Part shown: positions 1 to 64,000 of the stretch, piece by piece
Position numbering within the stretch: the first letter of the stretch is position 1
Layout of the letters: the number at the start of each line of letters is the position of its first letter
Notes under the pieces: model-generated
Told to the model about the DNA's origin: nothing
The model's input: only the letters and a program-made list of their open reading frames with translations
The model's database searches: none
Source: an uncultured Oscillospiraceae bacterium
GTDB taxonomy: Bacteria; Bacillota; Clostridia; Oscillospirales; Oscillospiraceae
DNA: 64,000 nucleotides
NCBI GenBank assembly: GCA_947628185.1
Contig: CANQYW010000006.1
Span: 1-64,000 of the forward strand
Direction of reading: 5' to 3'
Position numbers and translations under genes: made by a program

Positions 1-38
1 CACAATGCGCAAGTGCCGGATAGGAACGGCAAAATTTT

Positions 39-269
39 TTACACTTCTATTACTTCTTTATCGCACATAAGCAAATTTGCGCGGTATTCCGCGTTGATCT
101 CGGAGATCTCCTTTTTTCCGTCGATATAGTCCTGGTACATATCATAGGGGTCTCCGCCGCCGAGACAGCAGGAGGAGCAGTTTTCGCAGCCGCCTCCGCC
201 GCAGTCCAGCGACCGGCGGATGATCTCTTCCCGCTCTTCCCGTGTTGTATCTTTTATCAAAATCTTCAT
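39..269 (-). CDS. small cysteine-rich protein, unknown function
   Basis: This 76-residue protein has a glycine/cysteine cluster near residues 24-35 (CGGGGC followed by CSSCC) and one further cysteine near the C-terminus. The cluster resembles a metal- or Fe-S-binding patch, but no named family was recognised. The start is supported by an AGAGGT ribosome binding site just upstream. It lies 43 bp downstream of the LarE-like sulfurtransferase gene on the same strand and is probably co-transcribed with it. A role linked to sulfur or metal handling is inferred only from that neighbour and the cysteines. Confidence 0.6.
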   Translation of the reverse strand: MKILIKDTTREEREEIIRRSLDCGGGGCENCSSCCLGGGDPYDMYQDYIDGKKEISEINAEYRANLLMCDKEVIEV

Positions 270-312
270 AGTTTACCTCTTTCTGAAAATTCCGATCACA
301 CCGACGCCCCGC

Positions 313-1110
313 TCACAGCGTTTCGTTCATGCTGCCGGTGCGGTAGCCCATAAGGTCAAGGGTGACATAGGTAAAACCGAACGATCGAAACTGCCGGCAG
401 ACATCTTCCCGTACATTGAACAGTTTCTCGAATTCATTCGGAAGGATCTCGATTCGCGCCATCATTCCGTGGATCCGCACCCGTACCTGATGAAATCCCA
501 AATCGAGCAAAAGCTGTTCCGCCCGGTCCACCATGGACAGCTTTTCCTCGCTGATGGTCTCGCCGTAAACAAAGCGGGAGGACAGGCAGGCAAAGGACTG
601 TTTGTTCCAAGTCGGCAGACCAAGCTCTTGCGATAGTTCGCGGATCTCCGCTTTTGTCAGTTCTGCCTCCCGCAGCGGACTTTTGACTCCAAGCTCCTTA
701 ACGGCGATCAGCCCCGGACGATAATCTCCGTTGTCATCCATGTTGGAGCCCTCCGCCACCGCGTTTACTCCATTTTGCTTTGCGATTTCCCATATCTTTT
801 CAAATAGTTCGTGCTTGCAGAGATAACAGCGGTTTTTGGGATTCTGACGGAACCCCTCAATATCCAGTTCCTCGGATCTACAGATGAAATGGGTGATCCC
901 GTGGGACTCACAAAAGCCTTTTGCCTCGTCAAGCTCCCGCTTTGGAAAAGAACAGGACTGCGCCGTGACCGCAATTGCACGCTCCTTTAGCACCTGATGG
1001 GCGACGTAGAGCAAAAAGGTAGAATCCACGCCGCCGGAAAAGGCCACGCAGACGCCTCCCAGTGAGAGAAGATCGTCTTGTAATTTTTTGTATTTCTCAG
1101 ATAGTTCCAT
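313..1110 (-). CDS. larE: LarE-like ATP-dependent sulfurtransferase (PP-loop family)
   Basis: Cytoplasmic PP-loop enzyme of about 265 residues. The adenylating SGGVDST motif lies near the N-terminus, followed by a CxxC in RCYLCK and a third cysteine in FACLSSR. LarE proteins adenylate a pyridine dicarboxylate cofactor precursor and transfer sulfur to it for the lactate racemase nickel-pincer nucleotide. Forms with three cysteines are proposed to carry an Fe-S cluster instead of sacrificing a cysteine. The start chosen is the ATG at 1108-1110, preceded by AAAGGAGA; an in-frame ATG further upstream lies inside the promoter. No larA, larB or larC is present here. Pairing with cysK and an Rrf2 gene suggests sulfur-responsive control. 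Another PP-loop sulfur transfer role is possible. Confidence 0.85.
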   Translation of the reverse strand: MELSEKYKKLQDDLLSLGGVCVAFSGGVDSTFLLYVAHQVLKERAIAVTAQSCSFPKRELDEAKGFCESHGITHFICRSEELDIEGFRQNPKNRCYLCKHELFEKIWEIAKQNGVNAVAEGSNMDDNGDYRPGLIAVKELGVKSPLREAELTKAEIRELSQELGLPTWNKQSFACLSSRFVYGETISEEKLSMVDRAEQLLLDLGFHQVRVRIHGMMARIEILPNEFEKLFNVREDVCRQFRSFGFTYVTLDLMGYRTGSMNETL

Positions 1111-1132
1111 CCTATGAGTCAATCTCCTTTTA

Positions 1133-1181
1133 AACCTATCGGTATAATAAGAATTATATGCAATTTCATCCCGCCTGTCAA
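1133..1181 (-). promoter_or_regulatory. larE promoter with Rrf2-type operator
   Basis: On the minus strand there is TTGACA (complement of 1176-1181), a 17-bp spacer and TATAAT (complement of 1153-1158). Just downstream, at 1133-1143, lies ACCGATAGGTT on the coding strand. The same 11-bp word occurs at the same relative place downstream of the cysK promoter. An operator covering the transcription start of both divergent genes is inferred. Confidence 0.75.
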
Positions 1182-1223
1182 TAGCACTTAAATTAAAAGT
1201 CATTACATTTTGCGGATAGGGGG

Positions 1224-1271
1224 TTGACAAGTGAAGAATTGGTGATATAATACCTACATAACCGATAGGTT
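1224..1271 (+). promoter_or_regulatory. cysK promoter with Rrf2-type operator
   Basis: TTGACA at 1224-1229, a 16-bp spacer and TATAAT at 1246-1251 form a near-consensus sigma-A promoter. Downstream are ACCTA (1252-1256) and TAGGT (1266-1270), an inverted repeat with nine bases between. The right part, ACCGATAGGTT (1261-1271), is shared with the larE promoter. The likely binder is the Rrf2 protein encoded at 2306-2743. Confidence 0.78.
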
Positions 1272-1324
1272 AAATGAGTCATGCTGTTACATGGAGCAAT
1301 AAGTGGAAAGGAGCAAAAAATTAC

Positions 1325-2254
1325 ATGAGGACATATGACAGGATCACCGACCTTATCGGCGGGACTCCGCTGCTCAGACTGACAAATTACATCAAGGAGC
1401 AGGAACTCGGCGCCACCATTTACGGAAAGCTTGAGTACCTCAACCCCGCCGGCAGTGTGAAGGACAGGATCGCCAAGGCGATGCTGGACGACGCGGAGGC
1501 GAAGGGCCTGCTGAAGCCGGATTCGGTGATCATTGAGCCCACCAGCGGCAACACGGGCATCGGGCTCTCGGCTGTGGCGGCCGCCAGGGGATACCGCATA
1601 ATACTGACCATGCCCGAGACCATGAGCGTGGAGCGGAGAAACCTTTTGAAGGCGTATGGGGCCGAACTGGTGCTGACCGACGGCGCTAAGGGGATGAAGG
1701 GCGCGATAGCCAAGGCCCAGGAGCTGGCGGAGCAGACGCCCCACAGCTTTATTCCCAGCCAGTTTACAAACCCCGCGAACCCGGAGATCCACCGGAAGAC
1801 CACCGGTCCCGAGATCTGGGAGGACACCGACGGAAAGGTGGACATCTTTGTGGCGGGCGTCGGCACCGGCGGCACCGTGACGGGCGTGGGCGAATATCTC
1901 AAGTCCAAGAATCCGAATATCAAGGTCGTCGCCGTTGAACCGGCGGGCTCACCCGTCCTCTCCAAGGGTGTATCCGGGCCCCACAAGATCCAGGGTATCG
2001 GCGCAGGCTTTGTGCCGGAGACGCTGAACACCGCCATCTATGATGAGATCATAGCCGTGGAGAATGAGGACGCCTTTGCCACGGGCCGCGCCCTGGCCCG
2101 GAAGGAGGGTCTTCTGGTGGGCATTTCATCGGGCGCCGCGGTGTTCGCGGCGACGGAGCTGGCCAAGAGGCCGGAGAACAGGGGGAAAGTGATAGTTGCC
2201 CTTCTCCCCGACACCGGCGACAGGTACCTCTCCACACCGATGTTTTCTGAATAA
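1325..2254 (+). CDS. cysK: cysteine synthase A (O-acetylserine sulfhydrylase)
   Basis: PLP enzyme that converts O-acetylserine plus sulfide to cysteine in the cytoplasm. The 309-residue length fits CysK. Visible motifs are SVKDR with the PLP lysine at residue 46, TSGNTG at 73-78 (substrate/phosphate loop) and GTGGTVTG for PLP phosphate binding. The start at 1325 follows GGAAAGGAG with good spacing; an in-frame ATG at 1274 is too close to the promoter. The gene is monocistronic, ending at a strong hairpin, and is transcribed divergently from larE. Regulation by the neighbouring Rrf2 protein is inferred from the operator. Confidence 0.95.
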
Positions 2255-2259
2255 AAGTG

Positions 2260-2298
2260 ACTCCGCCGTATCTGTGCTGTGCACTGGTACGGCGGAGT
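2260..2298. terminator. bidirectional terminator between cysK and rrf2
   Basis: Perfect 11-bp stem, ACTCCGCCGTA (2260-2270) with TACGGCGGAGT (2288-2298), and a 17-base loop. It sits between the two converging genes. The T-rich tail is weak on both strands, so efficiency is uncertain. Confidence 0.7.
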
Positions 2299-2305
2299 TC
2301 CTTCA

Positions 2306-2743
2306 TTAAATCACATAGTTGTCCGCGCCGCGGGCCTGGTGGCTATCTAAAATGTCCTGCAGCGTGATCCCGTCGAGATACTCGTTGATGACCCTGTATA
2401 GCCCCTGCCAGACGGGGAGTGTGGGACAGTCGGCGCTCCTCACACAATCAATGGGACTTTGCTCGACGCACGCCACCGGGGCGAGACTGCCCTCGGTCAG
2501 CCGGAGAATGTCCCCCACCGTATATTGGGCCGGGTCTTTCGCCAGCATATACCCGCCCTGATACCCTCGGTTTGTTTTCAGAAAATCGGTCCTATTGAGA
2601 ATGGGAATGATCTGCTCCAGATATTTTTTGGAGATGCCCTGGCGCTCCGCTATGTCCTTTAGGGCAATGTACCCCTCGCCGCGGTGTTCCGCCAGATCCA
2701 AGAGCATACGCAGCGCGTAGCGCCCCTTTGTGGAGATCTTCAC
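2306..2743 (-). CDS. Rrf2 family transcriptional regulator (CymR/IscR-like)
   Basis: A 145-residue winged-helix repressor beginning MKISTKGRYALR, the typical Rrf2 opening. The recognition helix region is around residues 28-50. Cysteines at 92, 100 and 106 (C-x7-C-x5-C) resemble the Fe-S ligand region of IscR-type members, so redox or Fe-S sensing is possible. CymR-type members instead sense cysteine status through CysK contact, and the adjacent cysK and larE make sulfur control attractive. The start codon is GTG, preceded by a strong AGGGGGGAG. Its own promoter carries an ACCTA element, suggesting autoregulation. Confidence 0.88.
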   Translation of the reverse strand: MKISTKGRYALRMLLDLAEHRGEGYIALKDIAERQGISKKYLEQIIPILNRTDFLKTNRGYQGGYMLAKDPAQYTVGDILRLTEGSLAPVACVEQSPIDCVRSADCPTLPVWQGLYRVINEYLDGITLQDILDSHQARGADNYVI

Positions 2744-2774
2744 TTTTTTCTCCCCCCTCTGATAGCTTATCCCA

Positions 2775-2803
2775 ATAATATCATATATTTAGTAGGTTTT
2801 CAA
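2775..2803 (-). promoter_or_regulatory. rrf2 promoter, probably autoregulated
   Basis: Minus-strand TTGAAA (complement of 2798-2803), a 17-bp spacer and TATTAT (complement of 2775-2780). The spacer begins with ACCTACTAAATAT, which resembles the ACCTA half site downstream of the cysK promoter. Confidence 0.6.
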
Positions 2804-2820
2804 GTGACGCGAAAACATTC

Positions 2821-4398
2821 TCAAAAGAGGGACGATATTATGGCCTCCGCCGTGAGCATACCGTCGATGGCGGCGGAGGTTATGCCCCCGGCGTAACCCG
2901 CGCCCTCCCCGCAGGGGTAGAGACCGGCTATGACGGACTCCCGGCCCTCGCCCCGGAGTATGCGGACGGGGGAGGAGCTGCGGGTCTCCGGGGCGGTGAG
3001 GAGCGCGCCGGGGGCGTCAAAGCCCCGGAGTTTGCGGCCCAGCTCCGGTATGGCCTCCGCGAGGGCCCCGGCGATCTTCCGGGGCAGCAGGGCGCGGAGC
3101 GAGACCTCGGAGACGCCGGGCCTGTAGGTGGGTGTGACGGCGGGGGAGGCGGACCTACCGAGGAAACTCCCCACGGTCTCGGCTGGGGCGCGGTAATTCC
3201 AGCCCCCGGCGGCGAAGGCGGACTCCTCTATGTCCCTCTGCCAGCGGACACCCCCTAAGGGGCCGGGGTAGGGGAAGTCCTCCGGGGAGAGCCCCACTAA
3301 AAGGGCGCTGTTGGCGTTCTCACCGGCCCTGCCGGAGTAACTCATGCCGTTTGTGACGACGCCCCCCTCCTCCGACGACGCCGCCACCACGTATCCCCCG
3401 GGACACATGCAGAAGGTGTACACGCCGCCGGAGGAGGTGCGGCAGTTTAGTTTGTAGTCTGCGGGGCCCAGCGATGGGAGGCCGGCGAAAGCGCCAAATT
3501 GGGCGGCGTCGATGTCCCACTGCGGGTGCTCTATCCGCACGCCCATGGCGAAGGGCTTGGGCTCCATGGGGACGCCCATGGCTGAGAGCCAGCCCAGGGT
3601 GTCCCTCGCGCTGTGACCGATGGCCAGCACAAGATGGCGGCAGGGGATGGTGTACTCACCGTTGACCACGGCCCCCGCGAGACGGCCGTCCCGGAGCTCC
3701 AGGCCCGTGAGGGCGCTCTCAAAGCGCACCTCACCGCCAAGAGCGATGACGCGCTCCCGCAGGTTCTTCACCACCGTCCGAAGTCTGTCGGTGCCCACGT
3801 GGGGCTTCGCGTCGTAGGCCACGGACTCCGGCGCGCCGAACTCCACGAAACGGCGGAGTATCCAGTCGATCCGGGGGTTCTTGACGCCGGTATTTAGTTT
3901 CCCGTCGGAGAAGGCCCCGGCGCCGCCCTCGCCGAACTGCACGTTGGCCCGGGGATCCAGCTCCCCGGTGAGCCAGAAACGCTCCACCGCCTGGGCCCGC
4001 CGCTCCACGTCCGGGCCCCGCTCCAGGACTATTGGCCTGAGACCGGCCATGGCGAGGATGAGGGCGGTGAACATCCCGGCGGGGCCGAAACCCACCACCA
4101 CCGGCCGCTCCTCCGGGAGAGCGCGGGGGAGGGGAGGCTCATACGCGGCCTCCGGGACCCTCGCGACCCGGCTGTCCCGGGCGGCGGAGAGGACGGCGTT
4201 CTCACCATCACGAAGGGTTGCGTCCACGGTGAATATCACCCGCACGTCGGACTTTTTCCGGGCGTCCACGCTCCTGCGGCGGAGCTCCAGGGAGGATATG
4301 TCGCTATCCCGCACACCCAGAATGTTTGAGACAGCCTTTTTGAGCTCCCGCGCCCCCGAGTGCCTGGCGGGGAGGGATATGTCACGCACTCTTATCAT
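2821..4398 (-). CDS. FAD-dependent oxidoreductase (COG2509-type)
   Basis: A 525-residue flavoprotein. A small N-terminal domain (about residues 1-90, rich in basic residues) precedes a Rossmann FAD site, VVVGFGPAGMF, near residues 100-110. A second conserved stretch, EGAGYAGGITSAAIDG, near the C-terminus is typical for the FAD-closing loop of this uncharacterised dehydrogenase family. The substrate is unknown. The gene starts 9 bp after the end of the upstream flavoprotein gene, so the two form an operon. High-confidence family, no supported reaction. Confidence 0.85.
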   Translation of the reverse strand: MIRVRDISLPARHSGARELKKAVSNILGVRDSDISSLELRRRSVDARKKSDVRVIFTVDATLRDGENAVLSAARDSRVARVPEAAYEPPLPRALPEERPVVVGFGPAGMFTALILAMAGLRPIVLERGPDVERRAQAVERFWLTGELDPRANVQFGEGGAGAFSDGKLNTGVKNPRIDWILRRFVEFGAPESVAYDAKPHVGTDRLRTVVKNLRERVIALGGEVRFESALTGLELRDGRLAGAVVNGEYTIPCRHLVLAIGHSARDTLGWLSAMGVPMEPKPFAMGVRIEHPQWDIDAAQFGAFAGLPSLGPADYKLNCRTSSGGVYTFCMCPGGYVVAASSEEGGVVTNGMSYSGRAGENANSALLVGLSPEDFPYPGPLGGVRWQRDIEESAFAAGGWNYRAPAETVGSFLGRSASPAVTPTYRPGVSEVSLRALLPRKIAGALAEAIPELGRKLRGFDAPGALLTAPETRSSSPVRILRGEGRESVIAGLYPCGEGAGYAGGITSAAIDGMLTAEAIISSLF

Positions 4399-4407
4399 AG
4401 TATGTTA

Positions 4408-5598
4408 TCACCTCAGTTCGCCGGCCAGATGGCCGCTGCTCCAGGCCCACTGGAGGTTGTAGCCGCCGCAGTCGCCGTCCACGTCGAGGACCTCCCCGCA
4501 GGCGTAGAGGCCGGGGACTATCCGGCTCTCCAATGTCTCCGGGCGGAACTCACGGGTGTCAGCGCCGCCGGCTGTCACCTGCGCGCCATCAAAGCCCAGG
4601 TTGCCGGTGACGTTGATCACCGTGTCCTTTATCCGGCGGAGGATGAGCTCCACATCACCATCTCTCAGGGAGGAGGCGGGGGCCGTGAGCGAAAGGCCGC
4701 AGCTCGTCAGCACCGTGCGCCCCAGCTTGTTGTGGAGGAGGCCCGTCAAAAGGTTCTCCAGCGTCACCGGGGAGGAGACGCGGCTCATTATGAGCTCCCG
4801 GAGCTCCCGGGGACTCACCTCCCGCAGGAGGTCGAGATGCACCTGGGACCCGGCGGCGGCCTCCCGGGAGACCTCAAATATGGCGGGCCCGCTGAGGCCG
4901 TACTCCGTAAACTGTACCTCCCCGGCGCTCTCCGCCGCGATAGCGCCGCGGTCCGTCACCCTGACGCCGGCGTCCGCCCGGACGCCCTTCAGCGGGCGGG
5001 TGAAGGAGTTCTCGGTCTTCAACTGCACAAGGGCGGGACGCAGCGGCGTGACGCTGTGTCCCAGGGAGGAGAGTATGTCGTACCCCAGGCCCACGCCCCC
5101 GGCCCTCGTCCCGGCGGCGCCGCCGCAGGCCACGATGAGCTTATGGGCGCGGAGAGAGTTATCTTTTGAGCGGAGCACAAAGCCCGAGGGGCCAGCATCC
5201 ACCCGGGACACCTCAAAGTCCGTCCGTATCTCCACCCCGGCGGCGGCTACGGCCAGGCGCAGCACGTCCACCACGCTCCCGGCCTGGTCGGAGTGGGGGT
5301 AGACCCTGCCGGAGGGCTCCTTGACAGTCAAGAGCCCGAGCCGCCGAAAGTAGGATAGCGTCTCCCCGGGACCAAAACGCGCTATGACAGCGGCGGCGAA
5401 GTCCCGGCCCCCGTGGTAGTGCTCCGGGGCCATATTCACGTTCGTCAAGTTACAGCGGCCGTTGCCGGTGAGAGCTAATTTCTTGCCGAGCCTGGGGTTG
5501 CGCTCCAGGAGTGTCACCTGGCCGCGGGCGGAGGCGGTGAGCGCCGCCATCATGCCGGAGGCCCCGCCGCCGATTATAGCTATTCTCAACTTTCTCAC
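4408..5598 (-). CDS. BaiN/HI0933-family NAD(P)/FAD-dependent oxidoreductase
   Basis: A 396-residue flavoprotein starting with an FAD dinucleotide fold, IAIIGGGASGMMAA, at residues 6-19. It carries the family signature LTGNGRCNLTN near residues 43-53 and a C-terminal GGYNLQWAWSSG. The HI0933/YhiN family (COG2081) includes BaiN, described as acting on bile-acid intermediates, but most members have no known substrate and I would not transfer that role. The start codon is GTG (complement of 5596-5598). It is the first gene of a two-gene operon with the COG2509-type flavoprotein. Confidence 0.88.
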   Translation of the reverse strand: MRKLRIAIIGGGASGMMAALTASARGQVTLLERNPRLGKKLALTGNGRCNLTNVNMAPEHYHGGRDFAAAVIARFGPGETLSYFRRLGLLTVKEPSGRVYPHSDQAGSVVDVLRLAVAAAGVEIRTDFEVSRVDAGPSGFVLRSKDNSLRAHKLIVACGGAAGTRAGGVGLGYDILSSLGHSVTPLRPALVQLKTENSFTRPLKGVRADAGVRVTDRGAIAAESAGEVQFTEYGLSGPAIFEVSREAAAGSQVHLDLLREVSPRELRELIMSRVSSPVTLENLLTGLLHNKLGRTVLTSCGLSLTAPASSLRDGDVELILRRIKDTVINVTGNLGFDGAQVTAGGADTREFRPETLESRIVPGLYACGEVLDVDGDCGGYNLQWAWSSGHLAGELR

Positions 5599-5632
5599 CT
5601 CAGGTAGATTATAAACATAAAGTCCCGGAATG

Positions 5633-5673
5633 TAAATAAAAAAAATACCGGCCCGCTTTTCGCGAGCCGGTAT
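5633..5673 (-). terminator. terminator of the SH3/NlpC-P60 gene
   Basis: ATACCGGC (5645-5652) pairs with GCCGGTAT (5666-5673). On the minus strand the stem is followed by a long T-rich run. It lies directly after the stop codon of the cell-wall hydrolase gene. Confidence 0.9.
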
Positions 5674-5686
5674 GTGAAGTCTTAAA

Positions 5687-6838
5687 TTAATCCGCGACGC
5701 GCTTGGCTCCCCACCACACGCTCTGGTAATAGTTGCTGTTGAGGTCGGAGATTATGACTCCGGTGGTGGAGGTGGAGGCGTGAACGAAGTGGCCGTTGCC
5801 TATGTAGATGCCCACGTGGGTGACGCCGTAGCCGTCGGAGGAGAAGAACACCAAATCGCCCTGACGGAGCTCGGACTTGGAGACGGAGTAGCCGTTGTTC
5901 CTGTACTGCTGGGAGGCGGTACGGGAGACGTTGTAGCCGAAGTGACGGAACACGTAGTAGACGAGGCCGGAGCAGTCAAAGCCCTCGGAGGGGGACTCGG
6001 CGCCGTAGACGTAGCTGTAACCCACGAACTGGAGGGCGAAGTTCGCTATCTGCTGGCCGATGTCGCTGCTGGAGTCATCATCGGTGGGGGCGGGGGCGGT
6101 GGCGCCGTCGCTCACATCAAGGAGGTCCTCCCTTATGTATCCCTCGCCGTGATTGCCGGAGACCTTGTACCAACCCTGCTCGTTGCCCAGGACCGTGAGG
6201 GTGTCGCCGGTGTAGTAGGAGGTGATGATCTTGTAGTCGGTGGAGGGGCCGGTGCGCATCCGGACGCCGTCGTTATTGACTACGCCCACGGTGTCGCTCT
6301 TGGTGTTCGAGCTGGGGGAGGAGCCGGAGGACTTGGTGGCCGCGCCGGTGACATCCATGAGGTCGGAGCGGACATAACCCGTGCCCTTGCTGCCGGAGAC
6401 CTTGTACCAGCCCTTGTTGATGCCCACGATATCCAGGGTGTCGCCCCGGTTGTAGGTGGTGACTATGCTGTCGTCCGTGGAGGGGCCGCTCCTCATGCGG
6501 ACGCTGTTATCATTGACGGTGCCCTTTGCGGAGAAGTTCTCAACATTCGTTATATCCACAAGGTACTCTGTGGAGACGTAACCCACGGTACCGTTATAAT
6601 TTATCTTATACCAGTCAGAACTGGAACGCTCCAGAACAACTATCTTCGTACCGCCGCTGACGATCCCGACGCGGTTGTAGCTGGTGCCCATGCCGGCGCG
6701 GATGTTGAGGGCGGAGGCGTCAACCGTGGCGGCGCCGTAGGCCATCTCATCCTCATCGGCATATACTGCGATGGCTGAGAGACTGGCGCACATGCAGATG
6801 ACAAGTACGATTACCAATGACTTCTTTAGCTTGTTCAT
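5687..6838 (-). CDS. secreted SH3-domain NlpC/P60 peptidoglycan hydrolase
   Basis: A 383-residue exported protein. A Lys-rich N-terminus and hydrophobic core (residues 1-27, ending AVYADE) form a signal peptide. Three bacterial SH3 repeats follow at roughly 33-95, 105-163 and 184-242, each with an N-x-R-x-G-x-G/S-T-x-Y/D pattern and a WYK core. The C-terminal NlpC/P60 domain (about 260-383) has the catalytic cysteine in FDCSGLVYY and histidine in THVGIYIG. These enzymes cleave within peptide stems of peptidoglycan, usually next to D-glutamyl-diaminopimelate, with SH3 repeats holding the wall. It is transcribed alone and ends at a strong terminator. Confidence 0.93.
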   Translation of the reverse strand: MNKLKKSLVIVLVICMCASLSAIAVYADEDEMAYGAATVDASALNIRAGMGTSYNRVGIVSGGTKIVVLERSSSDWYKINYNGTVGYVSTEYLVDITNVENFSAKGTVNDNSVRMRSGPSTDDSIVTTYNRGDTLDIVGINKGWYKVSGSKGTGYVRSDLMDVTGAATKSSGSSPSSNTKSDTVGVVNNDGVRMRTGPSTDYKIITSYYTGDTLTVLGNEQGWYKVSGNHGEGYIREDLLDVSDGATAPAPTDDDSSSDIGQQIANFALQFVGYSYVYGAESPSEGFDCSGLVYYVFRHFGYNVSRTASQQYRNNGYSVSKSELRQGDLVFFSSDGYGVTHVGIYIGNGHFVHASTSTTGVIISDLNSNYYQSVWWGAKRVAD

Positions 6839-6902
6839 TTAAGAGGCTTCCTTTCTGATCTTACGTTGCTGATTTCACGCTGATTTTTGATTTCCCGCTT
6901 TC

Positions 6903-7202
6903 TTACTTAGATGCCAGGGCCCTCTCGAGCCACACGGATGCCACGTCCATGGCGGCGTAGAGACCGCCCTTCTCTGTTTTCTTTATCACACGGTCCCGGG
7001 ATTTGAGGTCCGGGTCCGTGAGCTGTAACTGGACCGATACCCTGGTGGCGACATCCAGGTCCTCGACCTTCTTGGTGTCAGTCACCTGCATCATTATGAT
7101 GTATTTATCGGACATGCTGCCGTAGTAGAGGATGTTGTCCTTACGGCGGAGGGGACGGCCCCTGTAGACCAGCATCTCCTGAGATTTAGCGTCCTTTGCC
7201 AT
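6903..7202 (-). CDS. conserved small protein, unknown function
   Basis: A 99-residue, soluble, mixed alpha/beta, Lys/Asp-rich protein with no signal peptide and no cysteines. No known family was recognised. The start (ATG, complement of 7200-7202) is preceded by GGAGGTCA at good distance. The gene has a well-formed promoter (complement of 7233-7261). It lies upstream of the NlpC/P60 gene on the same strand with 64 bp between, so readthrough into it is possible. Confidence 0.75.
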   Translation of the reverse strand: MAKDAKSQEMLVYRGRPLRRKDNILYYGSMSDKYIIMMQVTDTKKVEDLDVATRVSVQLQLTDPDLKSRDRVIKKTEKGGLYAAMDVASVWLERALASK

Positions 7203-7232
7203 GATTGACCTCCAGTGGAATATCGTAACCAA

Positions 7233-7261
7233 ATTGTAACACATTGTATCCTGATTGTCAA
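7233..7261 (-). promoter_or_regulatory. promoter of the small unknown gene 6903-7202
   Basis: Minus-strand TTGACA (complement of 7256-7261), a 17-bp spacer and TACAAT (complement of 7233-7238), about 35 bp before the start codon. Confidence 0.7.
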
Positions 7262-7407
7262 CCACAAGTGACAAAAAACTTTCTTAAAAATTTTGTTGTC
7301 CCAAATCCACAATATTTTGATAAAAATCGTTTTATATGCCCCAAATATTGAAGAAAATCGGGATAGTGGACCCTACAGACGGTTAATTTGCCCAGGAACG
7401 TCCCTCC

Positions 7408-7437
7408 AAAAAGGGTTACAAGTTTGTAACTCTTTTT
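7408..7437. terminator. hairpin flanked by A and T tracts, possible terminator
   Basis: GTTACA (7415-7420) pairs with TGTAAC (7425-7430). It is bracketed by AAAAA on the left and TTTTT on the right, so it can fold as a terminator on either strand. It sits in the 329-bp gap between divergent genes, where a terminator has no obvious customer; an operator is the alternative. Confidence 0.4.
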
Positions 7438-7451
7438 ACCGAATATTTTTA

Positions 7452-7516
7452 TTGACATCGTTATAGCGCGGTGCTATAATCATGCCATAAGGAACACATG
7501 AACACATGCTCATATG
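7452..7516 (+). promoter_or_regulatory. promoter and SmtB/ArsR-type operator of the zinc efflux operon
   Basis: TTGACA (7452-7457), a 17-bp spacer and TATAAT (7475-7480). Over the expected start point lies an imperfect inverted repeat at 7495-7516 with ATGA (7498-7501) and TCAT (7510-7513) as core arms, plus matching outer CA/TG and inner CA/TG pairs. This resembles the ATGAaCA-type operators of SmtB/CzrA-family sensors. Autorepression relieved by zinc or cadmium is inferred. Confidence 0.8.
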
Positions 7517-7531
7517 AAAGGATGAACATCA

Positions 7532-7900
7532 ATGAATAATCAGGACGATGCTCTTGAGCTCCTTTGCGACGTGCCGGAGACCCACGGGGATGTTATTGAC
7601 AGTGTGCGCCGGGACATGCCGGAGGAGGACGTCCTCTACGAGCTGGCGGACCTATTCAAGATGTTCGGCGATTCCACGAGGCTGAAGATAATGTCGGCCC
7701 TCTCGGAGTCGGAGATGTGCGTCTGCGACATCGCGGAGCTCCTGGGGATAAGCCAGTCGGCCATATCCCACCAGCTGAGGATACTAAAGCAGAGCAAGCT
7801 CGTTTCCAGCCGCCGGGAGGGGAAGAACATCGTCTGTTTCCTGGCGGACGAGCACGTGCGTTCCATAATCGCCATCGGCCTCTCCCACGTCACAGAGTGA
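7532..7900 (+). CDS. ArsR/SmtB-family metal-sensing repressor
   Basis: A 122-residue winged-helix sensor. It has both known metal sites of this family. One is a CVCD cluster in helix 3 (C63, C65, D66), as in CadC/SmtB. The other is the helix-5 zinc site D106-x-H108-x10-H119-x2-E122, matching SmtB spacing exactly. The DNA-reading helix is GISQSAISHQLRILKQ (about 72-87). The promoter carries a matching operator. It is the first gene of an operon with a metallochaperone and a P1B ATPase, so it should derepress efflux when zinc, cadmium or lead binds. Confidence 0.93.
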   Translation: MNNQDDALELLCDVPETHGDVIDSVRRDMPEEDVLYELADLFKMFGDSTRLKIMSALSESEMCVCDIAELLGISQSAISHQLRILKQSKLVSSRREGKNIVCFLADEHVRSIIAIGLSHVTE

Positions 7901-7941
7901 TCGGGGGAGAACACACTACATAATTTTAGGAGGTACATAGT

Positions 7942-8160
7942 ATGAGAAAGTCATTTAGATTGAAGGACCTTGACTGCGCCAACTGCGCCGCGAAGATGGA
8001 GAGAAACATTAAGAAACTCCCCGGCGTCCGGGACGCGGTGGTGAGTTTTATGACGTCCAAACTCACCGTGGAGGCGGAGGACAGCGAGTTCGAGGCGGTC
8101 TTAGGCGAGGTGGAGCGGGTGATCCGCAAGGTGGAGCCCGACTGCGCCATAGTCAGGTGA
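7942..8160 (+). CDS. free-standing heavy-metal-associated (HMA) domain protein
   Basis: A 72-residue HMA-fold protein with the metal-binding loop DCANC at residues 11-15. It lies 4 bp before the P1B ATPase gene, which lacks an N-terminal HMA domain of its own. The metal-binding domain therefore seems to be made as a separate polypeptide. It probably delivers zinc or cadmium to the pump or tunes its activity. The start follows AGGAGG with ideal spacing. Confidence 0.92.
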   Translation: MRKSFRLKDLDCANCAAKMERNIKKLPGVRDAVVSFMTSKLTVEAEDSEFEAVLGEVERVIRKVEPDCAIVR

Positions 8161-8164
8161 CGAT

Positions 8165-9988
8165 ATGAACTCAAGACAGAAAAAGACACTGGCACGCATA
8201 ATTGCCGCCGCGGTACTCCTTATCGCGGCGGTCCTGCTGCCGCTGGGGGGCCCTTGGAAACTCATAGCGTTCCTGGCGCCCTATCTCCTGGTTGGCGGAG
8301 ACGTGCTGTGGCGCTCCGTGGTGAACATATCCCACGGGGAGGTATTTGACGAGAACTTCCTCATGTCCATAGCCACGGTGGGCGCCATGTTCACGGCGGA
8401 GTACTCCGAGGGCGTGGCGGTGATGCTCCTCTACCAGATAGGCGAGCTCTTCCAGAGCGTGGCGGTGGGCAAGAGCCGCAAGTCCATAGCGGAGCTCATG
8501 GACATAAGGCCGGACCACGCAAACGTCCTGCGGGGCGGGGAGATAGTGTCCGTCACCCCGGACGAGGTGGAGCTGGGGGAGACGCTCATTATAAAGCCCG
8601 GCGAGCGGGTACCCCTGGACGCCGTCATATTGGAGGGCTCCGGCAGTGTTGACACCGCCGCCCTGACGGGTGAGTCCATGCCGGTGGACGTGGCGGCGGG
8701 TGACGAGGTGATGAGCGGCTCCATAAACTTAACTGGGCTCCTCCGGGCGCAAGTCAAGAGCGTCTACGCGGAGTCAACAGTCTCAAGGATACTGGAGCTC
8801 GCTGAGAACGCCGCCGACAGGAAGGCGAAGACCGAGGACTTCATAACGAAGTTCGCGAAATACTATACCCCCGCCGTGGTCCTGGGGGCGGCGCTTTTGG
8901 GCGTACTGCCGCCGCTCCTCCTCTCGGAGCCCTGGACGAAGTGGATACACAGGGCCCTCATATTCCTCGTGGTGTCCTGCCCCTGCGCCCTCGTTATATC
9001 GGTGCCGTTGAGTTTCTTCGGCGGGATAGGCGGCGCCTCAAAGCGGGGTATTTTGGTGAAGGGCTCCAACTACTTAGAGGCCCTATCAAAGGTGAAGACG
9101 GTGGTGTTTGATAAGACCGGCACTCTCACCCGTGGGACCTTCACCGTCTCGGCTGTCCACCCGGAGGGGATGGAGAGCGGGACGCTCATGGCCCTCGCGG
9201 CCTCGGCGGAGAGGTTCTCCACCCACCCCATAGCGAGAGCCGTTGTCCAGGGCGTCCCGGAGTGCCGGGAGCCGGAGGAGGCGGAGGAGGTAGCCGGCTG
9301 CGGCGTGAGGGCTGTCATTGGCGGCCTCGAGGTTTTAGCCGGAAATGGGCGGCTCATGGAGAGCCGGGGAGTGAAGTTCACGCCCTGCCGGGAGCCGGGC
9401 TCCGTAATATATGTGGCCGCCGGAGGCAAGTTCGCGGGCTCCATCGTGGTGACGGACGAGGTGAAACCGGACGCCCGGGAGGCGGTGGAGCGCCTGCACG
9501 CTATGGGCGTCAGCCACATAGCGATGCTCACCGGCGACACGGTGGAGAGCGCCGAGGCCGTGGGCCGGAAACTCGGCATAGACGAGATCTTGGGTAAGCT
9601 CCTGCCCGCCGGGAAGGTGGAGGCCGTGGAACGGCTGATACACGAGCGGGAGGGCGCCCTCGCCTTCGTGGGTGACGGAATAAACGACGCGCCGGTCCTC
9701 TCCCGGGCGGACGTGGGCATAGCCATGGGAGCCCTGGGCTCCGACGCCGCCATAGAGGCCGCGGACGTGGTGCTGATGGACGACGCCCCCTCCCGGGTGG
9801 CGGAGGCGATAGCCATATCGAAACGCACAGTGGGCATAGTCTGGCAGAACATAATCTTCGCGCTGGCGGTGAAGGCCGTCATACTCGTCCTCAGCGCCGT
9901 GGGTTACGCCGGTATGTGGCTGGCGGTGTTCGCGGACGTGGGCGTCGCGATGCTGGCCATCCTCAACGCCATGAGAACGATAAAATAA
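8165..9988 (+). CDS. zntA: Zn/Cd/Pb-exporting P1B-type ATPase
   Basis: A 607-residue membrane pump. It shows the phosphatase motif TGES, the transport motif SCPCALVIS in a membrane helix, the phosphorylation site DKTGTLT, and the hinge GDGINDAP. A DVG motif in the last membrane helix matches the aspartate found in Zn/Cd/Pb-type pumps. Several hydrophobic segments lie near the N-terminus, but no HMA domain precedes them; that domain is encoded 4 bp upstream. Expression should follow the SmtB-type repressor of the same operon. Zinc versus cadmium preference cannot be decided from sequence. Confidence 0.94.
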   Translation: MNSRQKKTLARIIAAAVLLIAAVLLPLGGPWKLIAFLAPYLLVGGDVLWRSVVNISHGEVFDENFLMSIATVGAMFTAEYSEGVAVMLLYQIGELFQSVAVGKSRKSIAELMDIRPDHANVLRGGEIVSVTPDEVELGETLIIKPGERVPLDAVILEGSGSVDTAALTGESMPVDVAAGDEVMSGSINLTGLLRAQVKSVYAESTVSRILELAENAADRKAKTEDFITKFAKYYTPAVVLGAALLGVLPPLLLSEPWTKWIHRALIFLVVSCPCALVISVPLSFFGGIGGASKRGILVKGSNYLEALSKVKTVVFDKTGTLTRGTFTVSAVHPEGMESGTLMALAASAERFSTHPIARAVVQGVPECREPEEAEEVAGCGVRAVIGGLEVLAGNGRLMESRGVKFTPCREPGSVIYVAAGGKFAGSIVVTDEVKPDAREAVERLHAMGVSHIAMLTGDTVESAEAVGRKLGIDEILGKLLPAGKVEAVERLIHEREGALAFVGDGINDAPVLSRADVGIAMGALGSDAAIEAADVVLMDDAPSRVAEAIAISKRTVGIVWQNIIFALAVKAVILVLSAVGYAGMWLAVFADVGVAMLAILNAMRTIK

Positions 9989-10010
9989 ACTAAATATCCA
10001 CACACCAAGA

Positions 10011-10040
10011 GCCCCGGAGACCGTCAAACGTCTCCGGGGC
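10011..10040 (+). terminator. terminator of the zinc efflux operon
   Basis: Perfect 11-bp stem GCCCCGGAGAC (10011-10021) with GTCTCCGGGGC (10030-10040), loop of eight, followed by CCTCGGCTTTT. Confidence 0.85.
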
Positions 10041-10090
10041 CCTCGGCTTTTAGGAGGAAAAACAGGAAGAATGAGTTGGAATAAGTTAAG

Positions 10091-11146
10091 TTAAGTCTCC
10101 GGTGGCGCACCCAGACTTGCGAGGGTGTAGGCCAGGGTGCCGAGACCCGGCACGTACTTCTGGTATACGACACCCTTGCGCCCCTCTTTCACCGAGACGC
10201 AGTTGTGGGTGGGGTCGGAGAGGGCCGCGTCGCAGGCGGAGAGCATACCCAGGACTGCGGAGGACTCAAGGTCCGTCACGAAGTGGCCTGGGAAGAGGTG
10301 GTCGAACTCCCCGAGGCGCTCCGCGAGCCGCGCCACGTTGCGGCGGAAGGCGGCGACGGTGGCAAACTCCTGGTAGGGGAGATAGGGCCGGGCGCCCGTT
10401 ATGCCCACGCGCATACTTATGAAGTCGTCCCCGCAGAATAGGTTCCTGGAGCGCTTATCGAGGAACGCCGCGTGGCCGGGGGTGTGGCCCCCCAGGTGGA
10501 TGAGCTCAATTTCATACCCGCCGCCCAGGTCCCAGGTGTACCCGTCCGGCACGCCGACTATCTCGTAGGGCTTAAATTTCACAATGTCGTCCCTGTCAAA
10601 TTCGGACCAGATGGGGGTGCCGTCGTCCTGGAAGAGGTAGTCCCATATGCGGCTGTCCTGACTCTGGAGGCTGGCGGCCTCGTACTCGTGGCAGTAGACC
10701 CTATCAAACTGGCAGTTGCCGTAGGAGTGGTCGTAGTGGCCGTGGGTGTTCACCACCAGGAGCTCCTTGTCCCCCACGAGCTCCCGGCAGAGGCCCCTGA
10801 GGTTGCCTATGCCGAAACTTGTGTCGATGAGCATGGCCCGCTCCGGGCCCTCGATGAGGTACATCCAGGAGTCGCCCATGCCGTCGGCGCTCTCGGTGAA
10901 TATGGCGTAGAGGTTATCCCGGAAACGGTAGACCTCCGCGTAGGGGTCCACGGCGTAGGTGGACTTTATCCCGCTGCTCTCCCGGAGGAGTTTCATGTAG
11001 GCCCAGCAGGTTTCGTCTATGGGCTCCGCCATATAGACGCGGCTGGACTTCACCTGGGAGCGGATGGGGAAGTTCTGGCGGGCCCGGGCGCTCTCCGGCA
11101 GCCTGACCCGCTCCTTTGAGAAAGCGCCGGTGTTGGCTTTGTTCAT
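10091..11146 (-). CDS. metallo-beta-lactamase-fold hydrolase
   Basis: A 351-residue cytosolic MBL-fold protein. The metal ligands are complete: THGHYDH (first motif), GGHTPGH, CGDD and PGH. An N-terminal extension of about 60 residues precedes the fold. The start at 11146 is favoured because GGAGG lies just before it; a slightly longer frame begins at 11158. It is the last gene of an operon with a double-MBL protein and a D-2-hydroxyacid dehydrogenase. The substrate is unknown; thioester or lactone hydrolysis in a 2-hydroxyacid pathway is speculation. Confidence 0.85.
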   Translation of the reverse strand: MNKANTGAFSKERVRLPESARARQNFPIRSQVKSSRVYMAEPIDETCWAYMKLLRESSGIKSTYAVDPYAEVYRFRDNLYAIFTESADGMGDSWMYLIEGPERAMLIDTSFGIGNLRGLCRELVGDKELLVVNTHGHYDHSYGNCQFDRVYCHEYEAASLQSQDSRIWDYLFQDDGTPIWSEFDRDDIVKFKPYEIVGVPDGYTWDLGGGYEIELIHLGGHTPGHAAFLDKRSRNLFCGDDFISMRVGITGARPYLPYQEFATVAAFRRNVARLAERLGEFDHLFPGHFVTDLESSAVLGMLSACDAALSDPTHNCVSVKEGRKGVVYQKYVPGLGTLAYTLASLGAPPET

Positions 11147-11167
11147 ATCTGCCTCCATTTCTAAGAC

Positions 11168-12886
11168 TCAAAGCGTGGAGGTGTTGTAGACCACGCAGCA
11201 GTTGCCGTGGTAGTGCATCTTTATGTTGGGGTTGTGGAAAGCGCCTATGTGCTGCTGAATGGCCTCGCCCTGGGGGTCCCCGTAGGTCTGGCCGCTGGCT
11301 ATCTCAAGGCAGGCGGCCTGGATATTTCTGGGCACGCGCATGGCGTGGGGGCGGTTCAGGTGGGCTGAGAAGGTGACGGTGTCCGGGGCGACACGGTTAA
11401 TGAAACGCTCGATCATGTCAACGTACTCCACGAGCCCCTTGCGGCTCATGGACTTTAAGTGCGTGTCCACGTTCATGGCGTCGCCGGTGAAACAGACCTT
11501 CTCCTGGGCGCAGTAGTAGGCCATATGACCGGCGGAGTGGCCGGGGGTGAATATGCACTCCACGTCGAGCCCGCCCAGATGGAAGACGTCGCCGTCGGTT
11601 ATCTCCTTCACGTCCTCGGGGTAGAGGGGATCCAGCATGTTCTGGACGGTGTACTCGGCAAATTCGGTGCTGTAGTTGGAGAAGGGCTGGGCGTCGATGT
11701 ACCGTTTCTCACGGGACATGGGGAGCTTGGCCCGGTCGTTCTTGTGCATGTACACCTCGTCAAAGAGTGTGGCCGCGCCGCCGTGGTCGATGCCTATGTG
11801 GGTCATGGCGCAGAGCATCGGCTTGCCGGTACCGGCGAAACTTTCGATGTACCGGCGGAGCTTGTTGTCGATGCCGTGGCCGGAGTCTATGACGAGTATC
11901 TTCTCGTCCCCGATGAACACCATGAGCGTTATGCGGTTGACGGTGGAGTAGTTTATGGTGACGGTGTAGACCCGGGGGCTCCACTGCTCGTGGCTGTAGT
12001 AGCAGACGTCGTTCACCGCCACGGGTGTGTTCTTCCCGTCCAGGAGACTGCGGTTATAGACGATGCAGGTGTTGTTTACATAGTGGCCGCGGATGTTGCG
12101 GTCGTTCTTCCGGGAGTGGAATATACCCTCCGCCGGGGGGTCGTGGTCCACGTCGCCTGCTATGAGGTCGTCGCATACTTTAACGAGGTTCTTCGCCACG
12201 TCTATAGTCATGGGCATGGGCAGATGGGCGGGGTAGAGGGTGACGCCCGGGTCCACCCGGGATATGAAGTTCTCCATCACCTTCTTGTAGGCGCGGAAAC
12301 CCTCGGTGGTGAGGCGCTTTAAGTGTACGTCGGTGTTTATGGCGTCGCCGGTGAAACAGTAGTTCTCCTCCCGGTTGTAGAAGGCCATGGAGCCCTCGGA
12401 GTGGCCGGGCACGGCTATGGCCTCTATCTTCACGCCGCCCAGATCAAAGATGTCCCCGTCCTTTATGTCCCGAAACTCCACCCGGTTGTCCTTTATCATG
12501 TGCTCCTTGCAGTAGTTGGAGACCAGGTTGCTCTCAAGGCTGAAGTCCACCACGTCGCAGTAGCGGCGGATGGGGTCAAAGGGGTCCATCTTGCCGGGGC
12601 CGAAGTCCTTCAGACTGCAATATGCCTCGTCAAAGAGGCAGGCGCTGCCCACGTGGTCGAGATGTCCGTGGGTGCAGACGCATATGATGGGCTTGTCCGT
12701 CCCCACGAGCCCCTCTATGTACCGGCGCAGCTCGCCGTGCATCCCGAGGCCCGAGTCTATGACCATCACCTTCTCGTCCCCGATGACGCACCCGATGGTG
12801 AACCTGTGGACCATTGAGTAGCCCTCTGTGAGGATGAAGAGCCTATCGGAGAACTGCTCGTGACTGAGAAAACTCATGTATGCCAT
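11168..12886 (-). CDS. tandem metallo-beta-lactamase-fold protein (two fused MBL domains)
   Basis: A 572-residue protein built of two homologous MBL halves, about 1-285 and 293-572. Both open with an SHEQ-x-S element and end with an x-CCVVYN/TCIVYN strand. The first half has intact ligands H73, H75, D77, H78, H162, D181 and H221. In the second half the motif reads THIGIDH, so the second histidine is replaced by glycine (G365); H363, D367, H368, H450, D469 and H509 remain. An internal duplication with one changed metal site is therefore likely. The start at 12886 follows AAGGAG. It lies between the hydroxyacid dehydrogenase and the single MBL gene. Confidence 0.85.
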   Translation of the reverse strand: MAYMSFLSHEQFSDRLFILTEGYSMVHRFTIGCVIGDEKVMVIDSGLGMHGELRRYIEGLVGTDKPIICVCTHGHLDHVGSACLFDEAYCSLKDFGPGKMDPFDPIRRYCDVVDFSLESNLVSNYCKEHMIKDNRVEFRDIKDGDIFDLGGVKIEAIAVPGHSEGSMAFYNREENYCFTGDAINTDVHLKRLTTEGFRAYKKVMENFISRVDPGVTLYPAHLPMPMTIDVAKNLVKVCDDLIAGDVDHDPPAEGIFHSRKNDRNIRGHYVNNTCIVYNRSLLDGKNTPVAVNDVCYYSHEQWSPRVYTVTINYSTVNRITLMVFIGDEKILVIDSGHGIDNKLRRYIESFAGTGKPMLCAMTHIGIDHGGAATLFDEVYMHKNDRAKLPMSREKRYIDAQPFSNYSTEFAEYTVQNMLDPLYPEDVKEITDGDVFHLGGLDVECIFTPGHSAGHMAYYCAQEKVCFTGDAMNVDTHLKSMSRKGLVEYVDMIERFINRVAPDTVTFSAHLNRPHAMRVPRNIQAACLEIASGQTYGDPQGEAIQQHIGAFHNPNIKMHYHGNCCVVYNTSTL

Positions 12887-12928
12887 AATAGACGCTCCTT
12901 ATCTATAAAATTACGGATAAATGTTGAA

Positions 12929-13891
12929 TTACTGGGCCCTCTCAGGGGAGTTTAGTGCGAAACGCGGCGCCTTGCCGCCGTAAAAGTCCAGAATATTCGT
13001 AAGGCAGTCCCGCTGGGTGCGGAGCCGGGCGTCCTGGGTGTTGCCGGCGCAGTGGGGCGTCGCCACCACGTTCTCCAGGAGCATCAGGGGGTTGTGGGGC
13101 CGTATGGGCTCCTCCTCAAATACGTCTATGCCCGCCCCGGCTATGGTCCCGTCCCTGAGGGCGGCAAATAGTGCCGCCTCGTCCACGACGGAGCCTCTCG
13201 CGACATTTATTAGTATGGCGGTGGGTTTCATGAGGGCGAGCTCCCCCGCGCCTATCATGTGCCGGGTGGAGTCGCCACCGGCCACGTGGAGCGTTATTAT
13301 ATCGGCCTTTCCCAGAAGGTCCTCAAGAGAGCTCTCGAGTTTCACATATGGGGGAAGTCTCCCGGGGTCCGCGTAGGGGTCAAAGCCGGCTATCTCCATG
13401 CCGAAGGCGCGGGCCAGCTCCGCCACCCGGCGGCCTATGTTGCCCAGCCCCACGACGCCCAGCACCTTCCCGTAGAGCTCACTGCCCTCGTACCGCTCCC
13501 GGCACCAGAAGTCCGGGTACTCGTGCCTTAAATAGAGGGATATGGGGTAGACCTTCTTCGAGACGGCCAGCATAAGCATCAGCGCGTGCTCGGCCACGGA
13601 TATGTAGTTCGTCATGGGGGTGTTGGCCACATAGATCCCGCGCCGGGTACACTCCGGCACGTCTATGCGGTCGTACCCCACGCCGGACTTCACTATGAGG
13701 CGCAGCTCCGGCGCTTTGTCCAGGAGCGCGCTGTCCACCGTCACCTTGCCGCCGGGCAGAAGTACCCGGCACCGGGAGAGATGTTCCTCCCGGGGAGTGC
13801 CGTCGCCCACGGTGACGTCAAAACCCTGCTCCTCCAGGCCGCGCCTCAGGAGCTCGCCGTGGTCCCGGACTATGTACACAGTCTTTTCCAT
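12929..13891 (-). CDS. D-isomer-specific 2-hydroxyacid dehydrogenase
   Basis: A 320-residue NAD(P)-dependent oxidoreductase interconverting 2-oxoacids and D-2-hydroxyacids. The dinucleotide site is GLGNIG, followed by an aspartate in GFDPYAD that favours NAD. Catalytic residues of the family are visible: arginine in NVARGSVV, glutamate in FEEEP and histidine in TPHCAG. It resembles phosphoglycerate- or hydroxypyruvate-type members, but the substrate cannot be fixed. It is the first gene of the three-gene operon with two MBL proteins, which hints at a small pathway where a product is hydrolysed. Confidence 0.9.
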   Translation of the reverse strand: MEKTVYIVRDHGELLRRGLEEQGFDVTVGDGTPREEHLSRCRVLLPGGKVTVDSALLDKAPELRLIVKSGVGYDRIDVPECTRRGIYVANTPMTNYISVAEHALMLMLAVSKKVYPISLYLRHEYPDFWCRERYEGSELYGKVLGVVGLGNIGRRVAELARAFGMEIAGFDPYADPGRLPPYVKLESSLEDLLGKADIITLHVAGGDSTRHMIGAGELALMKPTAILINVARGSVVDEAALFAALRDGTIAGAGIDVFEEEPIRPHNPLMLLENVVATPHCAGNTQDARLRTQRDCLTNILDFYGGKAPRFALNSPERAQ

Positions 13892-13987
13892 GAGATCTCA
13901 CCCCAAACTTTAACTTGGTACCATTATATCACATTTGTAACTATGTTGCAACAAAAAGATATAAGAATAACAAAAGAAATTTTTCAG

Positions 13988-14031
13988 AAAAAAGCGGACC
14001 GGCCGCCCCATGTTCAGGGGCGCCGGTCCGC
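13988..14031 (-). terminator. terminator of the adhE/kinase operon
   Basis: GCGGACCGGC (13994-14003) pairs with GCCGGTCCGC (14022-14031), with further GCCCC/GGGGC pairing inside. On the minus strand six T residues follow directly (complement of 13988-13993). It closes the unit ending at 14054. Confidence 0.92.
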
Positions 14032-14053
14032 GCAGGTATATTATTTAGGTGAC

Positions 14054-14803
14054 TCACTGGTAGTCCACGACGCTGACCCAGCTCAAAAGGAGTTCCCGCT
14101 CCTTCTCGTTGCCCTTCACGGACTGGGAGGCCGCCACGATGGGCATCCACTTTTGGACGTACTGTTTCTTGGTGTCGCTCTTGCGGCAGAAGAGGTCAAG
14201 GTACTTCTCGGCGCTCTCGGTGTCGCCCTGGAGCCAGAAGAGGAGGTAGGTCCTTGCGGCGTCGGCGCTGGCGTTGCCCTGGGTGACGTGGGACCAGTCG
14301 AGGATATAGGCCCGGCCATCGGGGGTTATCACGATGTTGGAGGGGCAGAAGTCGCCGTGGCAGACGTGGGTGTGGTTGGGCATGGCCTCCAGGCGCGTGT
14401 GGAGGTCATAGCGGGTGGTGGCGTCGAGTTTCGTGGCGCTGATCTTCCTGTTCATCTTCTCCTTCAGGCGGTTGAGCATGGGGCAGGTCTTGGCCTGGAC
14501 CTGGAGCTGGAGGTCCACCATGAGGGAGAGGTATTCGTCCTTCCGGCTGGGGTCCTCCCGCATGAGCTGGGAGAGCGTCTTCCCCTCCACGTACTCGTAG
14601 ACTATCGCCCACTCGCCCTCCACCATGGTGACGGCCAGGAGTTTGGGGACGGGGAGACCCGTCTCCTCCACCCGGGCGAGATTCAGGGCCTCATTCAGGA
14701 TGTCCGCCTTGGAGAAACCCTCATGGAAGACCTTTATGCACTTATCGCCGTCCCGGTAGACGGTCTTATTGGTCCTGACGGCTATCACGTTTGAAAGATC
14801 CAT
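14054..14803 (-). CDS. aminoglycoside-phosphotransferase-like kinase (TIGR02172-type)
   Basis: A 249-residue protein with the APH/choline kinase fold. The nucleotide-binding lysine is in KCIKVFHEG. The catalytic loop is HVCHGDFCPSNIVI and the metal aspartate is in ILDWSHVTQG. The TIGR02172 family is common in gut Clostridia and its substrate is unknown, so drug resistance should not be assumed. It follows adhE by 17 bp in the same transcript and ends at a strong terminator. Confidence 0.82.
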   Translation of the reverse strand: MDLSNVIAVRTNKTVYRDGDKCIKVFHEGFSKADILNEALNLARVEETGLPVPKLLAVTMVEGEWAIVYEYVEGKTLSQLMREDPSRKDEYLSLMVDLQLQVQAKTCPMLNRLKEKMNRKISATKLDATTRYDLHTRLEAMPNHTHVCHGDFCPSNIVITPDGRAYILDWSHVTQGNASADAARTYLLFWLQGDTESAEKYLDLFCRKSDTKKQYVQKWMPIVAASQSVKGNEKERELLLSWVSVVDYQ

Positions 14804-14820
14804 AGTTCTCCTCCTTATTC

Positions 14821-17475
14821 TCAGTTGTCCTCATGCCGGAGCTGTGAGTCGTCCGGCACGGCGGTCTCGGTGAATTTGTCGCCGTAGTAGGCGTCAAGGT
14901 ACATCTGGCGTATCTCCCGCATGAGGGGGTAGCGGGGGTTCGCGCCGGTGCACTGGTCGTCGAACGCCTGCTCGGTCATGTCGTCCAGGCGCGCCAGGAA
15001 GTCGGCCTCGTCGGGGACGTAGTCGCGGATGGTGGGCTTTATGCCGATCTTCACTTTCAGCTCGTCGATGGCGGCGATGAGGTTCTCAAGTTTCTCCTGA
15101 TCGCTCTCCCCGCCAAGTCCCAGGTAGTCCGCGATCTCCGCGTAGCGGGCGAGGGTGTGGGGGTGGCCGTACTGGGGGAATGTGCCCATCTTGGCGGGCG
15201 TCTCGGCGGCGTTAAAGCGGAGGACCTCGTCTATCATGAGGGCGTTGGCGACGCCGTGGGGCAGGTGGTGGAAGGCGCCCAATTTGTGGGCCATGGAGTG
15301 GCAGACGCCAAGGAAGGCGTTGGCAAAGGCCATACCGGCCATTGTGGCGGCGTTTGCCATCTTCTCCCGGGCCTCGGGGTCGCCCTCACCGTTCTCATAT
15401 GCCCTGGGCAGGTACTCAAATATCACCTTGAGGGCCCGGAGGGCCAGGCCGTCGGTGTAGTCCGTGGCCATCATGGAGGCGTATGCCTCCAGCGCGTGGG
15501 TGACGGCGTCAATGCCGGAGGCCGCCGTGAGGCCCCGGGGGGCGGTCATGTGGAGGTCGGTATCAACTATTGCCATGTCCGGCAGGAGCTCGTAGTCCGC
15601 CAGAGGATACTTCACGCCGGTGCGCTCGTCTGTTATGACGGCGAAGGGCGTCACCTCGCTGCCAGTCCCGGCGGAGGTGGGGATGGCGATGAAGTACGCC
15701 TTCTCGCCCATCTTGGGGAAGGTGTAGATGCGCTTGCGGATGTCGGAGAAACGCATGGCCATATCCATGAAGTCCGCCTCGGGGTGCTCGTAGAGGACCC
15801 ACATTATCTTGCCGGCGTCCATGGCGGAGCCGCCGCCCAGGGCGATTATGACGTCCGGCTCAAAGAGCCGCATCTGCTCCGCCCCGGCAACGGCGCAGCT
15901 CAGGGTGGGGTCGGGGGCCACGTCAAAGAATGTGGCGTGCTGTATGCCCAGCTCGTCGAGTTTATCAGTTATCGCTTTTGTATAGCCGCTGTGGTAGAGG
16001 AAGGAATCCGTCACGATGAACGCCCGGCGCTTGCCCATGACGGTTTTAAGCTCATTGAGAGCCACCGGGAGGCAGCCCCTCTTTAAATATATCTTCTCAG
16101 GCGCGCGGAACCAGAGCATGTTCTCTCTCCTCTCTGCAACGGTCTTGATGTTCAAAAGGTGCTTGACGCCCACGTTCTCCGAGACGGAGTTCCCGCCCCA
16201 GGAGCCGCAGCCCAGGGTGAGGGAGGGGGTGAGCTTGAAGTTGTAGAGGTCACCTATGCCGCCCTGGGAGGAGGGGGTGTTCACAAGTATCCGGCAGGTC
16301 TTCATCCGGGAGGCGAACTCGGCAAGCTTCTTCTCCTCCGTGAGGGCGTTTAGATATATGGAGGAGGTGTGCCCGTAGCCGCCGTCGGCAATCAGCCGCT
16401 CCGCCTTCGTAAAGGCGTCCTCGATGTCCCGGGCTTTGTACATAGCGAGCACCGGCGAGAGTTTCTCGTGGGCGAACTCCTCGGAGAGCTCCACGCTCTC
16501 CACCTCGCCAATTAGTATCTTCGTGCCCTCGGGGACCGAGACGCCCGCCAGCTCCGCTATCCTGTGGGCGCTCTGGCCCACGATCTTTGAGTTGAGGCCG
16601 CCGTTTATGATGATGGTCTTTCGCACAAGGTCCCTCTCCCGGGGGTCCAGGAAGTAACAGCCACGGCGGGCGAACTCCCGTTTCACCGCCTCGTAGACTC
16701 CCTCCAGCACTATGACAGACTGCTCGGAGGCGCATATCATGCCGTTATCGAAGGTCTTGGAGTGGATTATGGAGTTCACGGCGAGGAGAATGTCCGCCGT
16801 GTCGTCAATTATCGCCGGGGTGTTCCCGGCGCCCACGCCCAGGGCAGGTTTCCCGGAGGAGTAGGCCGCCTTAACCATCCCGGGGCCGCCGGTGGCGAGG
16901 ATGAGGTCGGACTCGCGCATGAGGGTGTTCGTCATCTCAAGGCTCGGCACGTCTATCCAGCCGATTATGCCCTCCGGCGCTCCGGCCTCCACCGCCGCCT
17001 CCAGGACCACCCGCGCCGCCGCGATGGTGGACATCTTCGCCCTGGGGTGGGGGCTTATTATCATGCCGTTTCTCGTCTTGAGGGCGATGAGTGTCTTAAA
17101 AATTGCGGTGGAGGTGGGGTTCGTGGTGGGTATCACCGCCCCCACAAGGCCGATGGGCTCCGCTATCCGCTTTATGCCGTAGGCCCGGTCCTCCTCTATT
17201 ACGCCGCAGGTCTTCGTGTCCCGGTAGGCGTTGTAGATGTACTCGGCGGCGTAGTGGTTCTTGATGACCTTGTCCTCCACCACGCCCATGCCCGTCTCCT
17301 CCACCGCCAGTTTCGCCAGGGGTATCCTCGCCTTATCGGCGGCGGTGGCGGCGGCCAGGAATATCCTGTCCACCTGCTCCTGGGTGTAGGTGGCGTACTC
17401 CCGCTGCGCCACCCTCACGCGGGCTATGGCCGCCTCCAGCGCCGGTACGCTGTCTACAGTCTCGTACTCTATCAT
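14821..17475 (-). CDS. adhE: bifunctional acetaldehyde-CoA/alcohol dehydrogenase
   Basis: An 884-residue fermentative enzyme that reduces acetyl-CoA to acetaldehyde and then ethanol, re-oxidising two NADH. The N-terminal aldehyde dehydrogenase half has its nucleophilic cysteine near residue 247 in MICASEQ. The C-terminal iron-dependent alcohol dehydrogenase half has GGGSAMDAGK for NADH and iron ligands in DAVTHALEAY and HSMAHKLGAFHHLPHG. AdhE usually assembles into long filaments (spirosomes). The start at 17475 follows AAGGAGG; ten extra in-frame residues upstream are unlikely to be used. A Rex-type palindrome about 50 bp upstream predicts NADH/NAD control. Confidence 0.96.
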   Translation of the reverse strand: MIEYETVDSVPALEAAIARVRVAQREYATYTQEQVDRIFLAAATAADKARIPLAKLAVEETGMGVVEDKVIKNHYAAEYIYNAYRDTKTCGVIEEDRAYGIKRIAEPIGLVGAVIPTTNPTSTAIFKTLIALKTRNGMIISPHPRAKMSTIAAARVVLEAAVEAGAPEGIIGWIDVPSLEMTNTLMRESDLILATGGPGMVKAAYSSGKPALGVGAGNTPAIIDDTADILLAVNSIIHSKTFDNGMICASEQSVIVLEGVYEAVKREFARRGCYFLDPRERDLVRKTIIINGGLNSKIVGQSAHRIAELAGVSVPEGTKILIGEVESVELSEEFAHEKLSPVLAMYKARDIEDAFTKAERLIADGGYGHTSSIYLNALTEEKKLAEFASRMKTCRILVNTPSSQGGIGDLYNFKLTPSLTLGCGSWGGNSVSENVGVKHLLNIKTVAERRENMLWFRAPEKIYLKRGCLPVALNELKTVMGKRRAFIVTDSFLYHSGYTKAITDKLDELGIQHATFFDVAPDPTLSCAVAGAEQMRLFEPDVIIALGGGSAMDAGKIMWVLYEHPEADFMDMAMRFSDIRKRIYTFPKMGEKAYFIAIPTSAGTGSEVTPFAVITDERTGVKYPLADYELLPDMAIVDTDLHMTAPRGLTAASGIDAVTHALEAYASMMATDYTDGLALRALKVIFEYLPRAYENGEGDPEAREKMANAATMAGMAFANAFLGVCHSMAHKLGAFHHLPHGVANALMIDEVLRFNAAETPAKMGTFPQYGHPHTLARYAEIADYLGLGGESDQEKLENLIAAIDELKVKIGIKPTIRDYVPDEADFLARLDDMTEQAFDDQCTGANPRYPLMREIRQMYLDAYYGDKFTETAVPDDSQLRHEDN

Positions 17476-17523
17476 GGTCTGTCCTCCTTGAATGGATGTC
17501 AGCATTATTAGTATCTCCCGTTT

Positions 17524-17541
17524 GCGTTAATATTTTAACAA
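17524..17541 (-). promoter_or_regulatory. Rex-type operator upstream of adhE
   Basis: The palindrome GTTAA (17526-17530), four bases, TTAAC (17535-17539), read on the minus strand as TTGTTAA-N4-TTAAC, matches the clostridial Rex consensus TTGTTAA-N4-TTAACAA. It lies about 50 bp before the adhE start. Rex represses adhE when NADH is low in several Clostridia. No rex gene is in the window. Confidence 0.7.
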
Positions 17542-17638
17542 ATCTGGGCCGGGATGTGAATGATCAAAAAGTAAAAAATATATTGGCAATAGCTGAAACG
17601 ATGTATCATACCGCACAAAACGCGCCGGAGAATAGTTT

Positions 17639-17691
17639 ATGCCCCCGCCCGGAGGGGACGGCGCGCCGCCGCCCATCGCGGGGGGAGCATA
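17639..17691 (-). terminator. GC-rich hairpin after ireB, possible terminator
   Basis: TATGC plus CCCCGC near 17639-17649 can pair with GCGGGG and GCATA near 17677-17691. The loop is large and GC-rich and there is no clear T-run, so this is a weak call. It lies just downstream of the ireB stop codon. Confidence 0.4.
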
Positions 17692-17705
17692 GGGACAGTT
17701 TGATT

Positions 17706-17963
17706 TCACTTCCCGTTCTTCTCGAGGTAGCTCACCACCAGCTCGTGCAGGAGCTCATCCCGGTCTATACGGCATATGAGGCTCCGGGCGTTATTGTAGT
17801 TCGTTATATAGGTGGGGTCCTCGGAGAGGATATACCCGACTATCTGATTTATCGGGTCGTAGCCCTTGAGTTTCAGGGAGTCATATACCGAGGAAAGTAT
17901 CTCCCTTGTGCCAAGTTTCCTGTCAACGACGCTGAATTTCCTGGTGAGATCCAAATCATCCAT
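17706..17963 (-). CDS. ireB: IreB family regulatory phosphoprotein (UPF0297)
   Basis: An 85-residue cytosolic protein with the family core KGYDPINQIVGYILSEDPTYI, followed by NNARSLI and a basic-acidic C-terminus. In Enterococcus, IreB is a phosphorylation target of the PASTA kinase IreK and tunes cell-wall stress resistance. In many Clostridia ireB precedes a Holliday junction resolvase gene (yqgF), but not here, where it stands alone. A clean promoter precedes it. Confidence 0.9.
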   Translation of the reverse strand: MDDLDLTRKFSVVDRKLGTREILSSVYDSLKLKGYDPINQIVGYILSEDPTYITNYNNARSLICRIDRDELLHELVVSYLEKNGK

Positions 17964-18041
17964 CCGCTAACCCTCCCTTGCTATGATTTGCCGCGGACTC
18001 GGGTATTATTCCCACAAGATCCGAGGCCGCCGGATAGAACC

Positions 18042-18100
18042 ATTATATCAGAAATTTCCGCGATGTAAAGCAAAAATTACATTTATTACAATTATGTAAT
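18042..18100 (-). promoter_or_regulatory. ireB promoter with upstream palindrome
   Basis: Minus-strand TTTACA (complement of 18064-18069), a 16-bp spacer and TATAAT (complement of 18042-18047). Just upstream of the -35 box lies a perfect inverted repeat, ATTACAT (18076-18082) and ATGTAAT (18094-18100), which may bind a regulator. Confidence 0.6.
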
Positions 18101-18133
18101 CAATTTAACTCCTGGGTCCATACTATCTAAAAA

Positions 18134-18859
18134 TCATACCACCCGGCCCTCACGGACTCTGAAGACGATGTAGTCCGCCCTGTTGATCACCGCGGCGGCC
18201 CCCAGGCGAAAGGCGGGAATGAGGGGGAAGGGCTTGGAGGGGGAGTAGGGGAAGGCTAAGAGCGTGTCCCCGCCCTCCCGGCGGCAGAGGACATCCGCCG
18301 CTCCCGCGGAGCACTCCCGGAGCACCGGGTCCTCAAAGTGGCGCCCCGGGTCCGGCTCCGGCGCCCACTCGCCGGGAACGGGCGGGGCTGGTTTATCCTC
18401 CGGCTCGGGGGCGGGCTCCTCCTCGGGCTCAGGGGCCGGCGCCGGCTCCTCTGTGTGGGCCGGTTCCATCACCGGCGCAGCCTCCGGCTCCGGCTCGGGC
18501 TCCGTCTCCGGGGGCGTCTCCGGCGGCGCCTCTTTGGGGACGGGCTCGGAACTTTTGAGGGACAGGGCGGAGTAGTCCTCCGAGACATCCGTGAGGACGA
18601 ATTTTATCTCCCCCGTGAGGTCCGCCCCGCCCATGGCGGCCCGGGAGAGCCGCCGGTAGAGGTACGCCTCACCGTCCCTGGGGGCCGGTATGCCCACGGA
18701 CAGCGCGCCCGCCGGGCGGAGCATCAAGAGGCGCATGGGCGAGGTACACATGGGGCCGATGTACTCGAATGCGGTCACGAGGCCGCTCCTGCGTGCCGTC
18801 ACCGTCCCCCGGCTCTCGCCGGAGAGGAGGGTGACTTCAAATTTCATCTCGTTATCCAA
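18134..18859 (-). CDS. unknown protein with Pro/Glu-rich linker
   Basis: A 241-residue protein with two compact ends joined by a linker. Residues 1 to about 105 form a beta-rich region, about 110-165 are Pro/Glu repeats (PEPEPE-type), and about 170-241 form a second small domain. No signal peptide or membrane helix is evident and no family was recognised. The start is a TTG (complement of 18857-18859) preceded by GGGAG; an ATG four codons in (18847) is the alternative. It is the distal gene of the cluster running from nnrD, but a terminator separates it. Confidence 0.6.
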   Translation of the reverse strand: MDNEMKFEVTLLSGESRGTVTARRSGLVTAFEYIGPMCTSPMRLLMLRPAGALSVGIPAPRDGEAYLYRRLSRAAMGGADLTGEIKFVLTDVSEDYSALSLKSSEPVPKEAPPETPPETEPEPEPEAAPVMEPAHTEEPAPAPEPEEEPAPEPEDKPAPPVPGEWAPEPDPGRHFEDPVLRECSAGAADVLCRREGGDTLLAFPYSPSKPFPLIPAFRLGAAAVINRADYIVFRVREGRVV

Positions 18860-18913
18860 ATGATCACTCCCAATGATTTATGGTGTCAGGGCGGCGCGCC
18901 GGAGAATAGAAAA

Positions 18914-18943
18914 TGCCCGGACAGTTAAGCCTATGTCCGGGCA
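18914..18943 (-). terminator. terminator after the anchored protein gene 18977-19504
   Basis: Perfect 10-bp stem TGCCCGGACA (18914-18923) with TGTCCGGGCA (18934-18943). On the minus strand it is followed by TTTTCTATT. Confidence 0.9.
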
Positions 18944-18976
18944 TCGTCGTTTATTCGGGAATTATTTGCAAGAGGT

Positions 18977-19504
18977 TCAGGCCACGGTGTAGCTCCCGCG
19001 GATGAGCACCTTGACGGTGGAGGCGTTGGCCGTTATGCCGTTGCCCTCGATGGTCACCATGTACATGTGGTTCGTGGTGAGGGAGACGCCGGAGGCCGTG
19101 ACGCTCCCGCCGCCGGTCTCGTCAATGAGCCTGGGGCTGTTGGAGCCGTAGGAGGAGGCGGAGCCCACCCGGAGCATTATCTCGGTGCCCACGGAGCAGG
19201 TTACGGTCTGCCCACGGGAGAGTGTCACCACCTTGAACTCCGCCGGGGTGACGGTGGAGACGTCCGTGTCCACATCGTCTATGGCCTCGTCGAATTTGTC
19301 CTCCAGCTCCCGGGCCTTGGCGTCGATGGCGGCGGAGACCTTGCCCTCGATCTGGGGCGATAGCGTCTCGTTTAAGTAGCTGAGAGTCACCAGCGGGTCG
19401 GACTCCGTGCCGTAGTTCGTGACGGCCAGGGTCGTGAGCCCGGAGATCAGCGCGACTGCCACCAGCACCGCGAGAGCTATGACGAACTTCTTGCCTTTTG
19501 TCAT
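18977..19504 (-). CDS. membrane-anchored exported protein, unknown function
   Basis: A 175-residue protein with one N-terminal hydrophobic helix (about residues 6-28) that acts as signal anchor. It is followed by an acidic, probably coiled region around DAKARELEDKFDEAIDDV, then a beta-rich C-terminal domain. The domain pattern (SRGQTVTCSVGTEIMLRVG) resembles exported proteins of spore-forming Clostridia, but no named family was assigned. The start at 19504 follows GAGGAGG. It lies 97 bp after mazF on the same strand and ends at a strong terminator. Confidence 0.7.
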   Translation of the reverse strand: MTKGKKFVIALAVLVAVALISGLTTLAVTNYGTESDPLVTLSYLNETLSPQIEGKVSAAIDAKARELEDKFDEAIDDVDTDVSTVTPAEFKVVTLSRGQTVTCSVGTEIMLRVGSASSYGSNSPRLIDETGGGSVTASGVSLTTNHMYMVTIEGNGITANASTVKVLIRGSYTVA

Positions 19505-19601
19505 TTGTATGTACCTCCTCGTATGTACGTGCCGGCGGCCCCGGGGGACTCCGCGCCGGGCGGCGCGATCCCCGGGGCCATGACCCGCTTTAGAGCGGCG
19601 G

Positions 19602-19955
19602 CTAATTATTGAGGCCAAAGCTCACGGCTATGGCGTTGTCCACCTTTGTCATGAGCTCGTCGTCCACCCGGCCCATGCGCTCCTTGAGGCGCTTTTTGTC
19701 GATGGTGCGTATTTGCTCCAAGAGCACCACGGAGTCCTTGGTGAGACCGAAGGACCTGGCGGAAAGTTCGATGTGGGTCGGCAGACGGGCCTTGCCTATC
19801 TGCGAGGTTATAGCCGCCGCTATGACTGTCGGGCTGTGCTTATTTCCGGTGTCGTTCTGGACGATCAGCACCGGACGCATGCCTCCCTGTTCGCTCCCGA
19901 CTACGGGGCTCAGGTCGGCGTAATAGATGTCTCCACGTTTCACTGGCGCAGGCAC
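19602..19955 (-). CDS. mazF: MazF/EndoA-type mRNA interferase
   Basis: A 117-residue toxin closely resembling Bacillus EndoA. It has [20 protein letters not shown] at the start (including the catalytic arginine), [11 protein letters not shown] in the middle, and [15 protein letters not shown] near the end. EndoA cleaves single-stranded mRNA at short motifs such as UACAU. The start codon is GTG. In Bacillus the antitoxin gene sits directly upstream, but here the 145 bp between alr and mazF hold no antitoxin frame. The toxin is either orphan or paired with a distant gene. Confidence 0.93.
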
Positions 19956-20100
19956 AAAACTTCACTCTCCGACGAATTATTCGTCCGGCAACTTCATATG
20001 TAACCGGGCTGATATAATTCTCTCACAAAGCGGCGCAAATTATACCGGGGGGAAGAAATTCACGCCCCCAGTCCAGTTTATGCCGGGTCAGCGCTGGCCG

Positions 20101-21237
20101 TCACTTGATTTTTGACGGGGCGTAGACCCTGGGGACACGTTTTGAGACGGAGCAGAGGAGTTCATAGGGTATCGTGCCGGCGGTGCGGGCGAGCTCCTCG
20201 ACGCTGGCGTGTTCGCCGAAGATCTCGATAAGGCTCTCAAGATTTACATCCGGCAGATCAGTTAAGTCGATCATGCACATGTCCATGCAGATCCTGCCCC
20301 GCTGGGGGGCCATCCCAGAGGCGGTGGCGAAGGAACAGCGGTTGGAGAGGGAGCGCATGAGCCCGTCGGCGTAGCCTATAGGTATGACGCCCATCCTGGT
20401 GCGGCGGGGCGTTGTGAACACGCCGCCGTAGCTCACGGGCAGGCCCTCGTCGATGTACTTTATGGTGCTGACATGGGTCATGAGGCTCATGCAGGGCCGG
20501 AGGCCCAGCTTGCCGCCGTCCCCGTAGCCGTAGAGGAGGAGTCCCGGTCGAACCATGTCGAGACACATCCCCTCATAGTTTACCACAGCGCCGGAATTTG
20601 CGCAATGGCGTATTTTAAAATTTACGCCGCCTTTTTTTGACACACACTCAATTACCCTCATAAAGAGCTCAAACTGCCCCAGGGTGAAGGCTCTGGCGTC
20701 CTCGCCCTCCTCGTCGGAGAGGGCGAAGTGGGTGTAGATCCCCTCGGGGTCGAGGCCGGGGAGGGTGCAGGCGCTTATTATGTTCTCCACCCCCAGGTCG
20801 AAGTGGCCCCCGGCGCAGAGGAACCCCAGCCGCGACATGCCGGTGTCCACCTTTATGTGGACCCGCAGCGTGCCGCCCAGGGCCGCGGCCACCTTGGAGT
20901 ACTCCCGGGCCTTGGCCTCGCAGGTGACGGTCTGGGTGAGGTCCCGGGCTATGAGCTCCCCGGTGTACTCCCAGGGGGTGTGGCCCAGGATGAGTATAGG
21001 CGTTCCTATTCCCGCCTCCCGGAGCTCCACCGCCTCATCTAAGCAGGACACCGCCAGATACTCCGCCCCCAGGGCCTCCAGCCGTTTTGAGACGGCCACC
21101 GCCCCGTGGCCGTAGGCGTCCGCTTTCACGACGCCCAGGAACTTGCAGCCCTCCGGCAGCCGCGCCCGGATGGCCCTATAATTGTGCTCAATGTTCTCAA
21201 GGCTTATCTCAGCCCATGTCCTCTTTCGCAGATCCAT
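20101..21237 (-). CDS. alr: alanine racemase
   Basis: A 378-residue PLP enzyme that makes D-alanine for peptidoglycan. The PLP lysine is K38 in GVVKADAYGHG. The second catalytic residue, a tyrosine, is in VSYGGVF in the C-terminal half. RICMDMCMIDLTD is the conserved C-terminal barrel motif. It follows a lipoprotein gene by 10 bp and precedes mazF, the usual clostridial and Bacillus gene order. Confidence 0.96.
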   Translation of the reverse strand: MDLRKRTWAEISLENIEHNYRAIRARLPEGCKFLGVVKADAYGHGAVAVSKRLEALGAEYLAVSCLDEAVELREAGIGTPILILGHTPWEYTGELIARDLTQTVTCEAKAREYSKVAAALGGTLRVHIKVDTGMSRLGFLCAGGHFDLGVENIISACTLPGLDPEGIYTHFALSDEEGEDARAFTLGQFELFMRVIECVSKKGGVNFKIRHCANSGAVVNYEGMCLDMVRPGLLLYGYGDGGKLGLRPCMSLMTHVSTIKYIDEGLPVSYGGVFTTPRRTRMGVIPIGYADGLMRSLSNRCSFATASGMAPQRGRICMDMCMIDLTDLPDVNLESLIEIFGEHASVEELARTAGTIPYELLCSVSKRVPRVYAPSKIK

Positions 21238-21247
21238 TATATTTACC

Positions 21248-21817
21248 TCAATCTATCTTAAAGTCGTAAAAGTCGCACATTATTACGGCCGCGCCGTCAA
21301 AATATATTTCCGCTCTCAGCGGCAGGGCGGACTTCTCCGAGAACCAGGTCCGCAGGTCCACCTCGTCGCTGACCCGAAAGCGGGCGGCGACGCACTCCTC
21401 GCCGTCAAAGCTCTCCCGCACCGCCTCGGTGATGGACCCGTCGCTCCAGGCACCCAGGAGCACCGGCAGGGCGTCCACGGGGGATAATCCCTCCGGCAGT
21501 ATCTCGCCGGTGAAGACCTCCACGCCGTCGTACTCAAGGCTGGCGGCACCGTCTCTCAGCATTATCCGCACGCCGGAGATGGAGTCCGGCGAGTCCACGG
21601 TCATGACGCCGCTCTGGGCGTCCCCCTCGTACCTCAGGGAGTAGTCGTAGACCCTCTCGCCGTAGTCGGCGGTCATATCGAGTGTGAAGGCCATCCCGGC
21701 GGCGCTTTTAAAGTCCTCCTCTATGGCCCTGGCCCGCTCCAGGGGCGTGGGCCCGCCGGAGCAGGAGGAGAGCGCCAATAGCGCCGCGGAGGCGGCAATT
21801 ATCCCCGAAAATCGCAT
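21248..21817 (-). CDS. putative lipoprotein (LolA/LppX-like fold possible)
   Basis: A 189-residue protein with a signal peptide ending in the lipobox LSSC (cysteine near residue 19), so it should be anchored to the outer face of the membrane. The remainder is beta-rich and may form a half-barrel like LolA/LppX, judged only by the strand pattern. It sits between nnrD (9 bp) and alr (10 bp). This conserved context suggests cell-envelope work, but the function is unknown. Confidence 0.78.
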   Translation of the reverse strand: MRFSGIIAASAALLALSSCSGGPTPLERARAIEEDFKSAAGMAFTLDMTADYGERVYDYSLRYEGDAQSGVMTVDSPDSISGVRIMLRDGAASLEYDGVEVFTGEILPEGLSPVDALPVLLGAWSDGSITEAVRESFDGEECVAARFRVSDEVDLRTWFSEKSALPLRAEIYFDGAAVIMCDFYDFKID

Positions 21818-21826
21818 TATTTCCCG

Positions 21827-22660
21827 TCACCTCATGATAGATTTAAGAGCGTCTATCATGTCCGTGGGTGTCATGGCGTACTGCCCGAAACGCTCCGCGC
21901 AGAGGTCCCCCGCCGCGCCGTGGAGACACACCGCCCAGGGTACAGCCTCCTCGAGGGGCAGTCCCTGGCCCAGAAGAGAGAGGATCATCCCCGCCAGCAC
22001 GTCCCCGCTGCCGCCGGTGGCCATCCCCGGGTTGCCGGTGGTGTTCACGAAAGTCCTGCCGCCGGGCATGGCGGTCACCGTCCGGTGGCCCTTTAGGACC
22101 AGCGTCACATTGTGCTGGGAGGCGAAGTCCGCCGCCGCCCGGAGCCGGCCCTTTGCGGGCAGATCCCCTGAGAGCCGGGCAAACTCCCCCTCGTGGGGCG
22201 TCATCACCACGGGACACGATAGCTTATCCAATATATCTATATGACGGGCGACGTGGGTTATGCCGTCGGCGTCTATTATTGTTGGCGCCCGGGAGGCAGC
22301 GAGCACCGAGAGGGTCAGCTCCTCCGCAAAGGGCGTGAGCCCGAGGCCGGGACCCAGAAGCAGGACATCGCACCCCCGCAGCCGCTCCAATGCCGCCACG
22401 GCGGCGGCCTTGGCGTCACCGGGGAGGGGGAACACCATGGCCTCGTCATTTTTGACGGCCTCTATGGCGTAGATGTCCTCCGGCACCATGAGGAACACAA
22501 GGCCCGCGCCGGATCTGACGGCGGCCCTCGCCGCGAATGTTGGCGCGCCGGTGAACCCCACCGACCCCGCGAGGATGAGCACCCGGCCAAAGTCGCCCTT
22601 GTGGGCCTCCTCCCGGCGGCGCGGGAGACGCACATCCTGAAGACGGACCTCCGAAACCAC
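21827..22660 (-). CDS. nnrD: ADP-dependent (S)-NAD(P)H-hydrate dehydratase
   Basis: A 277-residue ribokinase-fold enzyme that repairs hydrated NADH and NADPH. The motif NPGMATGGSGDVLAGM near residue 210-225 binds nucleotide and carries the catalytic aspartate. GDFGRVLILAGS near the N-terminus is the other family signature. The usual fused or separate epimerase (NnrE) is not present in the window. The start codon is GTG with a GGGGGTGAT sequence before it. It heads the nnrD-lipoprotein-alr-mazF cluster. Confidence 0.9.
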   Translation of the reverse strand: MVSEVRLQDVRLPRRREEAHKGDFGRVLILAGSVGFTGAPTFAARAAVRSGAGLVFLMVPEDIYAIEAVKNDEAMVFPLPGDAKAAAVAALERLRGCDVLLLGPGLGLTPFAEELTLSVLAASRAPTIIDADGITHVARHIDILDKLSCPVVMTPHEGEFARLSGDLPAKGRLRAAADFASQHNVTLVLKGHRTVTAMPGGRTFVNTTGNPGMATGGSGDVLAGMILSLLGQGLPLEEAVPWAVCLHGAAGDLCAERFGQYAMTPTDMIDALKSIMR

Positions 22661-22771
22661 CCCATCACCCCCGATCTACAAAATACCACGTTAATATTAT
22701 CACATTTTGCACTTTAGGTAAATATATTTTGGCTTTTCCGACGCCGTCTCCTAAAATATTTCAAAAACCCC

Positions 22772-22806
22772 TTGACAGGAGCGGGAAAGTATGTTAAATT
22801 ATTAAC
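22772..22806 (+). promoter_or_regulatory. promoter of the riboswitch-flotillin unit, with a GTTAA-N4-TTAAC palindrome
   Basis: TTGACA at 22772-22777 and a -10 box around 22794-22800 (TTAAAT or TAAATT) with 16-17 bp between. Overlapping the -10 box and start point is a perfect palindrome, GTTAA (22793-22797), ATTA, TTAAC (22802-22806). Its core matches the adhE Rex box. Confidence 0.6.
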
Positions 22807-22934
22807 ACAAACAGGGAGTAGTCGTCCGGGGGGACCCGGATGCGCGTCGCCGTCAGGACGGCCTTTGGCCCGGCGGCGCGGGATCTGACGATCAGACGAG
22901 ACGTTTGCGGCGTTTTGCCGTGAGCGTCTTTTTT
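22807..22934 (+). promoter_or_regulatory. yybP-ykoY (manganese) riboswitch
   Basis: A four-way-junction RNA element. P1 pairs CAAAC (22808-22812) with GTTTG (22903-22907). The hallmark AGGGAGTAG follows P1 at 22813-22821. P2 is TCCGGG/CCCGGA (22825-22830 with 22835-22840). P3 is CGCG-t-CGCCG/CGGCG-g-CGCG (22843-22852 with 22871-22880), with the conserved CGTCA at its inner loop. P4 is TCTGA/TCAGA (22884-22888 with 22892-22896). The 3' strand ends in ACGAGAC, as expected. Members bind Mn2+ where the two conserved loops meet. The downstream gene is a flotillin. Confidence 0.88.
22900..22934 (+). terminator. expression-platform terminator of the manganese riboswitch
   Basis: GACGTTTGCGGC (22900-22911) pairs with GCCGTGAGCGTC (22917-22928), allowing G-U pairs, followed by TTTTTT (22929-22934). 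Its 5' arm uses the same bases that close P1, so terminator and ligand-bound P1 exclude each other. This predicts a switch that turns expression on when manganese binds. Confidence 0.87.
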
Positions 22935-22975
22935 ATTCCCTGGGAGTGAAAAAATATTTTTGAGGAGGAAAAGTC

Positions 22976-24391
22976 ATGCCAAACATCAACATCCCAATAG
23001 GGGCCATCGTCTCCGCGGTGGCGGCGGCGCTGGTCATCGTACTTCTGGTGATGGGGTACTTGAAAGCGCCCCCGGACACGGCCTACATAATCTCGGGCCT
23101 TGGCAAGAAACGCATACTCATCGGCAGGGCGGGGTGGAGGATACCCTTCTTTGAGAGGGTGGATAAGCTCTCCCTTCGGGTGATGCAGGTGGACGTTAAG
23201 ACGAGCGAGGCCGTCCCCACCAACGAGTTCATTAACGTCACCGTGGACGGCGTGGCGAACATCAAGATATCCTCGGACCCCGAGCTCTTAAAGAAGGCCT
23301 CGGAGTCGCTCCTCGGCATGAGCCGCCAGGAGCTCATATCCCTTGTCACCCAGGTGCTGGAGGGCAACATGCGGGAGATCGTGGGCTCCGTGGGCCTTAA
23401 AGAGATGGTCCAGGACCGCCAGGGCGTGGCCAAGAAGATCACCGAGAACGTGGTGCCCGACATGCAGAAACTGGGTATCGAGGTGGTGAACTTCAACATC
23501 CAGAACTTCAAGGACGGCGCCGGGACCATCGAGAACATGGGCATAGACAACGTGGAGCAGATACGCAAGAACGCCCAGATCGCCAAGGCCAACGCCCAGA
23601 GGGACATCGCCATCGCCAACTCCAACGCGGAGCAGGAGGCCAACGCCGTCAAGGTCCAGGCGGAGAAGATGATAGCGGAGCAGAACGCGGAGCTGGCCGT
23701 CCAGCAGGCGGAGATGCGCGTCCGGGCCGACACCAAGCGCGCGGAGGCCGACGCCGCCTACTCCATCCAGCAGGAGGAACAGCGCAAGACCATCGAGGTC
23801 ACCCGCGCCAACGCCGACATCGCCCGCCGCGAGAAGGAGGCGGAGCTGGCGGAGAAGGAGATCGCCCTCAAGGAGCGCAAACTCGACGCGGACATCCGCA
23901 AACAGGCCGACGCCATGAAGTACGAGGCGGAGAAGAAGGCGGAGGCGGAGCTCATACGCCGCCAGCGTGAGGCGGACGCCCAGCGCTATGAGGCGGAGCA
24001 GCAGGCGGAGGCCAGGCGCGCCGAGGCGGAGGCCCTTCGCTACGCCATGGAGCAGGAGGCCGAGGGTATCCGCGCCAAGGGCATAGCGGAGGCGGAGGCC
24101 ATAGAGAAGAAGGCGGAGGCCCAGCGGAAGATGGGCGAGGCGTCCATACTTGAGATGTACCTCAACGCCCTCCCCCTGGTGGTGGGCAACGCCGCAGCGC
24201 CTCTGGCGCAGACGGACAAGATCGTCATGTACGGCGACGGCAACTCCACAAAGCTCGTCCGGGACGTGATGGCCAGCGCCAACCAGATAATCGACGGCGT
24301 GAAGGAGTCCACCGGCATAGACCTCCAGGCGCTCCTGGCGGGCATAATAGGCGGCCGCGCCGCGGCAGCCGAGGAAAGCAAAGCAGAATGA
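22976..24391 (+). CDS. floT: flotillin family protein (SPFH domain)
   Basis: A 471-residue membrane-associated scaffold. One hydrophobic segment lies at about residues 10-30, then an SPFH domain (about 35-200) with the GLGKKRILIGRAGWRIPFFE entry, then a long Ala/Glu coiled coil (about 200-390) rich in EAEA-type repeats. A short hydrophobic tail follows. Flotillins oligomerise at the inner membrane face and organise membrane microdomains. No NfeD partner gene adjoins it. Translation starts after TGAGGAGG. The 5' leader carries a manganese riboswitch, which is unusual for this family. Confidence 0.93.
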   Translation: MPNINIPIGAIVSAVAAALVIVLLVMGYLKAPPDTAYIISGLGKKRILIGRAGWRIPFFERVDKLSLRVMQVDVKTSEAVPTNEFINVTVDGVANIKISSDPELLKKASESLLGMSRQELISLVTQVLEGNMREIVGSVGLKEMVQDRQGVAKKITENVVPDMQKLGIEVVNFNIQNFKDGAGTIENMGIDNVEQIRKNAQIAKANAQRDIAIANSNAEQEANAVKVQAEKMIAEQNAELAVQQAEMRVRADTKRAEADAAYSIQQEEQRKTIEVTRANADIARREKEAELAEKEIALKERKLDADIRKQADAMKYEAEKKAEAELIRRQREADAQRYEAEQQAEARRAEAEALRYAMEQEAEGIRAKGIAEAEAIEKKAEAQRKMGEASILEMYLNALPLVVGNAAAPLAQTDKIVMYGDGNSTKLVRDVMASANQIIDGVKESTGIDLQALLAGIIGGRAAAAEESKAE

Positions 24392-24402
24392 GCATATATG
24401 AG

Positions 24403-24429
24403 ACGGAGCCGTGTTTGCCGCGGCTCCGT
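24403..24429 (+). terminator. flotillin gene terminator
   Basis: ACGGAGCCG (24403-24411) pairs with CGGCTCCGT (24421-24429), followed by TTTC. It lies directly after the flotillin stop codon. Confidence 0.75.
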
Positions 24430-24483
24430 TTCAGTGCGACGCGGCTCCGTCTCAGTGCGACAGTTGCTCCGTCTCAGTGCGAC
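24423..24483. repeat. three tandem copies of an 18-bp sequence
   Basis: GCTCCGTyTCAGTGCGAC occurs at 24423-24440, 24444-24461 and 24466-24483, spaced 21-22 bp. The first copy overlaps the right arm of the flotillin terminator. This looks like slippage duplication of the terminator end. Confidence 0.8.
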
Positions 24484-24490
24484 AGTTAGC

Positions 24491-24519
24491 TTGACTTTGT
24501 TGGGGTATAGTGGTATGCT
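24491..24519 (+). promoter_or_regulatory. promoter of the methyltransferase gene
   Basis: TTGACT (24491-24496), a 17-bp spacer and TATGCT (24514-24519). The expected RNA start near 24526 rules out an ATG at 24523 and supports a start at 24553. Confidence 0.65.
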
Positions 24520-24552
24520 AAGATGTCACAGTATGTAAGCGGGGTATTTTTT

Positions 24553-25410
24553 ATGTGGGTTGCTGACAAGTGGAAGGACTACGAGCTCATCGACGCCTCC
24601 GGCGGGGAGCGGCTTGAGCGGTGGGGACGGGAGATACTCATCCGCCCCGACCCCCAGGTCATATGGGACACCCCCCGGCGGGACCCCAGGTGGAGAGGGG
24701 CCGACGCCCGTTACCGCCGTTCCTCCACAGGCGGGGGCGGCTGGGACAAGCGGGACGTGCCGGAGAGTTGGCAGATCCGCTACGGCTCTATGACCTTCAA
24801 CGTGAAACCCATGAACTTCAAGCACACCGGGATATTCCCGGAGCAGGCGGCCAACTGGGACTACGCCATGGCGAAGATCCGGGGGGCCGGGAGGCCCATC
24901 TCGCTCCTGAACCTCTTCGCCTACACCGGCGCCGCCACGGTGGCGGCGCTGACCGCCGGCGCCAGCGTCTGCCATGTGGACGCCGCCCGGGGGATGGTGC
25001 AGTGGGCCAAGGAGAACGCGGAGAGCTCCGGCGTCGCCGGGCGCCCCGTGCGGTGGATAGTTGACGACTGCGCCAAGTTCGTAGAGCGGGAGATACGCCG
25101 TGGACACAAGTACGACGCCATAATAATGGACCCGCCCAGCTATGGCAGGGGCCCCTCGGGCGAGGTCTGGAAACTTGAGACGAACCTCATGCCCTTCCTG
25201 CGGCTTTGCGCCGGGGTCCTCGGCGAAAGGCCCCTTTTCGTCATAATAAACTCCTACACCACTGGCCTTTCGGCCTCCACGCTCACCTACGTGGCGGAGA
25301 CGGCCTTCGGGGGCCGGGGGGGACGGGCGGAGAGCCAGGAGCTGGGCATACCGGTGGCCGCCACGGGCCTCCCGCTGCCCTGCGGGGCCGCCTGTAGGAT
25401 GGAGTTTTGA
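24553..25410 (+). CDS. class I SAM-dependent RNA methyltransferase (RlmI/RlmK-type, COG1092)
   Basis: A 285-residue methyltransferase. The SAM-binding motif LNLFAYTGAATVAAL lies near residues 116-130, followed by the acidic HVDAARGM. The catalytic motif IIMDPPSYGRGP is near residues 190-205. This pattern matches YccW/RlmI-like rRNA cytosine-5 methyltransferases. The PUA domain of RlmI is absent, so the target is not certain. The start was chosen from the promoter position. Confidence 0.85.
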   Translation: MWVADKWKDYELIDASGGERLERWGREILIRPDPQVIWDTPRRDPRWRGADARYRRSSTGGGGWDKRDVPESWQIRYGSMTFNVKPMNFKHTGIFPEQAANWDYAMAKIRGAGRPISLLNLFAYTGAATVAALTAGASVCHVDAARGMVQWAKENAESSGVAGRPVRWIVDDCAKFVEREIRRGHKYDAIIMDPPSYGRGPSGEVWKLETNLMPFLRLCAGVLGERPLFVIINSYTTGLSASTLTYVAETAFGGRGGRAESQELGIPVAATGLPLPCGAACRMEF

Positions 25411-25441
25411 CACCAGATATCACAATGATTGGAACTTCGAT

Positions 25442-26344
25442 ATGAGCGATATAGCAATAAAAATAGACGGCCTCACCTACTTCTACCCCGCCGACGAGGG
25501 CACGGCCCCGGTGGACGTGCTCCGGGGACTCACCCTGGAGCTGGAGTCCGGCTCCTTTACGGCGGTGCTGGGGCATAACGGCTCCGGGAAGTCCACCCTC
25601 GCCCGGCACCTCAACGCCCTCCTCCTGCCAAAGGGCGGTTCGGTTTACGTCTTCGGCATGGACACCCGCATGGAGGAGCTGGTGCTGGAGATACGCCGCC
25701 GGGTGGGGATGGTGTTCCAGAACCCGGATAACCAGATAGTCTCCAACGTGGTGGAGGAGGACGTGGCCTTCGCGCCGGAGAATTTGGGCGTCCCCTCGCC
25801 GGAGATCCGGGAGCGGGTGGACGAGGCATTGAAGATGGTGGGTATGTACGAGTTCCGCAATCACGCCCCGCACCTCCTCTCCGGCGGTCAGCGGCAGAGG
25901 ATAGCCATAGCCGGGGTGCTGGCTATGCGGCCAAAGTGCGTTGTCTTTGACGAGCCCACGGCTATGCTTGACCCCCGTGGCCGTGAGGAGGTCATGGGGA
26001 TAATATATAAGCTCCGCCGGGAGTACGGCTCCACCGTCATACTCATAACCCACCACATGGAGGAGGCCGCCAGGGCCGACCGGGTGATAGTCATGGACAG
26101 CGGCCTTGTGGCGATGGACGGCTCGCCCCGGGAGGTCTTCTCAAATGTGGAGGAGCTCTCCGCCCTGGGGCTCGACGTCCCGGAGGAGACGCGCCTTCTC
26201 TATGAGCTCCGCCGGGAGGGCCTTAATGTGCCCCTCTGCGCCCTGGACGCCCGGGAGTGCGCCGGGGCTTTAGCTAAATACTTTAAAAAAACGGGCGACA
26301 TCCCCTCCGGGAGCCGCACCGAAAGGAACGCCGATGGAAAGTAA
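25442..26344 (+). CDS. ecfA1: ECF transporter ATP-binding protein EcfA1
   Basis: A 300-residue ABC ATPase of the energy-coupling-factor module that drives vitamin or metal uptake with separate substrate-binding S components. Walker A is GHNGSGKST, the signature is LSGGQRQR and Walker B is CVVFDEPTAMLD. It overlaps the next ATPase gene by 11 bp. No S component is encoded in the window, so this is the shared group II module serving several uptake systems. Confidence 0.95.
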   Translation: MSDIAIKIDGLTYFYPADEGTAPVDVLRGLTLELESGSFTAVLGHNGSGKSTLARHLNALLLPKGGSVYVFGMDTRMEELVLEIRRRVGMVFQNPDNQIVSNVVEEDVAFAPENLGVPSPEIRERVDEALKMVGMYEFRNHAPHLLSGGQRQRIAIAGVLAMRPKCVVFDEPTAMLDPRGREEVMGIIYKLRREYGSTVILITHHMEEAARADRVIVMDSGLVAMDGSPREVFSNVEELSALGLDVPEETRLLYELRREGLNVPLCALDARECAGALAKYFKKTGDIPSGSRTERNADGK

Positions 26345-27206
26345 CCCTATACTAAGGACAGAAAATCTCTGCCACGTCTACTCCGCCGGGACGCCCTTCG
26401 AGCTGACGGCGGTGCGGGACGTGAACATCGAGGTCCACGCCGGTGAGGTCCTGGCCATAATCGGCCACACCGGTTCCGGGAAATCGACACTAATCCAGCA
26501 CCTCAACGCGCTCATCAAGCCCACCTCCGGGAGAGTGCTCTACGAGGGGCGGGACATAAACGAGTCAAAGGACTCCATAAGGGCTGTCCGGGGGAACGTG
26601 GGACTTGTGTTCCAGTACCCGGAGTACCAGCTCTTTGAGGAGACGGTATATAAAGATATTGCCTTCGGGCCCAAGAACATGAAACTCGGCGCCCAGGAGA
26701 TAGACAGGCGCGTCCGCGAGGCCGCCGGTTTCGCCGGTGTCCCGGAGGAGCTCTTGGAGCGCTCGCCCTTCGAGCTCTCCGGCGGGCAGAAGAGGCGCGT
26801 GGCGATAGCGGGCGTAATAGCAATGATGCCCCGGGTGCTGGTTCTCGACGAGCCCATGGCGGGTCTCGACCCCGCCGGACGCCGGGATATAATGGAGAAC
26901 ATCATGGGCTACCACCGGGAGACCGGCGCCGCTGTCGTGATAGTCACCCACTCCATGGAGGAGGCCGCCCGTTACGCCGGGAGGATGATAGTGATGGACC
27001 GGGGGTCCGTCGCCATGGACGGCGCGCCGGAGGAGGTCTTCTCCCACGGGGAGGAGCTCCGGGCCATGGGCCTCGAGATACCCGAGATGACGAAATTACA
27101 GATAGAGCTCCAGAAACTGGGAATAGAGCTCCGGGGGACCGTCTACACCCTGGAGCGTATGCGGGATGAACTGCTCCGCCTTGAGAGGGGGCGCCGCCGT
27201 GCTTAA
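26334..27206 (+). CDS. ecfA2: ECF transporter ATP-binding protein EcfA2
   Basis: A 290-residue partner ATPase. Walker A is GHTGSGKST, the Q-loop is VFQYPEYQLFEE, the signature is LSGGQKRR and Walker B is VLVLDEPMAGLD. It forms a heterodimer with EcfA1 that couples to EcfT. Start and stop overlap both neighbours (11 bp with ecfA1, 8 bp with ecfT), showing tight translational coupling. Confidence 0.95.
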   Translation: MESNPILRTENLCHVYSAGTPFELTAVRDVNIEVHAGEVLAIIGHTGSGKSTLIQHLNALIKPTSGRVLYEGRDINESKDSIRAVRGNVGLVFQYPEYQLFEETVYKDIAFGPKNMKLGAQEIDRRVREAAGFAGVPEELLERSPFELSGGQKRRVAIAGVIAMMPRVLVLDEPMAGLDPAGRRDIMENIMGYHRETGAAVVIVTHSMEEAARYAGRMIVMDRGSVAMDGAPEEVFSHGEELRAMGLEIPEMTKLQIELQKLGIELRGTVYTLERMRDELLRLERGRRRA

Positions 27207-28002
27207 AGACATAACTCTCGGGCAGTACTTCCCAGGGGACACCGTTATACACCGCTTAGACCCCAGGACGAAGATCCTGGTGCTCATAGTCTATATTACG
27301 GCGCTCTTCTTCGCGGAGACGCCCGTCACCTACGCCCTGATGGCCCTCTGCCTCGCCGCCGCCATATGGATCTCGCGGATAAAGCTCTCCGTCATGGTAC
27401 GGGGACTAAAGCCCCTGGTGCTGGTCATAGTTCTCACAAGCATATTAAATATCCTCTATACCAAGGGTGAGCCGCTTTTTAGTTTCTGGATAATAACCGT
27501 GACCCGCGAGGGCGTCATGAACGCCGTCAAGATATCCGTGAGGATAATAATGCTCGTCATGGGGACGTTCATGCTGACGTACACCACCTCGCCCATCATG
27601 CTCACCTACGGGCTGGAGCTTCTGATGGGGCCACTAAAGAAATTGAAGGTCCCCGTCCACGAGCTTGCCATGATGATGAGCATGGCCCTGCGGCTCATAC
27701 CGACGCTCATAGAGGAGACGGACAAGATAATCTCCGCCCAGAAGGCAAGAGGCGCGGAGTTTGACACGGGCAATCTATTTGAGAAGGCCCGGGCGATGCT
27801 GCCGATATTGGTGCCGCTTTTTATCTCCGCCTTCCGCCGCGCGGACGAGCTGGCCACGGCCATGGAGGCCCGCTGTTACCACGGCGGTGAGAACCGCACG
27901 AGGCTCAATGTGCTGAAACTGCGCCTCCGGGACGGCATGGCCCTGGGGCTCAGCGCCGCGGTCCTGGGCGGGGTCATCGTGCTTGTGAACATGGGCATTT
28001 GA
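27199..28002 (+). CDS. ecfT: ECF transporter transmembrane protein EcfT
   Basis: A 267-residue membrane protein with several hydrophobic helices in its first half. It carries the two coupling motifs that contact the ATPases, KARGAEFD and MEARCYHGG; the second has ARC where many members have ARG. The start is GTG at 27199, overlapping the ecfA2 stop and preceded by GAGAGGGGG. An ATG 33 bp earlier lies inside ecfA2 and is less likely. It is followed by truA, the standard Firmicutes order. Confidence 0.94.
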   Translation: MLKDITLGQYFPGDTVIHRLDPRTKILVLIVYITALFFAETPVTYALMALCLAAAIWISRIKLSVMVRGLKPLVLVIVLTSILNILYTKGEPLFSFWIITVTREGVMNAVKISVRIIMLVMGTFMLTYTTSPIMLTYGLELLMGPLKKLKVPVHELAMMMSMALRLIPTLIEETDKIISAQKARGAEFDTGNLFEKARAMLPILVPLFISAFRRADELATAMEARCYHGGENRTRLNVLKLRLRDGMALGLSAAVLGGVIVLVNMGI

Positions 28003-28011
28003 GGTGCGAAA

Positions 28012-28776
28012 ATGAGAAATATAGCCATTCGCCTCACATACGACGGCACCGCCTACCACGGCTGGCAGATCCAGAGGGACGACGTCACCGTGGCGGGGGA
28101 GGTGGAGCGGGCGCTCCGGCGGCTGACGGGCCGGGAGACCCGGGTCACCGGCTGCGGGAGGACCGACGCCGGAGTCCACGCCCTCAGGTACTGCGCGAAC
28201 TTCCGCTCCGACTCCACCATCCCCATGGAGAGGTTCCCCCTGGCGCTAAATCCCTACCTCCCCGAGGATATCGTTTGCACAGCGGCGGTGGAGGCCCCGG
28301 AGGACTTCAACGCCATACTCTCCTGCCGCCGGAAGGAGTACACCTACAGGATACTAAACTCCCGTTTCCGGGACCCGCTGGAGAGGAACAGGGCGTACTT
28401 TTATCCGATCCCACTGAAACTTGACGTCATGGAGCGGGCCGCCTCCATGTTCGTGGGCACCCACGACTTCGCGGCAGTGCGGTCCGTGGGCACCGAGACC
28501 AAGACCACCGTGAGGACCATATATTACTGCGACATCGCGCGCGACGGCGACATCGTCACCATGCGGGTCTGCGCCGACGGTTTCCTATATAATATGGTCC
28601 GGGCGATAATGGGCACTGTCATTTACTGCTCGGAGGGCAAGCTCCGGCCTGAGGACATCCCGGCGCTCCTTGAGACCCGGGACCGGCGGCTCACCGGCCC
28701 CACCGTGCCGCCCCAGGGGCTATATTTGAGCGGAGTTGTGTATGACGGCGGCGTGGGGCGCATGATGGAGCCCTGA
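28012..28776 (+). CDS. truA: tRNA pseudouridine(38-40) synthase TruA
   Basis: A 254-residue enzyme that isomerises uridine at positions 38-40 of the tRNA anticodon stem. The catalytic aspartate is D52 in GCGRTDAGVHA. Other family elements are LTYDGTAYHGWQ at the start and FLYNMVRAIMGT near the end. It lies 9 bp after ecfT and is the last gene of that operon. Confidence 0.97.
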   Translation: MRNIAIRLTYDGTAYHGWQIQRDDVTVAGEVERALRRLTGRETRVTGCGRTDAGVHALRYCANFRSDSTIPMERFPLALNPYLPEDIVCTAAVEAPEDFNAILSCRRKEYTYRILNSRFRDPLERNRAYFYPIPLKLDVMERAASMFVGTHDFAAVRSVGTETKTTVRTIYYCDIARDGDIVTMRVCADGFLYNMVRAIMGTVIYCSEGKLRPEDIPALLETRDRRLTGPTVPPQGLYLSGVVYDGGVGRMMEP

Positions 28777-28833
28777 GACCGCGGTATTTTATCAAAAAAT
28801 ATCTTTTGGCGGCCATCAAAATAATATCTTAAT

Positions 28834-28862
28834 TTGCAAATTATTAACTAATGTGATAAAAT
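28834..28862 (+). promoter_or_regulatory. candidate promoter of the DUF5711 gene
   Basis: TTGCAA (28834-28839), a 17-bp spacer and TAAAAT (28857-28862), in an AT-rich gap after truA. A second possible -10 box, TATGAT, lies at 28865-28870. Confidence 0.4.
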
Positions 28863-28908
28863 GGTATGATACAATAAGTGTGGAGAGATATCTCCCTTGG
28901 AGCATTGT

Positions 28909-30012
28909 ATGGACGAGAGGCGACAGAAAAAAAGAGGGTTCCTCCGGGCGGCGGCGGTCGCTCTGCTTGTGGCGGCGGCGGTGCTGGCAGTGGCGCTGGC
29001 GGTGAAGAGCCAGCAGCAGGGCGGCATCGACGGGGTGTGGGACTCCATAACGGGCGTTGAGCGGGCCGAGGCGTTTTTCTATGATAACGCCGCCGGGGGC
29101 TCCTTCGCGTGGTTTGACGGCGGCCTCGCCGTCATGAGCAACGCGGGGCTGTACGTGTACGACAAGGCCGGGGAGCTCGACTTCTCCCGGCTCTTCACCT
29201 ACTCCTCCCCGGCGATGAGCGTGGATGGGGGTTACGGCGCGGCCTACGACACCGGCGGCAACTCCGTCATATTCTTCGGCGAGGACGGCGTAATTGAGGA
29301 CGTGGTCACCGAGGAGCGGGTGGTCTCCGCCACGGTGAACTCCAGCGGATACCTGGCGGTGTCCACGGAGGAGAGCGGGTACTTCGGCTCGGTGACAGTC
29401 TACAACTCCGCCGGGACGGCCATCTACAGGTGGATGGCGGGCGCCGGGCGGGTGCTCTTAGCGCGGGTCAGGGGTTCAGACAGGATGCTGGCGGTGACCA
29501 TCGGCGACGGCGGAAGCCGGATAGTTGAGTACACCTTTGATAGCACAGATCTGGCGCACGAGTACACCGTGGATGAACTCGTCATTGACGCCCTCTACAC
29601 CGACGACGGCGTGACCCTCGTCACCACCGGCGGGCTCATCGGCCTCGACGATAAGCTCGCGGAGGAGTGGCGGTACGATTTTGAGGGCCGGTACTTAAAG
29701 GCATACGTTCTGAGCCGCAAGGGCGCCACCCTCGCCCTGGCAGACTTCCAGGTGGGCGGCGGCGGGGAGATAGTCTCGGTCTCCGACTCCGGCAAGGCCG
29801 GAGGCAGTGCCCCGTACGTCGGAGAGCTCGACTCCCTGGACGCCGTGTCCTCAGGCGCGGTGGCCCTCGTCTCCGGGCGGGTGACGCGGTACGACGGGGA
29901 TCTTAGGGGAGTGGCTGAGTTTGAGGCCGATCCCGGGACGGAGCGGGTGCTCATGTGGACGGACGGCGTCCTCTGCGCGGGACCCTTTTCCGCGTACCTG
30001 CACGGCAACTAA
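28909..30012 (+). CDS. DUF5711 family membrane-anchored beta-propeller protein
   Basis: A 367-residue protein with a basic N-terminus and one membrane helix (about residues 12-35), then an extracytoplasmic domain made of repeated short beta strands with GGNSV, NSSGYLAV and similar turns, consistent with a propeller. DUF5711 proteins are widespread in Firmicutes, often near cvpA, and have no known role. The ATG at 28909 has GGAG six bases upstream; the TTG at 28897 is less likely. It precedes cvpA. Confidence 0.75.
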   Translation: MDERRQKKRGFLRAAAVALLVAAAVLAVALAVKSQQQGGIDGVWDSITGVERAEAFFYDNAAGGSFAWFDGGLAVMSNAGLYVYDKAGELDFSRLFTYSSPAMSVDGGYGAAYDTGGNSVIFFGEDGVIEDVVTEERVVSATVNSSGYLAVSTEESGYFGSVTVYNSAGTAIYRWMAGAGRVLLARVRGSDRMLAVTIGDGGSRIVEYTFDSTDLAHEYTVDELVIDALYTDDGVTLVTTGGLIGLDDKLAEEWRYDFEGRYLKAYVLSRKGATLALADFQVGGGGEIVSVSDSGKAGGSAPYVGELDSLDAVSSGAVALVSGRVTRYDGDLRGVAEFEADPGTERVLMWTDGVLCAGPFSAYLHGN

Positions 30013-30034
30013 GCGGCCGGTTTTGGCTAATTCG

Positions 30035-30058
30035 CAATAATATTGCAATAATATTCGC
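30035..30058. repeat. tandem GCAATAATATT repeat before cvpA
   Basis: An 11-bp AT-rich word, GCAATAATATT, occurs twice in direct tandem in the 125-bp gap between the DUF5711 gene and cvpA. It may be a regulator site or curvature element. No clear promoter was identified around it. Confidence 0.4.
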
Positions 30059-30137
30059 TATATTATCTGCAAATATATTTAACATAGGCGATACTTATCC
30101 GGCGGCAATAATTTACGAATTTTGAAGGAGAAGGACT

Positions 30138-30881
30138 ATGGGCTATGTCATAGATGTGGCGCTCGTAGCTATCGTTTTGCTTTGCGCCTGGCGGGGTTTC
30201 CGCACGGGGATAATAAACGGAGTCATATGGATAGCGGCGATTGCGGTATCGGTGTACGGCGCGAACTTAGCCGCCAACGCCTACTACGCCGAGTTCACGG
30301 ACATGCTGGAGCCCTTCGCCGTGGGCGTTGTGGAGAATACCCTCCGGGGCGACGAGGAGGAGCCGGAGGACGGTACCGCCAACAGCGGCGAGGCCGGTGT
30401 CCCCTCGGCGGTGAGTTTCGTCACCGTGCCGAACTCCACCAAGGACCTCAGCTCCTACGACGCCTCCATGCTCGTTCTGACGAAACTTGGCTTTATCGAG
30501 GGCGTGGCCTCGCCCATAGCGGAGGAGATATCCGCTCGCCACAGGAGCGTTGACAACGACATGATAAACGACCTCACGGACATCATATGCGACCGGGTGG
30601 CGTTCGTGGCAATTTTCGGAATAGCCTTTGCCCTCATATCTATAATATTTATGGTGATAGGCAACATCCTGGACTTCTCTTTCGGCATACCGGGGCATGA
30701 GAACCTGAACCACGTGACAGGCGCGGCGCTGGGGATAATTCGGGGTCTCATGATAGTCATGGTGCTGGGGTGTCTGGGCCGGTACCTGGGCATACTCATC
30801 CCCAAGGCGGCGGAGGAGGGCAACGCCCTCTGGAGGCACGTGGTGGAGGTGAACCGGGTGGCGGAGATACTTCACCTCTAA
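30138..30881 (+). CDS. cvpA: CvpA family membrane protein
   Basis: A 247-residue protein with membrane helices at about 5-45 and again in the C-terminal half (near residues 155-180 and 195-220). The N-terminal MGYVIDVALVAIVLLCAWRG is typical of CvpA. Between the helices is an acidic, probably extracytoplasmic, stretch of about 80 residues. CvpA proteins are linked to colicin V export and envelope stress, with no firm biochemical role. GAAGGAGAAGG precedes the start. Confidence 0.85.
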   Translation: MGYVIDVALVAIVLLCAWRGFRTGIINGVIWIAAIAVSVYGANLAANAYYAEFTDMLEPFAVGVVENTLRGDEEEPEDGTANSGEAGVPSAVSFVTVPNSTKDLSSYDASMLVLTKLGFIEGVASPIAEEISARHRSVDNDMINDLTDIICDRVAFVAIFGIAFALISIIFMVIGNILDFSFGIPGHENLNHVTGAALGIIRGLMIVMVLGCLGRYLGILIPKAAEEGNALWRHVVEVNRVAEILHL

Positions 30882-30932
30882 TAGAAGTCCGGGCCGGCGC
30901 GGGATGAGAACAGCGAAAGGAAGAGAGTGCGT

Positions 30933-31475
30933 ATGAAAAACGTCCCGAACATCATATCGTCATTTAGGATAGCCCTGACGCCCGTCTTCGTGGCGGCGTT
31001 CGTCTGGGGCGGGGAGCAGGGCGGTATTTTGGCGGCGCTGGTGTTTCTGCTGGCGGCGCTGTCGGATTTTCTCGATGGGTACCTGGCAAGGCGGTTCCAG
31101 TGCACATCGGAGCTGGGCAAGATCCTGGACCCCGCCGGCGACAAGCTCATGACTCTGGCGCTGGTGGCGTGCCTGGCCCACCGGCAGATAATACCCGAGT
31201 GGGTGCTCTGGTTCTTTTTGGCGAAGGAACTGCTGACCACCGTCGGGAGCCTGTTCCTCCGTGGCAGGGTGGTGAAGGAGGTGCCGGCCTCCAATATCTT
31301 CGGCAAGGTGACCACCTTCTCGCTGTTCACCGTGGGGCTGGTGCTGATGATCTTTGACGTGTCCCGCTCTGTCGCCACGGCGCTCATGGTGATGACTGTC
31401 CTTTTGGCCACGGCGGCGCTCCTCAGCTACGCCCTGACCTTCGCGGGGATATGGAAAAAACATAGGAGCAACTAA
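30933..31475 (+). CDS. pgsA: CDP-diacylglycerol-glycerol-3-phosphate 3-phosphatidyltransferase
   Basis: A 180-residue membrane enzyme of phosphatidylglycerol synthesis. The CDP-alcohol phosphotransferase signature D-G-x2-A-R-x8-G-x3-D-x3-D is complete, running from DGYLARR to DPAGDKL around residues 42-64. The start at 30933 is favoured over a GTG six bases upstream by the GGAAGAGAG spacing. It lies 51 bp after cvpA and just before the Clp ATPase gene. Confidence 0.94.
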   Translation: MKNVPNIISSFRIALTPVFVAAFVWGGEQGGILAALVFLLAALSDFLDGYLARRFQCTSELGKILDPAGDKLMTLALVACLAHRQIIPEWVLWFFLAKELLTTVGSLFLRGRVVKEVPASNIFGKVTTFSLFTVGLVLMIFDVSRSVATALMVMTVLLATAALLSYALTFAGIWKKHRSN

Positions 31476-31498
31476 TAAGTATTTCTTGAGGAGAGATT

Positions 31499-33829
31499 AT
31501 GCAGCCTACACTTTGTTCCCACTGCCACAAGAATGTGGCGGTGATATTCATAACTAAGATAGAGAACGGCAAGACCACGAACGAGGGCCTGTGCCTCAAG
31601 TGCGCCCGGGAGCTGAACATCAAGCCCGTGGACGACATAATGAAGAAGATGGGCATAACCGACGAGGACCTTGACACCATAGCCGGGGAGATGATGGAGG
31701 CATTCGGCGGCGTGGAGGAGCTGCCCGAGGTCTCCGACGGCGAGGACGAGGAGGACGAAGCCGGCAAGACCGCCACCTTCCCCTTTTTAAGTAAGCTCTT
31801 CGGCAACAACTCCCCCCCGGACCCGGGACCCAGCCCCGCCCCCGACCGGGGACAGGATAAGCGCCAGCCCCGGGACAACCGGGACCGGGACAGAAAGCGC
31901 AAGTACCTCGACACCTACTGCATATCCCTGACGGCCCGGGCCCGGGAGGGCAAGCTCGACCGCCTCATAGGCCGCGAGGAGGAGATGGAGCGGGTCATAC
32001 AGATACTCAACCGCCGCCAGAAGAATAACCCCTGCCTCATCGGCGAGCCGGGCGTGGGCAAGACGGCCATCGCGGAGGGCTTAGCCCAGAGGATAGAGGC
32101 GGGTGATGTGCCCTACAAGCTCCGGGACAAGGAGGTATACCTCCTGGACCTCACGTCCCTCGTGGCGGGGACCCAATTTAGGGGTCAGTTCGAGTCCAGA
32201 ATGAAGGGACTCATAGAGGAGATAAAGCGCGTCGGCAACATAATCCTCGTCATCGACGAGGTCCACAACTTGGTGGGCGCCGGCGACGCGGAGGGCTCCA
32301 TGAACGCCGCCAATATCCTAAAACCCGCCCTCTCCCGGGGCGAGATACAGGTCATCGGCGCCACCACCTTCACGGAGTACCGCAAGCACATTGAGAAGGA
32401 CACGGCCCTGGAGCGGCGTTTCCAGCCGGTGACTGTAACCGAGCCCTCCGTGGAGGACGCCATTGAGATAATAAAGGGCATATCCCACTACTACGAGACG
32501 TTCCACGGCGTCAGGATCTCGGACGCCATGTGCCGCCAGGCGGTGATACTCTCCGAGAGGTATATAACCGACCGGTTCCTGCCGGATAAGGCTATCGACC
32601 TCATAGACGAGGCGTGTTCGGACGTGAACCTGCGCTCAAAGAATTACGCCCGCCTTGCGGAGATAGAGAAGGAGCTGGCGGACATCGCCAAGGAGCGGGA
32701 GATGCTTTTGGAGCGCCCGGAGGGCGACAAGGGCATGTACGGCGAGGAGGATTACGCGCGTCTCGCGCGGCTCCGTGGCCGGGAGATAACGATCTCAGAT
32801 GAGAAACTGCGGCTCCAGTCCGAGGGTATGCCGGAGCTGGGGCTCGACAATTTTGCCAGGATCATAGAGCTCTGGACCAAGATACCCGCCTCCAGCATAA
32901 GGGAGGATGAGCACAAGAAACTGGCCCACTTAGGTGACCGGCTGCGGGAGCACATCGTGGGCCAGGACGAGGCGATAGACGCCGTCTGCGCCGCCATTAA
33001 GCGGAACCGCGTGGGCATATCGCTGAAACATAAGCCGGTGAGTTTCATCTTCGTGGGCTCCACGGGCGTGGGCAAGACGGAGCTTGTGAAACGCCTGGCG
33101 GAGGATATGTTCCACGCGCCGGAGTCGCTCATAAGGCTCGATATGTCGGAGTTCATGGAGAAGTTCTCCGTCTCGCGCCTCATAGGTTCGCCCCCGGGGT
33201 ATGTGGGCTACGACGAGGCCGGACAGTTGACGGAGAAGATCCGCCGCAAGCCCTACTCCGTGGTGCTCTTCGACGAGATCGAGAAGGCACACCCGGACGT
33301 CATGAACATACTCCTCCAGATCCTGGACGACGGCCGCATCACCGACGCCCAGGGCCGGACGGTGAACTTCGAGAACACCATCATCATTATGACCACAAAC
33401 GCCGGCAGCGAGAGACGCGGCGGCGGGACCGTGGGTTTCGGCGGCTCGGTGAACGACATGGACCGGGAGAGGACCATGCGGGCCCTCAGGGAGTTCCTGC
33501 GCCCCGAGTTCATAAACCGTGTGGATGAGGTGGTGTACTTCAACCACCTGTCGGAGGAGAACTTCCGCGGCATCGCAAGACTAATGCTCGACGAGCTCAA
33601 GACAGGCATGGCGGAGCGGGCCATGAGACTTGAGTACGACGAGAGCGTTGTGGACTACCTGGTGCGCAAGTCCTACTCCCTTGAGTACGGCGCCAGGAAC
33701 CTCCGCCGCACCATCCAGAAGGACATAGAGGATAAGATCGCCAGCGAGCTCATAGATAACTACGACCGGGAGCTCACCCGCGTGGGTGTCACTGCCCAGG
33801 ACGGCGGCATAACGGTCATCGTGGCGTGA
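31499..33829 (+). CDS. clpC: Clp-type AAA+ unfoldase with N-terminal McsA-like zinc finger
   Basis: A 776-residue double-AAA unfoldase. Residues 1-40 hold two CxxC pairs (C6/C9 and C32/C35) in a McsA/UvrB-like zinc-ribbon context, and the normal Clp N-domain repeats are missing. A Pro/Asp-rich linker (about 75-135) follows. AAA1 has [13 protein letters not shown] and AAA2 has [12 protein letters not shown], with Walker [18 protein letters not shown] near residue 645 fits the loop that docks on ClpP. A UVR-like middle element lies near residue 390. The usual ctsR-mcsA-mcsB neighbours are absent. The gene symbol is the nearest fit only. Confidence 0.88.
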
Positions 33830-33869
33830 GCGCAAGGCGTCACGCGAATTAACATCATATGAAAGGATA

Positions 33870-33892
33870 AAGCCGAGGCCGTACCTCGGCTT
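33870..33892 (+). terminator. terminator after the Clp ATPase gene
   Basis: AAGCCGAGG (33870-33878) pairs with CCTCGGCTT (33884-33892), loop of five, followed by TATTTGAAT. It reaches close to the next start codon. Confidence 0.85.
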
Positions 33893-33903
33893 TATTTGAA
33901 TAG

Positions 33904-35265
33904 ATGGCAGAGATAGTAAAAAATGGAATATTGTCCCTCCGTTGTGAGGGGTACACCTCCGACGGCTCCGGCGTCGCCCGGGCGGATGGGCGGGTTGTGT
34001 TCGTGCCGCGGTTTATTAAAGGTGAGTTGGCCCGGGTGAAAATTTTGAAGGCGGGCAAGAACGTCTCCTACGGCGCGGTCCAGGAGCTCCTGGAGCCCTC
34101 CCCCCACAGGCTGACGCCCGACTGCCCGGTCTTTGGCCGCTGCGGCGGCTGCGGACTGCGCCACATGGACTACGGGGAGGAACTGCGCTTTAAACTCGGG
34201 AAGGTGAACGACTGCCTCCGGCGGATAGGCGGCGCGGAGATCGGGGCGGAGGAGATAGTCCCCTCCCCGTCGGTGGACTTTTACCGAAATAAGACCATCT
34301 ACACGGTGAGCCGGGAGGACGGCCGGGCAGTCACCGGCTTTTACCGGCCCAGGAGCCACGACGTGGTGGCGGTGGAGCGGTGCCGCGTCGAGTCGGAGTA
34401 CGCCTCCCGTGCCGCCGGGGCCGTGCGGGAGTGGATGGACAGATACGGCGTGCCGGAATTTGACGCCGCCACAGGCCGGGGCGTGCGGCGGGTATTCTGC
34501 CGTTTCGGCGAGGCCACGGGTCAGGGCCAGGTGACGCTGGTGACGGGCCGGGGAAACCTCCCCAACTCAGCGGAGCTCGTGGAGGCGGTACTCAGGGCCT
34601 GCCCGGAGACGGTTGGCATACTTCGCAATATAAATCCCGCCCCCGGCGACACGGTGCTGGGGCGGGAGTTCACGCTCATGTGGGGCCGGGAGGAGTTGGA
34701 GGACAGGCTCTCGGGCCTCGCTTTCAGCATATCCCCTGGGGCGTTCTACCAGGTGAATAGGGGCGGCGCGGAGCGGCTCTACGAGCGGGCCATCGAGCTC
34801 GCCGGCCTCACGGGCCGGGAGAGGGTGCTGGACCTCTACTGCGGCACAGGCACGATAACGCTGCTCCTGGCGAGGTCCGCCGCCGAGGCCGTGGGCGTGG
34901 AGATAGTGGAGAGTGCCGTCAAGAGCGCCAGGGCCAACGCCGCAAAAAACGGCGCGGGGAACGTGCGTTTCCTCTGCGGCGACGCCGGTGAGGTGACGGG
35001 GGAGCTCCTGTCCCAGGGTTTCAGGCCGGATGTGGTGACGGTGGACCCGCCGAGGAAGGGCCTCCTGCCCGACGCGGCGGGCGTCATAGCGTCGATGGCG
35101 CCGGAGCGGATAGTCTACATCTCCTGCGACCCCGCCACCCTCGCCCGGGACATAAAGGAGCTCACCGCCCTCGGCTACACCCCCAAAAAGGCCGTGGCCG
35201 TAGACATGTTCCCCCGCACCCCGCATGTGGAGACGGTGGTGATGGTGTCACGGGTCAAGGACTGA
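33904..35265 (+). CDS. rlmD: 23S rRNA uracil-C5 methyltransferase RlmD/RlmCD-type
   Basis: A 453-residue RumA-like enzyme. An N-terminal TRAM domain (about 1-60) is followed by an Fe-S site with C74, C80 and C83 in CPVFGRCGGCG and a fourth cysteine further along. The SAM site is VLDLYCGTGTITLL, and the catalytic cysteine is in VYISCDPATLARD near residue 408. It methylates U1939 and possibly U747 of 23S rRNA; Firmicutes enzymes often do both. The terminator just upstream suggests its own transcription unit. Confidence 0.95.
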   Translation: MAEIVKNGILSLRCEGYTSDGSGVARADGRVVFVPRFIKGELARVKILKAGKNVSYGAVQELLEPSPHRLTPDCPVFGRCGGCGLRHMDYGEELRFKLGKVNDCLRRIGGAEIGAEEIVPSPSVDFYRNKTIYTVSREDGRAVTGFYRPRSHDVVAVERCRVESEYASRAAGAVREWMDRYGVPEFDAATGRGVRRVFCRFGEATGQGQVTLVTGRGNLPNSAELVEAVLRACPETVGILRNINPAPGDTVLGREFTLMWGREELEDRLSGLAFSISPGAFYQVNRGGAERLYERAIELAGLTGRERVLDLYCGTGTITLLLARSAAEAVGVEIVESAVKSARANAAKNGAGNVRFLCGDAGEVTGELLSQGFRPDVVTVDPPRKGLLPDAAGVIASMAPERIVYISCDPATLARDIKELTALGYTPKKAVAVDMFPRTPHVETVVMVSRVKD

Positions 35266-35308
35266 CCGCTGCGGTATCAAAACTGCCTGAGATAAGGGAG
35301 GTCATGAC

Positions 35309-35617
35309 ATGGTCGGGAAGTATAAAGTTATCACCCTTTGCGGCAGCACCCGTTTCAAGGATGCCTTTATGGAGGCGCAGAAACGCATGACGCTGGAGGG
35401 CAACATCGTGATCAGCGTGGGACTCTTCGGTCACTCCGGCGATGATGAGGTCTGGGCCGAGGGCGCCAAGGAAATGCTGGATGATATGCATAAGCGGAAG
35501 ATCGACATGGCGGACGAGATCTTCGTGATCAACGTTGGCGGTTATATTGGGTCCAGCACCCGGTCCGAAATTGAGTACGCGACAGTCACTGGAAAGACCG
35601 TGAGATATCTGGAGTAA
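35309..35617 (+). CDS. nucleoside 2-deoxyribosyltransferase-like protein
   Basis: A 102-residue protein with the Rossmann-like start VITLCGSTRF and the end DEIFVINVGGYIGSSTRSEIEYA, which match the nucleoside deoxyribosyltransferase superfamily. It is shorter than catalytic members. Such small forms are common and uncharacterised, and may hydrolyse or bind nucleotides. The last 82 bp of the gene are duplicated about 0.9 kb downstream, marking the edge of an accessory island. Confidence 0.75.
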   Translation: MVGKYKVITLCGSTRFKDAFMEAQKRMTLEGNIVISVGLFGHSGDDEVWAEGAKEMLDDMHKRKIDMADEIFVINVGGYIGSSTRSEIEYATVTGKTVRYLE

Positions 35618-35619
35618 AC
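35538..35619 (+). repeat. 82-bp direct repeat, copy 1 (inside the deoxyribosyltransferase gene)
   Basis: This segment, the 3' end of the gene at 35309-35617, recurs nearly identically at 36447-36528 with only a few base differences. The two copies bracket an 827-bp accessory segment. Confidence 0.9.
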
Positions 35620-35694
35620 AGGGATAACGAGTGATGGCAACTAATTCGTTGCTGATATTATTACAAATAGGTATTCAAGTTATGCTCCAAAGGG

Positions 35695-35913
35695 TTGAAC
35701 GACGTTAAGGCGGCAGAAAAAGTGAACATTGGGAGTCAAAAAGCGAACATTGAAAGAGAAAAAGCGAACATTGAAAGCTCGTTTACGGCTAAAACGGCCT
35801 CGCTGCTCAAAGAGATGGCTGAGAAAGGTTTTGTCGAACAGGTAGCCGGACTCGGGAAAGGGAAATACAGATTCATATCGCATATGAGACATTATGGAGG
35901 TGGATTATGTTGA
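35695..35913 (+). pseudogene. C-terminal remnant of an AlbA_2/divergent-AAA DNA-binding protein
   Basis: A 72-codon frame that can start at TTG. It carries QKANIEREKANIES repeats followed by a winged-helix-like end, GFVEQVAGLGKGKYRF. In Clostridia this repeat plus GKGKY ending is the C-terminus of large AlbA_2-domain transcriptional regulators (COG2865). The catalytic and ATP-binding parts are missing here, so it is read as a truncated remnant rather than a real small gene. Confidence 0.55.
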
Positions 35914-36425
35914 ATACGGAAAATCCTGCTGTCAATGCGGCACTGAGGAGGATGAAACTCAAGCATCGTGTATGTCATTATTTGTTTTATGGGGATGAAT
36001 GCGGAGATATAAAGTGCAAACCAGTGGCTCAATTTCCCGGGATCACCAATCTTTTAGAGTTATTTGCGGTATTAGAGCAGTGCTGGGCGAAAGAGACCGC
36101 TTATCCATCCTGCCAGAAAGACTGGGTGCCCGACGACCCCTCCTACGGCCAGTGCGCCATCACTGCCACGCTCGTCTATGATATGTTTGGCGGCACCATA
36201 CATAAAATCAAAGTGGACGGCGGCGGTACGCATTATTTCAATAAGCTGAATGGAAAATATGTTGACCTCACGCGGGAGCAGTTTGACCTTTATAATATCC
36301 CGGTGACCTACGTCCCAAATCAGGAGGTCGCAAGGGAGTATTGCGGAAAAAACAAGAACACCTTGGAACGCTACCGTCAGCTCCAAAGGAATATCATTAG
36401 ATATTTGCATAGTGAACTTGGATAA
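35907..36425 (+). CDS. YunG-like conserved protein
   Basis: A 172-residue protein with conserved PSYGQCAITATLV (possible cysteine nucleophile), GGGTHYFN and YVDLTREQFDL blocks. These resemble the Bacillus YunG family, which may adopt a papain/transglutaminase-like fold. The biochemical role is unknown. A ribosome binding site, GGAGG, lies upstream. A second, truncated copy of its first 25 codons lies at 38762-38851. The gene is within the AT-rich accessory island. Confidence 0.7.
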   Translation: MLNTENPAVNAALRRMKLKHRVCHYLFYGDECGDIKCKPVAQFPGITNLLELFAVLEQCWAKETAYPSCQKDWVPDDPSYGQCAITATLVYDMFGGTIHKIKVDGGGTHYFNKLNGKYVDLTREQFDLYNIPVTYVPNQEVAREYCGKNKNTLERYRQLQRNIIRYLHSELG

Positions 36426-36446
36426 AACTACAGATTTAGTGTATTA

Positions 36447-36528
36447 GCGGTTATATTGGGTCCAGCACCCGGTCCGAAATTGAGTACGCTACAGTCACAG
36501 GGAAGACCGCGAGATATCTGGAGTAAAC
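36447..36528 (+). repeat. 82-bp direct repeat, copy 2
   Basis: Degenerate copy of 35538-35619, the 3' end of the deoxyribosyltransferase-like gene, without its 5' part. It is directly followed by a foreign Nudix gene fragment, so a rearrangement joined them. Confidence 0.9.
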
Positions 36529-36690
36529 GTCGAGGGCATGGTTGAGACTGTGATGGAGGGTGAGACTTCGGCGTTCAGATGGGTCACCAAGGATGAGCTG
36601 CTTTCTATGAAGAAAGGTGGACTGTTAACAGAACGTATGCAGAGATTTGTAAATGATATGAAATATTTTATGATAGGAGGAAAAAAGTGA
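36529..36690 (+). pseudogene. C-terminal fragment of a Nudix hydrolase
   Basis: A 53-codon open stretch without a start codon encodes SAFRWVTKDELLSMK and LLTERMQRFVNDM, the usual tail of clostridial Nudix hydrolases. The Nudix box itself is missing. Its upstream boundary is the junction with the 82-bp repeat copy, and its stop codon overlaps the GTG start of darT. Confidence 0.65.
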
Positions 36691-37294
36691 GACCATCAGA
36701 AAGATTTACTGAGCTTACTTGCCGGACAGGTCTCTATAATATTCAGGCAATCGATAATATTCCATCTGTTATGCAAAGAGGTTTGTTATCTAACGAAAGG
36801 GCAAGTAAAATTAATCATGTATCTATTGCAATGAATGAGATTCAAATTCGGAGAGACCAGGTAAGAATTCCAAATGGTTTGAAATTACACCAGTACGCTA
36901 ATTTGTATTTTGATTCATGGAATCCAATGTTGTCAAAAAAACGAAACCAAAATGAAGAAATCTGTATATTGAAATTTGATAGAACTGTTTTAGATTTGGA
37001 GGGAGTTGTTCTATCGGATAGAAATGCCTCTAGTGCTTATGCGGCCTTTTATGGAGCGAAAGCTGGATTGGAGAAAATAGATTTTGATTTAGTTTATGCC
37101 AGATATTGGACGGACGGTGATTATTACGAACAGTGCAGAAAAAATCTATCAAATGTGCAGAAGTTTTGGTACCATATTTTATATCATTCGATTATGTTGT
37201 GTGTGCAGCAGTTGTAAATGAAGATTCGAAAAGTAGATTGAGAGCAACAGGGTTTAATAGAGATGTATTCATTATGCCAAGAGTGTTTTTTTAG
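36687..37294 (+). pseudogene. darT: DarT-type DNA ADP-ribosyltransferase toxin, frameshifted
   Basis: DarT attaches ADP-ribose from NAD+ to thymidine in single-stranded DNA. The GTG-started frame shows the DarT elements LYNIQAIDNIPSVMQRGLLS and YANLYFDSWNPML. It leaves the DarT frame at six A residues (37139-37144) and stops at 37217 after 176 codons. The -1 frame then reads KCAEVLVPYFISFDYVVCAAV and ends at 37294. That part carries the expected catalytic glutamate, near position 159 of a joined 202-residue protein, the normal DarT size. Either the toxin is dead, or A AAA AAT (37139-37145) allows -1 slippage. darG lies directly downstream. Confidence 0.85.
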
Positions 37295-37314
37295 GAGATG
37301 ATAGCACGAAAGTA

Positions 37315-38400
37315 ATGATAGGGAATATTTTCAAGAGCAGATGCTTAACTCTCGTTAATACTGTGAATTGTGTAGGTGTTATGGGAAAGGGAATTGCTCT
37401 TGAGTTCAAAAGAAGGTATCCAGAGATGTTCTTAGACTATGTGAAAAAATGCAATTCTGGTCAAGTTAAAACTGGAATACCTTATGTTTTTGACAATGGT
37501 GATGGTACGAAAATTCTAATTTTTCCAACAAAAGATCATTGGAGATCACCTTCCAGATTGTCTTTTATTATAGAAGGTTTAGATTGGTTTGTTAAGAACT
37601 ACAATAAGTATGGAATTACAAGTATAGCGTTCCCACCGCTGGGATGCGGAAATGGAGGACTAACATGGGAAACAGTAGGTCCAATTATGTATCAGAAATT
37701 ACGTTGCCTACCAATAGAAATTGAAATTTATGCACCGTTTGGCGTGAGCACAAATGAAATTACTGGTGATTTTTTGTCAAAAACAGTTATCCGGAGTGAT
37801 GCTTTTGGAAAAAACAATTTAACAATTAATCCCAAATGGTATTTGATTTTGGAGGCTGTGCGAGAACTTAATGAAAGAACCTATTCTTTGAAAGTTGGCA
37901 GGACAATCTACCAAAAGATATGCTATGTGATAACAAGAAATGGAGTGAATACGGGATTTGTTTTTACAAAAGGGAATTATGGACCATATTCTACTGGTGT
38001 TAAAGATTCAATTACAGCATTAGCAAATGCAAATTTGATTATAGAGCAAACTTTGGGGAAAATGGTTTCGCTGAGTGTATCAGATAATGTGGTTATACAC
38101 AAAGAAAAGTTTAGCCAAGAAGAGTGGATTGCTATGAAAAAAACAGTAGATTTGTTCGGAAGAGTTAAAAGCACTGATCAAGCAGGAGTGATATCAACAG
38201 TTTTATATGCTTATGATGAGTTAAAGAAAAGAAAACAAGAAATTAGTGATAATGATGTATATGATTTTGTTATGACCTGGAAACCCTATTGGAAACGAGA
38301 AAAAAATTATGAGGTATGCGATACAATTCACAACCTTGCAATGCTTTCACTTATTTCGGTATCCCACAGTGATTTGTTGTTAGATACTATGGAAGTCTGA
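37315..38400 (+). CDS. darG: DarG macrodomain antitoxin (DNA ADP-ribose glycohydrolase)
   Basis: A 361-residue antitoxin. The N-terminal macrodomain (about 1-150) has LVNTVNCVGVMGKGIALEFK, which binds ADP-ribose. The expected catalytic lysine is K73 in PTKDHWRSP, and FPPLGCGNGGL follows. The C-terminal half (about 160-361) is the helical region that in longer DarG proteins neutralises DarT directly. The N-terminus is a few residues shorter than usual, and the GGAG site lies 17 bases before the ATG. A start at 37298 would be out of frame, so a small indel here is possible. AT-rich compared with host genes. Confidence 0.9.
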   Translation: MIGNIFKSRCLTLVNTVNCVGVMGKGIALEFKRRYPEMFLDYVKKCNSGQVKTGIPYVFDNGDGTKILIFPTKDHWRSPSRLSFIIEGLDWFVKNYNKYGITSIAFPPLGCGNGGLTWETVGPIMYQKLRCLPIEIEIYAPFGVSTNEITGDFLSKTVIRSDAFGKNNLTINPKWYLILEAVRELNERTYSLKVGRTIYQKICYVITRNGVNTGFVFTKGNYGPYSTGVKDSITALANANLIIEQTLGKMVSLSVSDNVVIHKEKFSQEEWIAMKKTVDLFGRVKSTDQAGVISTVLYAYDELKKRKQEISDNDVYDFVMTWKPYWKREKNYEVCDTIHNLAMLSLISVSHSDLLLDTMEV

Positions 38401-38605
38401 AGGGAGTAAATGGAAGTGTGAAGAGGGTAAATATCTTACCAACCACAGCGAACAGACTTAGGAACGCTGTCAACGCATTATCTTGCAGATTCCCATAGCT
38501 GGAGGTGTGGAAGAGAATTTAGTACACCGTTCACAATGTAAAAAGGCTCAGGCCATGAGTAGAGTCTATATCTAGTTAGAGAAATTGTCAGGAGTGAGAT
38601 AATTA

Positions 38606-38758
38606 ATGTGCGATGAGACTTGTACATTCGGCTGTAATTGTTACCACGAACGTTGCATCAAAACGAATGTATCAAGCCATGTGAATACGATGGTTTCATT
38701 GCCCTTATATTTAAATATCGAACACTCAACGGATAAATTTTTAGATAATCCGAGGTGA
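38606..38758 (+). CDS. small cysteine-rich frame, doubtful gene
   Basis: A 50-codon frame starts MCDETCTFGCNCYHERC, with five cysteines in its first 17 residues. GGAG lies upstream at 38591-38594, somewhat far from the ATG. It sits among gene remnants in the AT-rich island, just before the truncated YunG-like copy. It may be a small metal-binding protein or a fragment. No family was recognised. Nothing else recognisable occurs in the preceding stretch 38401-38605. Confidence 0.3.
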   Translation: MCDETCTFGCNCYHERCIKTNVSSHVNTMVSLPLYLNIEHSTDKFLDNPR

Positions 38759-38761
38759 GTC

Positions 38762-38851
38762 ATGTCGAATACGGAAAACCCTGCTGTCAATGTGGCACTG
38801 AGGAAAATGGAGCTCAAACATCGTGCGTGTCATTATTTTTTTGGCGCATGA
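38762..38851 (+). pseudogene. truncated second copy of the YunG-like gene
   Basis: Its first 25 codons (MSNTENPAVNVALRKMELKH and on) match the start of the gene at 35907, including a similar upstream AGGTG. The frame then meets a stop at 38849-38851. Only the N-terminal part is left, showing that this island has undergone duplication and loss. Confidence 0.85.
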
Positions 38852-38993
38852 ACACAAGTACAGACAAAAGTGTGATGCCATATAGAAAAGAATTGTGCAT
38901 GGAAGATTCACGTTTCCTGACCCCCAGAATATAACTTTGGAGGACAGAAATGGAGAACAATTTCAGGAAGACCATCTGGAGAAGGAGAATAAG

Positions 38994-39500
38994 ATGGAAG
39001 TATATGAAAAGTCCGCCCCCTTCGAGTGGAGCGGGGGAGAAAAGCTCATGCCGCTCACTGAAGAAACAGCCGCGGAAATAGGCGGCTGGAGGTATGAAAG
39101 TCCGTATGACGCCTATAGTTTCAGGGGAGACGCTGACGGCTGGCTTATGGATAGGTCCACATGGGGAACAGAACAGTTCTGCCTGGTGGATGGCGGCCTG
39201 GTGATTGGTCAGGTGGCCTGTCAGACAGATGGCGATGATCTGTGGGTCGGCTGGTCAATGGCTCCGCAACTGTGCGGAAAAGGCGGTGGGACCGCGTTTG
39301 TAAAGAAGTGCGTCGCGGAATTGCGCCGCGTGACGGGGCATAAAGGCCGCATGATGCTGCGGGTGGCAGCTTGGAATCAAAGAGCTATTCGCGCTTATCA
39401 AAATGCGGGTTTTACATACGTGGAAACGATTCAAGATGAGATCGCCTATTCCGATCATATGGAGGATTTTTGGGTGATGGAGCTGAACGCCAATTCATAA
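38994..39500 (+). CDS. GNAT family N-acetyltransferase
   Basis: A 168-residue acetyltransferase. The acetyl-CoA pyrophosphate loop is in QLCGKGGGTAFVKK and the closing element is NQRAIRAYQNAGF. The substrate is unknown; members with the MPLTEETAAEIGGWRYE start are common in Clostridia. The start at 38994 follows AAGGAG; a longer frame from 38895 lacks family similarity in its extension. GC content rises again here, so the gene marks the end of the AT-rich island. Confidence 0.85.
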   Translation: MEVYEKSAPFEWSGGEKLMPLTEETAAEIGGWRYESPYDAYSFRGDADGWLMDRSTWGTEQFCLVDGGLVIGQVACQTDGDDLWVGWSMAPQLCGKGGGTAFVKKCVAELRRVTGHKGRMMLRVAAWNQRAIRAYQNAGFTYVETIQDEIAYSDHMEDFWVMELNANS

Positions 39501-39504
39501 TTTT

Positions 39505-39528
39505 AAGGGAGGCCGGTGAGCCTCCCTT
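39505..39528. terminator. bidirectional terminator between GNAT and yfcE genes
   Basis: Perfect 9-bp stem AAGGGAGGC (39505-39513) with GCCTCCCTT (39520-39528), six-base loop, TTTT on the left side and GTTTG on the right. It serves both converging genes. Confidence 0.85.
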
Positions 39529-39538
39529 GTTTGATAGT

Positions 39539-40081
39539 TTATGCGTCATATACCATGAACTCCGCGCCGGAGAGCGTCCTCCAGGAGAAATGCGTCCCCT
39601 CCAGCGTCATGTACCCGCACTCGGAGCCCGCCTTGGGTATGGAGACGGAACCGGGGTTCATGTAGACGATGCCGCCGCAGTCCCGGCACACCGGGACGTG
39701 GGTGTGGCCGTGGAGGAGTATGTCGCCCTCCCTGATGGGCGGAAGACTCTCCGTGTTGAACTCGTGCCCGTGGGTGAGGAAAACGAGCCGTTCACCCAGA
39801 GACATGAGGGCGTAATCCGCCATTATGGGGAACTCCAGCAGCACCTGATCGACCTCCGCGTCGCAGTTCCCGCGCACGCACATTATATCCCGCTTTAGCC
39901 CGTTTAGCATCGCGGCCACCTTCTTGGGGGCGTAATCCCGGGGAAGGTCGTTGCGCGGCCCGTGATAGAGTATGTCCCCCAAAAGAACGAGCCTTTCCGC
40001 CCGCTCCCTCCTATACGCCTCAATGAGCCTCTCGCACCAGTATGCCGAGCCGTGTATGTCCGACGCTATGAGCCACTTCAT
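39539..40081 (-). CDS. yfcE: YfcE-type metallophosphodiesterase
   Basis: A 180-residue calcineurin-like phosphoesterase. All metal motifs are present: SDIHGS, LLGDILYHG, RGNCD, LTHGHEF and LLHGHTHVP. The family hydrolyses phosphodiesters in vitro with Mn2+ as a common cofactor; the natural substrate is unknown. The start is followed closely by the SDIHG motif, as usual. Transcribed alone. Confidence 0.93.
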   Translation of the reverse strand: MKWLIASDIHGSAYWCERLIEAYRRERAERLVLLGDILYHGPRNDLPRDYAPKKVAAMLNGLKRDIMCVRGNCDAEVDQVLLEFPIMADYALMSLGERLVFLTHGHEFNTESLPPIREGDILLHGHTHVPVCRDCGGIVYMNPGSVSIPKAGSECGYMTLEGTHFSWRTLSGAEFMVYDA

Positions 40082-40185
40082 GTTGATGACCTCCGAGGTT
40101 AAGTTGGTTTTTGTGACATTTTACTACCCGGGCGGCGCAAAGTCAACGCCCGGTGTACTCTTTTTGCTAAAACAGCCTTTGCGGA

Positions 40186-40214
40186 TTGACGGATGTTCGC
40201 GGATTCGCTATAAT
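40186..40214 (+). promoter_or_regulatory. promoter of the type IIL restriction-modification gene
   Basis: TTGACG (40186-40191), a 17-bp spacer and TATAAT (40209-40214). The start codon lies 50 bp downstream. Confidence 0.75.
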
Positions 40215-40263
40215 TTGATTGGGGGTAAGCGAATATAAAGATACTACGATACGGGGTGACAGT

Positions 40264-43044
40264 ATGACAGATAACGAGCAGAAACAGGCGGCCAGAAAGT
40301 TTGCGGCGTTCTGGAAGGATAAGGGTTATGAGAAGGGGCAGAGCCAGCTCTTCTGGATCTCGCTCCTGCGGGACGTCTTCGGCGTGGAGCACCCGGAGGA
40401 ATTTATCGTCTTTGAGGAACAAGTGCATTTAGACCACACCAGTTTCATTGACGGGACGATACCGGCCACAAGAGTTTTGATCGAGCAAAAGGGGCTGGGC
40501 AAGGATCTTAACAAGCCCATCCGGCAGTCGGACGGCTCCCTGCTCAACCCGTTCCAGCAGGCTAAGCGGTACATCACCGAACTGCCGCTCTCCCAGCACC
40601 CCCGCTGGGTGGTGACCTGCAATTTCGCTGAGTTTTACGTCTACGACATGGAGCGTCCGGGCGGCGAGCCGGAGAAGATACTGCTGGCCGACCTGGAAAA
40701 AGAGTATTACCGGCTCCAATTCCTCGTCGATACCGGCAGCGACCACCTAAAGCGGGAGATGGAGGTCTCCATAGCCGCCGGCGAGATCGTGGGACTTCTG
40801 TACGACGCATTTCTCAAGCAGTACAAGGACCCCACCAGCGAGAGCACGCTCCGCAGTCTCAATATTCTCTGCGTCCGGCTGGTATTTTGCCTTTACGCCG
40901 AGGACGCGGGGATCTTCGGCAAGCACGGTATGTTCCATGACTACATGGCGGGATTCCCCGCCAGGCAGATGCGCCGGGCGCTCACGGACCTATTCAAGAT
41001 CCTTGACACAAAGCCCGAGGACCGTGACCCGTATCTAAAGGAAGATTCCCCGGAGTTGGCCACGTTTCCCTATGTCAACGGCGGACTATTCCAAAATGAG
41101 GATATCGAGATACCGCCTTTCACCGACGAGATCCGCGATCTCCTGCTCACAAAGGCCAGCGGGGATTTTGACTGGTCTGAGATCAGCCCCACGATCTTCG
41201 GCGCGGTCTTTGAGAGTACACTGAACCCGGAGACCCGGCGCTCCGGCGGTATGCACTATACTTCTATTGAGAACATCCACAAGGTCATCGACCCGCTGTT
41301 CCTTGACGGACTTAAACGGGAGTTCGAGGAGATAAAGGCTATACCTATCCAGACTACCCGCCAGCAGGAACTGGAGAGATTTCAGAAGAAACTGGGGACG
41401 CTGGCGTTTTTGGACCCCGCTTGCGGGAGCGGTAACTTCCTGACGGAGACATACCTGAGCCTTAGGCGTCTGGAGAATGACGTCCTGCGGCTCCTATCCG
41501 ACGGGCAGATCGTGTTCGGCGCTCTGGTGCGCAGCCCGATAAAGGTCTCCATAAGCCAATTTTACGGCATCGAGATAAACGATTTTGCCGTGACGGTTGC
41601 CAAGACAGCCCTCTGGATCGCGGAGAGCCAGATGTTGAAGGAAACGGAAGATATTATTCTGATGAATCTGGACTTCCTGCCGCTGAAAACCAATGCGTAC
41701 ATCGTTGAGGGCAACGCCCTGCGGATAGATTGGGAGAGCGTGGTGCCGAAACAGGAATTGAACTACATCATGGGTAACCCGCCGTTTGTAGGACATCAGT
41801 GGAGGACTAAAGAACAAGCAGAGGATTTAGGGATGGTATGCGCTGATATACCCAAAAGCGGAAAACTAGATTATGTTTGTGGGTGGTATGTCAAGGCGGT
41901 TGAATATATGCAAGGGACAGCAATTCACACAGCGTTTGTCTCTACAAATTCCATTTGCCAAGGCGAATCCGTAGGAATCCTGTGGAGGCCGCTCTTGACT
42001 AAGGGGATAAATATTGAATTTGCTTATAGACCATTTGTGTGGTCAAGTGAGGCTAAGGACCAAGCGGCAGTTCATTGTGTAATCGTGGGATTTATATGTG
42101 GAATTTCCCATAAACAAAAACTTTTATTTGAGGCATCGCGGCCTACATACGTGGAACATATCAACGGTTATCTTATTGATGCACCCGATATATTCATTCA
42201 ATCCAGAGGAAAACCATTGATAGCTAGACTTCCCGAAATGAGTAAGGGAAGTCAACCAACTGATGGAGGATATTTATTATTATCAGAAACAGAGCGGGAA
42301 GAACTGATTACTGCTTATCCTTCTTCAACTTCCTTTATTAAGCGCTTTGTGGGGTCACGAGATCTAATCAACAATGAAATTCGTTACTGCTTATGGCTTA
42401 AGGGAGTGTCTCCTTCTCAATACCGCCATATTCCACCAATCATGGAACGCCTGAAAAGGGTTGCCGAGTCAAGGGCCAAAAGCCCGACAACGTCTGTCAG
42501 GCAAGATGCTGAAAAACCAATGCTTTTTACCCAGATCAGGCAGCCAGAGACAAACTATTTAGCTGTCCCTGAGGTGTCCTCTCAGAATAGACGTTATATT
42601 CCAATCAGTTATCTCTCACCAGACTATATTGGGAGTAACAAATTGTATCTCGTCCCCAATGCAAGCCTATATATGTTTGGTGTGCTCATTTCAAATGTTC
42701 ATATGGCATGGATGCGAGTTGTGTGTGGTAGGCTGAAGAGCGATTACAGTTATTCTCCGGCTGTTTACAACAACTTTCCCTGGCCCACGCCCACCGACGA
42801 GCAGAGGGCGAAGATCGAGCAGACCGCCCAGGCGATCCTCGACGCCCGCGCACTCTATCCCGACTGTAGTCTCGCGGACCTCTACGACGAGCTGACAATG
42901 CCGCCGGAGCTGCGGAAGGCCCATCAGGAGAACGACCGGGCCGTCATGCAGGCGTATGGGTTCTCGGTGAAAGAAATGACCGAGAGCAAGTGCGTGGCGG
43001 AGCTCATGAAGATGTACCAGAAACTTGTGGAGGGCGCCAATTAA
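40264..43044 (+). CDS. MmeI-like type IIL restriction-modification enzyme
   Basis: A 926-residue single-chain enzyme. The N-terminal nuclease has D63-x10-E74-x-K76 (in FIDGTIPATRVLIEQK), close to the MmeI D-x9-E-x-K site. A helical spacer follows. The adenine-N6 methyltransferase has motif I DPACGSGNF near residue 385 and motif IV NPPFVG near 506. The target-recognition region follows, then a C-terminal helical end. Such enzymes methylate one strand for protection and cut about 20 bases away. From roughly 41780 to 42770 the DNA is visibly AT-richer than the flanks, as if the recognition module was exchanged. The start at 40264 has GGGGTG before it. Confidence 0.87.
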   Translation: MTDNEQKQAARKFAAFWKDKGYEKGQSQLFWISLLRDVFGVEHPEEFIVFEEQVHLDHTSFIDGTIPATRVLIEQKGLGKDLNKPIRQSDGSLLNPFQQAKRYITELPLSQHPRWVVTCNFAEFYVYDMERPGGEPEKILLADLEKEYYRLQFLVDTGSDHLKREMEVSIAAGEIVGLLYDAFLKQYKDPTSESTLRSLNILCVRLVFCLYAEDAGIFGKHGMFHDYMAGFPARQMRRALTDLFKILDTKPEDRDPYLKEDSPELATFPYVNGGLFQNEDIEIPPFTDEIRDLLLTKASGDFDWSEISPTIFGAVFESTLNPETRRSGGMHYTSIENIHKVIDPLFLDGLKREFEEIKAIPIQTTRQQELERFQKKLGTLAFLDPACGSGNFLTETYLSLRRLENDVLRLLSDGQIVFGALVRSPIKVSISQFYGIEINDFAVTVAKTALWIAESQMLKETEDIILMNLDFLPLKTNAYIVEGNALRIDWESVVPKQELNYIMGNPPFVGHQWRTKEQAEDLGMVCADIPKSGKLDYVCGWYVKAVEYMQGTAIHTAFVSTNSICQGESVGILWRPLLTKGINIEFAYRPFVWSSEAKDQAAVHCVIVGFICGISHKQKLLFEASRPTYVEHINGYLIDAPDIFIQSRGKPLIARLPEMSKGSQPTDGGYLLLSETEREELITAYPSSTSFIKRFVGSRDLINNEIRYCLWLKGVSPSQYRHIPPIMERLKRVAESRAKSPTTSVRQDAEKPMLFTQIRQPETNYLAVPEVSSQNRRYIPISYLSPDYIGSNKLYLVPNASLYMFGVLISNVHMAWMRVVCGRLKSDYSYSPAVYNNFPWPTPTDEQRAKIEQTAQAILDARALYPDCSLADLYDELTMPPELRKAHQENDRAVMQAYGFSVKEMTESKCVAELMKMYQKLVEGAN

Positions 43045-43051
43045 TTCACCC

Positions 43052-44140
43052 TCATATCGACCTCGCCAAGGTCGAATTTAGGTACCTCTCGTCGCCGGTG
43101 ACGTCTTTTATTACCCGGATCTCCTTCGGGAAGACCACCTGGTCGGACTCATCCCGGAGCTCGATCTCCGCGATGGCCCGGTCCTGCCAGAAGGGGTAGA
43201 CGTCTATCTCAATGTACTGGTTCTCGTAGGTGAGGCAGTAGCGGGTCTTCCTTATCTGGCGGCGGGTGGTGTCGGCCTCCATCAGGAGGCGGAGGTACTG
43301 GTCCTTCGTCAGGCGGCGCTCTATCTCCACCCGCTTGAGGGCCGTCACCTTGCGTTTCGTGGTCTGGAAGTACACATAGCTGCCGTCCTCGCCGCGCTGG
43401 CGCAGGCGTGTCTCGCCGCCCTCCGGGGATTTAAGGTAGGTCTGGATGATCTCCACCCGGCGGCAGTTCGGGAGACTCTCGAGCCACGCGATGTCCGGGT
43501 ACTCGATTAGGAACTTGCGCTCGATCTCGTAGGGCTCCGGCTCCCCCAGGAAGGCCGTTATCTCCGCCACGAGCCGGCGCATCTTCGCCTCGAAATCGGT
43601 GGAGTTGTCTACGACGCGCAGGTGCGGATGGCCGGTCCAGGCGGCGATGAGCCTGTCGTCCAGGGCGGCGGCCTCCTCCGGCGTCTCCCGGCGGGCGTTG
43701 TTGTTGTCGGTGGTGTAGTAGTCCACCGCGCCCTTGGCGGCGGAGACGAGGTGGAAGACGGCGTCGTAGCTGTCCCGGAGCTCCACCTGGGACTTCCCGA
43801 GCTCCGTGAGGACCTCGGCGAACTCCTCGTCGGTCATGTAGGCGCGGTTATCCATGGTCCCCCGGTCGCAGACTATGAGTATCTTCTCTGCCGCCATGGT
43901 GGCCGCCGCCTGCTCAAACACGGACTCCTTCTCCAGCTGCAGGCGCATCTGGCACTTCTGATACTCCACATTCGACCCGCAGGTCCAGGGCGCCACGCCC
44001 CCGGTGATGAGCTCCGTGGCCGTCTCGGGGACGAAGAGGACGGCGTAGCCCATGGCGGTGAGGGCGTTCTGCACCCAGCTCATGGCGGTGGACTTCCCGG
44101 CGCAGGGGCCGCCGGTTATTACTATTTTTGTGACTCCCAT
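43052..44140 (-). CDS. P-loop ATPase fused to a CYTH (triphosphatase) domain
   Basis: A 362-residue protein. The N-terminal AAA_28-type ATPase (about 1-190) has the Walker A motif ITGGPCAGKST. The C-terminal CYTH domain (about 195-362) starts with the metal-binding EIERKFLI (E-x-E-x-K) and continues with RLRQRGEDGSY. CYTH enzymes hydrolyse inorganic or thiamine triphosphate. The ATPase half resembles kinases such as NadR-type or polyphosphate-related proteins. The real substrate is unknown. The start at 44140 is set by the P-loop distance; upstream codons lie inside the promoter and the neighbouring gene. Confidence 0.85.
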   Translation of the reverse strand: MGVTKIVITGGPCAGKSTAMSWVQNALTAMGYAVLFVPETATELITGGVAPWTCGSNVEYQKCQMRLQLEKESVFEQAAATMAAEKILIVCDRGTMDNRAYMTDEEFAEVLTELGKSQVELRDSYDAVFHLVSAAKGAVDYYTTDNNNARRETPEEAAALDDRLIAAWTGHPHLRVVDNSTDFEAKMRRLVAEITAFLGEPEPYEIERKFLIEYPDIAWLESLPNCRRVEIIQTYLKSPEGGETRLRQRGEDGSYVYFQTTKRKVTALKRVEIERRLTKDQYLRLLMEADTTRRQIRKTRYCLTYENQYIEIDVYPFWQDRAIAEIELRDESDQVVFPKEIRVIKDVTGDERYLNSTLARSI

Positions 44141-44210
44141 TTTGGCGCCAACTCGCTTTCTTGATTGATTTGTGGGGCCCCGGGCAAATTGGGCCGCCGG
44201 CACTGAGATA

Positions 44211-44239
44211 ATTATACGGAAAATGGTCCCGCGTGTCAA
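44211..44239 (-). promoter_or_regulatory. promoter of the ATPase-CYTH gene
   Basis: Minus-strand TTGACA (complement of 44234-44239), a 17-bp spacer and TATAAT (complement of 44211-44216): a full consensus sigma-A promoter about 70 bp before the start codon. Confidence 0.85.
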
Positions 44240-44284
44240 TGTTGGGCGGCGGGGGCCAAAATTAGAGAAAGGCGGTTTTGTGAC

Positions 44285-44671
44285 ATGACTGACGTTGTAG
44301 CGGCGCTCATATGGCGGGATGGTAAATTCCTGGCCTGTCAGCGCCCGCCGCAGAAGACAAGGGGTCTCCTCTGGGAGTTCGTGGGCGGCAAGGTGGAGCC
44401 CGGCGAGACCCGGGAGGAGGCCCTCCGGCGGGAGGTCCGGGAGGAACTGGACATGGAGATAGAGGTCCACGACATCTTCATGGAGCTCTGCCATAAGTAC
44501 CCGGACATGGACGTGCACCTCACCCTCTTCAACGCCTCCATCGTGAGGGGTGAGCCCAAGATGCTGGAACACGCGGACATCCGCTGGATAACACCCGCGG
44601 AGATACCGGGCTACAGTTTCTGCCCCGCGGACAAGGAGATACTGCGGAAACTTATGTCCCTGGGGAAGTGA
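44285..44671 (+). CDS. mutT: MutT-type Nudix pyrophosphohydrolase
   Basis: A 128-residue enzyme with a complete Nudix box, G-x5-E-x7-R-E-x2-E-E, from GGKVEPGETREEALRREV to REELDM at about residues 37-60. The family removes oxidised deoxynucleoside triphosphates such as 8-oxo-dGTP, or degrades dCTP-like nucleotides. It starts 144 bp from the divergent ATPase-CYTH gene. Confidence 0.9.
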   Translation: MTDVVAALIWRDGKFLACQRPPQKTRGLLWEFVGGKVEPGETREEALRREVREELDMEIEVHDIFMELCHKYPDMDVHLTLFNASIVRGEPKMLEHADIRWITPAEIPGYSFCPADKEILRKLMSLGK

Positions 44672-44720
44672 TGGAGCAAAATTACCACTTGAATTTTTTG
44701 TTAAAAGTAGTAAAATAAGA

Positions 44721-44762
44721 GGAAAGAGCTTGCGCGATCAAAGTGTTTCGCGGGCTCTTTTC
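44721..44762 (+). terminator. terminator between mutT and yitT
   Basis: GGAAAGAGC and GCG at 44721-44736 pair with CGC and GCTCTTTTCC at about 44749-44762. The sequence TTTTCC forms the tail. Base pairing is interrupted by small mismatches. Confidence 0.6.
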
Positions 44763-44782
44763 CTTTATAGGAGCGTGGGAGA

Positions 44783-45655
44783 ATGTTTGAGAGAAAGTAC
44801 TGGGAGGGGTTCCCCAAGGAGATACTGGGGAGCGTGCTGTACGCCGTGGGGACGTATAACTTCGCCATAGCGGCGGATCTGCCGCTGGTGGGGTTCTCCG
44901 GGGTGGCCTTTATAATGAATATGCTCCTCCACATACCGGTGGGCTGGGCGATAATACTGCTGAACATCCCAGTGGCTATTCTGTGCTTTAGGGTGCTGGG
45001 GCGCGGGTTCTTCTTCAGGTCCCTTAGGTGTACGTTCATCTCCTCGCTGATGATCGACTATCTGGCGCCGCTGCTGCCGGAGTACGGCGGCGACAGGCTC
45101 CTGGCGGCCCTGGGCACGGGCGTCATCGCGGGGCTGGGGCTGGCGCTCATCTACACTGCGGACTCCTCCACCGGGGGCATGGATTTCGTGACCGTCTCAG
45201 TGAAGACCCTGCGCCCGCACCTCCAGCTGGGACAGATAAACCTCGTCTATGACATAGGCGTCATAGCCATCGAGAGCATCCTCCTGCGGGACATCGACGG
45301 GTTCATTTACGGCATAATCGTGAGTTTTATAATGTCCGTGGTGGTGGACAAGACAATATTCGGCATAAACTCCGGTCGAATGGCCGTGATCGTCACGGAG
45401 AACGGGAAGATGGTCAGCGACGTCATAGAGGACACCTGCCACCGGGGCAGCACCATAGTGCCGGCCTTCGGCGGCTACCGGGAGGACAAGAAGGACATCG
45501 TAATCAGCGCCTGCACCACAAAACAGATGGTGGATATCATGAACGCCGTGAAGAAGGCGGACCCCATGGCCTTCAGCATGATCGTGGAATCCCAGGAGGT
45601 CCACGGCGACGGGTTCAGAACGGTGAGTTTCGGGGATAACGATAAGAAGAGTTGA
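44783..45655 (+). CDS. YitT family membrane protein
   Basis: A 290-residue protein. The first 180 residues form five or six membrane helices (DUF161). The last 80 form a cytosolic DUF2179 domain with VTENGKMVSDVI and VISACTTKQM. This family is conserved in Firmicutes with no proven transport substrate. It is followed directly by a CIRCE element that belongs to the next gene. Confidence 0.88.
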   Translation: MFERKYWEGFPKEILGSVLYAVGTYNFAIAADLPLVGFSGVAFIMNMLLHIPVGWAIILLNIPVAILCFRVLGRGFFFRSLRCTFISSLMIDYLAPLLPEYGGDRLLAALGTGVIAGLGLALIYTADSSTGGMDFVTVSVKTLRPHLQLGQINLVYDIGVIAIESILLRDIDGFIYGIIVSFIMSVVVDKTIFGINSGRMAVIVTENGKMVSDVIEDTCHRGSTIVPAFGGYREDKKDIVISACTTKQMVDIMNAVKKADPMAFSMIVESQEVHGDGFRTVSFGDNDKKS

Positions 45656-45657
45656 TT

Positions 45658-45684
45658 TTGGCACTCTCAACCCGAGAGTGCTAA
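45658..45684 (+). promoter_or_regulatory. CIRCE operator (HrcA site) of hsp20
   Basis: TTGGCACTC (45658-45666), nine bases, GAGTGCTAA (45676-45684) matches the CIRCE consensus TTAGCACTC-N9-GAGTGCTAA with one change. TTGGCA and TAAAAT (45682-45687) at 18-bp spacing may be the promoter itself, so bound HrcA would block RNA polymerase. No hrcA, groEL or dnaK is nearby. Confidence 0.88.
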
Positions 45685-45687
45685 AAT

Positions 45688-45874
45688 TCATTTTTATTTC
45701 ATAATTATTCCATTTAAAATTCATAAACCGGGGGTAATATATAGGCAAATCGAAGGACGAGAGTCCGGGAGCCGGTCCCGGTCCACCCCACCGGCCAGAT
45801 TGACCCCCGCCATTGGCGGCGGGGAGAATAATGAGCGGAGGGCGGGCATAATAAATTTATTTGGAGGTTTTATT
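45688..45874 (+). other. long structured 5' leader of hsp20
   Basis: About 190 bases lie between the CIRCE promoter and the hsp20 start. They can form GGAC-GAGA-GTCC (45755-45766), a competing CCGGGA/TCCCGG hairpin (45765-45781), and a strong CCCCGCC/GGCGGCGGGG hairpin near 45804-45824. The ribosome binding site, GGAGG, lies in a single-stranded AT-rich stretch. No known riboswitch class was recognised; an RNA thermosensor is possible but unproven. Confidence 0.45.
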
Positions 45875-46333
45875 ATGTTTGAACTCAGACCTTTCCACAG
45901 GAACAACCAGGATCTCACCTACAACCCCTTCAAGGCGATGGAGGAATTTGAGAAGCGTTTCTTTGAGGACCCCTTCACCGGGTTCTTCCAGAGCGGCGAC
46001 ATAGCGGAGTTCAAGACGGACATCTCCGACCAGGGCGACAGCTATCTGCTCGAGGCGGACTTGCCTGGGTTTGAGAAGAAGGACATCGAGCTCGACGTGT
46101 CCGGTGACGTGCTGACCATCAGCGCACGCCGCCACTCCAAGCACGAGGAGCAGGACAAGAAGGGCAGCTATGTGCGTCTTGAGCGCTCCTACGGCCAGTA
46201 CACCCGTCAGTTTGACATCTCGGGCATCGACGCCGACGGCATTGAGGCGAAGTACGAGAACGGCGTCCTCAAGCTGACGATGCCGAAGAAACAGTCCGTA
46301 CTGCCGGAGTCGAGGAAGTTGAAGATAGAGTAA
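45875..46333 (+). CDS. hsp20: Hsp20/alpha-crystallin small heat-shock protein
   Basis: A 152-residue ATP-independent holdase. The alpha-crystallin domain spans about residues 45-135, with LEADLPGFEKKDIELDVSGD and the closing YENGVLKLTMPKK. A charged, flexible N-terminus follows the MFELRPFHRNN start. It keeps unfolding proteins soluble during heat stress. GGAGG precedes the ATG at 45875. Transcription is under CIRCE/HrcA control. Confidence 0.94.
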   Translation: MFELRPFHRNNQDLTYNPFKAMEEFEKRFFEDPFTGFFQSGDIAEFKTDISDQGDSYLLEADLPGFEKKDIELDVSGDVLTISARRHSKHEEQDKKGSYVRLERSYGQYTRQFDISGIDADGIEAKYENGVLKLTMPKKQSVLPESRKLKIE

Positions 46334-46361
46334 GCGAACGCACATTAAGGTGTGGGTATAG

Positions 46362-46397
46362 CGCGGGGGCCGGAGCGATTCGACCCCCGCGTTTTTT
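46362..46397 (+). terminator. hsp20 terminator
   Basis: CGCGGGGG (46362-46369) pairs with CCCCCGCG (46384-46391), followed by TTTTTT (46392-46397). Confidence 0.93.
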
Positions 46398-46488
46398 CTT
46401 TCCAGAGAGTTCTGTCTATTTTTGTTGAAATTGGCCGGGGTTTACTATATAATAATGTGGTCAATAAAAGAGCCGAGGGGGCGGGGCG

Positions 46489-48315
46489 ATGAACGAACTG
46501 CTGGGGAGGAAACTTGAGGAGCTGCGGGGCGCCAGGGAGTATGAGTGCTGGTACCTCGTGAAACAGCCCACGGAGATGGGCAAGCTCTGCTACCTCGTCT
46601 CCGCTCTTGAGTCCTACAAGGAGCGGGGGAGCGGGGAGGTCCTGAGTTCCTACATATCCCGGTGGGTTAGAGAGCGGGCGGAGGCCGAGCCGGGGCTCGA
46701 CCTCACGGACAACTACCGGGCGCTGCGGGTGGCGGCCTTCTTCGGCCTCATCACCATGCGGGGCGCGGGGTACAAGGACGCCGCCGTCACGCCCGCATAT
46801 AGGGAGATACTTCTTCGCTGCGGCGGGCGGTTCGAGGACACATCAAGTTACCAGGACATCATAGACCGGCAGATCGAGAAGGTCTATTTGAGCTCCGAGA
46901 TAGACGAGGAATTTAACGGCGTCCGGCGCGGATTTAGGCTCTACCCCGTGATGCTCCTATATAAATTGCTCCTGGAGCTGGGGCGGACCACGGGGAACTA
47001 CGCCGTCTCCATCACCGAATATAAGCTCCTGGCCGCCACAACGAAGAGATACCAGGACTATCTAAGGACGCTGACGCTCATCTCCCTCATGAGGGAGGAC
47101 GACTCCGCCGTGCCGGAGTTCGAGGCGCTGTCATATAAGTTCGATAATAGGATGCTCCAGGCCCTAAAACAGCTCAGCACCCTTCGCGTGGACGCCGCCT
47201 CCATCACGATAGCCCCCGAGTGCCTTGAGACGGTGGCGGAGAGGGTACACATATTTGAAAACCGCCCGGAGCTCATGGAGCCTACGGATTACGTATCGTT
47301 TCTCGGCTCCACCGCCTCCCTCACGGAGACACCGCTCACGGAGCCGGAGACCCTTGAGGCGAGGGAGACCCGGGAGTGGGGCTTTGACTCGGCGCCCGGC
47401 GGGGAGAACCTTGTCATATACGGCACTCCCGGCTGCGGGAAGTCCTACTATCTGCAAAATACCCTCCTCCCGGCCCTGGGCGTGCCGGAGGAGCGGCGTG
47501 TCAGGACAACGTTTCACCCGGACTACTCAAACGCCGACTTCATAGGGCAGATAATCCCCAGGGTCCACAGGGACGGCTCTGTGAGTTACGAGTTTGACCC
47601 CGGCCCCTTCACCATAGCCCTCCGTATGGCAATTGAGCGCCCGGAGAGCCCCGCGGCGCTTGTGATAGAGGAGCTCAACCGGGGCAGCGCCCCCGGAATA
47701 TTTGGGGACATATTTCAGCTTTTGGATAGGGACGCCAATGGCCGGAGCCTCTACCCCGTGGCGAACACCGGGATATGCGGGTACCTCTCAAAATATTTTG
47801 AGGGGGAGGGGATAGAGTTTCACAGCGTACGCATACCGGGGAACCTGACCATAGCCGCCACAATGAACACCAGCGACCAGAACGTATTCACGCTGGACAC
47901 GGCCTTCAAGCGTCGGTGGAGATTCCTTAAACTTCCCAATTCCTTCGAGGACTCCCATCCCTACAGGGGGTATTTCGTCCCTGGTATGCCGGGAATCACC
48001 TGGCAGGAGCTGGCCGAGGACATAAATGACTTTATCGTCCGCGTCTCCGGGGACCTGAACTCCGAGGACAAGCAGCTGGGGGTGTACTTCATGGAGCCCG
48101 CCGCCCTCTGCGGGGACCAGAGTGAGTGCGGGGACCGGGACAAGAAACTCCGTTTCGCCCACAAACTTCTGGAGTACCTGTGGGACGACGTGGCCAAGTT
48201 CAACCGGCCCGACTGGTTCCGGGGGGATATTAGGACGCTGGACGGCCTCATCGAGGCGTACATGAGAGACGGGGAGAGGGTTTTTGCCGATGGCGTCATC
48301 AGGGGGCATAAGTGA
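46489..48315 (+). CDS. mcrB: McrB-like AAA+ GTPase/ATPase of a restriction system
   Basis: A 608-residue protein. An N-terminal alpha-helical region (about 1-290) is without a recognised domain. The AAA+ motor has Walker A GTPGCGKSY near residue 312, Walker B ALVIEELNRGSAPGIFGDI near 390, and sensor AATMNTSDQNVFTLDTAFKRRW. In McrBC systems this motor translocates DNA and activates the McrC nuclease. The next gene overlaps by 32 bp. The N-terminal region decides the DNA target and does not resemble the 5-methylcytosine-reading domain of E. coli McrB, so the modification recognised is unknown. Confidence 0.87.
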   Translation: MNELLGRKLEELRGAREYECWYLVKQPTEMGKLCYLVSALESYKERGSGEVLSSYISRWVRERAEAEPGLDLTDNYRALRVAAFFGLITMRGAGYKDAAVTPAYREILLRCGGRFEDTSSYQDIIDRQIEKVYLSSEIDEEFNGVRRGFRLYPVMLLYKLLLELGRTTGNYAVSITEYKLLAATTKRYQDYLRTLTLISLMREDDSAVPEFEALSYKFDNRMLQALKQLSTLRVDAASITIAPECLETVAERVHIFENRPELMEPTDYVSFLGSTASLTETPLTEPETLEARETREWGFDSAPGGENLVIYGTPGCGKSYYLQNTLLPALGVPEERRVRTTFHPDYSNADFIGQIIPRVHRDGSVSYEFDPGPFTIALRMAIERPESPAALVIEELNRGSAPGIFGDIFQLLDRDANGRSLYPVANTGICGYLSKYFEGEGIEFHSVRIPGNLTIAATMNTSDQNVFTLDTAFKRRWRFLKLPNSFEDSHPYRGYFVPGMPGITWQELAEDINDFIVRVSGDLNSEDKQLGVYFMEPAALCGDQSECGDRDKKLRFAHKLLEYLWDDVAKFNRPDWFRGDIRTLDGLIEAYMRDGERVFADGVIRGHK

Positions 48316-49540
48316 CAGGTTCCGACCCCACGCCGCTACCGGCGGCAGCGGCGACAGCTTTGTGGGGATAAAGCTCCTGGGGAACGAGGTGCACTTCTAC
48401 TACCCGGAGGCATACCGGCTGGAGCCCGGCTGCCGAAACGACGTGCTGGACATTTTGCGCACCGTCGCCGCCGCGAAGGCCGCCACCCGGGAGAGCTCGG
48501 GGGCGGACGACGCCCGGCGCGGCGAGGGGGAGTTCGCGCTCCTATCGTACCTCTGGCTCATATCCGATTTCTTGAGGAACGGATTTTACACCCCGCGGGA
48601 GCGGCGCTTGGCGGTGAACCGGCCCGGCAGGATAGACTGGCGCAGGACCATCGAGGGAAGGCCCGTGGTCTCCCGGGGGAACATCATCTACCCTGAGATA
48701 CGCGCCTGGGTCAGGAGCCCTGCCGAGAGCATGATAACTGAGATACACAGGTACGCCGTCAGGACGAGCATAGACCTCATCGGCTGGCTCTTTGGACTGG
48801 AGCCGGACTTCATAGAGGTGAGGCGGGTGACGCCGGAGGTGAAGAGGCGCTACCTCGCCGCCATAGACGGCGAGCTCCGCCGGACATTTGACGACGTGAA
48901 GAGACAGCGCCTCCGCCACATGGAGAGCGTCCTCCTGGGGCTCAACGCCCGGGAGGGCCGGGAGGAGCTGGCCTACGGCGTGGACTCCTACGCCTACTGC
49001 TTTGAGCGCATGGTGGACAGCGTCTTTGGGAGCGTCCGGGACCTGAGGGAGTTTTACCCCAGGGGCGTCTGGCACCTCACTCGGGAGGGGTACCGGCCGG
49101 CGCTCAGTACGGAGCTCCGGCCAGACACGGTGCTCATCCGGGGCGGCGACGCCTTTGTCATTGACGCCAAGTTCTATAGATTTGGCGTCACGGGCCGGGT
49201 GGAGGACCTGCCGGAGACGAGCTCCATCCAGAAACAGGTGACATACGGGGACTTCCTCAGGCGCAACGCCGTGAAGTTCGGAATAGAGAGGGTCTACAGC
49301 GCCTTCATACTGCCCTTCAACAAGGAGGGCGAGGTATTCAAAACTGATGAGGACCTTGTCTATATTGGCGCCGCCCGCCCAAACTGGCGCGGCGCCGAGG
49401 CGGGCCACGAGGTCATACATACCTTCCTCGTGGACCTAAAGAGCCTTATTAAGTCCTCCCGCCGTGGCGGGGACCGGGAGGCGGAGAGTCTGGCGCGGGA
49501 GATCGAGGCGCGTCAGGCGGAGATCAGTAATTTTATCTGA
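48284..49540 (+). CDS. mcrC: McrC/LlaJI-like nuclease subunit
   Basis: A 418-residue protein. The C-terminal PD-(D/E)xK nuclease shows LRPDTVLIRGG followed by FVIDAKFYRFG near residues 285-305, and SIQKQVTYG near 320. The N-terminal part resembles the DUF2357-type region of LlaJI/McrC proteins. Overlap with mcrB shows co-translation. No methyltransferase is adjacent, which favours a modification-dependent (type IV) system, although LlaJI itself needs its own methylases. Confidence 0.82.
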   Translation: MPMASSGGISDRFRPHAATGGSGDSFVGIKLLGNEVHFYYPEAYRLEPGCRNDVLDILRTVAAAKAATRESSGADDARRGEGEFALLSYLWLISDFLRNGFYTPRERRLAVNRPGRIDWRRTIEGRPVVSRGNIIYPEIRAWVRSPAESMITEIHRYAVRTSIDLIGWLFGLEPDFIEVRRVTPEVKRRYLAAIDGELRRTFDDVKRQRLRHMESVLLGLNAREGREELAYGVDSYAYCFERMVDSVFGSVRDLREFYPRGVWHLTREGYRPALSTELRPDTVLIRGGDAFVIDAKFYRFGVTGRVEDLPETSSIQKQVTYGDFLRRNAVKFGIERVYSAFILPFNKEGEVFKTDEDLVYIGAARPNWRGAEAGHEVIHTFLVDLKSLIKSSRRGGDREAESLAREIEARQAEISNFI

Positions 49541-49584
49541 CGCCGCGACAATTTTAGAATCAGACGGGCAAGGGGGAGACGCGC

Positions 49585-50904
49585 ATGAGGGCAGCCGTGG
49601 TCACGGCCGCGCTGACTGCCCTGCTGGCGCTTATCATCCCCGCGCCGGTGAGGGCGGCGGACTATGGCGACTATGGGGATTTTGGACTGGTGGCCGCCCT
49701 TGACAGCTCCGGCGAGGTTCTTGGGGTGGAGGCGGCCGTGGTGGCGGTCTACAACTCCGAGAGCGGGGACAGTCTGACGCTGGCGGAGACCGGCCTTGAC
49801 ATAGTAAATGGGGACGCGGCGGAGTACCGCCTGACGTTTGAGGGGCAGGAGCTGGAGGCCGCGCTCCGGCTGACGAACGACGAACTGGGGCTCGCCACAT
49901 TCAGCGTGGAGAACCCCGGCAACCTTCTGAATGCCGACGGGGCCTACTACCCCGCCGCCGGGGAGGTGGAGCTCCACTACCTGCGCGTCACCGAGGACGG
50001 GATAACGAATGGGAGCCGCGAGGCGCGGCTAATTGGCGCCTCCCAGATGGGGGACAGCCTATTTATTTACGAGCTGGACCCGGAGCCAGAGCTCACGGAG
50101 GACATGGTGACGCCCATGGCGGTGCTGAACTCTGAGCACGTGGTGGTGGGCATAGTCACGCCGAACCTCCAGGTGGTGTCCCGAATATTTGATGAGGAGA
50201 CCTTCGGCGCGCCGCTCTCCGGGGACGAGGATGAGCCAGGCGTTGACCCGCCGGAGGGGGATATAGGGCCCGACACCCCGCCGGAGGAGGAACCGCCCCG
50301 GGATAGCGGCCCTGTGACTGCCGGGGACGGCGGGGCAAGCCCCTGGATCTACGTTGCCATAGTGGTCCTCGCCCTCATCATAGCGGCGGGGGTGCTCGTA
50401 ACCGACCGCCGGCGCGCCGCCGAGAGGACCCAGGCCACGGCGGAGGAGCCAAAGAGCCCGGAGCGCCGGACGGAGAGACAGAAACCCGCAAAAAGCGGCC
50501 CGGATGAGCCCCGGCCATCGGAGGAGAGTCCAAACGAGAGTCCGAACGAGAGCTCAAACGAGAGTCCAAACGCGGACTCAATTGAGAGCGCCCGGCCCAT
50601 TATAGTGGGCGTGGGCGGCGTCATGGACGGGAAAAGCTTTGAGCTCACGGAGCGGGGACTCAGGATAGGCCGGGACGAGGAGTGCGCCGTGAGGTACGGC
50701 CCGGAGGCCGCCGGGATAGGCCGCCGCCACTGTGTACTTCTACTCCGCGACGGGGCGGTAGCCTTGGTGGACGAGGGCTCCTCCTACGGCACATTCATAC
50801 AGGGGAGCGGACGGGTGGAGGCGAAGACCCCGGTGCCGCTCCATGACGGCGATATTTTCTACCTCGGGGATAGTAAGAACGCCTTCAGACTCACCTTCCG
50901 GTGA
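49585..50904 (+). CDS. membrane protein with trypsin-like ectodomain and cytoplasmic FHA domain
   Basis: A 439-residue protein. A signal peptide (about 1-28) is followed by an extracytoplasmic domain (30-215), a Pro/Asp-rich stretch, a membrane helix (about 253-272), an Asn/Ser/Glu linker and a C-terminal FHA domain (about 343-439). The FHA has RIGRDEEC, RRHC and YGTFIQGSG and should bind phosphothreonine. The ectodomain pattern, such as AEYRLTFEGQELEAAL and VLNSEHVVVGIVTPN, looks like an HtrA/S1C protease fold lacking the histidine, aspartate and serine. That resemblance is inference. Paired with the PP2C gene 36 bp downstream. Confidence 0.82.
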   Translation: MRAAVVTAALTALLALIIPAPVRAADYGDYGDFGLVAALDSSGEVLGVEAAVVAVYNSESGDSLTLAETGLDIVNGDAAEYRLTFEGQELEAALRLTNDELGLATFSVENPGNLLNADGAYYPAAGEVELHYLRVTEDGITNGSREARLIGASQMGDSLFIYELDPEPELTEDMVTPMAVLNSEHVVVGIVTPNLQVVSRIFDEETFGAPLSGDEDEPGVDPPEGDIGPDTPPEEEPPRDSGPVTAGDGGASPWIYVAIVVLALIIAAGVLVTDRRRAAERTQATAEEPKSPERRTERQKPAKSGPDEPRPSEESPNESPNESSNESPNADSIESARPIIVGVGGVMDGKSFELTERGLRIGRDEECAVRYGPEAAGIGRRHCVLLLRDGAVALVDEGSSYGTFIQGSGRVEAKTPVPLHDGDIFYLGDSKNAFRLTFR

Positions 50905-50940
50905 GCGGGCGAGCGGGCGGAGACCCGCAGGAGGGCACAT

Positions 50941-52401
50941 ATGAGAACGAGAGTATCCTATAAGGTGATCCTGGCCGCGCTTGCGGCAGTTATGCTCATA
51001 TTCTGCGCCGTGGGCGCCGGTGACGGCGAGCGGGGGGCGGTGCTGGGGCTGGAGTCCGGCAGTCTGGAGCTCCGGGAGGGGGAGGCCGTCCCTACTGACG
51101 GCGGCCCCAAGCTCTACGTTGAGCTCCGAGACCTCACCTTCGCCAATGTCCTGACGCCGGAGGGGTTTGAGCTCTCGAACCTCCCCACAGGTGTGGCGGT
51201 GGCGAACGTCATCCGGGAGAGCGACACCCGGTGCGTGCTCTTGCTCTCCGGCACGCCCTCGGAGGGATTGAACCCGGTGAGACTGGGCCTCACGGTCCGC
51301 GCCTCCCAGTTCTCCGGGGAGGGCGTAGGCGACGTGACGGCGGAGTCCGCCCTCACGGTGAGGGTGGAGCCCGCCGCAAGCGACATCGACGAGCCGGGCG
51401 GCGGTGACGAGGATGCACCGGCCCAAAATAACAGCGGCGGGGGATGGAAGAAGTTCCTCTATGTGGCGGCGGGTGTCCTCATATTTGCCGCCGCGGCCTT
51501 CGCGGCCCTCGTCATACTGATGAAGACCACCCCCAAGGGGAAGAAGAGAGTGACCGCCGGGAGCGCCCCGGAGGAGAACCTGGAGGAGGACATGCCCGCC
51601 GGCGAGAACGAGAACGCCGCGCCTCTTGAGAGCGTGGAGGATACTGCCAGTGTGTCGAGTCTCACCATAGGGAAATTCCGCAATATCGGCGGCAGGAAGA
51701 GCCAGCAGGACAGCATCGGGGCGTATCCGCTGGACGGCGGCGCGGGGGTCCTGGCGGTGGTGGCCGACGGCATGGGCGGTCTCACCGGCGGGGACGAGGT
51801 GAGCCGCGGGATAGTCATGTCCATGCTGCGCCAGGCCGGGCGGCTGAGGCCGGAACACATGGACGGCGTACTCCCGGCCATGATAGGCGCTGTGAACGGG
51901 GAGATAAACAGGGAGATCGGCCCGGAGGGCATATACCGCCGGGGCAGTACCGTCGTGGCGGCGCTGGTGCGGAACGGGGCCTTCAACTGGGTGTCCGTGG
52001 GGGACAGCCGGATATATCTCTATAGGGGCGGCGGCGTAATACAGTTAAATCAGGAGCACACCTACGGCGCGGAGCTCATGCGCCGGGTGATAAACGGCGA
52101 GATGTCCGCCTCCGAGGCCGCCACGGACCCCCACAGGGGGAGCCTCACCAGCTTTATCGGCATGGGGAAACTAAAGTACGTGGACGCCTCCGCCCGGCGC
52201 ATAGCCCTTGAGCCGGGGGATAGACTGCTCCTCATGACGGACGGCGTCTTCAGCGGCCTCTCCGACGTGGATATCGGCCGCGTCATCGCTGCCTCCGGCG
52301 ACGCTCGCCAGTGCGCCGAGGCCCTGGAGAGGGCGGTGCTGGAGCTCCGGGACCCCGCCCAGGACAATTTCTCCGCCATAATCATAGGCTACGAGGGCTG
52401 A
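50941..52401 (+). CDS. transmembrane PP2C-type serine/threonine phosphatase
   Basis: A 486-residue protein. It has an N-terminal membrane helix or signal (about 8-26), an Ig-like extracytoplasmic region (about 30-150), a second helix (about 170-196) and a cytoplasmic PP2C domain (about 240-486). Metal-binding motifs are VVADGMGGLTGGDE near residue 274, VSVGDSRIYLY near 353 and a late DN in QDNFSAII. It should remove phosphate from Ser/Thr proteins, possibly the ligands of the neighbouring FHA protein. No Ser/Thr kinase gene lies in the window. Confidence 0.88.
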   Translation: MRTRVSYKVILAALAAVMLIFCAVGAGDGERGAVLGLESGSLELREGEAVPTDGGPKLYVELRDLTFANVLTPEGFELSNLPTGVAVANVIRESDTRCVLLLSGTPSEGLNPVRLGLTVRASQFSGEGVGDVTAESALTVRVEPAASDIDEPGGGDEDAPAQNNSGGGWKKFLYVAAGVLIFAAAAFAALVILMKTTPKGKKRVTAGSAPEENLEEDMPAGENENAAPLESVEDTASVSSLTIGKFRNIGGRKSQQDSIGAYPLDGGAGVLAVVADGMGGLTGGDEVSRGIVMSMLRQAGRLRPEHMDGVLPAMIGAVNGEINREIGPEGIYRRGSTVVAALVRNGAFNWVSVGDSRIYLYRGGGVIQLNQEHTYGAELMRRVINGEMSASEAATDPHRGSLTSFIGMGKLKYVDASARRIALEPGDRLLLMTDGVFSGLSDVDIGRVIAASGDARQCAEALERAVLELRDPAQDNFSAIIIGYEG

Positions 52402-52447
52402 TTTTTGCCTCTCAATAATTCTCTATTTTGACATGGAATTTTTACTT

Positions 52448-52476
52448 TACAGGTAATGAGGTATGTCATATAATAG
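52448..52476 (+). promoter_or_regulatory. promoter of the carrier-like gene and cellulase
   Basis: TTTACA (52448-52453), a 17-bp spacer and TATAAT (52471-52476), 55 bp before the start at 52532. Confidence 0.75.
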
Positions 52477-52531
52477 TCGCGAGAGAGGCGCACTGGGGAC
52501 AGCCCCGTCGCCGTTGAAGGGAGTTATAGAC

Positions 52532-52765
52532 ATGGATCTTGACAGAGAGGAAATAATGGAGCGGGTCGTAGAGGCGGTCGCGGAGTATAAGGATGTGGGC
52601 ACGGAGGACGTGGACACCGGCGCGCTGTTCTCCCGTATGGACCTGGAGCCCGTGGACGTGCTGAGCATCGGCCGGGAGGTCTGCCAGCAGTTTGAGATGG
52701 ACCCGCCCGACGGGGTGGAGTTCAGCCAGACCATCGAGGAACTTGTGGACCTTATCTGCCAATAA
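52532..52765 (+). CDS. acyl-carrier-protein-like protein without the phosphopantetheine serine
   Basis: A 77-residue, acidic, helical protein of ACP size. Its second helix region reads RMDLEPVDVLSIGREV, where a working carrier has DSL; the serine that accepts 4'-phosphopantetheine is replaced by proline or shifted. It therefore may be an ACP-fold scaffold or adaptor. The start at 52532 follows GGGAG. The cellulase gene begins directly after its stop codon. Confidence 0.65.
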   Translation: MDLDREEIMERVVEAVAEYKDVGTEDVDTGALFSRMDLEPVDVLSIGREVCQQFEMDPPDGVEFSQTIEELVDLICQ

Positions 52766-54508
52766 ATGAGATTTTCAATGAAAAAGCTGTCAATTTTACC
52801 CGCGGTGTGCCTGGTTCTCGCCTTGCTCATCGCGGGTTGTGCTAAGGGCGCCCCGGCGGCGCCGACGGAGCCGGAGGACGGGGAGCCAATTTTGAGCGGT
52901 GACGCCGGGAACACACCGGCGGAGCCCGCCCAGGGGACTCCCGACAAAACTGTGCCCGAGGACGCCGGCACGGGAGACCCGGCGGACGCCGCGCCATCCG
53001 AGGGGACTGGGGACGTTGGGGACAACAATGATAATGACAATGGCGGCGACGCCGAAAACACGGGAAACACCGGCGACACCGGGAACGCCGTAGATGCCGA
53101 AAACACCGGCAGCACCGGCGGTTCAGGCAGCACCGGCGGCGCGGGGACGCCGAACGCCCAGACGCCCCCCTCCGTCTCCACCAGCGGCGGCGGGGCCAGG
53201 CCCTCAAAGAACGGGGCCCTGGCGGTGTCAGGCACGCGCCTCGTGGGGTCCGGCGGCGAGAGTGTCCAGCTCCGGGGCGTCAGCACCCACGGCCTCGCTT
53301 GGTTCCCGGGGTATGTGAACGACGAGTGTTTCCGGGAGATATCCGAGGACTGGGGCGCGAACGTGGTGCGCCTTGCCATGTACACGGCGGAGTACGGCGG
53401 CTACTGCTCCGGCGGGGACCGGGAGGACCTTCGGGACCTCGTTCTCCGGGGCGTTGATTACGCCACGCGCCACGACATGTACGTCATCGTGGACTGGCAC
53501 ATCCTCTCCGACGGCGACCCCAACACCCACAAGGACGAGGCAATAGACTTCTTCACCGACATCTCCGCCCGCCTCTCGGATTACGACAACGTGCTCTACG
53601 AGATATGCAACGAGCCCAACGGCGGGACAAGCTGGAGCTCCATAAAGTCCTACGCCCTGGAGGTCATACCCGCCATAAGGGGGAACGACCCAGACGCCGT
53701 GATCCTTGTGGGCACGCCCAACTGGAGCCAGTACGTGGGGGACGCCGCCCGGGACCCGATAACGGAGTACGGCAACATAATGTACACCCTCCACTTCTAC
53801 GCCGCCACCCACAGGGGGTCGCTGCGGGACGCCATGACCTCCGCCCTCGACGCGGGACTCCCCATATTCTGCTCGGAGTTCGGCATTTGCGACGCCAGCG
53901 GGAACGGCGCCCTCGATATCCCCGAGGCGGACGAGTGGGTGAGCGCCATGGAGAAACGCGGCGTGAGCTACGTCATGTGGAGCCTCTCAAATAAGGCGGA
54001 GTCGGCATCTATAATCTCCAGCTCCTGCCAAAAGACCAGCGGATTTTCCGAGAGCGACCTCACGGAGACCGGGAAGTGGCTCATAGAGACATTGGGCGGC
54101 GCGGCGGAGTCCGGCAGCGGGACGGAGCCCGATCCCGCGCCGATCCCGGAGCCGTCGCCGGAACCAGAACCGAAACCTGAGCCCAAGCCCGAACCCGAGC
54201 CCGCGCCGCCGGCGGGGGACGGCGTCACCTGGAGGGCGAGCCTTGTGAACTCCTGGGAGTCCGGCGGGGCGAAGTTCTACCAGTATAGCCTCACCGTCAC
54301 AAATTCCGGCGCGGCCGCCGTCACCTCCTGGAGGATAGAGCTGGAGTTTACCGGGGATATCGCCCTGCAGAGCGGGTGGAACGGCAGCTACAGCGCCTCC
54401 GGCGCGGGGCTCACCATCACGAGCCTTGACTACAACGGCGCACTGTCTCCCGGCGCCAGCACGGGGGACGTGGGTTTCATCGTCTCCGGCGGCAAACTAA
54501 TAGAGTGA
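52766..54508 (+). CDS. GH5 cellulase lipoprotein with C-terminal cellulose-binding module
   Basis: A 580-residue surface enzyme. A signal peptide ends in the lipobox LIAGC, and a long Gly/Thr/Asn/Asp linker (about 30-140) follows. The GH5 endoglucanase domain runs from about 148 to 450, with the acid/base glutamate in YEICNEPNG (near 285) and the nucleophile in CSEFG (near 371). A PEPEP linker leads to a CBM2-like module (about 490-580) starting VTWRASLVNSWE. It cleaves beta-1,4-glucans at the cell surface. A second possible ATG is four codons in; the first abuts the upstream stop codon. Confidence 0.9.
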   Translation: MRFSMKKLSILPAVCLVLALLIAGCAKGAPAAPTEPEDGEPILSGDAGNTPAEPAQGTPDKTVPEDAGTGDPADAAPSEGTGDVGDNNDNDNGGDAENTGNTGDTGNAVDAENTGSTGGSGSTGGAGTPNAQTPPSVSTSGGGARPSKNGALAVSGTRLVGSGGESVQLRGVSTHGLAWFPGYVNDECFREISEDWGANVVRLAMYTAEYGGYCSGGDREDLRDLVLRGVDYATRHDMYVIVDWHILSDGDPNTHKDEAIDFFTDISARLSDYDNVLYEICNEPNGGTSWSSIKSYALEVIPAIRGNDPDAVILVGTPNWSQYVGDAARDPITEYGNIMYTLHFYAATHRGSLRDAMTSALDAGLPIFCSEFGICDASGNGALDIPEADEWVSAMEKRGVSYVMWSLSNKAESASIISSSCQKTSGFSESDLTETGKWLIETLGGAAESGSGTEPDPAPIPEPSPEPEPKPEPKPEPEPAPPAGDGVTWRASLVNSWESGGAKFYQYSLTVTNSGAAAVTSWRIELEFTGDIALQSGWNGSYSASGAGLTITSLDYNGALSPGASTGDVGFIVSGGKLIE

Positions 54509-54520
54509 TATTACAGGAAT

Positions 54521-54545
54521 GCCCCCGGCCTTTCCGGCCGGGGGC
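54521..54545 (+). terminator. cellulase gene terminator
   Basis: Perfect 10-bp stem GCCCCCGGCC (54521-54530) with GGCCGGGGGC (54536-54545), five-base loop, followed by GTCTTG. Confidence 0.85.
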
Positions 54546-54574
54546 GTCTTGCGCTAAATTGACTTAGCTGATGG

Positions 54575-54940
54575 TCACTCCGAGTCTGCCATATCTCTAT
54601 ACTCATCCGCGCCGCAGACGGAGTCCGGGGGGAAGAACTCGTTCACCGGGAAACTTATCCGAGAGAACATGGCGCAGGGGTCCTCGCCGCCGGTGCCGAC
54701 GCACTCCTTCTCCGGCATGCAGTAGTCATAGACGGGGATGAGGAGCTGTGAATCGCGCTCTAAGCGGACTATGGTGAACTGGCCGAGAGTCACGACTATG
54801 CGCCTTCCGGCCCCCTCGGAGACGATGGGGCTGTCGAACATATCGAGTATGTACTGCGGGAGGTCAAGTTCCTCGCTGGGGAGGTCGGAGCAGGTGTCCA
54901 CCACCGAGAGGTCGAGTATGAGCGGGTCCACCGCCTCCAC
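54575..54940 (-). CDS. unknown small protein downstream of the recombinase
   Basis: A 121-residue acidic, soluble protein with five cysteines, several in the C-terminal half (PVYDYCMPEKEC and later). No family was recognised. The start codon is GTG with AAGGGAC before it, 9 bp after the stop of the serine recombinase gene, so the two are co-transcribed. The stretch RRIVVTLGQFTIVRLERDSQ suggests a beta-barrel-like core. Function unknown. Confidence 0.65.
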   Translation of the reverse strand: MEAVDPLILDLSVVDTCSDLPSEELDLPQYILDMFDSPIVSEGAGRRIVVTLGQFTIVRLERDSQLLIPVYDYCMPEKECVGTGGEDPCAMFSRISFPVNEFFPPDSVCGADEYRDMADSE

Positions 54941-54949
54941 AACTGTCCC

Positions 54950-56473
54950 TTAATAGGCAGGCCCGGAGTCCTCAAGCTCCCTAAAGACCACCGTCACCGC
55001 GCCGGATCTATTGACGCTAATGCGCTCTATTATGCGCCGGAGGTCGCGATTTGTCACAGTCTCCAGCGCCAGGAAACGCTCGACCTCCCGTCTGTATGCC
55101 TCGATGTCCCCGCCGCTCACGGCCTCTTGGGGGCGATCTGAGTCAATGTCCATCTCCCGGAGCTCACGGGTGATGATGTCAGTCCTCTGCTTTAGCTCCG
55201 TCATGGTGATGAGGTCATTTGCGTACATCTCCTGATAGCGCTCTTTTTTCGCCAGGAGCTTTTTTCGCCTCTGCTCCACGGCCCCCACGTCCGCTTTTTT
55301 CGCGGCGGGGCCATTGAATTTGCGAAAGTCCGAGAGGACGCCCTCAATAAAGCGCTCCCTGTCGGGGATGAGGGAGGCGAAAAAGCGCCTCAACTCCTCC
55401 ACGAGTTCCGGCTCGTTGATGGTCACGGCGTTTTCGCACCTGACGGCGGTGAACTGGTCGTTGGTACTGCACTTCCAGTAGACCCGGGTGTTTACGTAGG
55501 TGTAGTGTTTCTGGTAGAAGGACTGTCCGCAGTGTTCGCATTTTATGAGCGTGCTGAAAAGGTGCCTGGCGCTGAGACGGGTGCCGGCATGTTGAGGCCC
55601 GGAGTCGTATTGCTTGCGCCTTGTGTTCATGAGCTCCTGGGCCGCGTCAAACTCCTCCGGCGTCACGATGGCCCACTCGGGCCGCTCATGGTGGTAGTGC
55701 TGTTCCTCCGGGAGGAGGACCTGTCTCCCCGTGAGGTAGTCCTCGATCTCGTACTTATTGTTGACGTATCTGCCGCAATAGATGGAGTTTGTGAGGACCC
55801 GCCGCACGCCCCTGGGGTTCCACTCGCAGTCAAATTTGGTCTTTGCGCCCTGGGTGTTGAGCTGGAGGCTTATGGCGCGGCAGCCAAGACCCTCCTCAAG
55901 GTAGAGCCGGAAGATCTCCCGCACCACCCGGGCCTCAGAGTAATTTATCTCCAGGGTGAAATTGTCTATGCGGTCGTAGCCGTAAATGCGCTGGGGGACG
56001 CGGCCCCTCTGGGCGTTCAATTTCTTGCCGAACTTTACCCGGCGGCTCAAGTTCGCGCTCTCCTCCTGGGCCATCGCCCCGAAGAGGGTGAGGACAAATT
56101 CCGACTCCCCCAGGCTGTCCATATTCGCCGTGATGAAGAGGGTGTTCACGCCGCAGCTCTTCAGTGTGCGGATGCTCTGGAGGAAGTCAACGGTGTTCCT
56201 CGCGAGCCGGGAGACGTCCTTCACCACCACCATCTCAAAGAGTCCGGCCCTCGCGTCCTCGATGAGCCGGAGGAAATCGTCCCTCTTTTTAAGGCTCGTC
56301 CCGGAGATGCCCTCGTCGGCGTAGAGCCGGACCAGGGTGTGGCCGTATCTTTGGGCGTACTCCTCAAAGAACTCCTTCTGGTGCCTTAAACTGTCCTGCT
56401 GCTCCTCCTTCTCTGTGGATACGCGGCAGTACGCTGCGATCCTCACGCGCTCGCCGCCCCCTTCCGGCAGCAT
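54950..56473 (-). CDS. large serine recombinase
   Basis: A 507-residue site-specific recombinase. The resolvase domain (about 10-160) has the catalytic serine in YCRVSTEKEEQ and the arginine motif SRLARN. A recombinase domain follows (about 165-290), then a zinc ribbon (CEHCGQ, later C-x-n-C) near 325-365, and a coiled coil (about 400-450). These enzymes integrate or excise phage and mobile elements, or rearrange genes in sporulation. No att pair or phage genes are visible nearby. It may be a stand-alone chromosomal recombinase. Confidence 0.92.
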   Translation of the reverse strand: MLPEGGGERVRIAAYCRVSTEKEEQQDSLRHQKEFFEEYAQRYGHTLVRLYADEGISGTSLKKRDDFLRLIEDARAGLFEMVVVKDVSRLARNTVDFLQSIRTLKSCGVNTLFITANMDSLGESEFVLTLFGAMAQEESANLSRRVKFGKKLNAQRGRVPQRIYGYDRIDNFTLEINYSEARVVREIFRLYLEEGLGCRAISLQLNTQGAKTKFDCEWNPRGVRRVLTNSIYCGRYVNNKYEIEDYLTGRQVLLPEEQHYHHERPEWAIVTPEEFDAAQELMNTRRKQYDSGPQHAGTRLSARHLFSTLIKCEHCGQSFYQKHYTYVNTRVYWKCSTNDQFTAVRCENAVTINEPELVEELRRFFASLIPDRERFIEGVLSDFRKFNGPAAKKADVGAVEQRRKKLLAKKERYQEMYANDLITMTELKQRTDIITRELREMDIDSDRPQEAVSGGDIEAYRREVERFLALETVTNRDLRRIIERISVNRSGAVTVVFRELEDSGPAY

Positions 56474-56488
56474 AGGCGGAGGGCGCCG

Positions 56489-56632
56489 TCACTGGGGCGG
56501 AGGGCCATTCCTTTGGAGCTTAATAAGTTTCTCCAGGGCCAACTGGCGCAGAAGTTTCTCGGACTTTTTTGGGCTGTTGGGGTTAATGAAGATGAATTTA
56601 ATTTTTTGCTTTTCGGCACTTATCAAGACCAC
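56489..56632 (-). CDS. small frame before the recombinase, doubtful
   Basis: A 47-codon basic frame (SAEKQKIKFIFINPNS and on) in front of the recombinase gene, starting at GTG (complement of 56630-56632). Small basic proteins often precede such recombinases in Clostridia. The start signal is poor, so this is a weak call. Confidence 0.35.
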   Translation of the reverse strand: MVLISAEKQKIKFIFINPNSPKKSEKLLRQLALEKLIKLQRNGPPPQ

Positions 56633-56726
56633 CTCATTTCACCATCAGTATATTTTTCGCATGATGGAAAAATGACCGGAGGATATTTTTGATGTGATTC
56701 CGCTGCAACGGCAGACGGGGGAGAGT

Positions 56727-57108
56727 TTACTTTCTCCCTTTTGATTTCGTCAAAAGGGAGGAAAGTAACAAAGAGGGAAAAACGACCAGAGGGGGGATTT
56801 CGATTTCCCCCCTCTGGACTCCCCCTTGGAAACGACCAGGGCCCCCGGGCCCTGGACCCATAGGGGACGGAGACGAGGGGTCGCTTTCTCCCGGTCTCAC
56901 AGCAACACACATGCAGCGCGGCGCTGAGTCGAAGTGCCAAGCCTTTTTGACTGCCAGGGTGAGCGGCTAAGCGGGTTAGACGCAGAAACAACTCAAGGTC
57001 CCCACGCGCGGATATGGTTCCTCCCGTGTGTCTCGACTACTGCCCAAAAGCGTTTTTCTTCCTTTGCTTCTTTCCATTCTTTTTTCGCCAAAAAAGAATG
57101 GAAAGAAG
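56727..57108. repeat. non-coding stretch with four strong palindromes
   Basis: No gene is seen from about 56633 to 57232. Palindromes in order: ACTTTCTCCCTTTTG/CAAAAGGGAGGAAAGT (56727-56768, one bulge); CCAGAGGGGGGA/TCCCCCCTCTGG (56786-56817); CCAGGGCCC/GGGCCCTGG (56836-56855); and a perfect 19-bp hairpin with four-base loop (57067-57108). The second and third are each preceded by AACGA. They look like REP/MITE-type palindromic elements. Confidence 0.7.
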
Positions 57109-57177
57109 ACCTCCCCGGGACTGCCAGACCCGATAAAACGGTAAGATCACACACTTGAAACATGATCAAGACATAGT

Positions 57178-57215
57178 AAAGAGCACAGCCGGACAAACTG
57201 CCGACTGTGCTCTTT
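57178..57215 (-). terminator. terminator of the PH-like membrane protein gene
   Basis: AAAGAGCACAG (57178-57188) pairs with CTGTGCTCTTT (57205-57215). On the minus strand the stem ends in TTT and lies just after the gene stop at 57233. Confidence 0.8.
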
Positions 57216-57232
57216 CGCGTTCATGGTAACGC

Positions 57233-57730
57233 TCACCGCGCTCTCCGGTTGACCAGGAGCTTTCCCGTGTTATAATACTCCAATTTCACGGGGCATGTGG
57301 TCTCCACGGCGCGGATGCGTTTCTCGGTGTAGTACATAAAGAGCTTATCCCGGGGCGGCCATTTGAGCATCATCTCAAAACGCTCCTGGTCGCTCATCTT
57401 CACGGGGGAGAAGTAGATGTAGAGCTCGCCCGTCCTGTCGGAGTCCTGTTTTTTCAGGACCTTCGTCCCGGCAACGCCCGCCTCGGCCACCTGGTCCCAT
57501 GTCATGGCCTTTGACGCCCGGCCCAAAAAACGGCGGCTGACGCCCTTCCCGTCCACCGTGACGCGGGCGGCGAAGACGGGCAGGATCCCAAGGAAGATGA
57601 GGGCGATGGCGAGATTCAATACCCCAGCCAGGATCCTCCCGGCAGAGAACGCGAAGATGGAGAGGGCCAGCGTCACCGCCGCCGTGGCGATACTCGCTGC
57701 CATCTTGAGGGGATGGACGATAAAGCTCAT
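57233..57730 (-). CDS. membrane protein with possible PH-like domain
   Basis: A 165-residue protein. Two hydrophobic segments (about 10-30 and 33-56) are followed by a soluble region starting RVTVDGKGVSRRFLGRASKAMTWDQV, a pattern seen in bacterial PH (bPH) domains. The tail is basic. The function is unknown. It follows the ROK regulator gene by 25 bp on the same strand, so both may be one transcript. Confidence 0.65.
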   Translation of the reverse strand: MSFIVHPLKMAASIATAAVTLALSIFAFSAGRILAGVLNLAIALIFLGILPVFAARVTVDGKGVSRRFLGRASKAMTWDQVAEAGVAGTKVLKKQDSDRTGELYIYFSPVKMSDQERFEMMLKWPPRDKLFMYYTEKRIRAVETTCPVKLEYYNTGKLLVNRRAR

Positions 57731-57755
57731 TTTTCGGCTCAGCCTCCTGTGGGTC

Positions 57756-58979
57756 TCATTCGATGTATGTCTCCAGGTCGTTCCGGACGGCTATGGCAGC
57801 GCCCCCCAGGGCGCCGCTGAAGGGGTCGGGCATGATGAACTCAAAGTGGGTGTCAAGATTGGTGCCGGTGTAAAGGTTCCTGTGGACCACCTCTAACAGG
57901 CTCTCCCGGTTCTCCTGGGAGGTGAAGAGTCCTGCCTCGATGAGTATGAGGTCCGGCCAGGCGAAGTTCTCGATGTTCGCTATGACCACGCCCAGGGAGT
58001 TTATGGCGGTGCGGATGACGTGGGCGATGCCCGTCTCGCCCCGCTCCTGGGCCTCCACTATCTGAGAGATGGTGGGCGTCCTGCCGCCGCAGATCTCCCG
58101 CAGTATGGGGGCCTCCCCCAGGTGCATGGCCTCCTCGCACCGGGCGATTACGGTCCTGTCGCTGGAGTACGCCTCCAGGCACCCGTGGTTGCCGCAGATG
58201 CACTCGGGACCCGAGGGGTCCAATACCATGTGGCCCGCCTCGCCCCGGCCCACCAGGACCCCGTAGTCCTGGACAAAGTTATATATGAGCGGGCAGGCGA
58301 TACCGGCGGAGACGAACATGTAGGCGAAGGAGGGGACCTGGTTCAGGAGCTCCCGCCTAAAAAGCTGTGCGGCGAAGGCCCTGGCGCAGGCGTTGTTCTC
58401 CACAAGGATGGGGCCCGCGTAGCCCGAGAGACGGCGCAGATCCCCGGCCACGTCCCGGTCGGCCCAGCCGTAGCCCGGGTGTTTCACCAGGACCCCCCGG
58501 GATGAGTCCACAAGGCCCGGCAGGCACACCCCCAGGCCCATGACCTTCTCCAGGGGGACGCCGCACTGGCCGATGGCCTCCCGGACGATCTCAGCCGTGG
58601 AGGCGATGTTCTCCTCGTACTCGTGGAAGGGGGTGTCGTCCAGCTTTGACCAGACGATGTTCCCCCGGTAGTCCGTCACGCAGAGGCTCCTGAGTGTCCC
58701 GCGCATCTCCACCCCCAGGAAGTACCGGGACTCCGGCACGATGTCCAGCAGACGGACCCGGCGGCCCAGAGCGCCGCCCTCCTCCGCGAAACCCACCTCC
58801 CGGATGATGTCCCCGGTGATCATGCTGTTGATGTTCGTGGTGATGGTGGGCATCGTGAGACCCAGGTTCTCCGAGAGGGCGCCCCTGGTGATGGGCCCGT
58901 AGTGGTAGACCATCCGGCGGATAGCCGCCTGGTTGGAAATCTTGATTCGTGGAAGGTTATTTCCCTGCGCAGTCCCCAT
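57756..58979 (-). CDS. ROK family transcriptional regulator (NagC/XylR type)
   Basis: A 407-residue protein. An N-terminal winged helix (about 10-75; PITRGALSENLGLTMPTIT) is fused to a sugar-kinase-like ROK domain (about 85-407). The zinc signature GEAGHMVLDPSGPECICGNHGCLEAY is complete in its parts (H and CxCGxxGC). An NGPG-type kinase site is not evident, so it is likely a sugar-responsive repressor and not a kinase. The start at 58979 has GAGGTA upstream. It faces the oligopeptide transporter operon in the same direction. Confidence 0.9.
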   Translation of the reverse strand: MGTAQGNNLPRIKISNQAAIRRMVYHYGPITRGALSENLGLTMPTITTNINSMITGDIIREVGFAEEGGALGRRVRLLDIVPESRYFLGVEMRGTLRSLCVTDYRGNIVWSKLDDTPFHEYEENIASTAEIVREAIGQCGVPLEKVMGLGVCLPGLVDSSRGVLVKHPGYGWADRDVAGDLRRLSGYAGPILVENNACARAFAAQLFRRELLNQVPSFAYMFVSAGIACPLIYNFVQDYGVLVGRGEAGHMVLDPSGPECICGNHGCLEAYSSDRTVIARCEEAMHLGEAPILREICGGRTPTISQIVEAQERGETGIAHVIRTAINSLGVVIANIENFAWPDLILIEAGLFTSQENRESLLEVVHRNLYTGTNLDTHFEFIMPDPFSGALGGAAIAVRNDLETYIE

Positions 58980-59042
58980 AGCTATGTACCTCGTCCCTAA
59001 TAAGCGATTTGACATAGATTTTGCTGATATCATAATGATTCC

Positions 59043-59071
59043 AGTATACTTTGTTTATGGGGATTTGTCAA
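59043..59071 (-). promoter_or_regulatory. promoter of the ROK regulator
   Basis: Minus-strand TTGACA (complement of 59066-59071), a 17-bp spacer and TATACT (complement of 59043-59048), 64 bp before the start codon. Confidence 0.8.
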
Positions 59072-59129
59072 AATAAATCGTTCCTTTCGGCCAGAGTTTC
59101 GAGAAAAAATTGCGAGGGGCTCTTATGGC

Positions 59130-59163
59130 GGGGTCCGGGACCGCGTTGGCGATCCCGGACCCC
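59130..59163 (-). terminator. terminator of the opp operon
   Basis: Perfect 11-bp stem GGGGTCCGGGA (59130-59140) with TCCCGGACCCC (59153-59163), loop of 12. On the minus strand it is followed further on by a TTTTTT stretch. Confidence 0.8.
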
Positions 59164-59198
59164 AGGAATGAAGGAAAGAAACGCCCTCCGGAAGGGAC

Positions 59199-60155
59199 TT
59201 AGTTGACCTCCCGAATGCGGCAGCACCGGACGAAGTGACCGGGGCTGACCTCCTCCTGGACTTGGGGCTGTTCGCAAGCCTCCGTGGCGAAGGGGCAACG
59301 GGCGGCGAAACGGCAGCCGGGCTTGGGGTTTATGGGGGAGGTGAGCTCGCCCTTCAGGATCTCCCGCTTTGTGGGGTTGTCGATATCCGTGGAGGGGATG
59401 GCGGAGAGCAGGGCCTTGGTGTAGGGGTGCAGGGGCATGGCGAAGAGCTCCTTGGAGGGGCACTTCTCCACCACCTGGCCCAGGTACATGACGCATATGT
59501 CGTCGGAGATGTGGCGCACCACGGACATGTCGTGGGTGACGAACATGTAGGTGAGGCCCTTGTCCTGCTGGAGTTTCTTGAGCAGGTTCAGCACCTGCGC
59601 CTGGATGGAGACGTCGAGGGCGGAGACGGGCTCGTCGCAGACCACGAACTTGGGGTCCAGGGCCAGTGCCCGGGCGATGCCCACGCGCTGGCGGCGGCCG
59701 CCGTCCAGCTCATGGGGGTAGGCGAGGCGCAGGCGCTCGTCGATGCCCACGAGGCTCATGAGTTCCGCAGTCTTGTCGGCGATCTCCTTGCGGCTATAGC
59801 GGCCGGAGACCTTCAGGGGCTCCATGACGGTGCTGCTGATGGTCTTCCGGGGGTCGATGGAGGAGTAGGGGTCCTGGAAGATGATCTGCATCTTCTCGCG
59901 GGCCTGACGGAGCTCCTTGCCCTTCAGGCGGGTAATGTCGCGGCCATCCAGGAAGATCTTGCCGTCGGTGCTCTCGTGGAGGTGGATGATGGTGCGGCCC
60001 AGCGTGGACTTGCCGCAGCCGGACTCACCCACGACGCCGAGGGTCTTTCCGGCCTCGATGGAGAAGGTCACGTCGTCCACCGCGTGGAGGGGCCCGCCGG
60101 GGGTGGCAAAATATTTCTTGAGATGTTCAACTCGGATAACAGGCTCCATCTTCAA
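59199..60155 (-). CDS. oppF: oligopeptide ABC transporter ATP-binding protein OppF
   Basis: A 318-residue cytosolic ATPase of a di/oligopeptide importer. Walker A is GESGCGKST, Walker B is [12 protein letters not shown], and the C-terminal oligopeptide extension has [14 protein letters not shown]. The ABC signature reads LDGGRRQR instead of SGGQRQR, a variant found in some peptide transporters. It overlaps oppD by 4 bp and is the last gene of the operon. Confidence 0.94.
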
Positions 60156-61156
60156 CCCTCCTTCTTGGCTATGGCGCCCATGCGGCAGCAGCGGCAGTCG
60201 TGGCCGTCGGGCGTCTTATATATCTTGATGGGCTCCTTGCGGCACTCGTCGGTGGCGTAGGGGCACCGGGGGCTGAAGGCGCAGCCCTTGGGGAGGTTCG
60301 TGGGGTCGGGGGGCAGGCCGTCGATGGGGTGAAGCCACTCCTCGTCCTCGTTCATGTCCGGGATGGCCCCGAAGAGGCCGATGGTGTAGGGGTGGGTGGG
60401 GTGCTTGAAGACCTGGCGCTTTGTGCCGTACTCCAGGATGGTGCCGGCGTATATGACGGCCACGTCGTCGCAGACCTGGGCCACGACGCCCATGTCATGG
60501 GTGATGAGGAGCATGGCGGTGTTGTATTTCTTACGGAGGTCCCCTATGAGGTCCAGCACCTGGGCCTGGATGGTGACGTCAAGGGCCGTGGTGGGCTCGT
60601 CAGCCAGCAGGAGGTCCGGGTTGCACGCCAGAGCTATGGCTATGACCACGCGCTGTTTCATGCCGCCGGAGAACTGATGGGGGTACTCGTGGTAGCGCTC
60701 CGCGGGGATGCCAACTATCTCCAGCATCTCCTTGGCGCGGGCCACGGGGTCCGTGTGGTCGCCGTGCTCCAAGTGCAGGTGCACCACCTCGGCTATCTGG
60801 TCGCCCACGGTCTGGACCGGGTTGAGGGCCGTCATGGGGTCCTGGAATATCATCGAGATCTTGTTGCCGCGGATCTTCCGCATATCCACCTCCTGGAGCT
60901 CCAGGAGGTTTTCGCCGTCCAGGTGGACCTGACCGCCGCATATCTTGGCGCCCACGTCCGGCAGGATCCGGAGGATGGATTTAGCTATGGTGGTCTTACC
61001 TGCGCCGGTCTCACCCACGAGGCCCAGGGTCTTGCCCCGCTCCAAGTGCAGGTCAACGCCGTTCACCGCGTGGACTATCTCGCCGTCGGAGACGTACTCC
61101 ACCACCAGGTCCTTTATGTCCAGGAAGGGCAGTTGGGTCTTATTGTTATCAGGCAT
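60152..61156 (-). CDS. oppD: oligopeptide ABC transporter ATP-binding protein OppD
   Basis: A 334-residue partner ATPase. Walker A is GETGAGKTT, the signature is FSGGMKQR and Walker B is [12 protein letters not shown]. The C-terminal oligopeptide domain has [14 protein letters not shown], which can bind an Fe-S cluster in relatives. It forms a heterodimer with OppF. The start overlaps nothing; oppC ends 16 bp upstream. Confidence 0.95.
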
Positions 61157-61172
61157 AATTGCTCCTCCCTTC

Positions 61173-62063
61173 TCAGTTCTTCAGTTTCGGATCCAGGGCG
61201 TCCCGCAGGCCGTCTCCCAGGAAGTTGAGTGCCAAGACCGTGATGGCGATGGCGAGACCCGGGAAGATGATGAGGTGCGGCGCCTGGTCCATGAACTGGC
61301 GGGCATCGGAGAGCATGGCGCCCCACTCAGGCGTGGGGGGCTGAATGCCGAGACCGATGAAGGAGAGGCCGGCGGCCATGGTGATGGTCTGGGCCACGCC
61401 CATGGTGGAGCTGACGATCATGGGGGACATGCAGTTGGGCAGCAGATGGCTGAAGATGATGCGGAATTTGCTGCAGTTTATGGACTGGGCGGCCTCGATG
61501 TACTCGTTCTCACGCTCCTTCAGCATCTGTGCCCGGAGCATACGGGCGGAGCCGGGGATGCTGCTGATGGAGAGGGCGATGATGGTGTTGAAGAAACCGG
61601 GGCCGAGCACTGAGGCTATGACTATCATGAGCAGCATACCGGGTATGGCCTGGATGATGTCCAGGATACGCATGATGATGTTGTCCACCTGTCCGCCGAA
61701 GTAACCGGCGATGGCGCCGATGACTATGCCGGGGACGAGGGAGATGAGCACCGCCAGGATGCCGGTGGTGATGGAGTACCTTCCGCCGTAGAGGACGCGG
61801 CTGAAGATGTCGCGGCCGGTGTCGTCAGTGCCGAAGAGGTGCGCGGCGGAGGGGGTCTGGAAGGCGTTGACCACGTCCATCTTGGCGTAGTCGTAGGGGA
61901 TGATGTAGGGGGCGAGGAGCGCCAGAAGGATCTCTATTATGAGAATGGCGAGGCCCACCATGGCAAGCTTATTCTTGCTGAGCTGGCGCATGACGCGCAT
62001 GAACTCGCTCTTTTTCTTCGCCTTCTGCTGGACAGGGGCGGCGGCGGTCTTCGTCTCAGGCAT
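61173..62063 (-). CDS. oppC: oligopeptide ABC transporter permease OppC
   Basis: A 296-residue membrane protein. An N-terminal OppC_N helix (about 30-52) is followed by the permease domain with GTDDTGRDIFSRVLYGGR and the coupling loop AAQSINCSKFRIIFSHLLPN near residue 195. It has about six membrane helices. It overlaps oppB by 8 bp. Confidence 0.95.
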   Translation of the reverse strand: MPETKTAAAPVQQKAKKKSEFMRVMRQLSKNKLAMVGLAILIIEILLALLAPYIIPYDYAKMDVVNAFQTPSAAHLFGTDDTGRDIFSRVLYGGRYSITTGILAVLISLVPGIVIGAIAGYFGGQVDNIIMRILDIIQAIPGMLLMIVIASVLGPGFFNTIIALSISSIPGSARMLRAQMLKERENEYIEAAQSINCSKFRIIFSHLLPNCMSPMIVSSTMGVAQTITMAAGLSFIGLGIQPPTPEWGAMLSDARQFMDQAPHLIIFPGLAIAITVLALNFLGDGLRDALDPKLKN

Positions 62064-63021
62064 TTGCCTTCACCTTCTTTCTTTTCTTTCCGGCGTACTG
62101 GGCCTTGATGCGGGGGTCAACGGCCGCGTACAGAAGGTCAACAAGGAGCATCAGGAGGCTGAACGCCAGGGCCAGGAATATGGTGCCGCCCTGGACGACG
62201 GGGTAGTCCCGGTTATTGAGGGAGCCGATGATGTAGGTGCCCATGCCGGGGATGTTGAAGATGGTCTCGATTATCATCGCGCCGCCCAGGAGATGTCCGA
62301 AAGCGCCGCCGGCGGCGGTGATAATGGGGATCATGGCGTTCTTGAGGGCGTGCTTGTAGATGACGGAGCGCTCGGGGACGCCCTTGGAGCGGGCGGTGGT
62401 GATGTAGTCGGCCCGGATGACGTCCAGCATGGAGGAACGGGTCTGCCGGGCGCAGTTGGCGAGAGCGCCGGTGCAGTTGGAGAGGGCCGGCAGGATGTAG
62501 CTAACAAGGCCCATCTCAATGCCCATGGGGGGCAGCCAGGCGAGTTTCACGGAGAATAGGGAGATGAGCAGCAGCGCCAGCCAGAAGTTGGGGATGGCCA
62601 CGCCTATCATGGCGAGAACCATTGCGATGCTGTCCTGCCACTTATTTTGGTGGGTGGCGGCCATAACGCCTAATGGTATGCCCAGGCCGAAGGCTATGAT
62701 CAGCGTCACTATCGTGAGAACGAGGGTGCGGGGCATACGGACGGCGATGGTGTCCATTATGTCCACGCTCGTGACCCAGGAGGCCCCCAGGTCAAACTTG
62801 ATGAAAACGTTCGTGAGGTAGTCCCCCAGCCGGACAAAATAGGGGTCGTTGAGTCCCAGCTCCTCCCGCTTTGCCGCAAGGTCCGTCTCGGTGGCGGTGG
62901 CCCCCAGGAGCGTCTGGGCCGGGTCGCCGGGGGTAGCGGTCATGAGGGTGAAGACCAGAATCGCCACGCCTAAGGCTATGGGGATCATCCATAGCAGGCG
63001 TTTGATGACGTATCTTACCAT
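62056..63021 (-). CDS. oppB: oligopeptide ABC transporter permease OppB
   Basis: A 321-residue membrane protein with N-terminal KRLLWMIPIALGVAILVF, typical of OppB, and the coupling loop ARSKGVPERSVIYKHALKN near residue 215. It forms the channel with OppC. The gene lies 67 bp after oppA in the operon. Confidence 0.95.
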   Translation of the reverse strand: MVRYVIKRLLWMIPIALGVAILVFTLMTATPGDPAQTLLGATATETDLAAKREELGLNDPYFVRLGDYLTNVFIKFDLGASWVTSVDIMDTIAVRMPRTLVLTIVTLIIAFGLGIPLGVMAATHQNKWQDSIAMVLAMIGVAIPNFWLALLLISLFSVKLAWLPPMGIEMGLVSYILPALSNCTGALANCARQTRSSMLDVIRADYITTARSKGVPERSVIYKHALKNAMIPIITAAGGAFGHLLGGAMIIETIFNIPGMGTYIIGSLNNRDYPVVQGGTIFLALAFSLLMLLVDLLYAAVDPRIKAQYAGKKRKKVKANA

Positions 63022-63088
63022 ATAACTCCTCCTAACAGATTCCGGGCGGGCACGGGGCCCGCCCGGGCAGTGGGCTTAAGCGTTGATG

Positions 63089-64000
63089 TCAGGCGTTGGT
63101 GTATGTAGTGGAGGCGACAGAGGGCCATCCTTCGTAGGCGTAGACGGTGTTCTCATCTCCCAGGTCGGAGCGCCAGATGGTGAAACGCTGGGGGTTGAAG
63201 AGGCCGTAGGCTATGGCGTTGTCGCGGAGGTAGCAGTGGACTTCCTCAATGTTCTCCTCGGTGTAGCCGTCCAGGGCCCAGGTCTTGTAGAGCATGTCGC
63301 CCAGGGTGTAGTCGTGGCGGCTGGTGCCGTCGCCGGTGGAGTAGGCGTTGGGGTCGTAGCGGATGGACCAGTGGTTGGCGAGGGTGGTGGCGCCGATGGT
63401 GTTGATGAACATGTCGTACTGGGTGCCGTCGAGACGGATGGCGGTGAGCTGGGCCATATCGAGGGCCAGGATCTCCATGTTGATGCCGGCCTGCTGCAGG
63501 TCGCTCTGTACGACGGTGGCCATGCGCTGGTTGCCGCTGCCGGTGAGGAGCACCAGGGACTGGCCTTCGTAGTCGGACTCGGCCAACAGGGCCTTGGCCT
63601 TCTCCACGTCATAGGGGTAGTACTCCTCGCTGTCCCACTTGGGGTTGTAGCCGATGGCGGTGGGCGGGCAGACATCGTACATGGGGCTGCCGTGGCCGGC
63701 GGCGATGGCGGTGATCAGGTTGTCGGGGTTGATGGCGTAGCAGATGGCCTGGCGGAGCTTGAGGTCATTGGCCACGGGCCGGCTGTCGGCGCCGGAGAAG
63801 AAGAGGGTCCAGCCCTGCATGTTGGGGGACTCCCAGATGGTGAAGTTGGAGTCGCCCTCCAGCTGAACGGCGTTGGCGGAAGCCATGTCGATGACCATGT
63901 CGACAGTGCCGGTCTTCAGGGCGCTGGTCATCTGAGAAGCCTCAGTGATGAACTTGAAGTTGATCTTCGGGGTGTTGGCGACAACGCAGGGGGGAACCAG
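63089..64000 (-). CDS. oppA: oligopeptide-binding protein OppA, partial (5' end outside window)
   Basis: The frame is open to the window edge; about 303 C-terminal residues are visible and the start and signal peptide are missing. The visible part shows the SBP_bac_5 fold: LKLRQAICYAINPDNLI, NPKWDSEEYYPYDVEKAKALL and SIRYDPNAY. It captures peptides outside the membrane and delivers them to OppBC. It is the first gene seen of the oppABCDF unit. Confidence 0.92.
   Translation of the reverse strand: MVPPCVVANTPKINFKFITEASQMTSALKTGTVDMVIDMASANAVQLEGDSNFTIWESPNMQGWTLFFSGADSRPVANDLKLRQAICYAINPDNLITAIAAGHGSPMYDVCPPTAIGYNPKWDSEEYYPYDVEKAKALLAESDYEGQSLVLLTGSGNQRMATVVQSDLQQAGINMEILALDMAQLTAIRLDGTQYDMFINTIGATTLANHWSIRYDPNAYSTGDGTSRHDYTLGDMLYKTWALDGYTEENIEEVHCYLRDNAIAYGLFNPQRFTIWRSDLGDENTVYAYEGWPSVASTTYTNA

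Follow-up and report, generated by a model that had tools for sequence, protein, structure and literature searches.

Among the yybP-ykoY riboswitches, the basis of metal selection has been described for the elements of Lactococcus lactis (L. lactis) and X. oryzae. Mn2+ is selected by the N7 of an adenosine in loop L3, which is embedded in UCA41AUUC in L. lactis and in ACA48UACU in X. oryzae; the exchange A48U abolishes the stably docked state, and Mn2+ stabilizes helix P1.1 (available text of PMC6754395). According to a review, yybP variants whose ligand has changed are to be expected (available part of PMC7266159). For Bacillus subtilis (B. subtilis), the accessible sections of one study (PMC10550928) place meeY under a Mn riboswitch and report co-immunoprecipitation experiments in which the TerC protein MeeF was associated with both FloT and FloA, and MeeY with FloA; SecDF and FtsH were recovered beside the flotillins as well, and HtpX with MeeF.

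The locus analyzed here lies in a window of 64,000 nucleotides, which is the whole stretch of DNA that was studied. A preliminary description had proposed that a yybP-ykoY riboswitch precedes a flotillin gene at this site. For the analysis, alignment A1 comprised the genus set of 13 leaders located before orthologous flotillin genes, including that of the window's genome. Covariance model R1 was built from 18 clostridial elements (alignment A2), none of which precedes a flotillin gene. The following features were assigned:

22772 to 22800, plus strand: promoter-like arrangement of the sigma-70 type (TTGACA at 22772-22777, a 17-nt spacer, TAAATT at 22795-22800), recognized by eye
22805 to 22934, plus strand: entire putative riboswitch, aptamer and overlapping terminator (R1 match at 22804-22909; alignment A1)
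22808 to 22814, plus strand: 5' strand of P1.1, partner 22902-22907, with A22813 bulged (comparison with relatives, A1)
22814 to 22821, plus strand: L1 motif GGGAGTAG, unchanged in 13 of 13 genus leaders
22823 to 22842, plus strand: P2 hairpin (minimum-energy fold and RNAalifold)
22843 to 22880, plus strand: P3, whose asymmetric loop L3 has 7 nt (22853-22859, UCAGGAC), from folds, alignment and structure papers
22882 to 22893, plus strand: P4 hairpin (minimum-energy fold; a few bases off in the fold of the alignment)
22897 to 22902, plus strand: CGAGAC, the 3' side of the L1 junction, unchanged in 13 of 13 genus leaders
22900 to 22934, plus strand: intrinsic terminator, 22900-22911 pairing with 22917-22928 (hairpin 22900-22928), followed by six T at 22929-22934 (sequence and folds)
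22962 to 22968, plus strand: ribosome-binding site GAGGAGG, recognized by eye
22976 to 24391, plus strand: flotillin-family (SPFH/Band 7) gene, 471 aa (Band_7 match; NCBIfam FloT below its cut-off)

Several parts of the leader are visible by eye, namely AAACAGGGAGTAG, the hairpins P2, P3 and P4, ACGAGACGTTTG, and a terminator that incorporates the 3' strand of P1.1. When 22800-22935 was folded, the minimum-energy structure (-65.3 kcal/mol, z -3.68, with 0 of 200 shuffles as low) contained P2, P3, P4 and the terminator. P1.1 is absent from this fold, which represents the terminator state alone; the evidence for P1.1 is comparison with other elements. Because its 3' strand (22902-22907) doubles as part of the 5' arm of the terminator, the two structures compete. 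The hairpins P2 to P4, the sequence signatures and the terminator reusing the 3' arm of P1 had all been named in the preliminary description and were all recovered. Its P1 was supported by the comparison, but has to be corrected by the bulged A22813, which is invariant across the 13 genus leaders. The P1.1 pair C22808-G22907 of the window is U-A in relatives, and in P1.2 the alignment fold pairs C22897 with G22821. Upstream, the promoter-like TTGACA/TAAATT arrangement is similar in the aligned relatives.

Flotillin matches at E<=0.001 were found in 30 of 60 genomes, the window's included and weak SPFH matches counted, and leader DNA was matched in 15 of the 60, in two of them (G039 and G052) by short stretches only; the others are the 13 genus leaders. 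In G001, leader and gene sit on two contigs, so that we infer their link. The 13 leaders of A1 are invariant at AAACAGGGAGTAG, the CA of L3, CGAGACGTTT, GTGAGCGTC and five T. RNAalifold, applied to A1 without a given structure, returned P1.2, P2, P3, P4 and the terminator. Among its 37 predicted pairs, at least one sequence changed on both sides was seen for 17, and the terminator was kept in all 13 leaders.

At the gathering threshold, no Rfam family matched anywhere in the window. Even with the limit relaxed to E<=10, the yybP-ykoY family, RF00080, did not match the 401-base region that surrounds the leader; nor did it match in the window's genome (83% complete) or in the flotillin leaders tested by cmscan and genome search. 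The preliminary description had taken a missing RF00080 score as grounds for giving up its class assignment, and by its own test the assignment would be refuted. However, in 196 genomes of the class RF00080 matched in 14 and in none above its gathering cut-off, matches preceding MntP genes included; among 99 relatives, 12 had weak matches at E<=1, none above the cut-off. Because clostridial matches before MntP genes fall below it too, the cut-off was treated neither as defining nor as refuting, and the support comes instead from the covariance models built in this analysis. The clostridial sequences below the RF00080 cut-off share the motifs AGGGAGTAGC, GTCGTCATTACGG...CCCGGC and GCGAGAC. Three weak RF00080 matches (L033, L034 and L037), in which the L3 and CGAGAC motifs are missing by eye, were left unused. 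At the leader itself, sub-threshold matches to RF02883 and RF02242 were rejected.

The structure underlying R1 was made by hand and its pairs were tallied; P2 pairs poorly in A2. Of 25 loci tried, 18 fit the trimming pattern, and L069, L071, L032, L041, L035, L036 and L039 were left out. The genes behind the A2 elements encode P-type ATPases, MntP, GDT1, Na_Ca_ex proteins and the M48 peptidases of G262, as assigned by sight with one example per class verified by Pfam. With filters off, R1 gave its best score in the 64 kb at 22804-22909 (31.8 bits; E 1.1e-5, the E-values of such home-built covariance models being rough), and the runner-up reached 15.8 bits. All 12 other genus leaders were recovered by R1 too, with 23.0-30.1 bits; at 9 remoter flotillin loci it detected no element. 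A second model, R2, was built from the 13 genus flotillin leaders themselves, terminator included, and is therefore not independent. The window leader contains P1.1, P1.2, P2, P3 with an asymmetric internal loop, and P4, together with GGGAGUAG of L1 (22814-22821) and the 3' CGAGAC (22897-22902). The bulged A in P1.1 is unusual, occurring in the window's clade but in none of the 18 canonical elements, which counts against the assignment. Nonetheless, an independent model finds the site, the structure covaries, and the L1 and L3 motifs are kept along with the discriminating adenine. We consider the RNA class and the target gene given in the preliminary description sound in substance: the leader is probably a divergent yybP-ykoY (Mn2+) riboswitch of clostridial type, switching transcription of the flotillin gene ON. 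RF00080 seems to leave many clostridial elements unannotated (matches in 14 of 196 genomes versus 156 of 291 with R1, in genome sets that overlap but are not identical and at different thresholds).

The 471-aa protein clearly exceeds the cut-off for Band_7 (PF01145, 89.6 versus 23.6 bits). It stays below the cut-offs for the flotillin C-terminal domain PF15975 (Pfam Flot, 23 versus 27 bits) and for the NCBIfam FloT equivalog NF058507 (270.4 versus 700 bits), and owing to the latter it is named here as a member of the flotillin family and not as a FloT equivalog. NfeD was not found among the three neighbour proteins scanned beside it. A lone flotillin without NfeD, as previously described, thus holds for the SPFH/Band 7 domain and for these three neighbours, but the protein does not reach the FloT cut-offs. 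Short direct repeats around GCTCCGTCTCAGTGCGAC were noted by eye at 24400-24485, just past the stop codon. At 19602-21237 on the minus strand lies what is presumably a MazF/NdoA-like ORF adjoining an alanine racemase-like ORF.

The distribution of the element was followed in the best 80 of 278 flotillin relatives (L104-L183), most of which are MAGs carrying the label Oscillospiraceae or Clostridia, with animal gut as a frequent source; owing to this choice the sample is tilted towards close relatives. Four loci with less than 150 nt upstream (L107, L111, L129 and L144) were set aside. Among the remaining 76 loci from these best 80 of 278, an element lies within 500 nt upstream of the flotillin gene in 50 by R1 and 53 by R2, and 23 have none by either model. 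The element before flotillin genes thus recurs in relatives, and the case named in the preliminary description as speaking against it, an element found only before other genes, does not apply. The link between riboswitch and flotillin spans many Clostridia and is not a peculiarity of one genome. Elsewhere in the 762,478 bases of these loci R1 matched only three times, always before cation transporter genes, namely a Na_Ca_ex exchanger gene in L142 (Pfam) and in L131 (by sight), and a P-type ATPase gene in L138 (Pfam). At all three loci, some 5 kb hold both the flotillin and the transporter gene, and each of the two genes has an element to itself.

Alignment A3 was obtained by fitting the window and 46 of the 50 loci with an R1 element to that model (L131, L138, L142 and L162 were left out). 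In A3, 90.3% of the cells pair versus a shuffled mean of 69.4%, 18 of 23 pairs show double changes, the covariation score is 0.562 versus 0.192, and pairing drops to 20-46% when partners are slid by 1-3 columns; being fitted to R1, A3 leans towards that model, whereas A1 was not fitted. Many flotillin elements outside the genus reach 30-51 bits with R1 and have a canonical P1.1 without the bulge. On a tree of the 76 flotillins, the presence of the R2 element requires about 10 changes, compared with 19.3 when the labels are shuffled (none of 500 shuffles as low). By eye, no partner gene 3' of flotillin is widespread among the element-bearing loci of this set. A manganese-type switch before flotillin genes in this gut bacterium and many of its relatives suggests that these bacteria adjust their membrane organization at high manganese.

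Flotillin genes are not the only SPFH genes behind the element. R2 matched in 22 of 34 genus genomes, and in seven species without a flotillin leader (G020, G029, G003, G026, G025, G007 and G028) the element precedes the gene of a 297-308 aa SPFH protein. The one protein of this second type that was scanned gave 109 bits for Band_7, and its similarity to HflK/HflC was far below the cut-off. Where the interval was read out, element and gene are separated by a small ORF, which has about 50 aa in L092 and L096; the one in L093 is different and has 29 aa. A further element before a gene of this type is found at census locus L328. Other genus elements precede genes for Na_Pi_cotrans (L101), CitMHS (L102) and P-type ATPases in G013 and G023 (L040 and L042). 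The R2 matches L099, L100 and L103 lack GGGAGTA(A/G) and were taken as chance. No element was found at seven remoter SPFH loci, among them L335 of the window's own genome. At L134:5001-7425, an element is followed by a flotillin gene and, after 19 nt, by an HflC-like SPFH gene.

Of 150 family genomes, 90 yielded elements in a census with R1, at least 117 in all, a lower bound because the filters were strict; the window's own element was missed here, in the R1 search of 291 genomes and in one further search. Downstream genes were assigned by tblastn against reference proteins taken from the same loci, the remainder by reading, and one example of most classes was checked with Pfam. The 117 elements precede genes for P-type ATPases (43), MntP (22), CitMHS/NhaD-like proteins (15), Na_Ca_ex (12), OAD_beta (7), flotillins (4), GDT1 (3), Na_Pi_cotrans (3), TetR (2), and one each for an HflC-like SPFH protein, a hydrolase-like protein, AI-2E and an unknown protein, and two have too little downstream sequence. 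The hydrolase-like and unknown proteins (L189 and L272) had no Pfam match. Three genomes carry elements before flotillin and, elsewhere, before another gene: MntP in G332, Na_Ca_ex in G407, and both Na_Pi_cotrans and OAD_beta in G346. Two elements of G262 precede genes of M48 peptidases, L064:572-1417 (minus strand, Pfam) and L078 (by sight), which we take to be HtpX. TetR-type regulator genes follow the elements at L202 (Pfam) and L249. The beta subunit of a sodium-pump decarboxylase, OAD_beta, is encoded behind seven of the 117 (L246, L290, L298, L304, L307, L314 and L329). Together with the CitMHS/NhaD-like (15) and Na_Pi_cotrans (3) targets, these may point to a sodium or pH link of the RNA class. 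Since OAD_beta, CitMHS and Na_Pi_cotrans have no plain link to manganese, the ligand of any given copy is uncertain.

The anatomy of the leader suggests how the switch would work. In the ligand-free state, the 3' strand of P1.1 would go into the terminator and the flotillin gene would be off. Mn2+ bound between L1 and L3 (A22855) would hold P1.1 (22808-22814 with 22902-22907), the terminator would lose its 5' arm, and flotillin would be made. Because a ligand-held P1.1 denies the terminator its 5' arm, we regard the ON direction as highly probable.

A22855 occupies the position of A41 in L. lactis and A48 in X. oryzae, and with the adenine kept, Mn2+ is the likely ligand of the window leader. 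Across 127 census and genus rows (one element occurring twice), the discriminator is A in 126 and G in one, at a contig end. The 47 flotillin rows have 39 A, 5 U and 3 gaps by column; by eye, the gapped rows are A in L125 and U in L128 and L143, where the loop is one base longer, giving 40 A and 7 U overall. The U-type aptamers are L153:4571-4685, L154:2967-3086, L135:1096-1209, L161:4650-4762, L139:11-127, L128:4699-4813 and L143:4611-4725. They fall into two separate groups of the flotillin tree, one of five rows (support 100/100) and one of two (100/99), and we conjecture that they sense another ion. The seven U-type elements, the OAD_beta, CitMHS and Na_Pi_cotrans targets, the expected altered-ligand variants (PMC7266159, as far as its text is available) and a Streptococcus member reported to bind Ca2+ more tightly than Mn2+ (PMC9495176, likewise) would all be in line with an element whose ligand is some other divalent ion (Mg2+, Ca2+ or other), or which reads a broader signal, for example pH; flotillin would then be no Mn2+ gene. 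For the window this is rather improbable, as its adenine and that of 40 of 47 flotillin elements are kept, and at three flotillin loci a nearby Na_Ca_ex or P-type ATPase gene has an element of its own.

That the leader is a different structured leader or terminator with a chance likeness to yybP-ykoY would agree with the missing RF00080 match and the weak sub-threshold matches to other Rfam families, but is very improbable in view of the 16-bit margin of an independent model over the next site in 64 kb, the L1, L3, P1.2 and CGAGAC elements all in register, and the many non-genus flotillin elements with 30-51 bits (R1) and an unbulged canonical P1.1. A relic of a neighbouring transporter, exerting no control of flotillin, is the least credible of the readings: three loci do have a transporter with its own element close by, and the flotillin tree calls for about 10 changes in element presence, but pairing is kept across diverged lineages, the terminator in 13 of 13 genus leaders, and a second SPFH gene type follows the element in seven genus species.

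If the leader is indeed a manganese switch of the flotillin gene, we hypothesize, as did the preliminary description, that flotillin protects or organizes membrane proteins under Mn2+ load. A tentative version, to which we give somewhat less than even credence, is that at high Mn2+ flotillin may help to assemble or stabilize membrane proteins such as exporters, the secretion apparatus and quality-control proteases. The contacts of B. subtilis flotillins with MeeF and MeeY, seen by co-immunoprecipitation, speak for such a tie, and the M48 peptidases behind the G262 elements and the two SPFH families would fit a membrane-quality role under metal excess. In mycobacteria, foci of metal P-ATPases form without flotillin, which opposes flotillin as a general scaffold of these ATPases (available portion of PMC9374683). 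More doubtful still is the broader proposal that SPFH scaffolds, both flotillins and the HflC-like family, form a conserved divalent-metal response arm in gut Clostridia and that two flotillin clades independently swapped the L3 adenine for uracil, a natural counterpart of A41U/A48U, yielding variant yybP aptamers with another metal preference.

In the open-licence literature we found no report of a flotillin under a yybP-ykoY riboswitch, and a mention in the founding papers of 2015 is possible; the two terms occur together only in versions of the TerC paper (PMC10550928). The word flotillin is absent from the riboswitch gene-list papers PMC11477304, PMC3766115 and PMC7266159. The function of bacterial flotillins is debated, and a metal-ion riboswitch offers a defined signal for testing their role, the more so as the element occurs in many lineages and before a second SPFH family. 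Natural discriminator variants provide material for studying metal selection by RNA.

Compared with the transcriptional type of RF00080, exemplified by L. lactis yoaB, the window element has the same L1 GGGAGUAG, 7-nt L3 with a discriminating A, CGAGAC, succession of P1.1, P1.2, P2, P3 and P4, and terminator sharing P1.1, but differs in the extra bulged A of P1.1 and the lack of an RF00080 match. Its downstream gene encodes an SPFH protein in place of a metal exporter, the yybP-ykoY type being familiar chiefly from genes of metal pumps. That protein resembles the flotillins FloT and FloA in its SPFH/Band 7 domain and long Glu/Ala-rich region, but differs in scoring below the Pfam Flot and NCBIfam FloT cut-offs and in having no adjoining NfeD. 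With meeY (ykoY)/TerC of B. subtilis, the locus shares a tie between a Mn riboswitch and flotillins; there, according to the accessible sections of PMC10550928, the tie is physical contact with the product of the riboswitch-controlled gene and the flotillin genes are not placed under a riboswitch, whereas here the flotillin gene itself lies behind the element.
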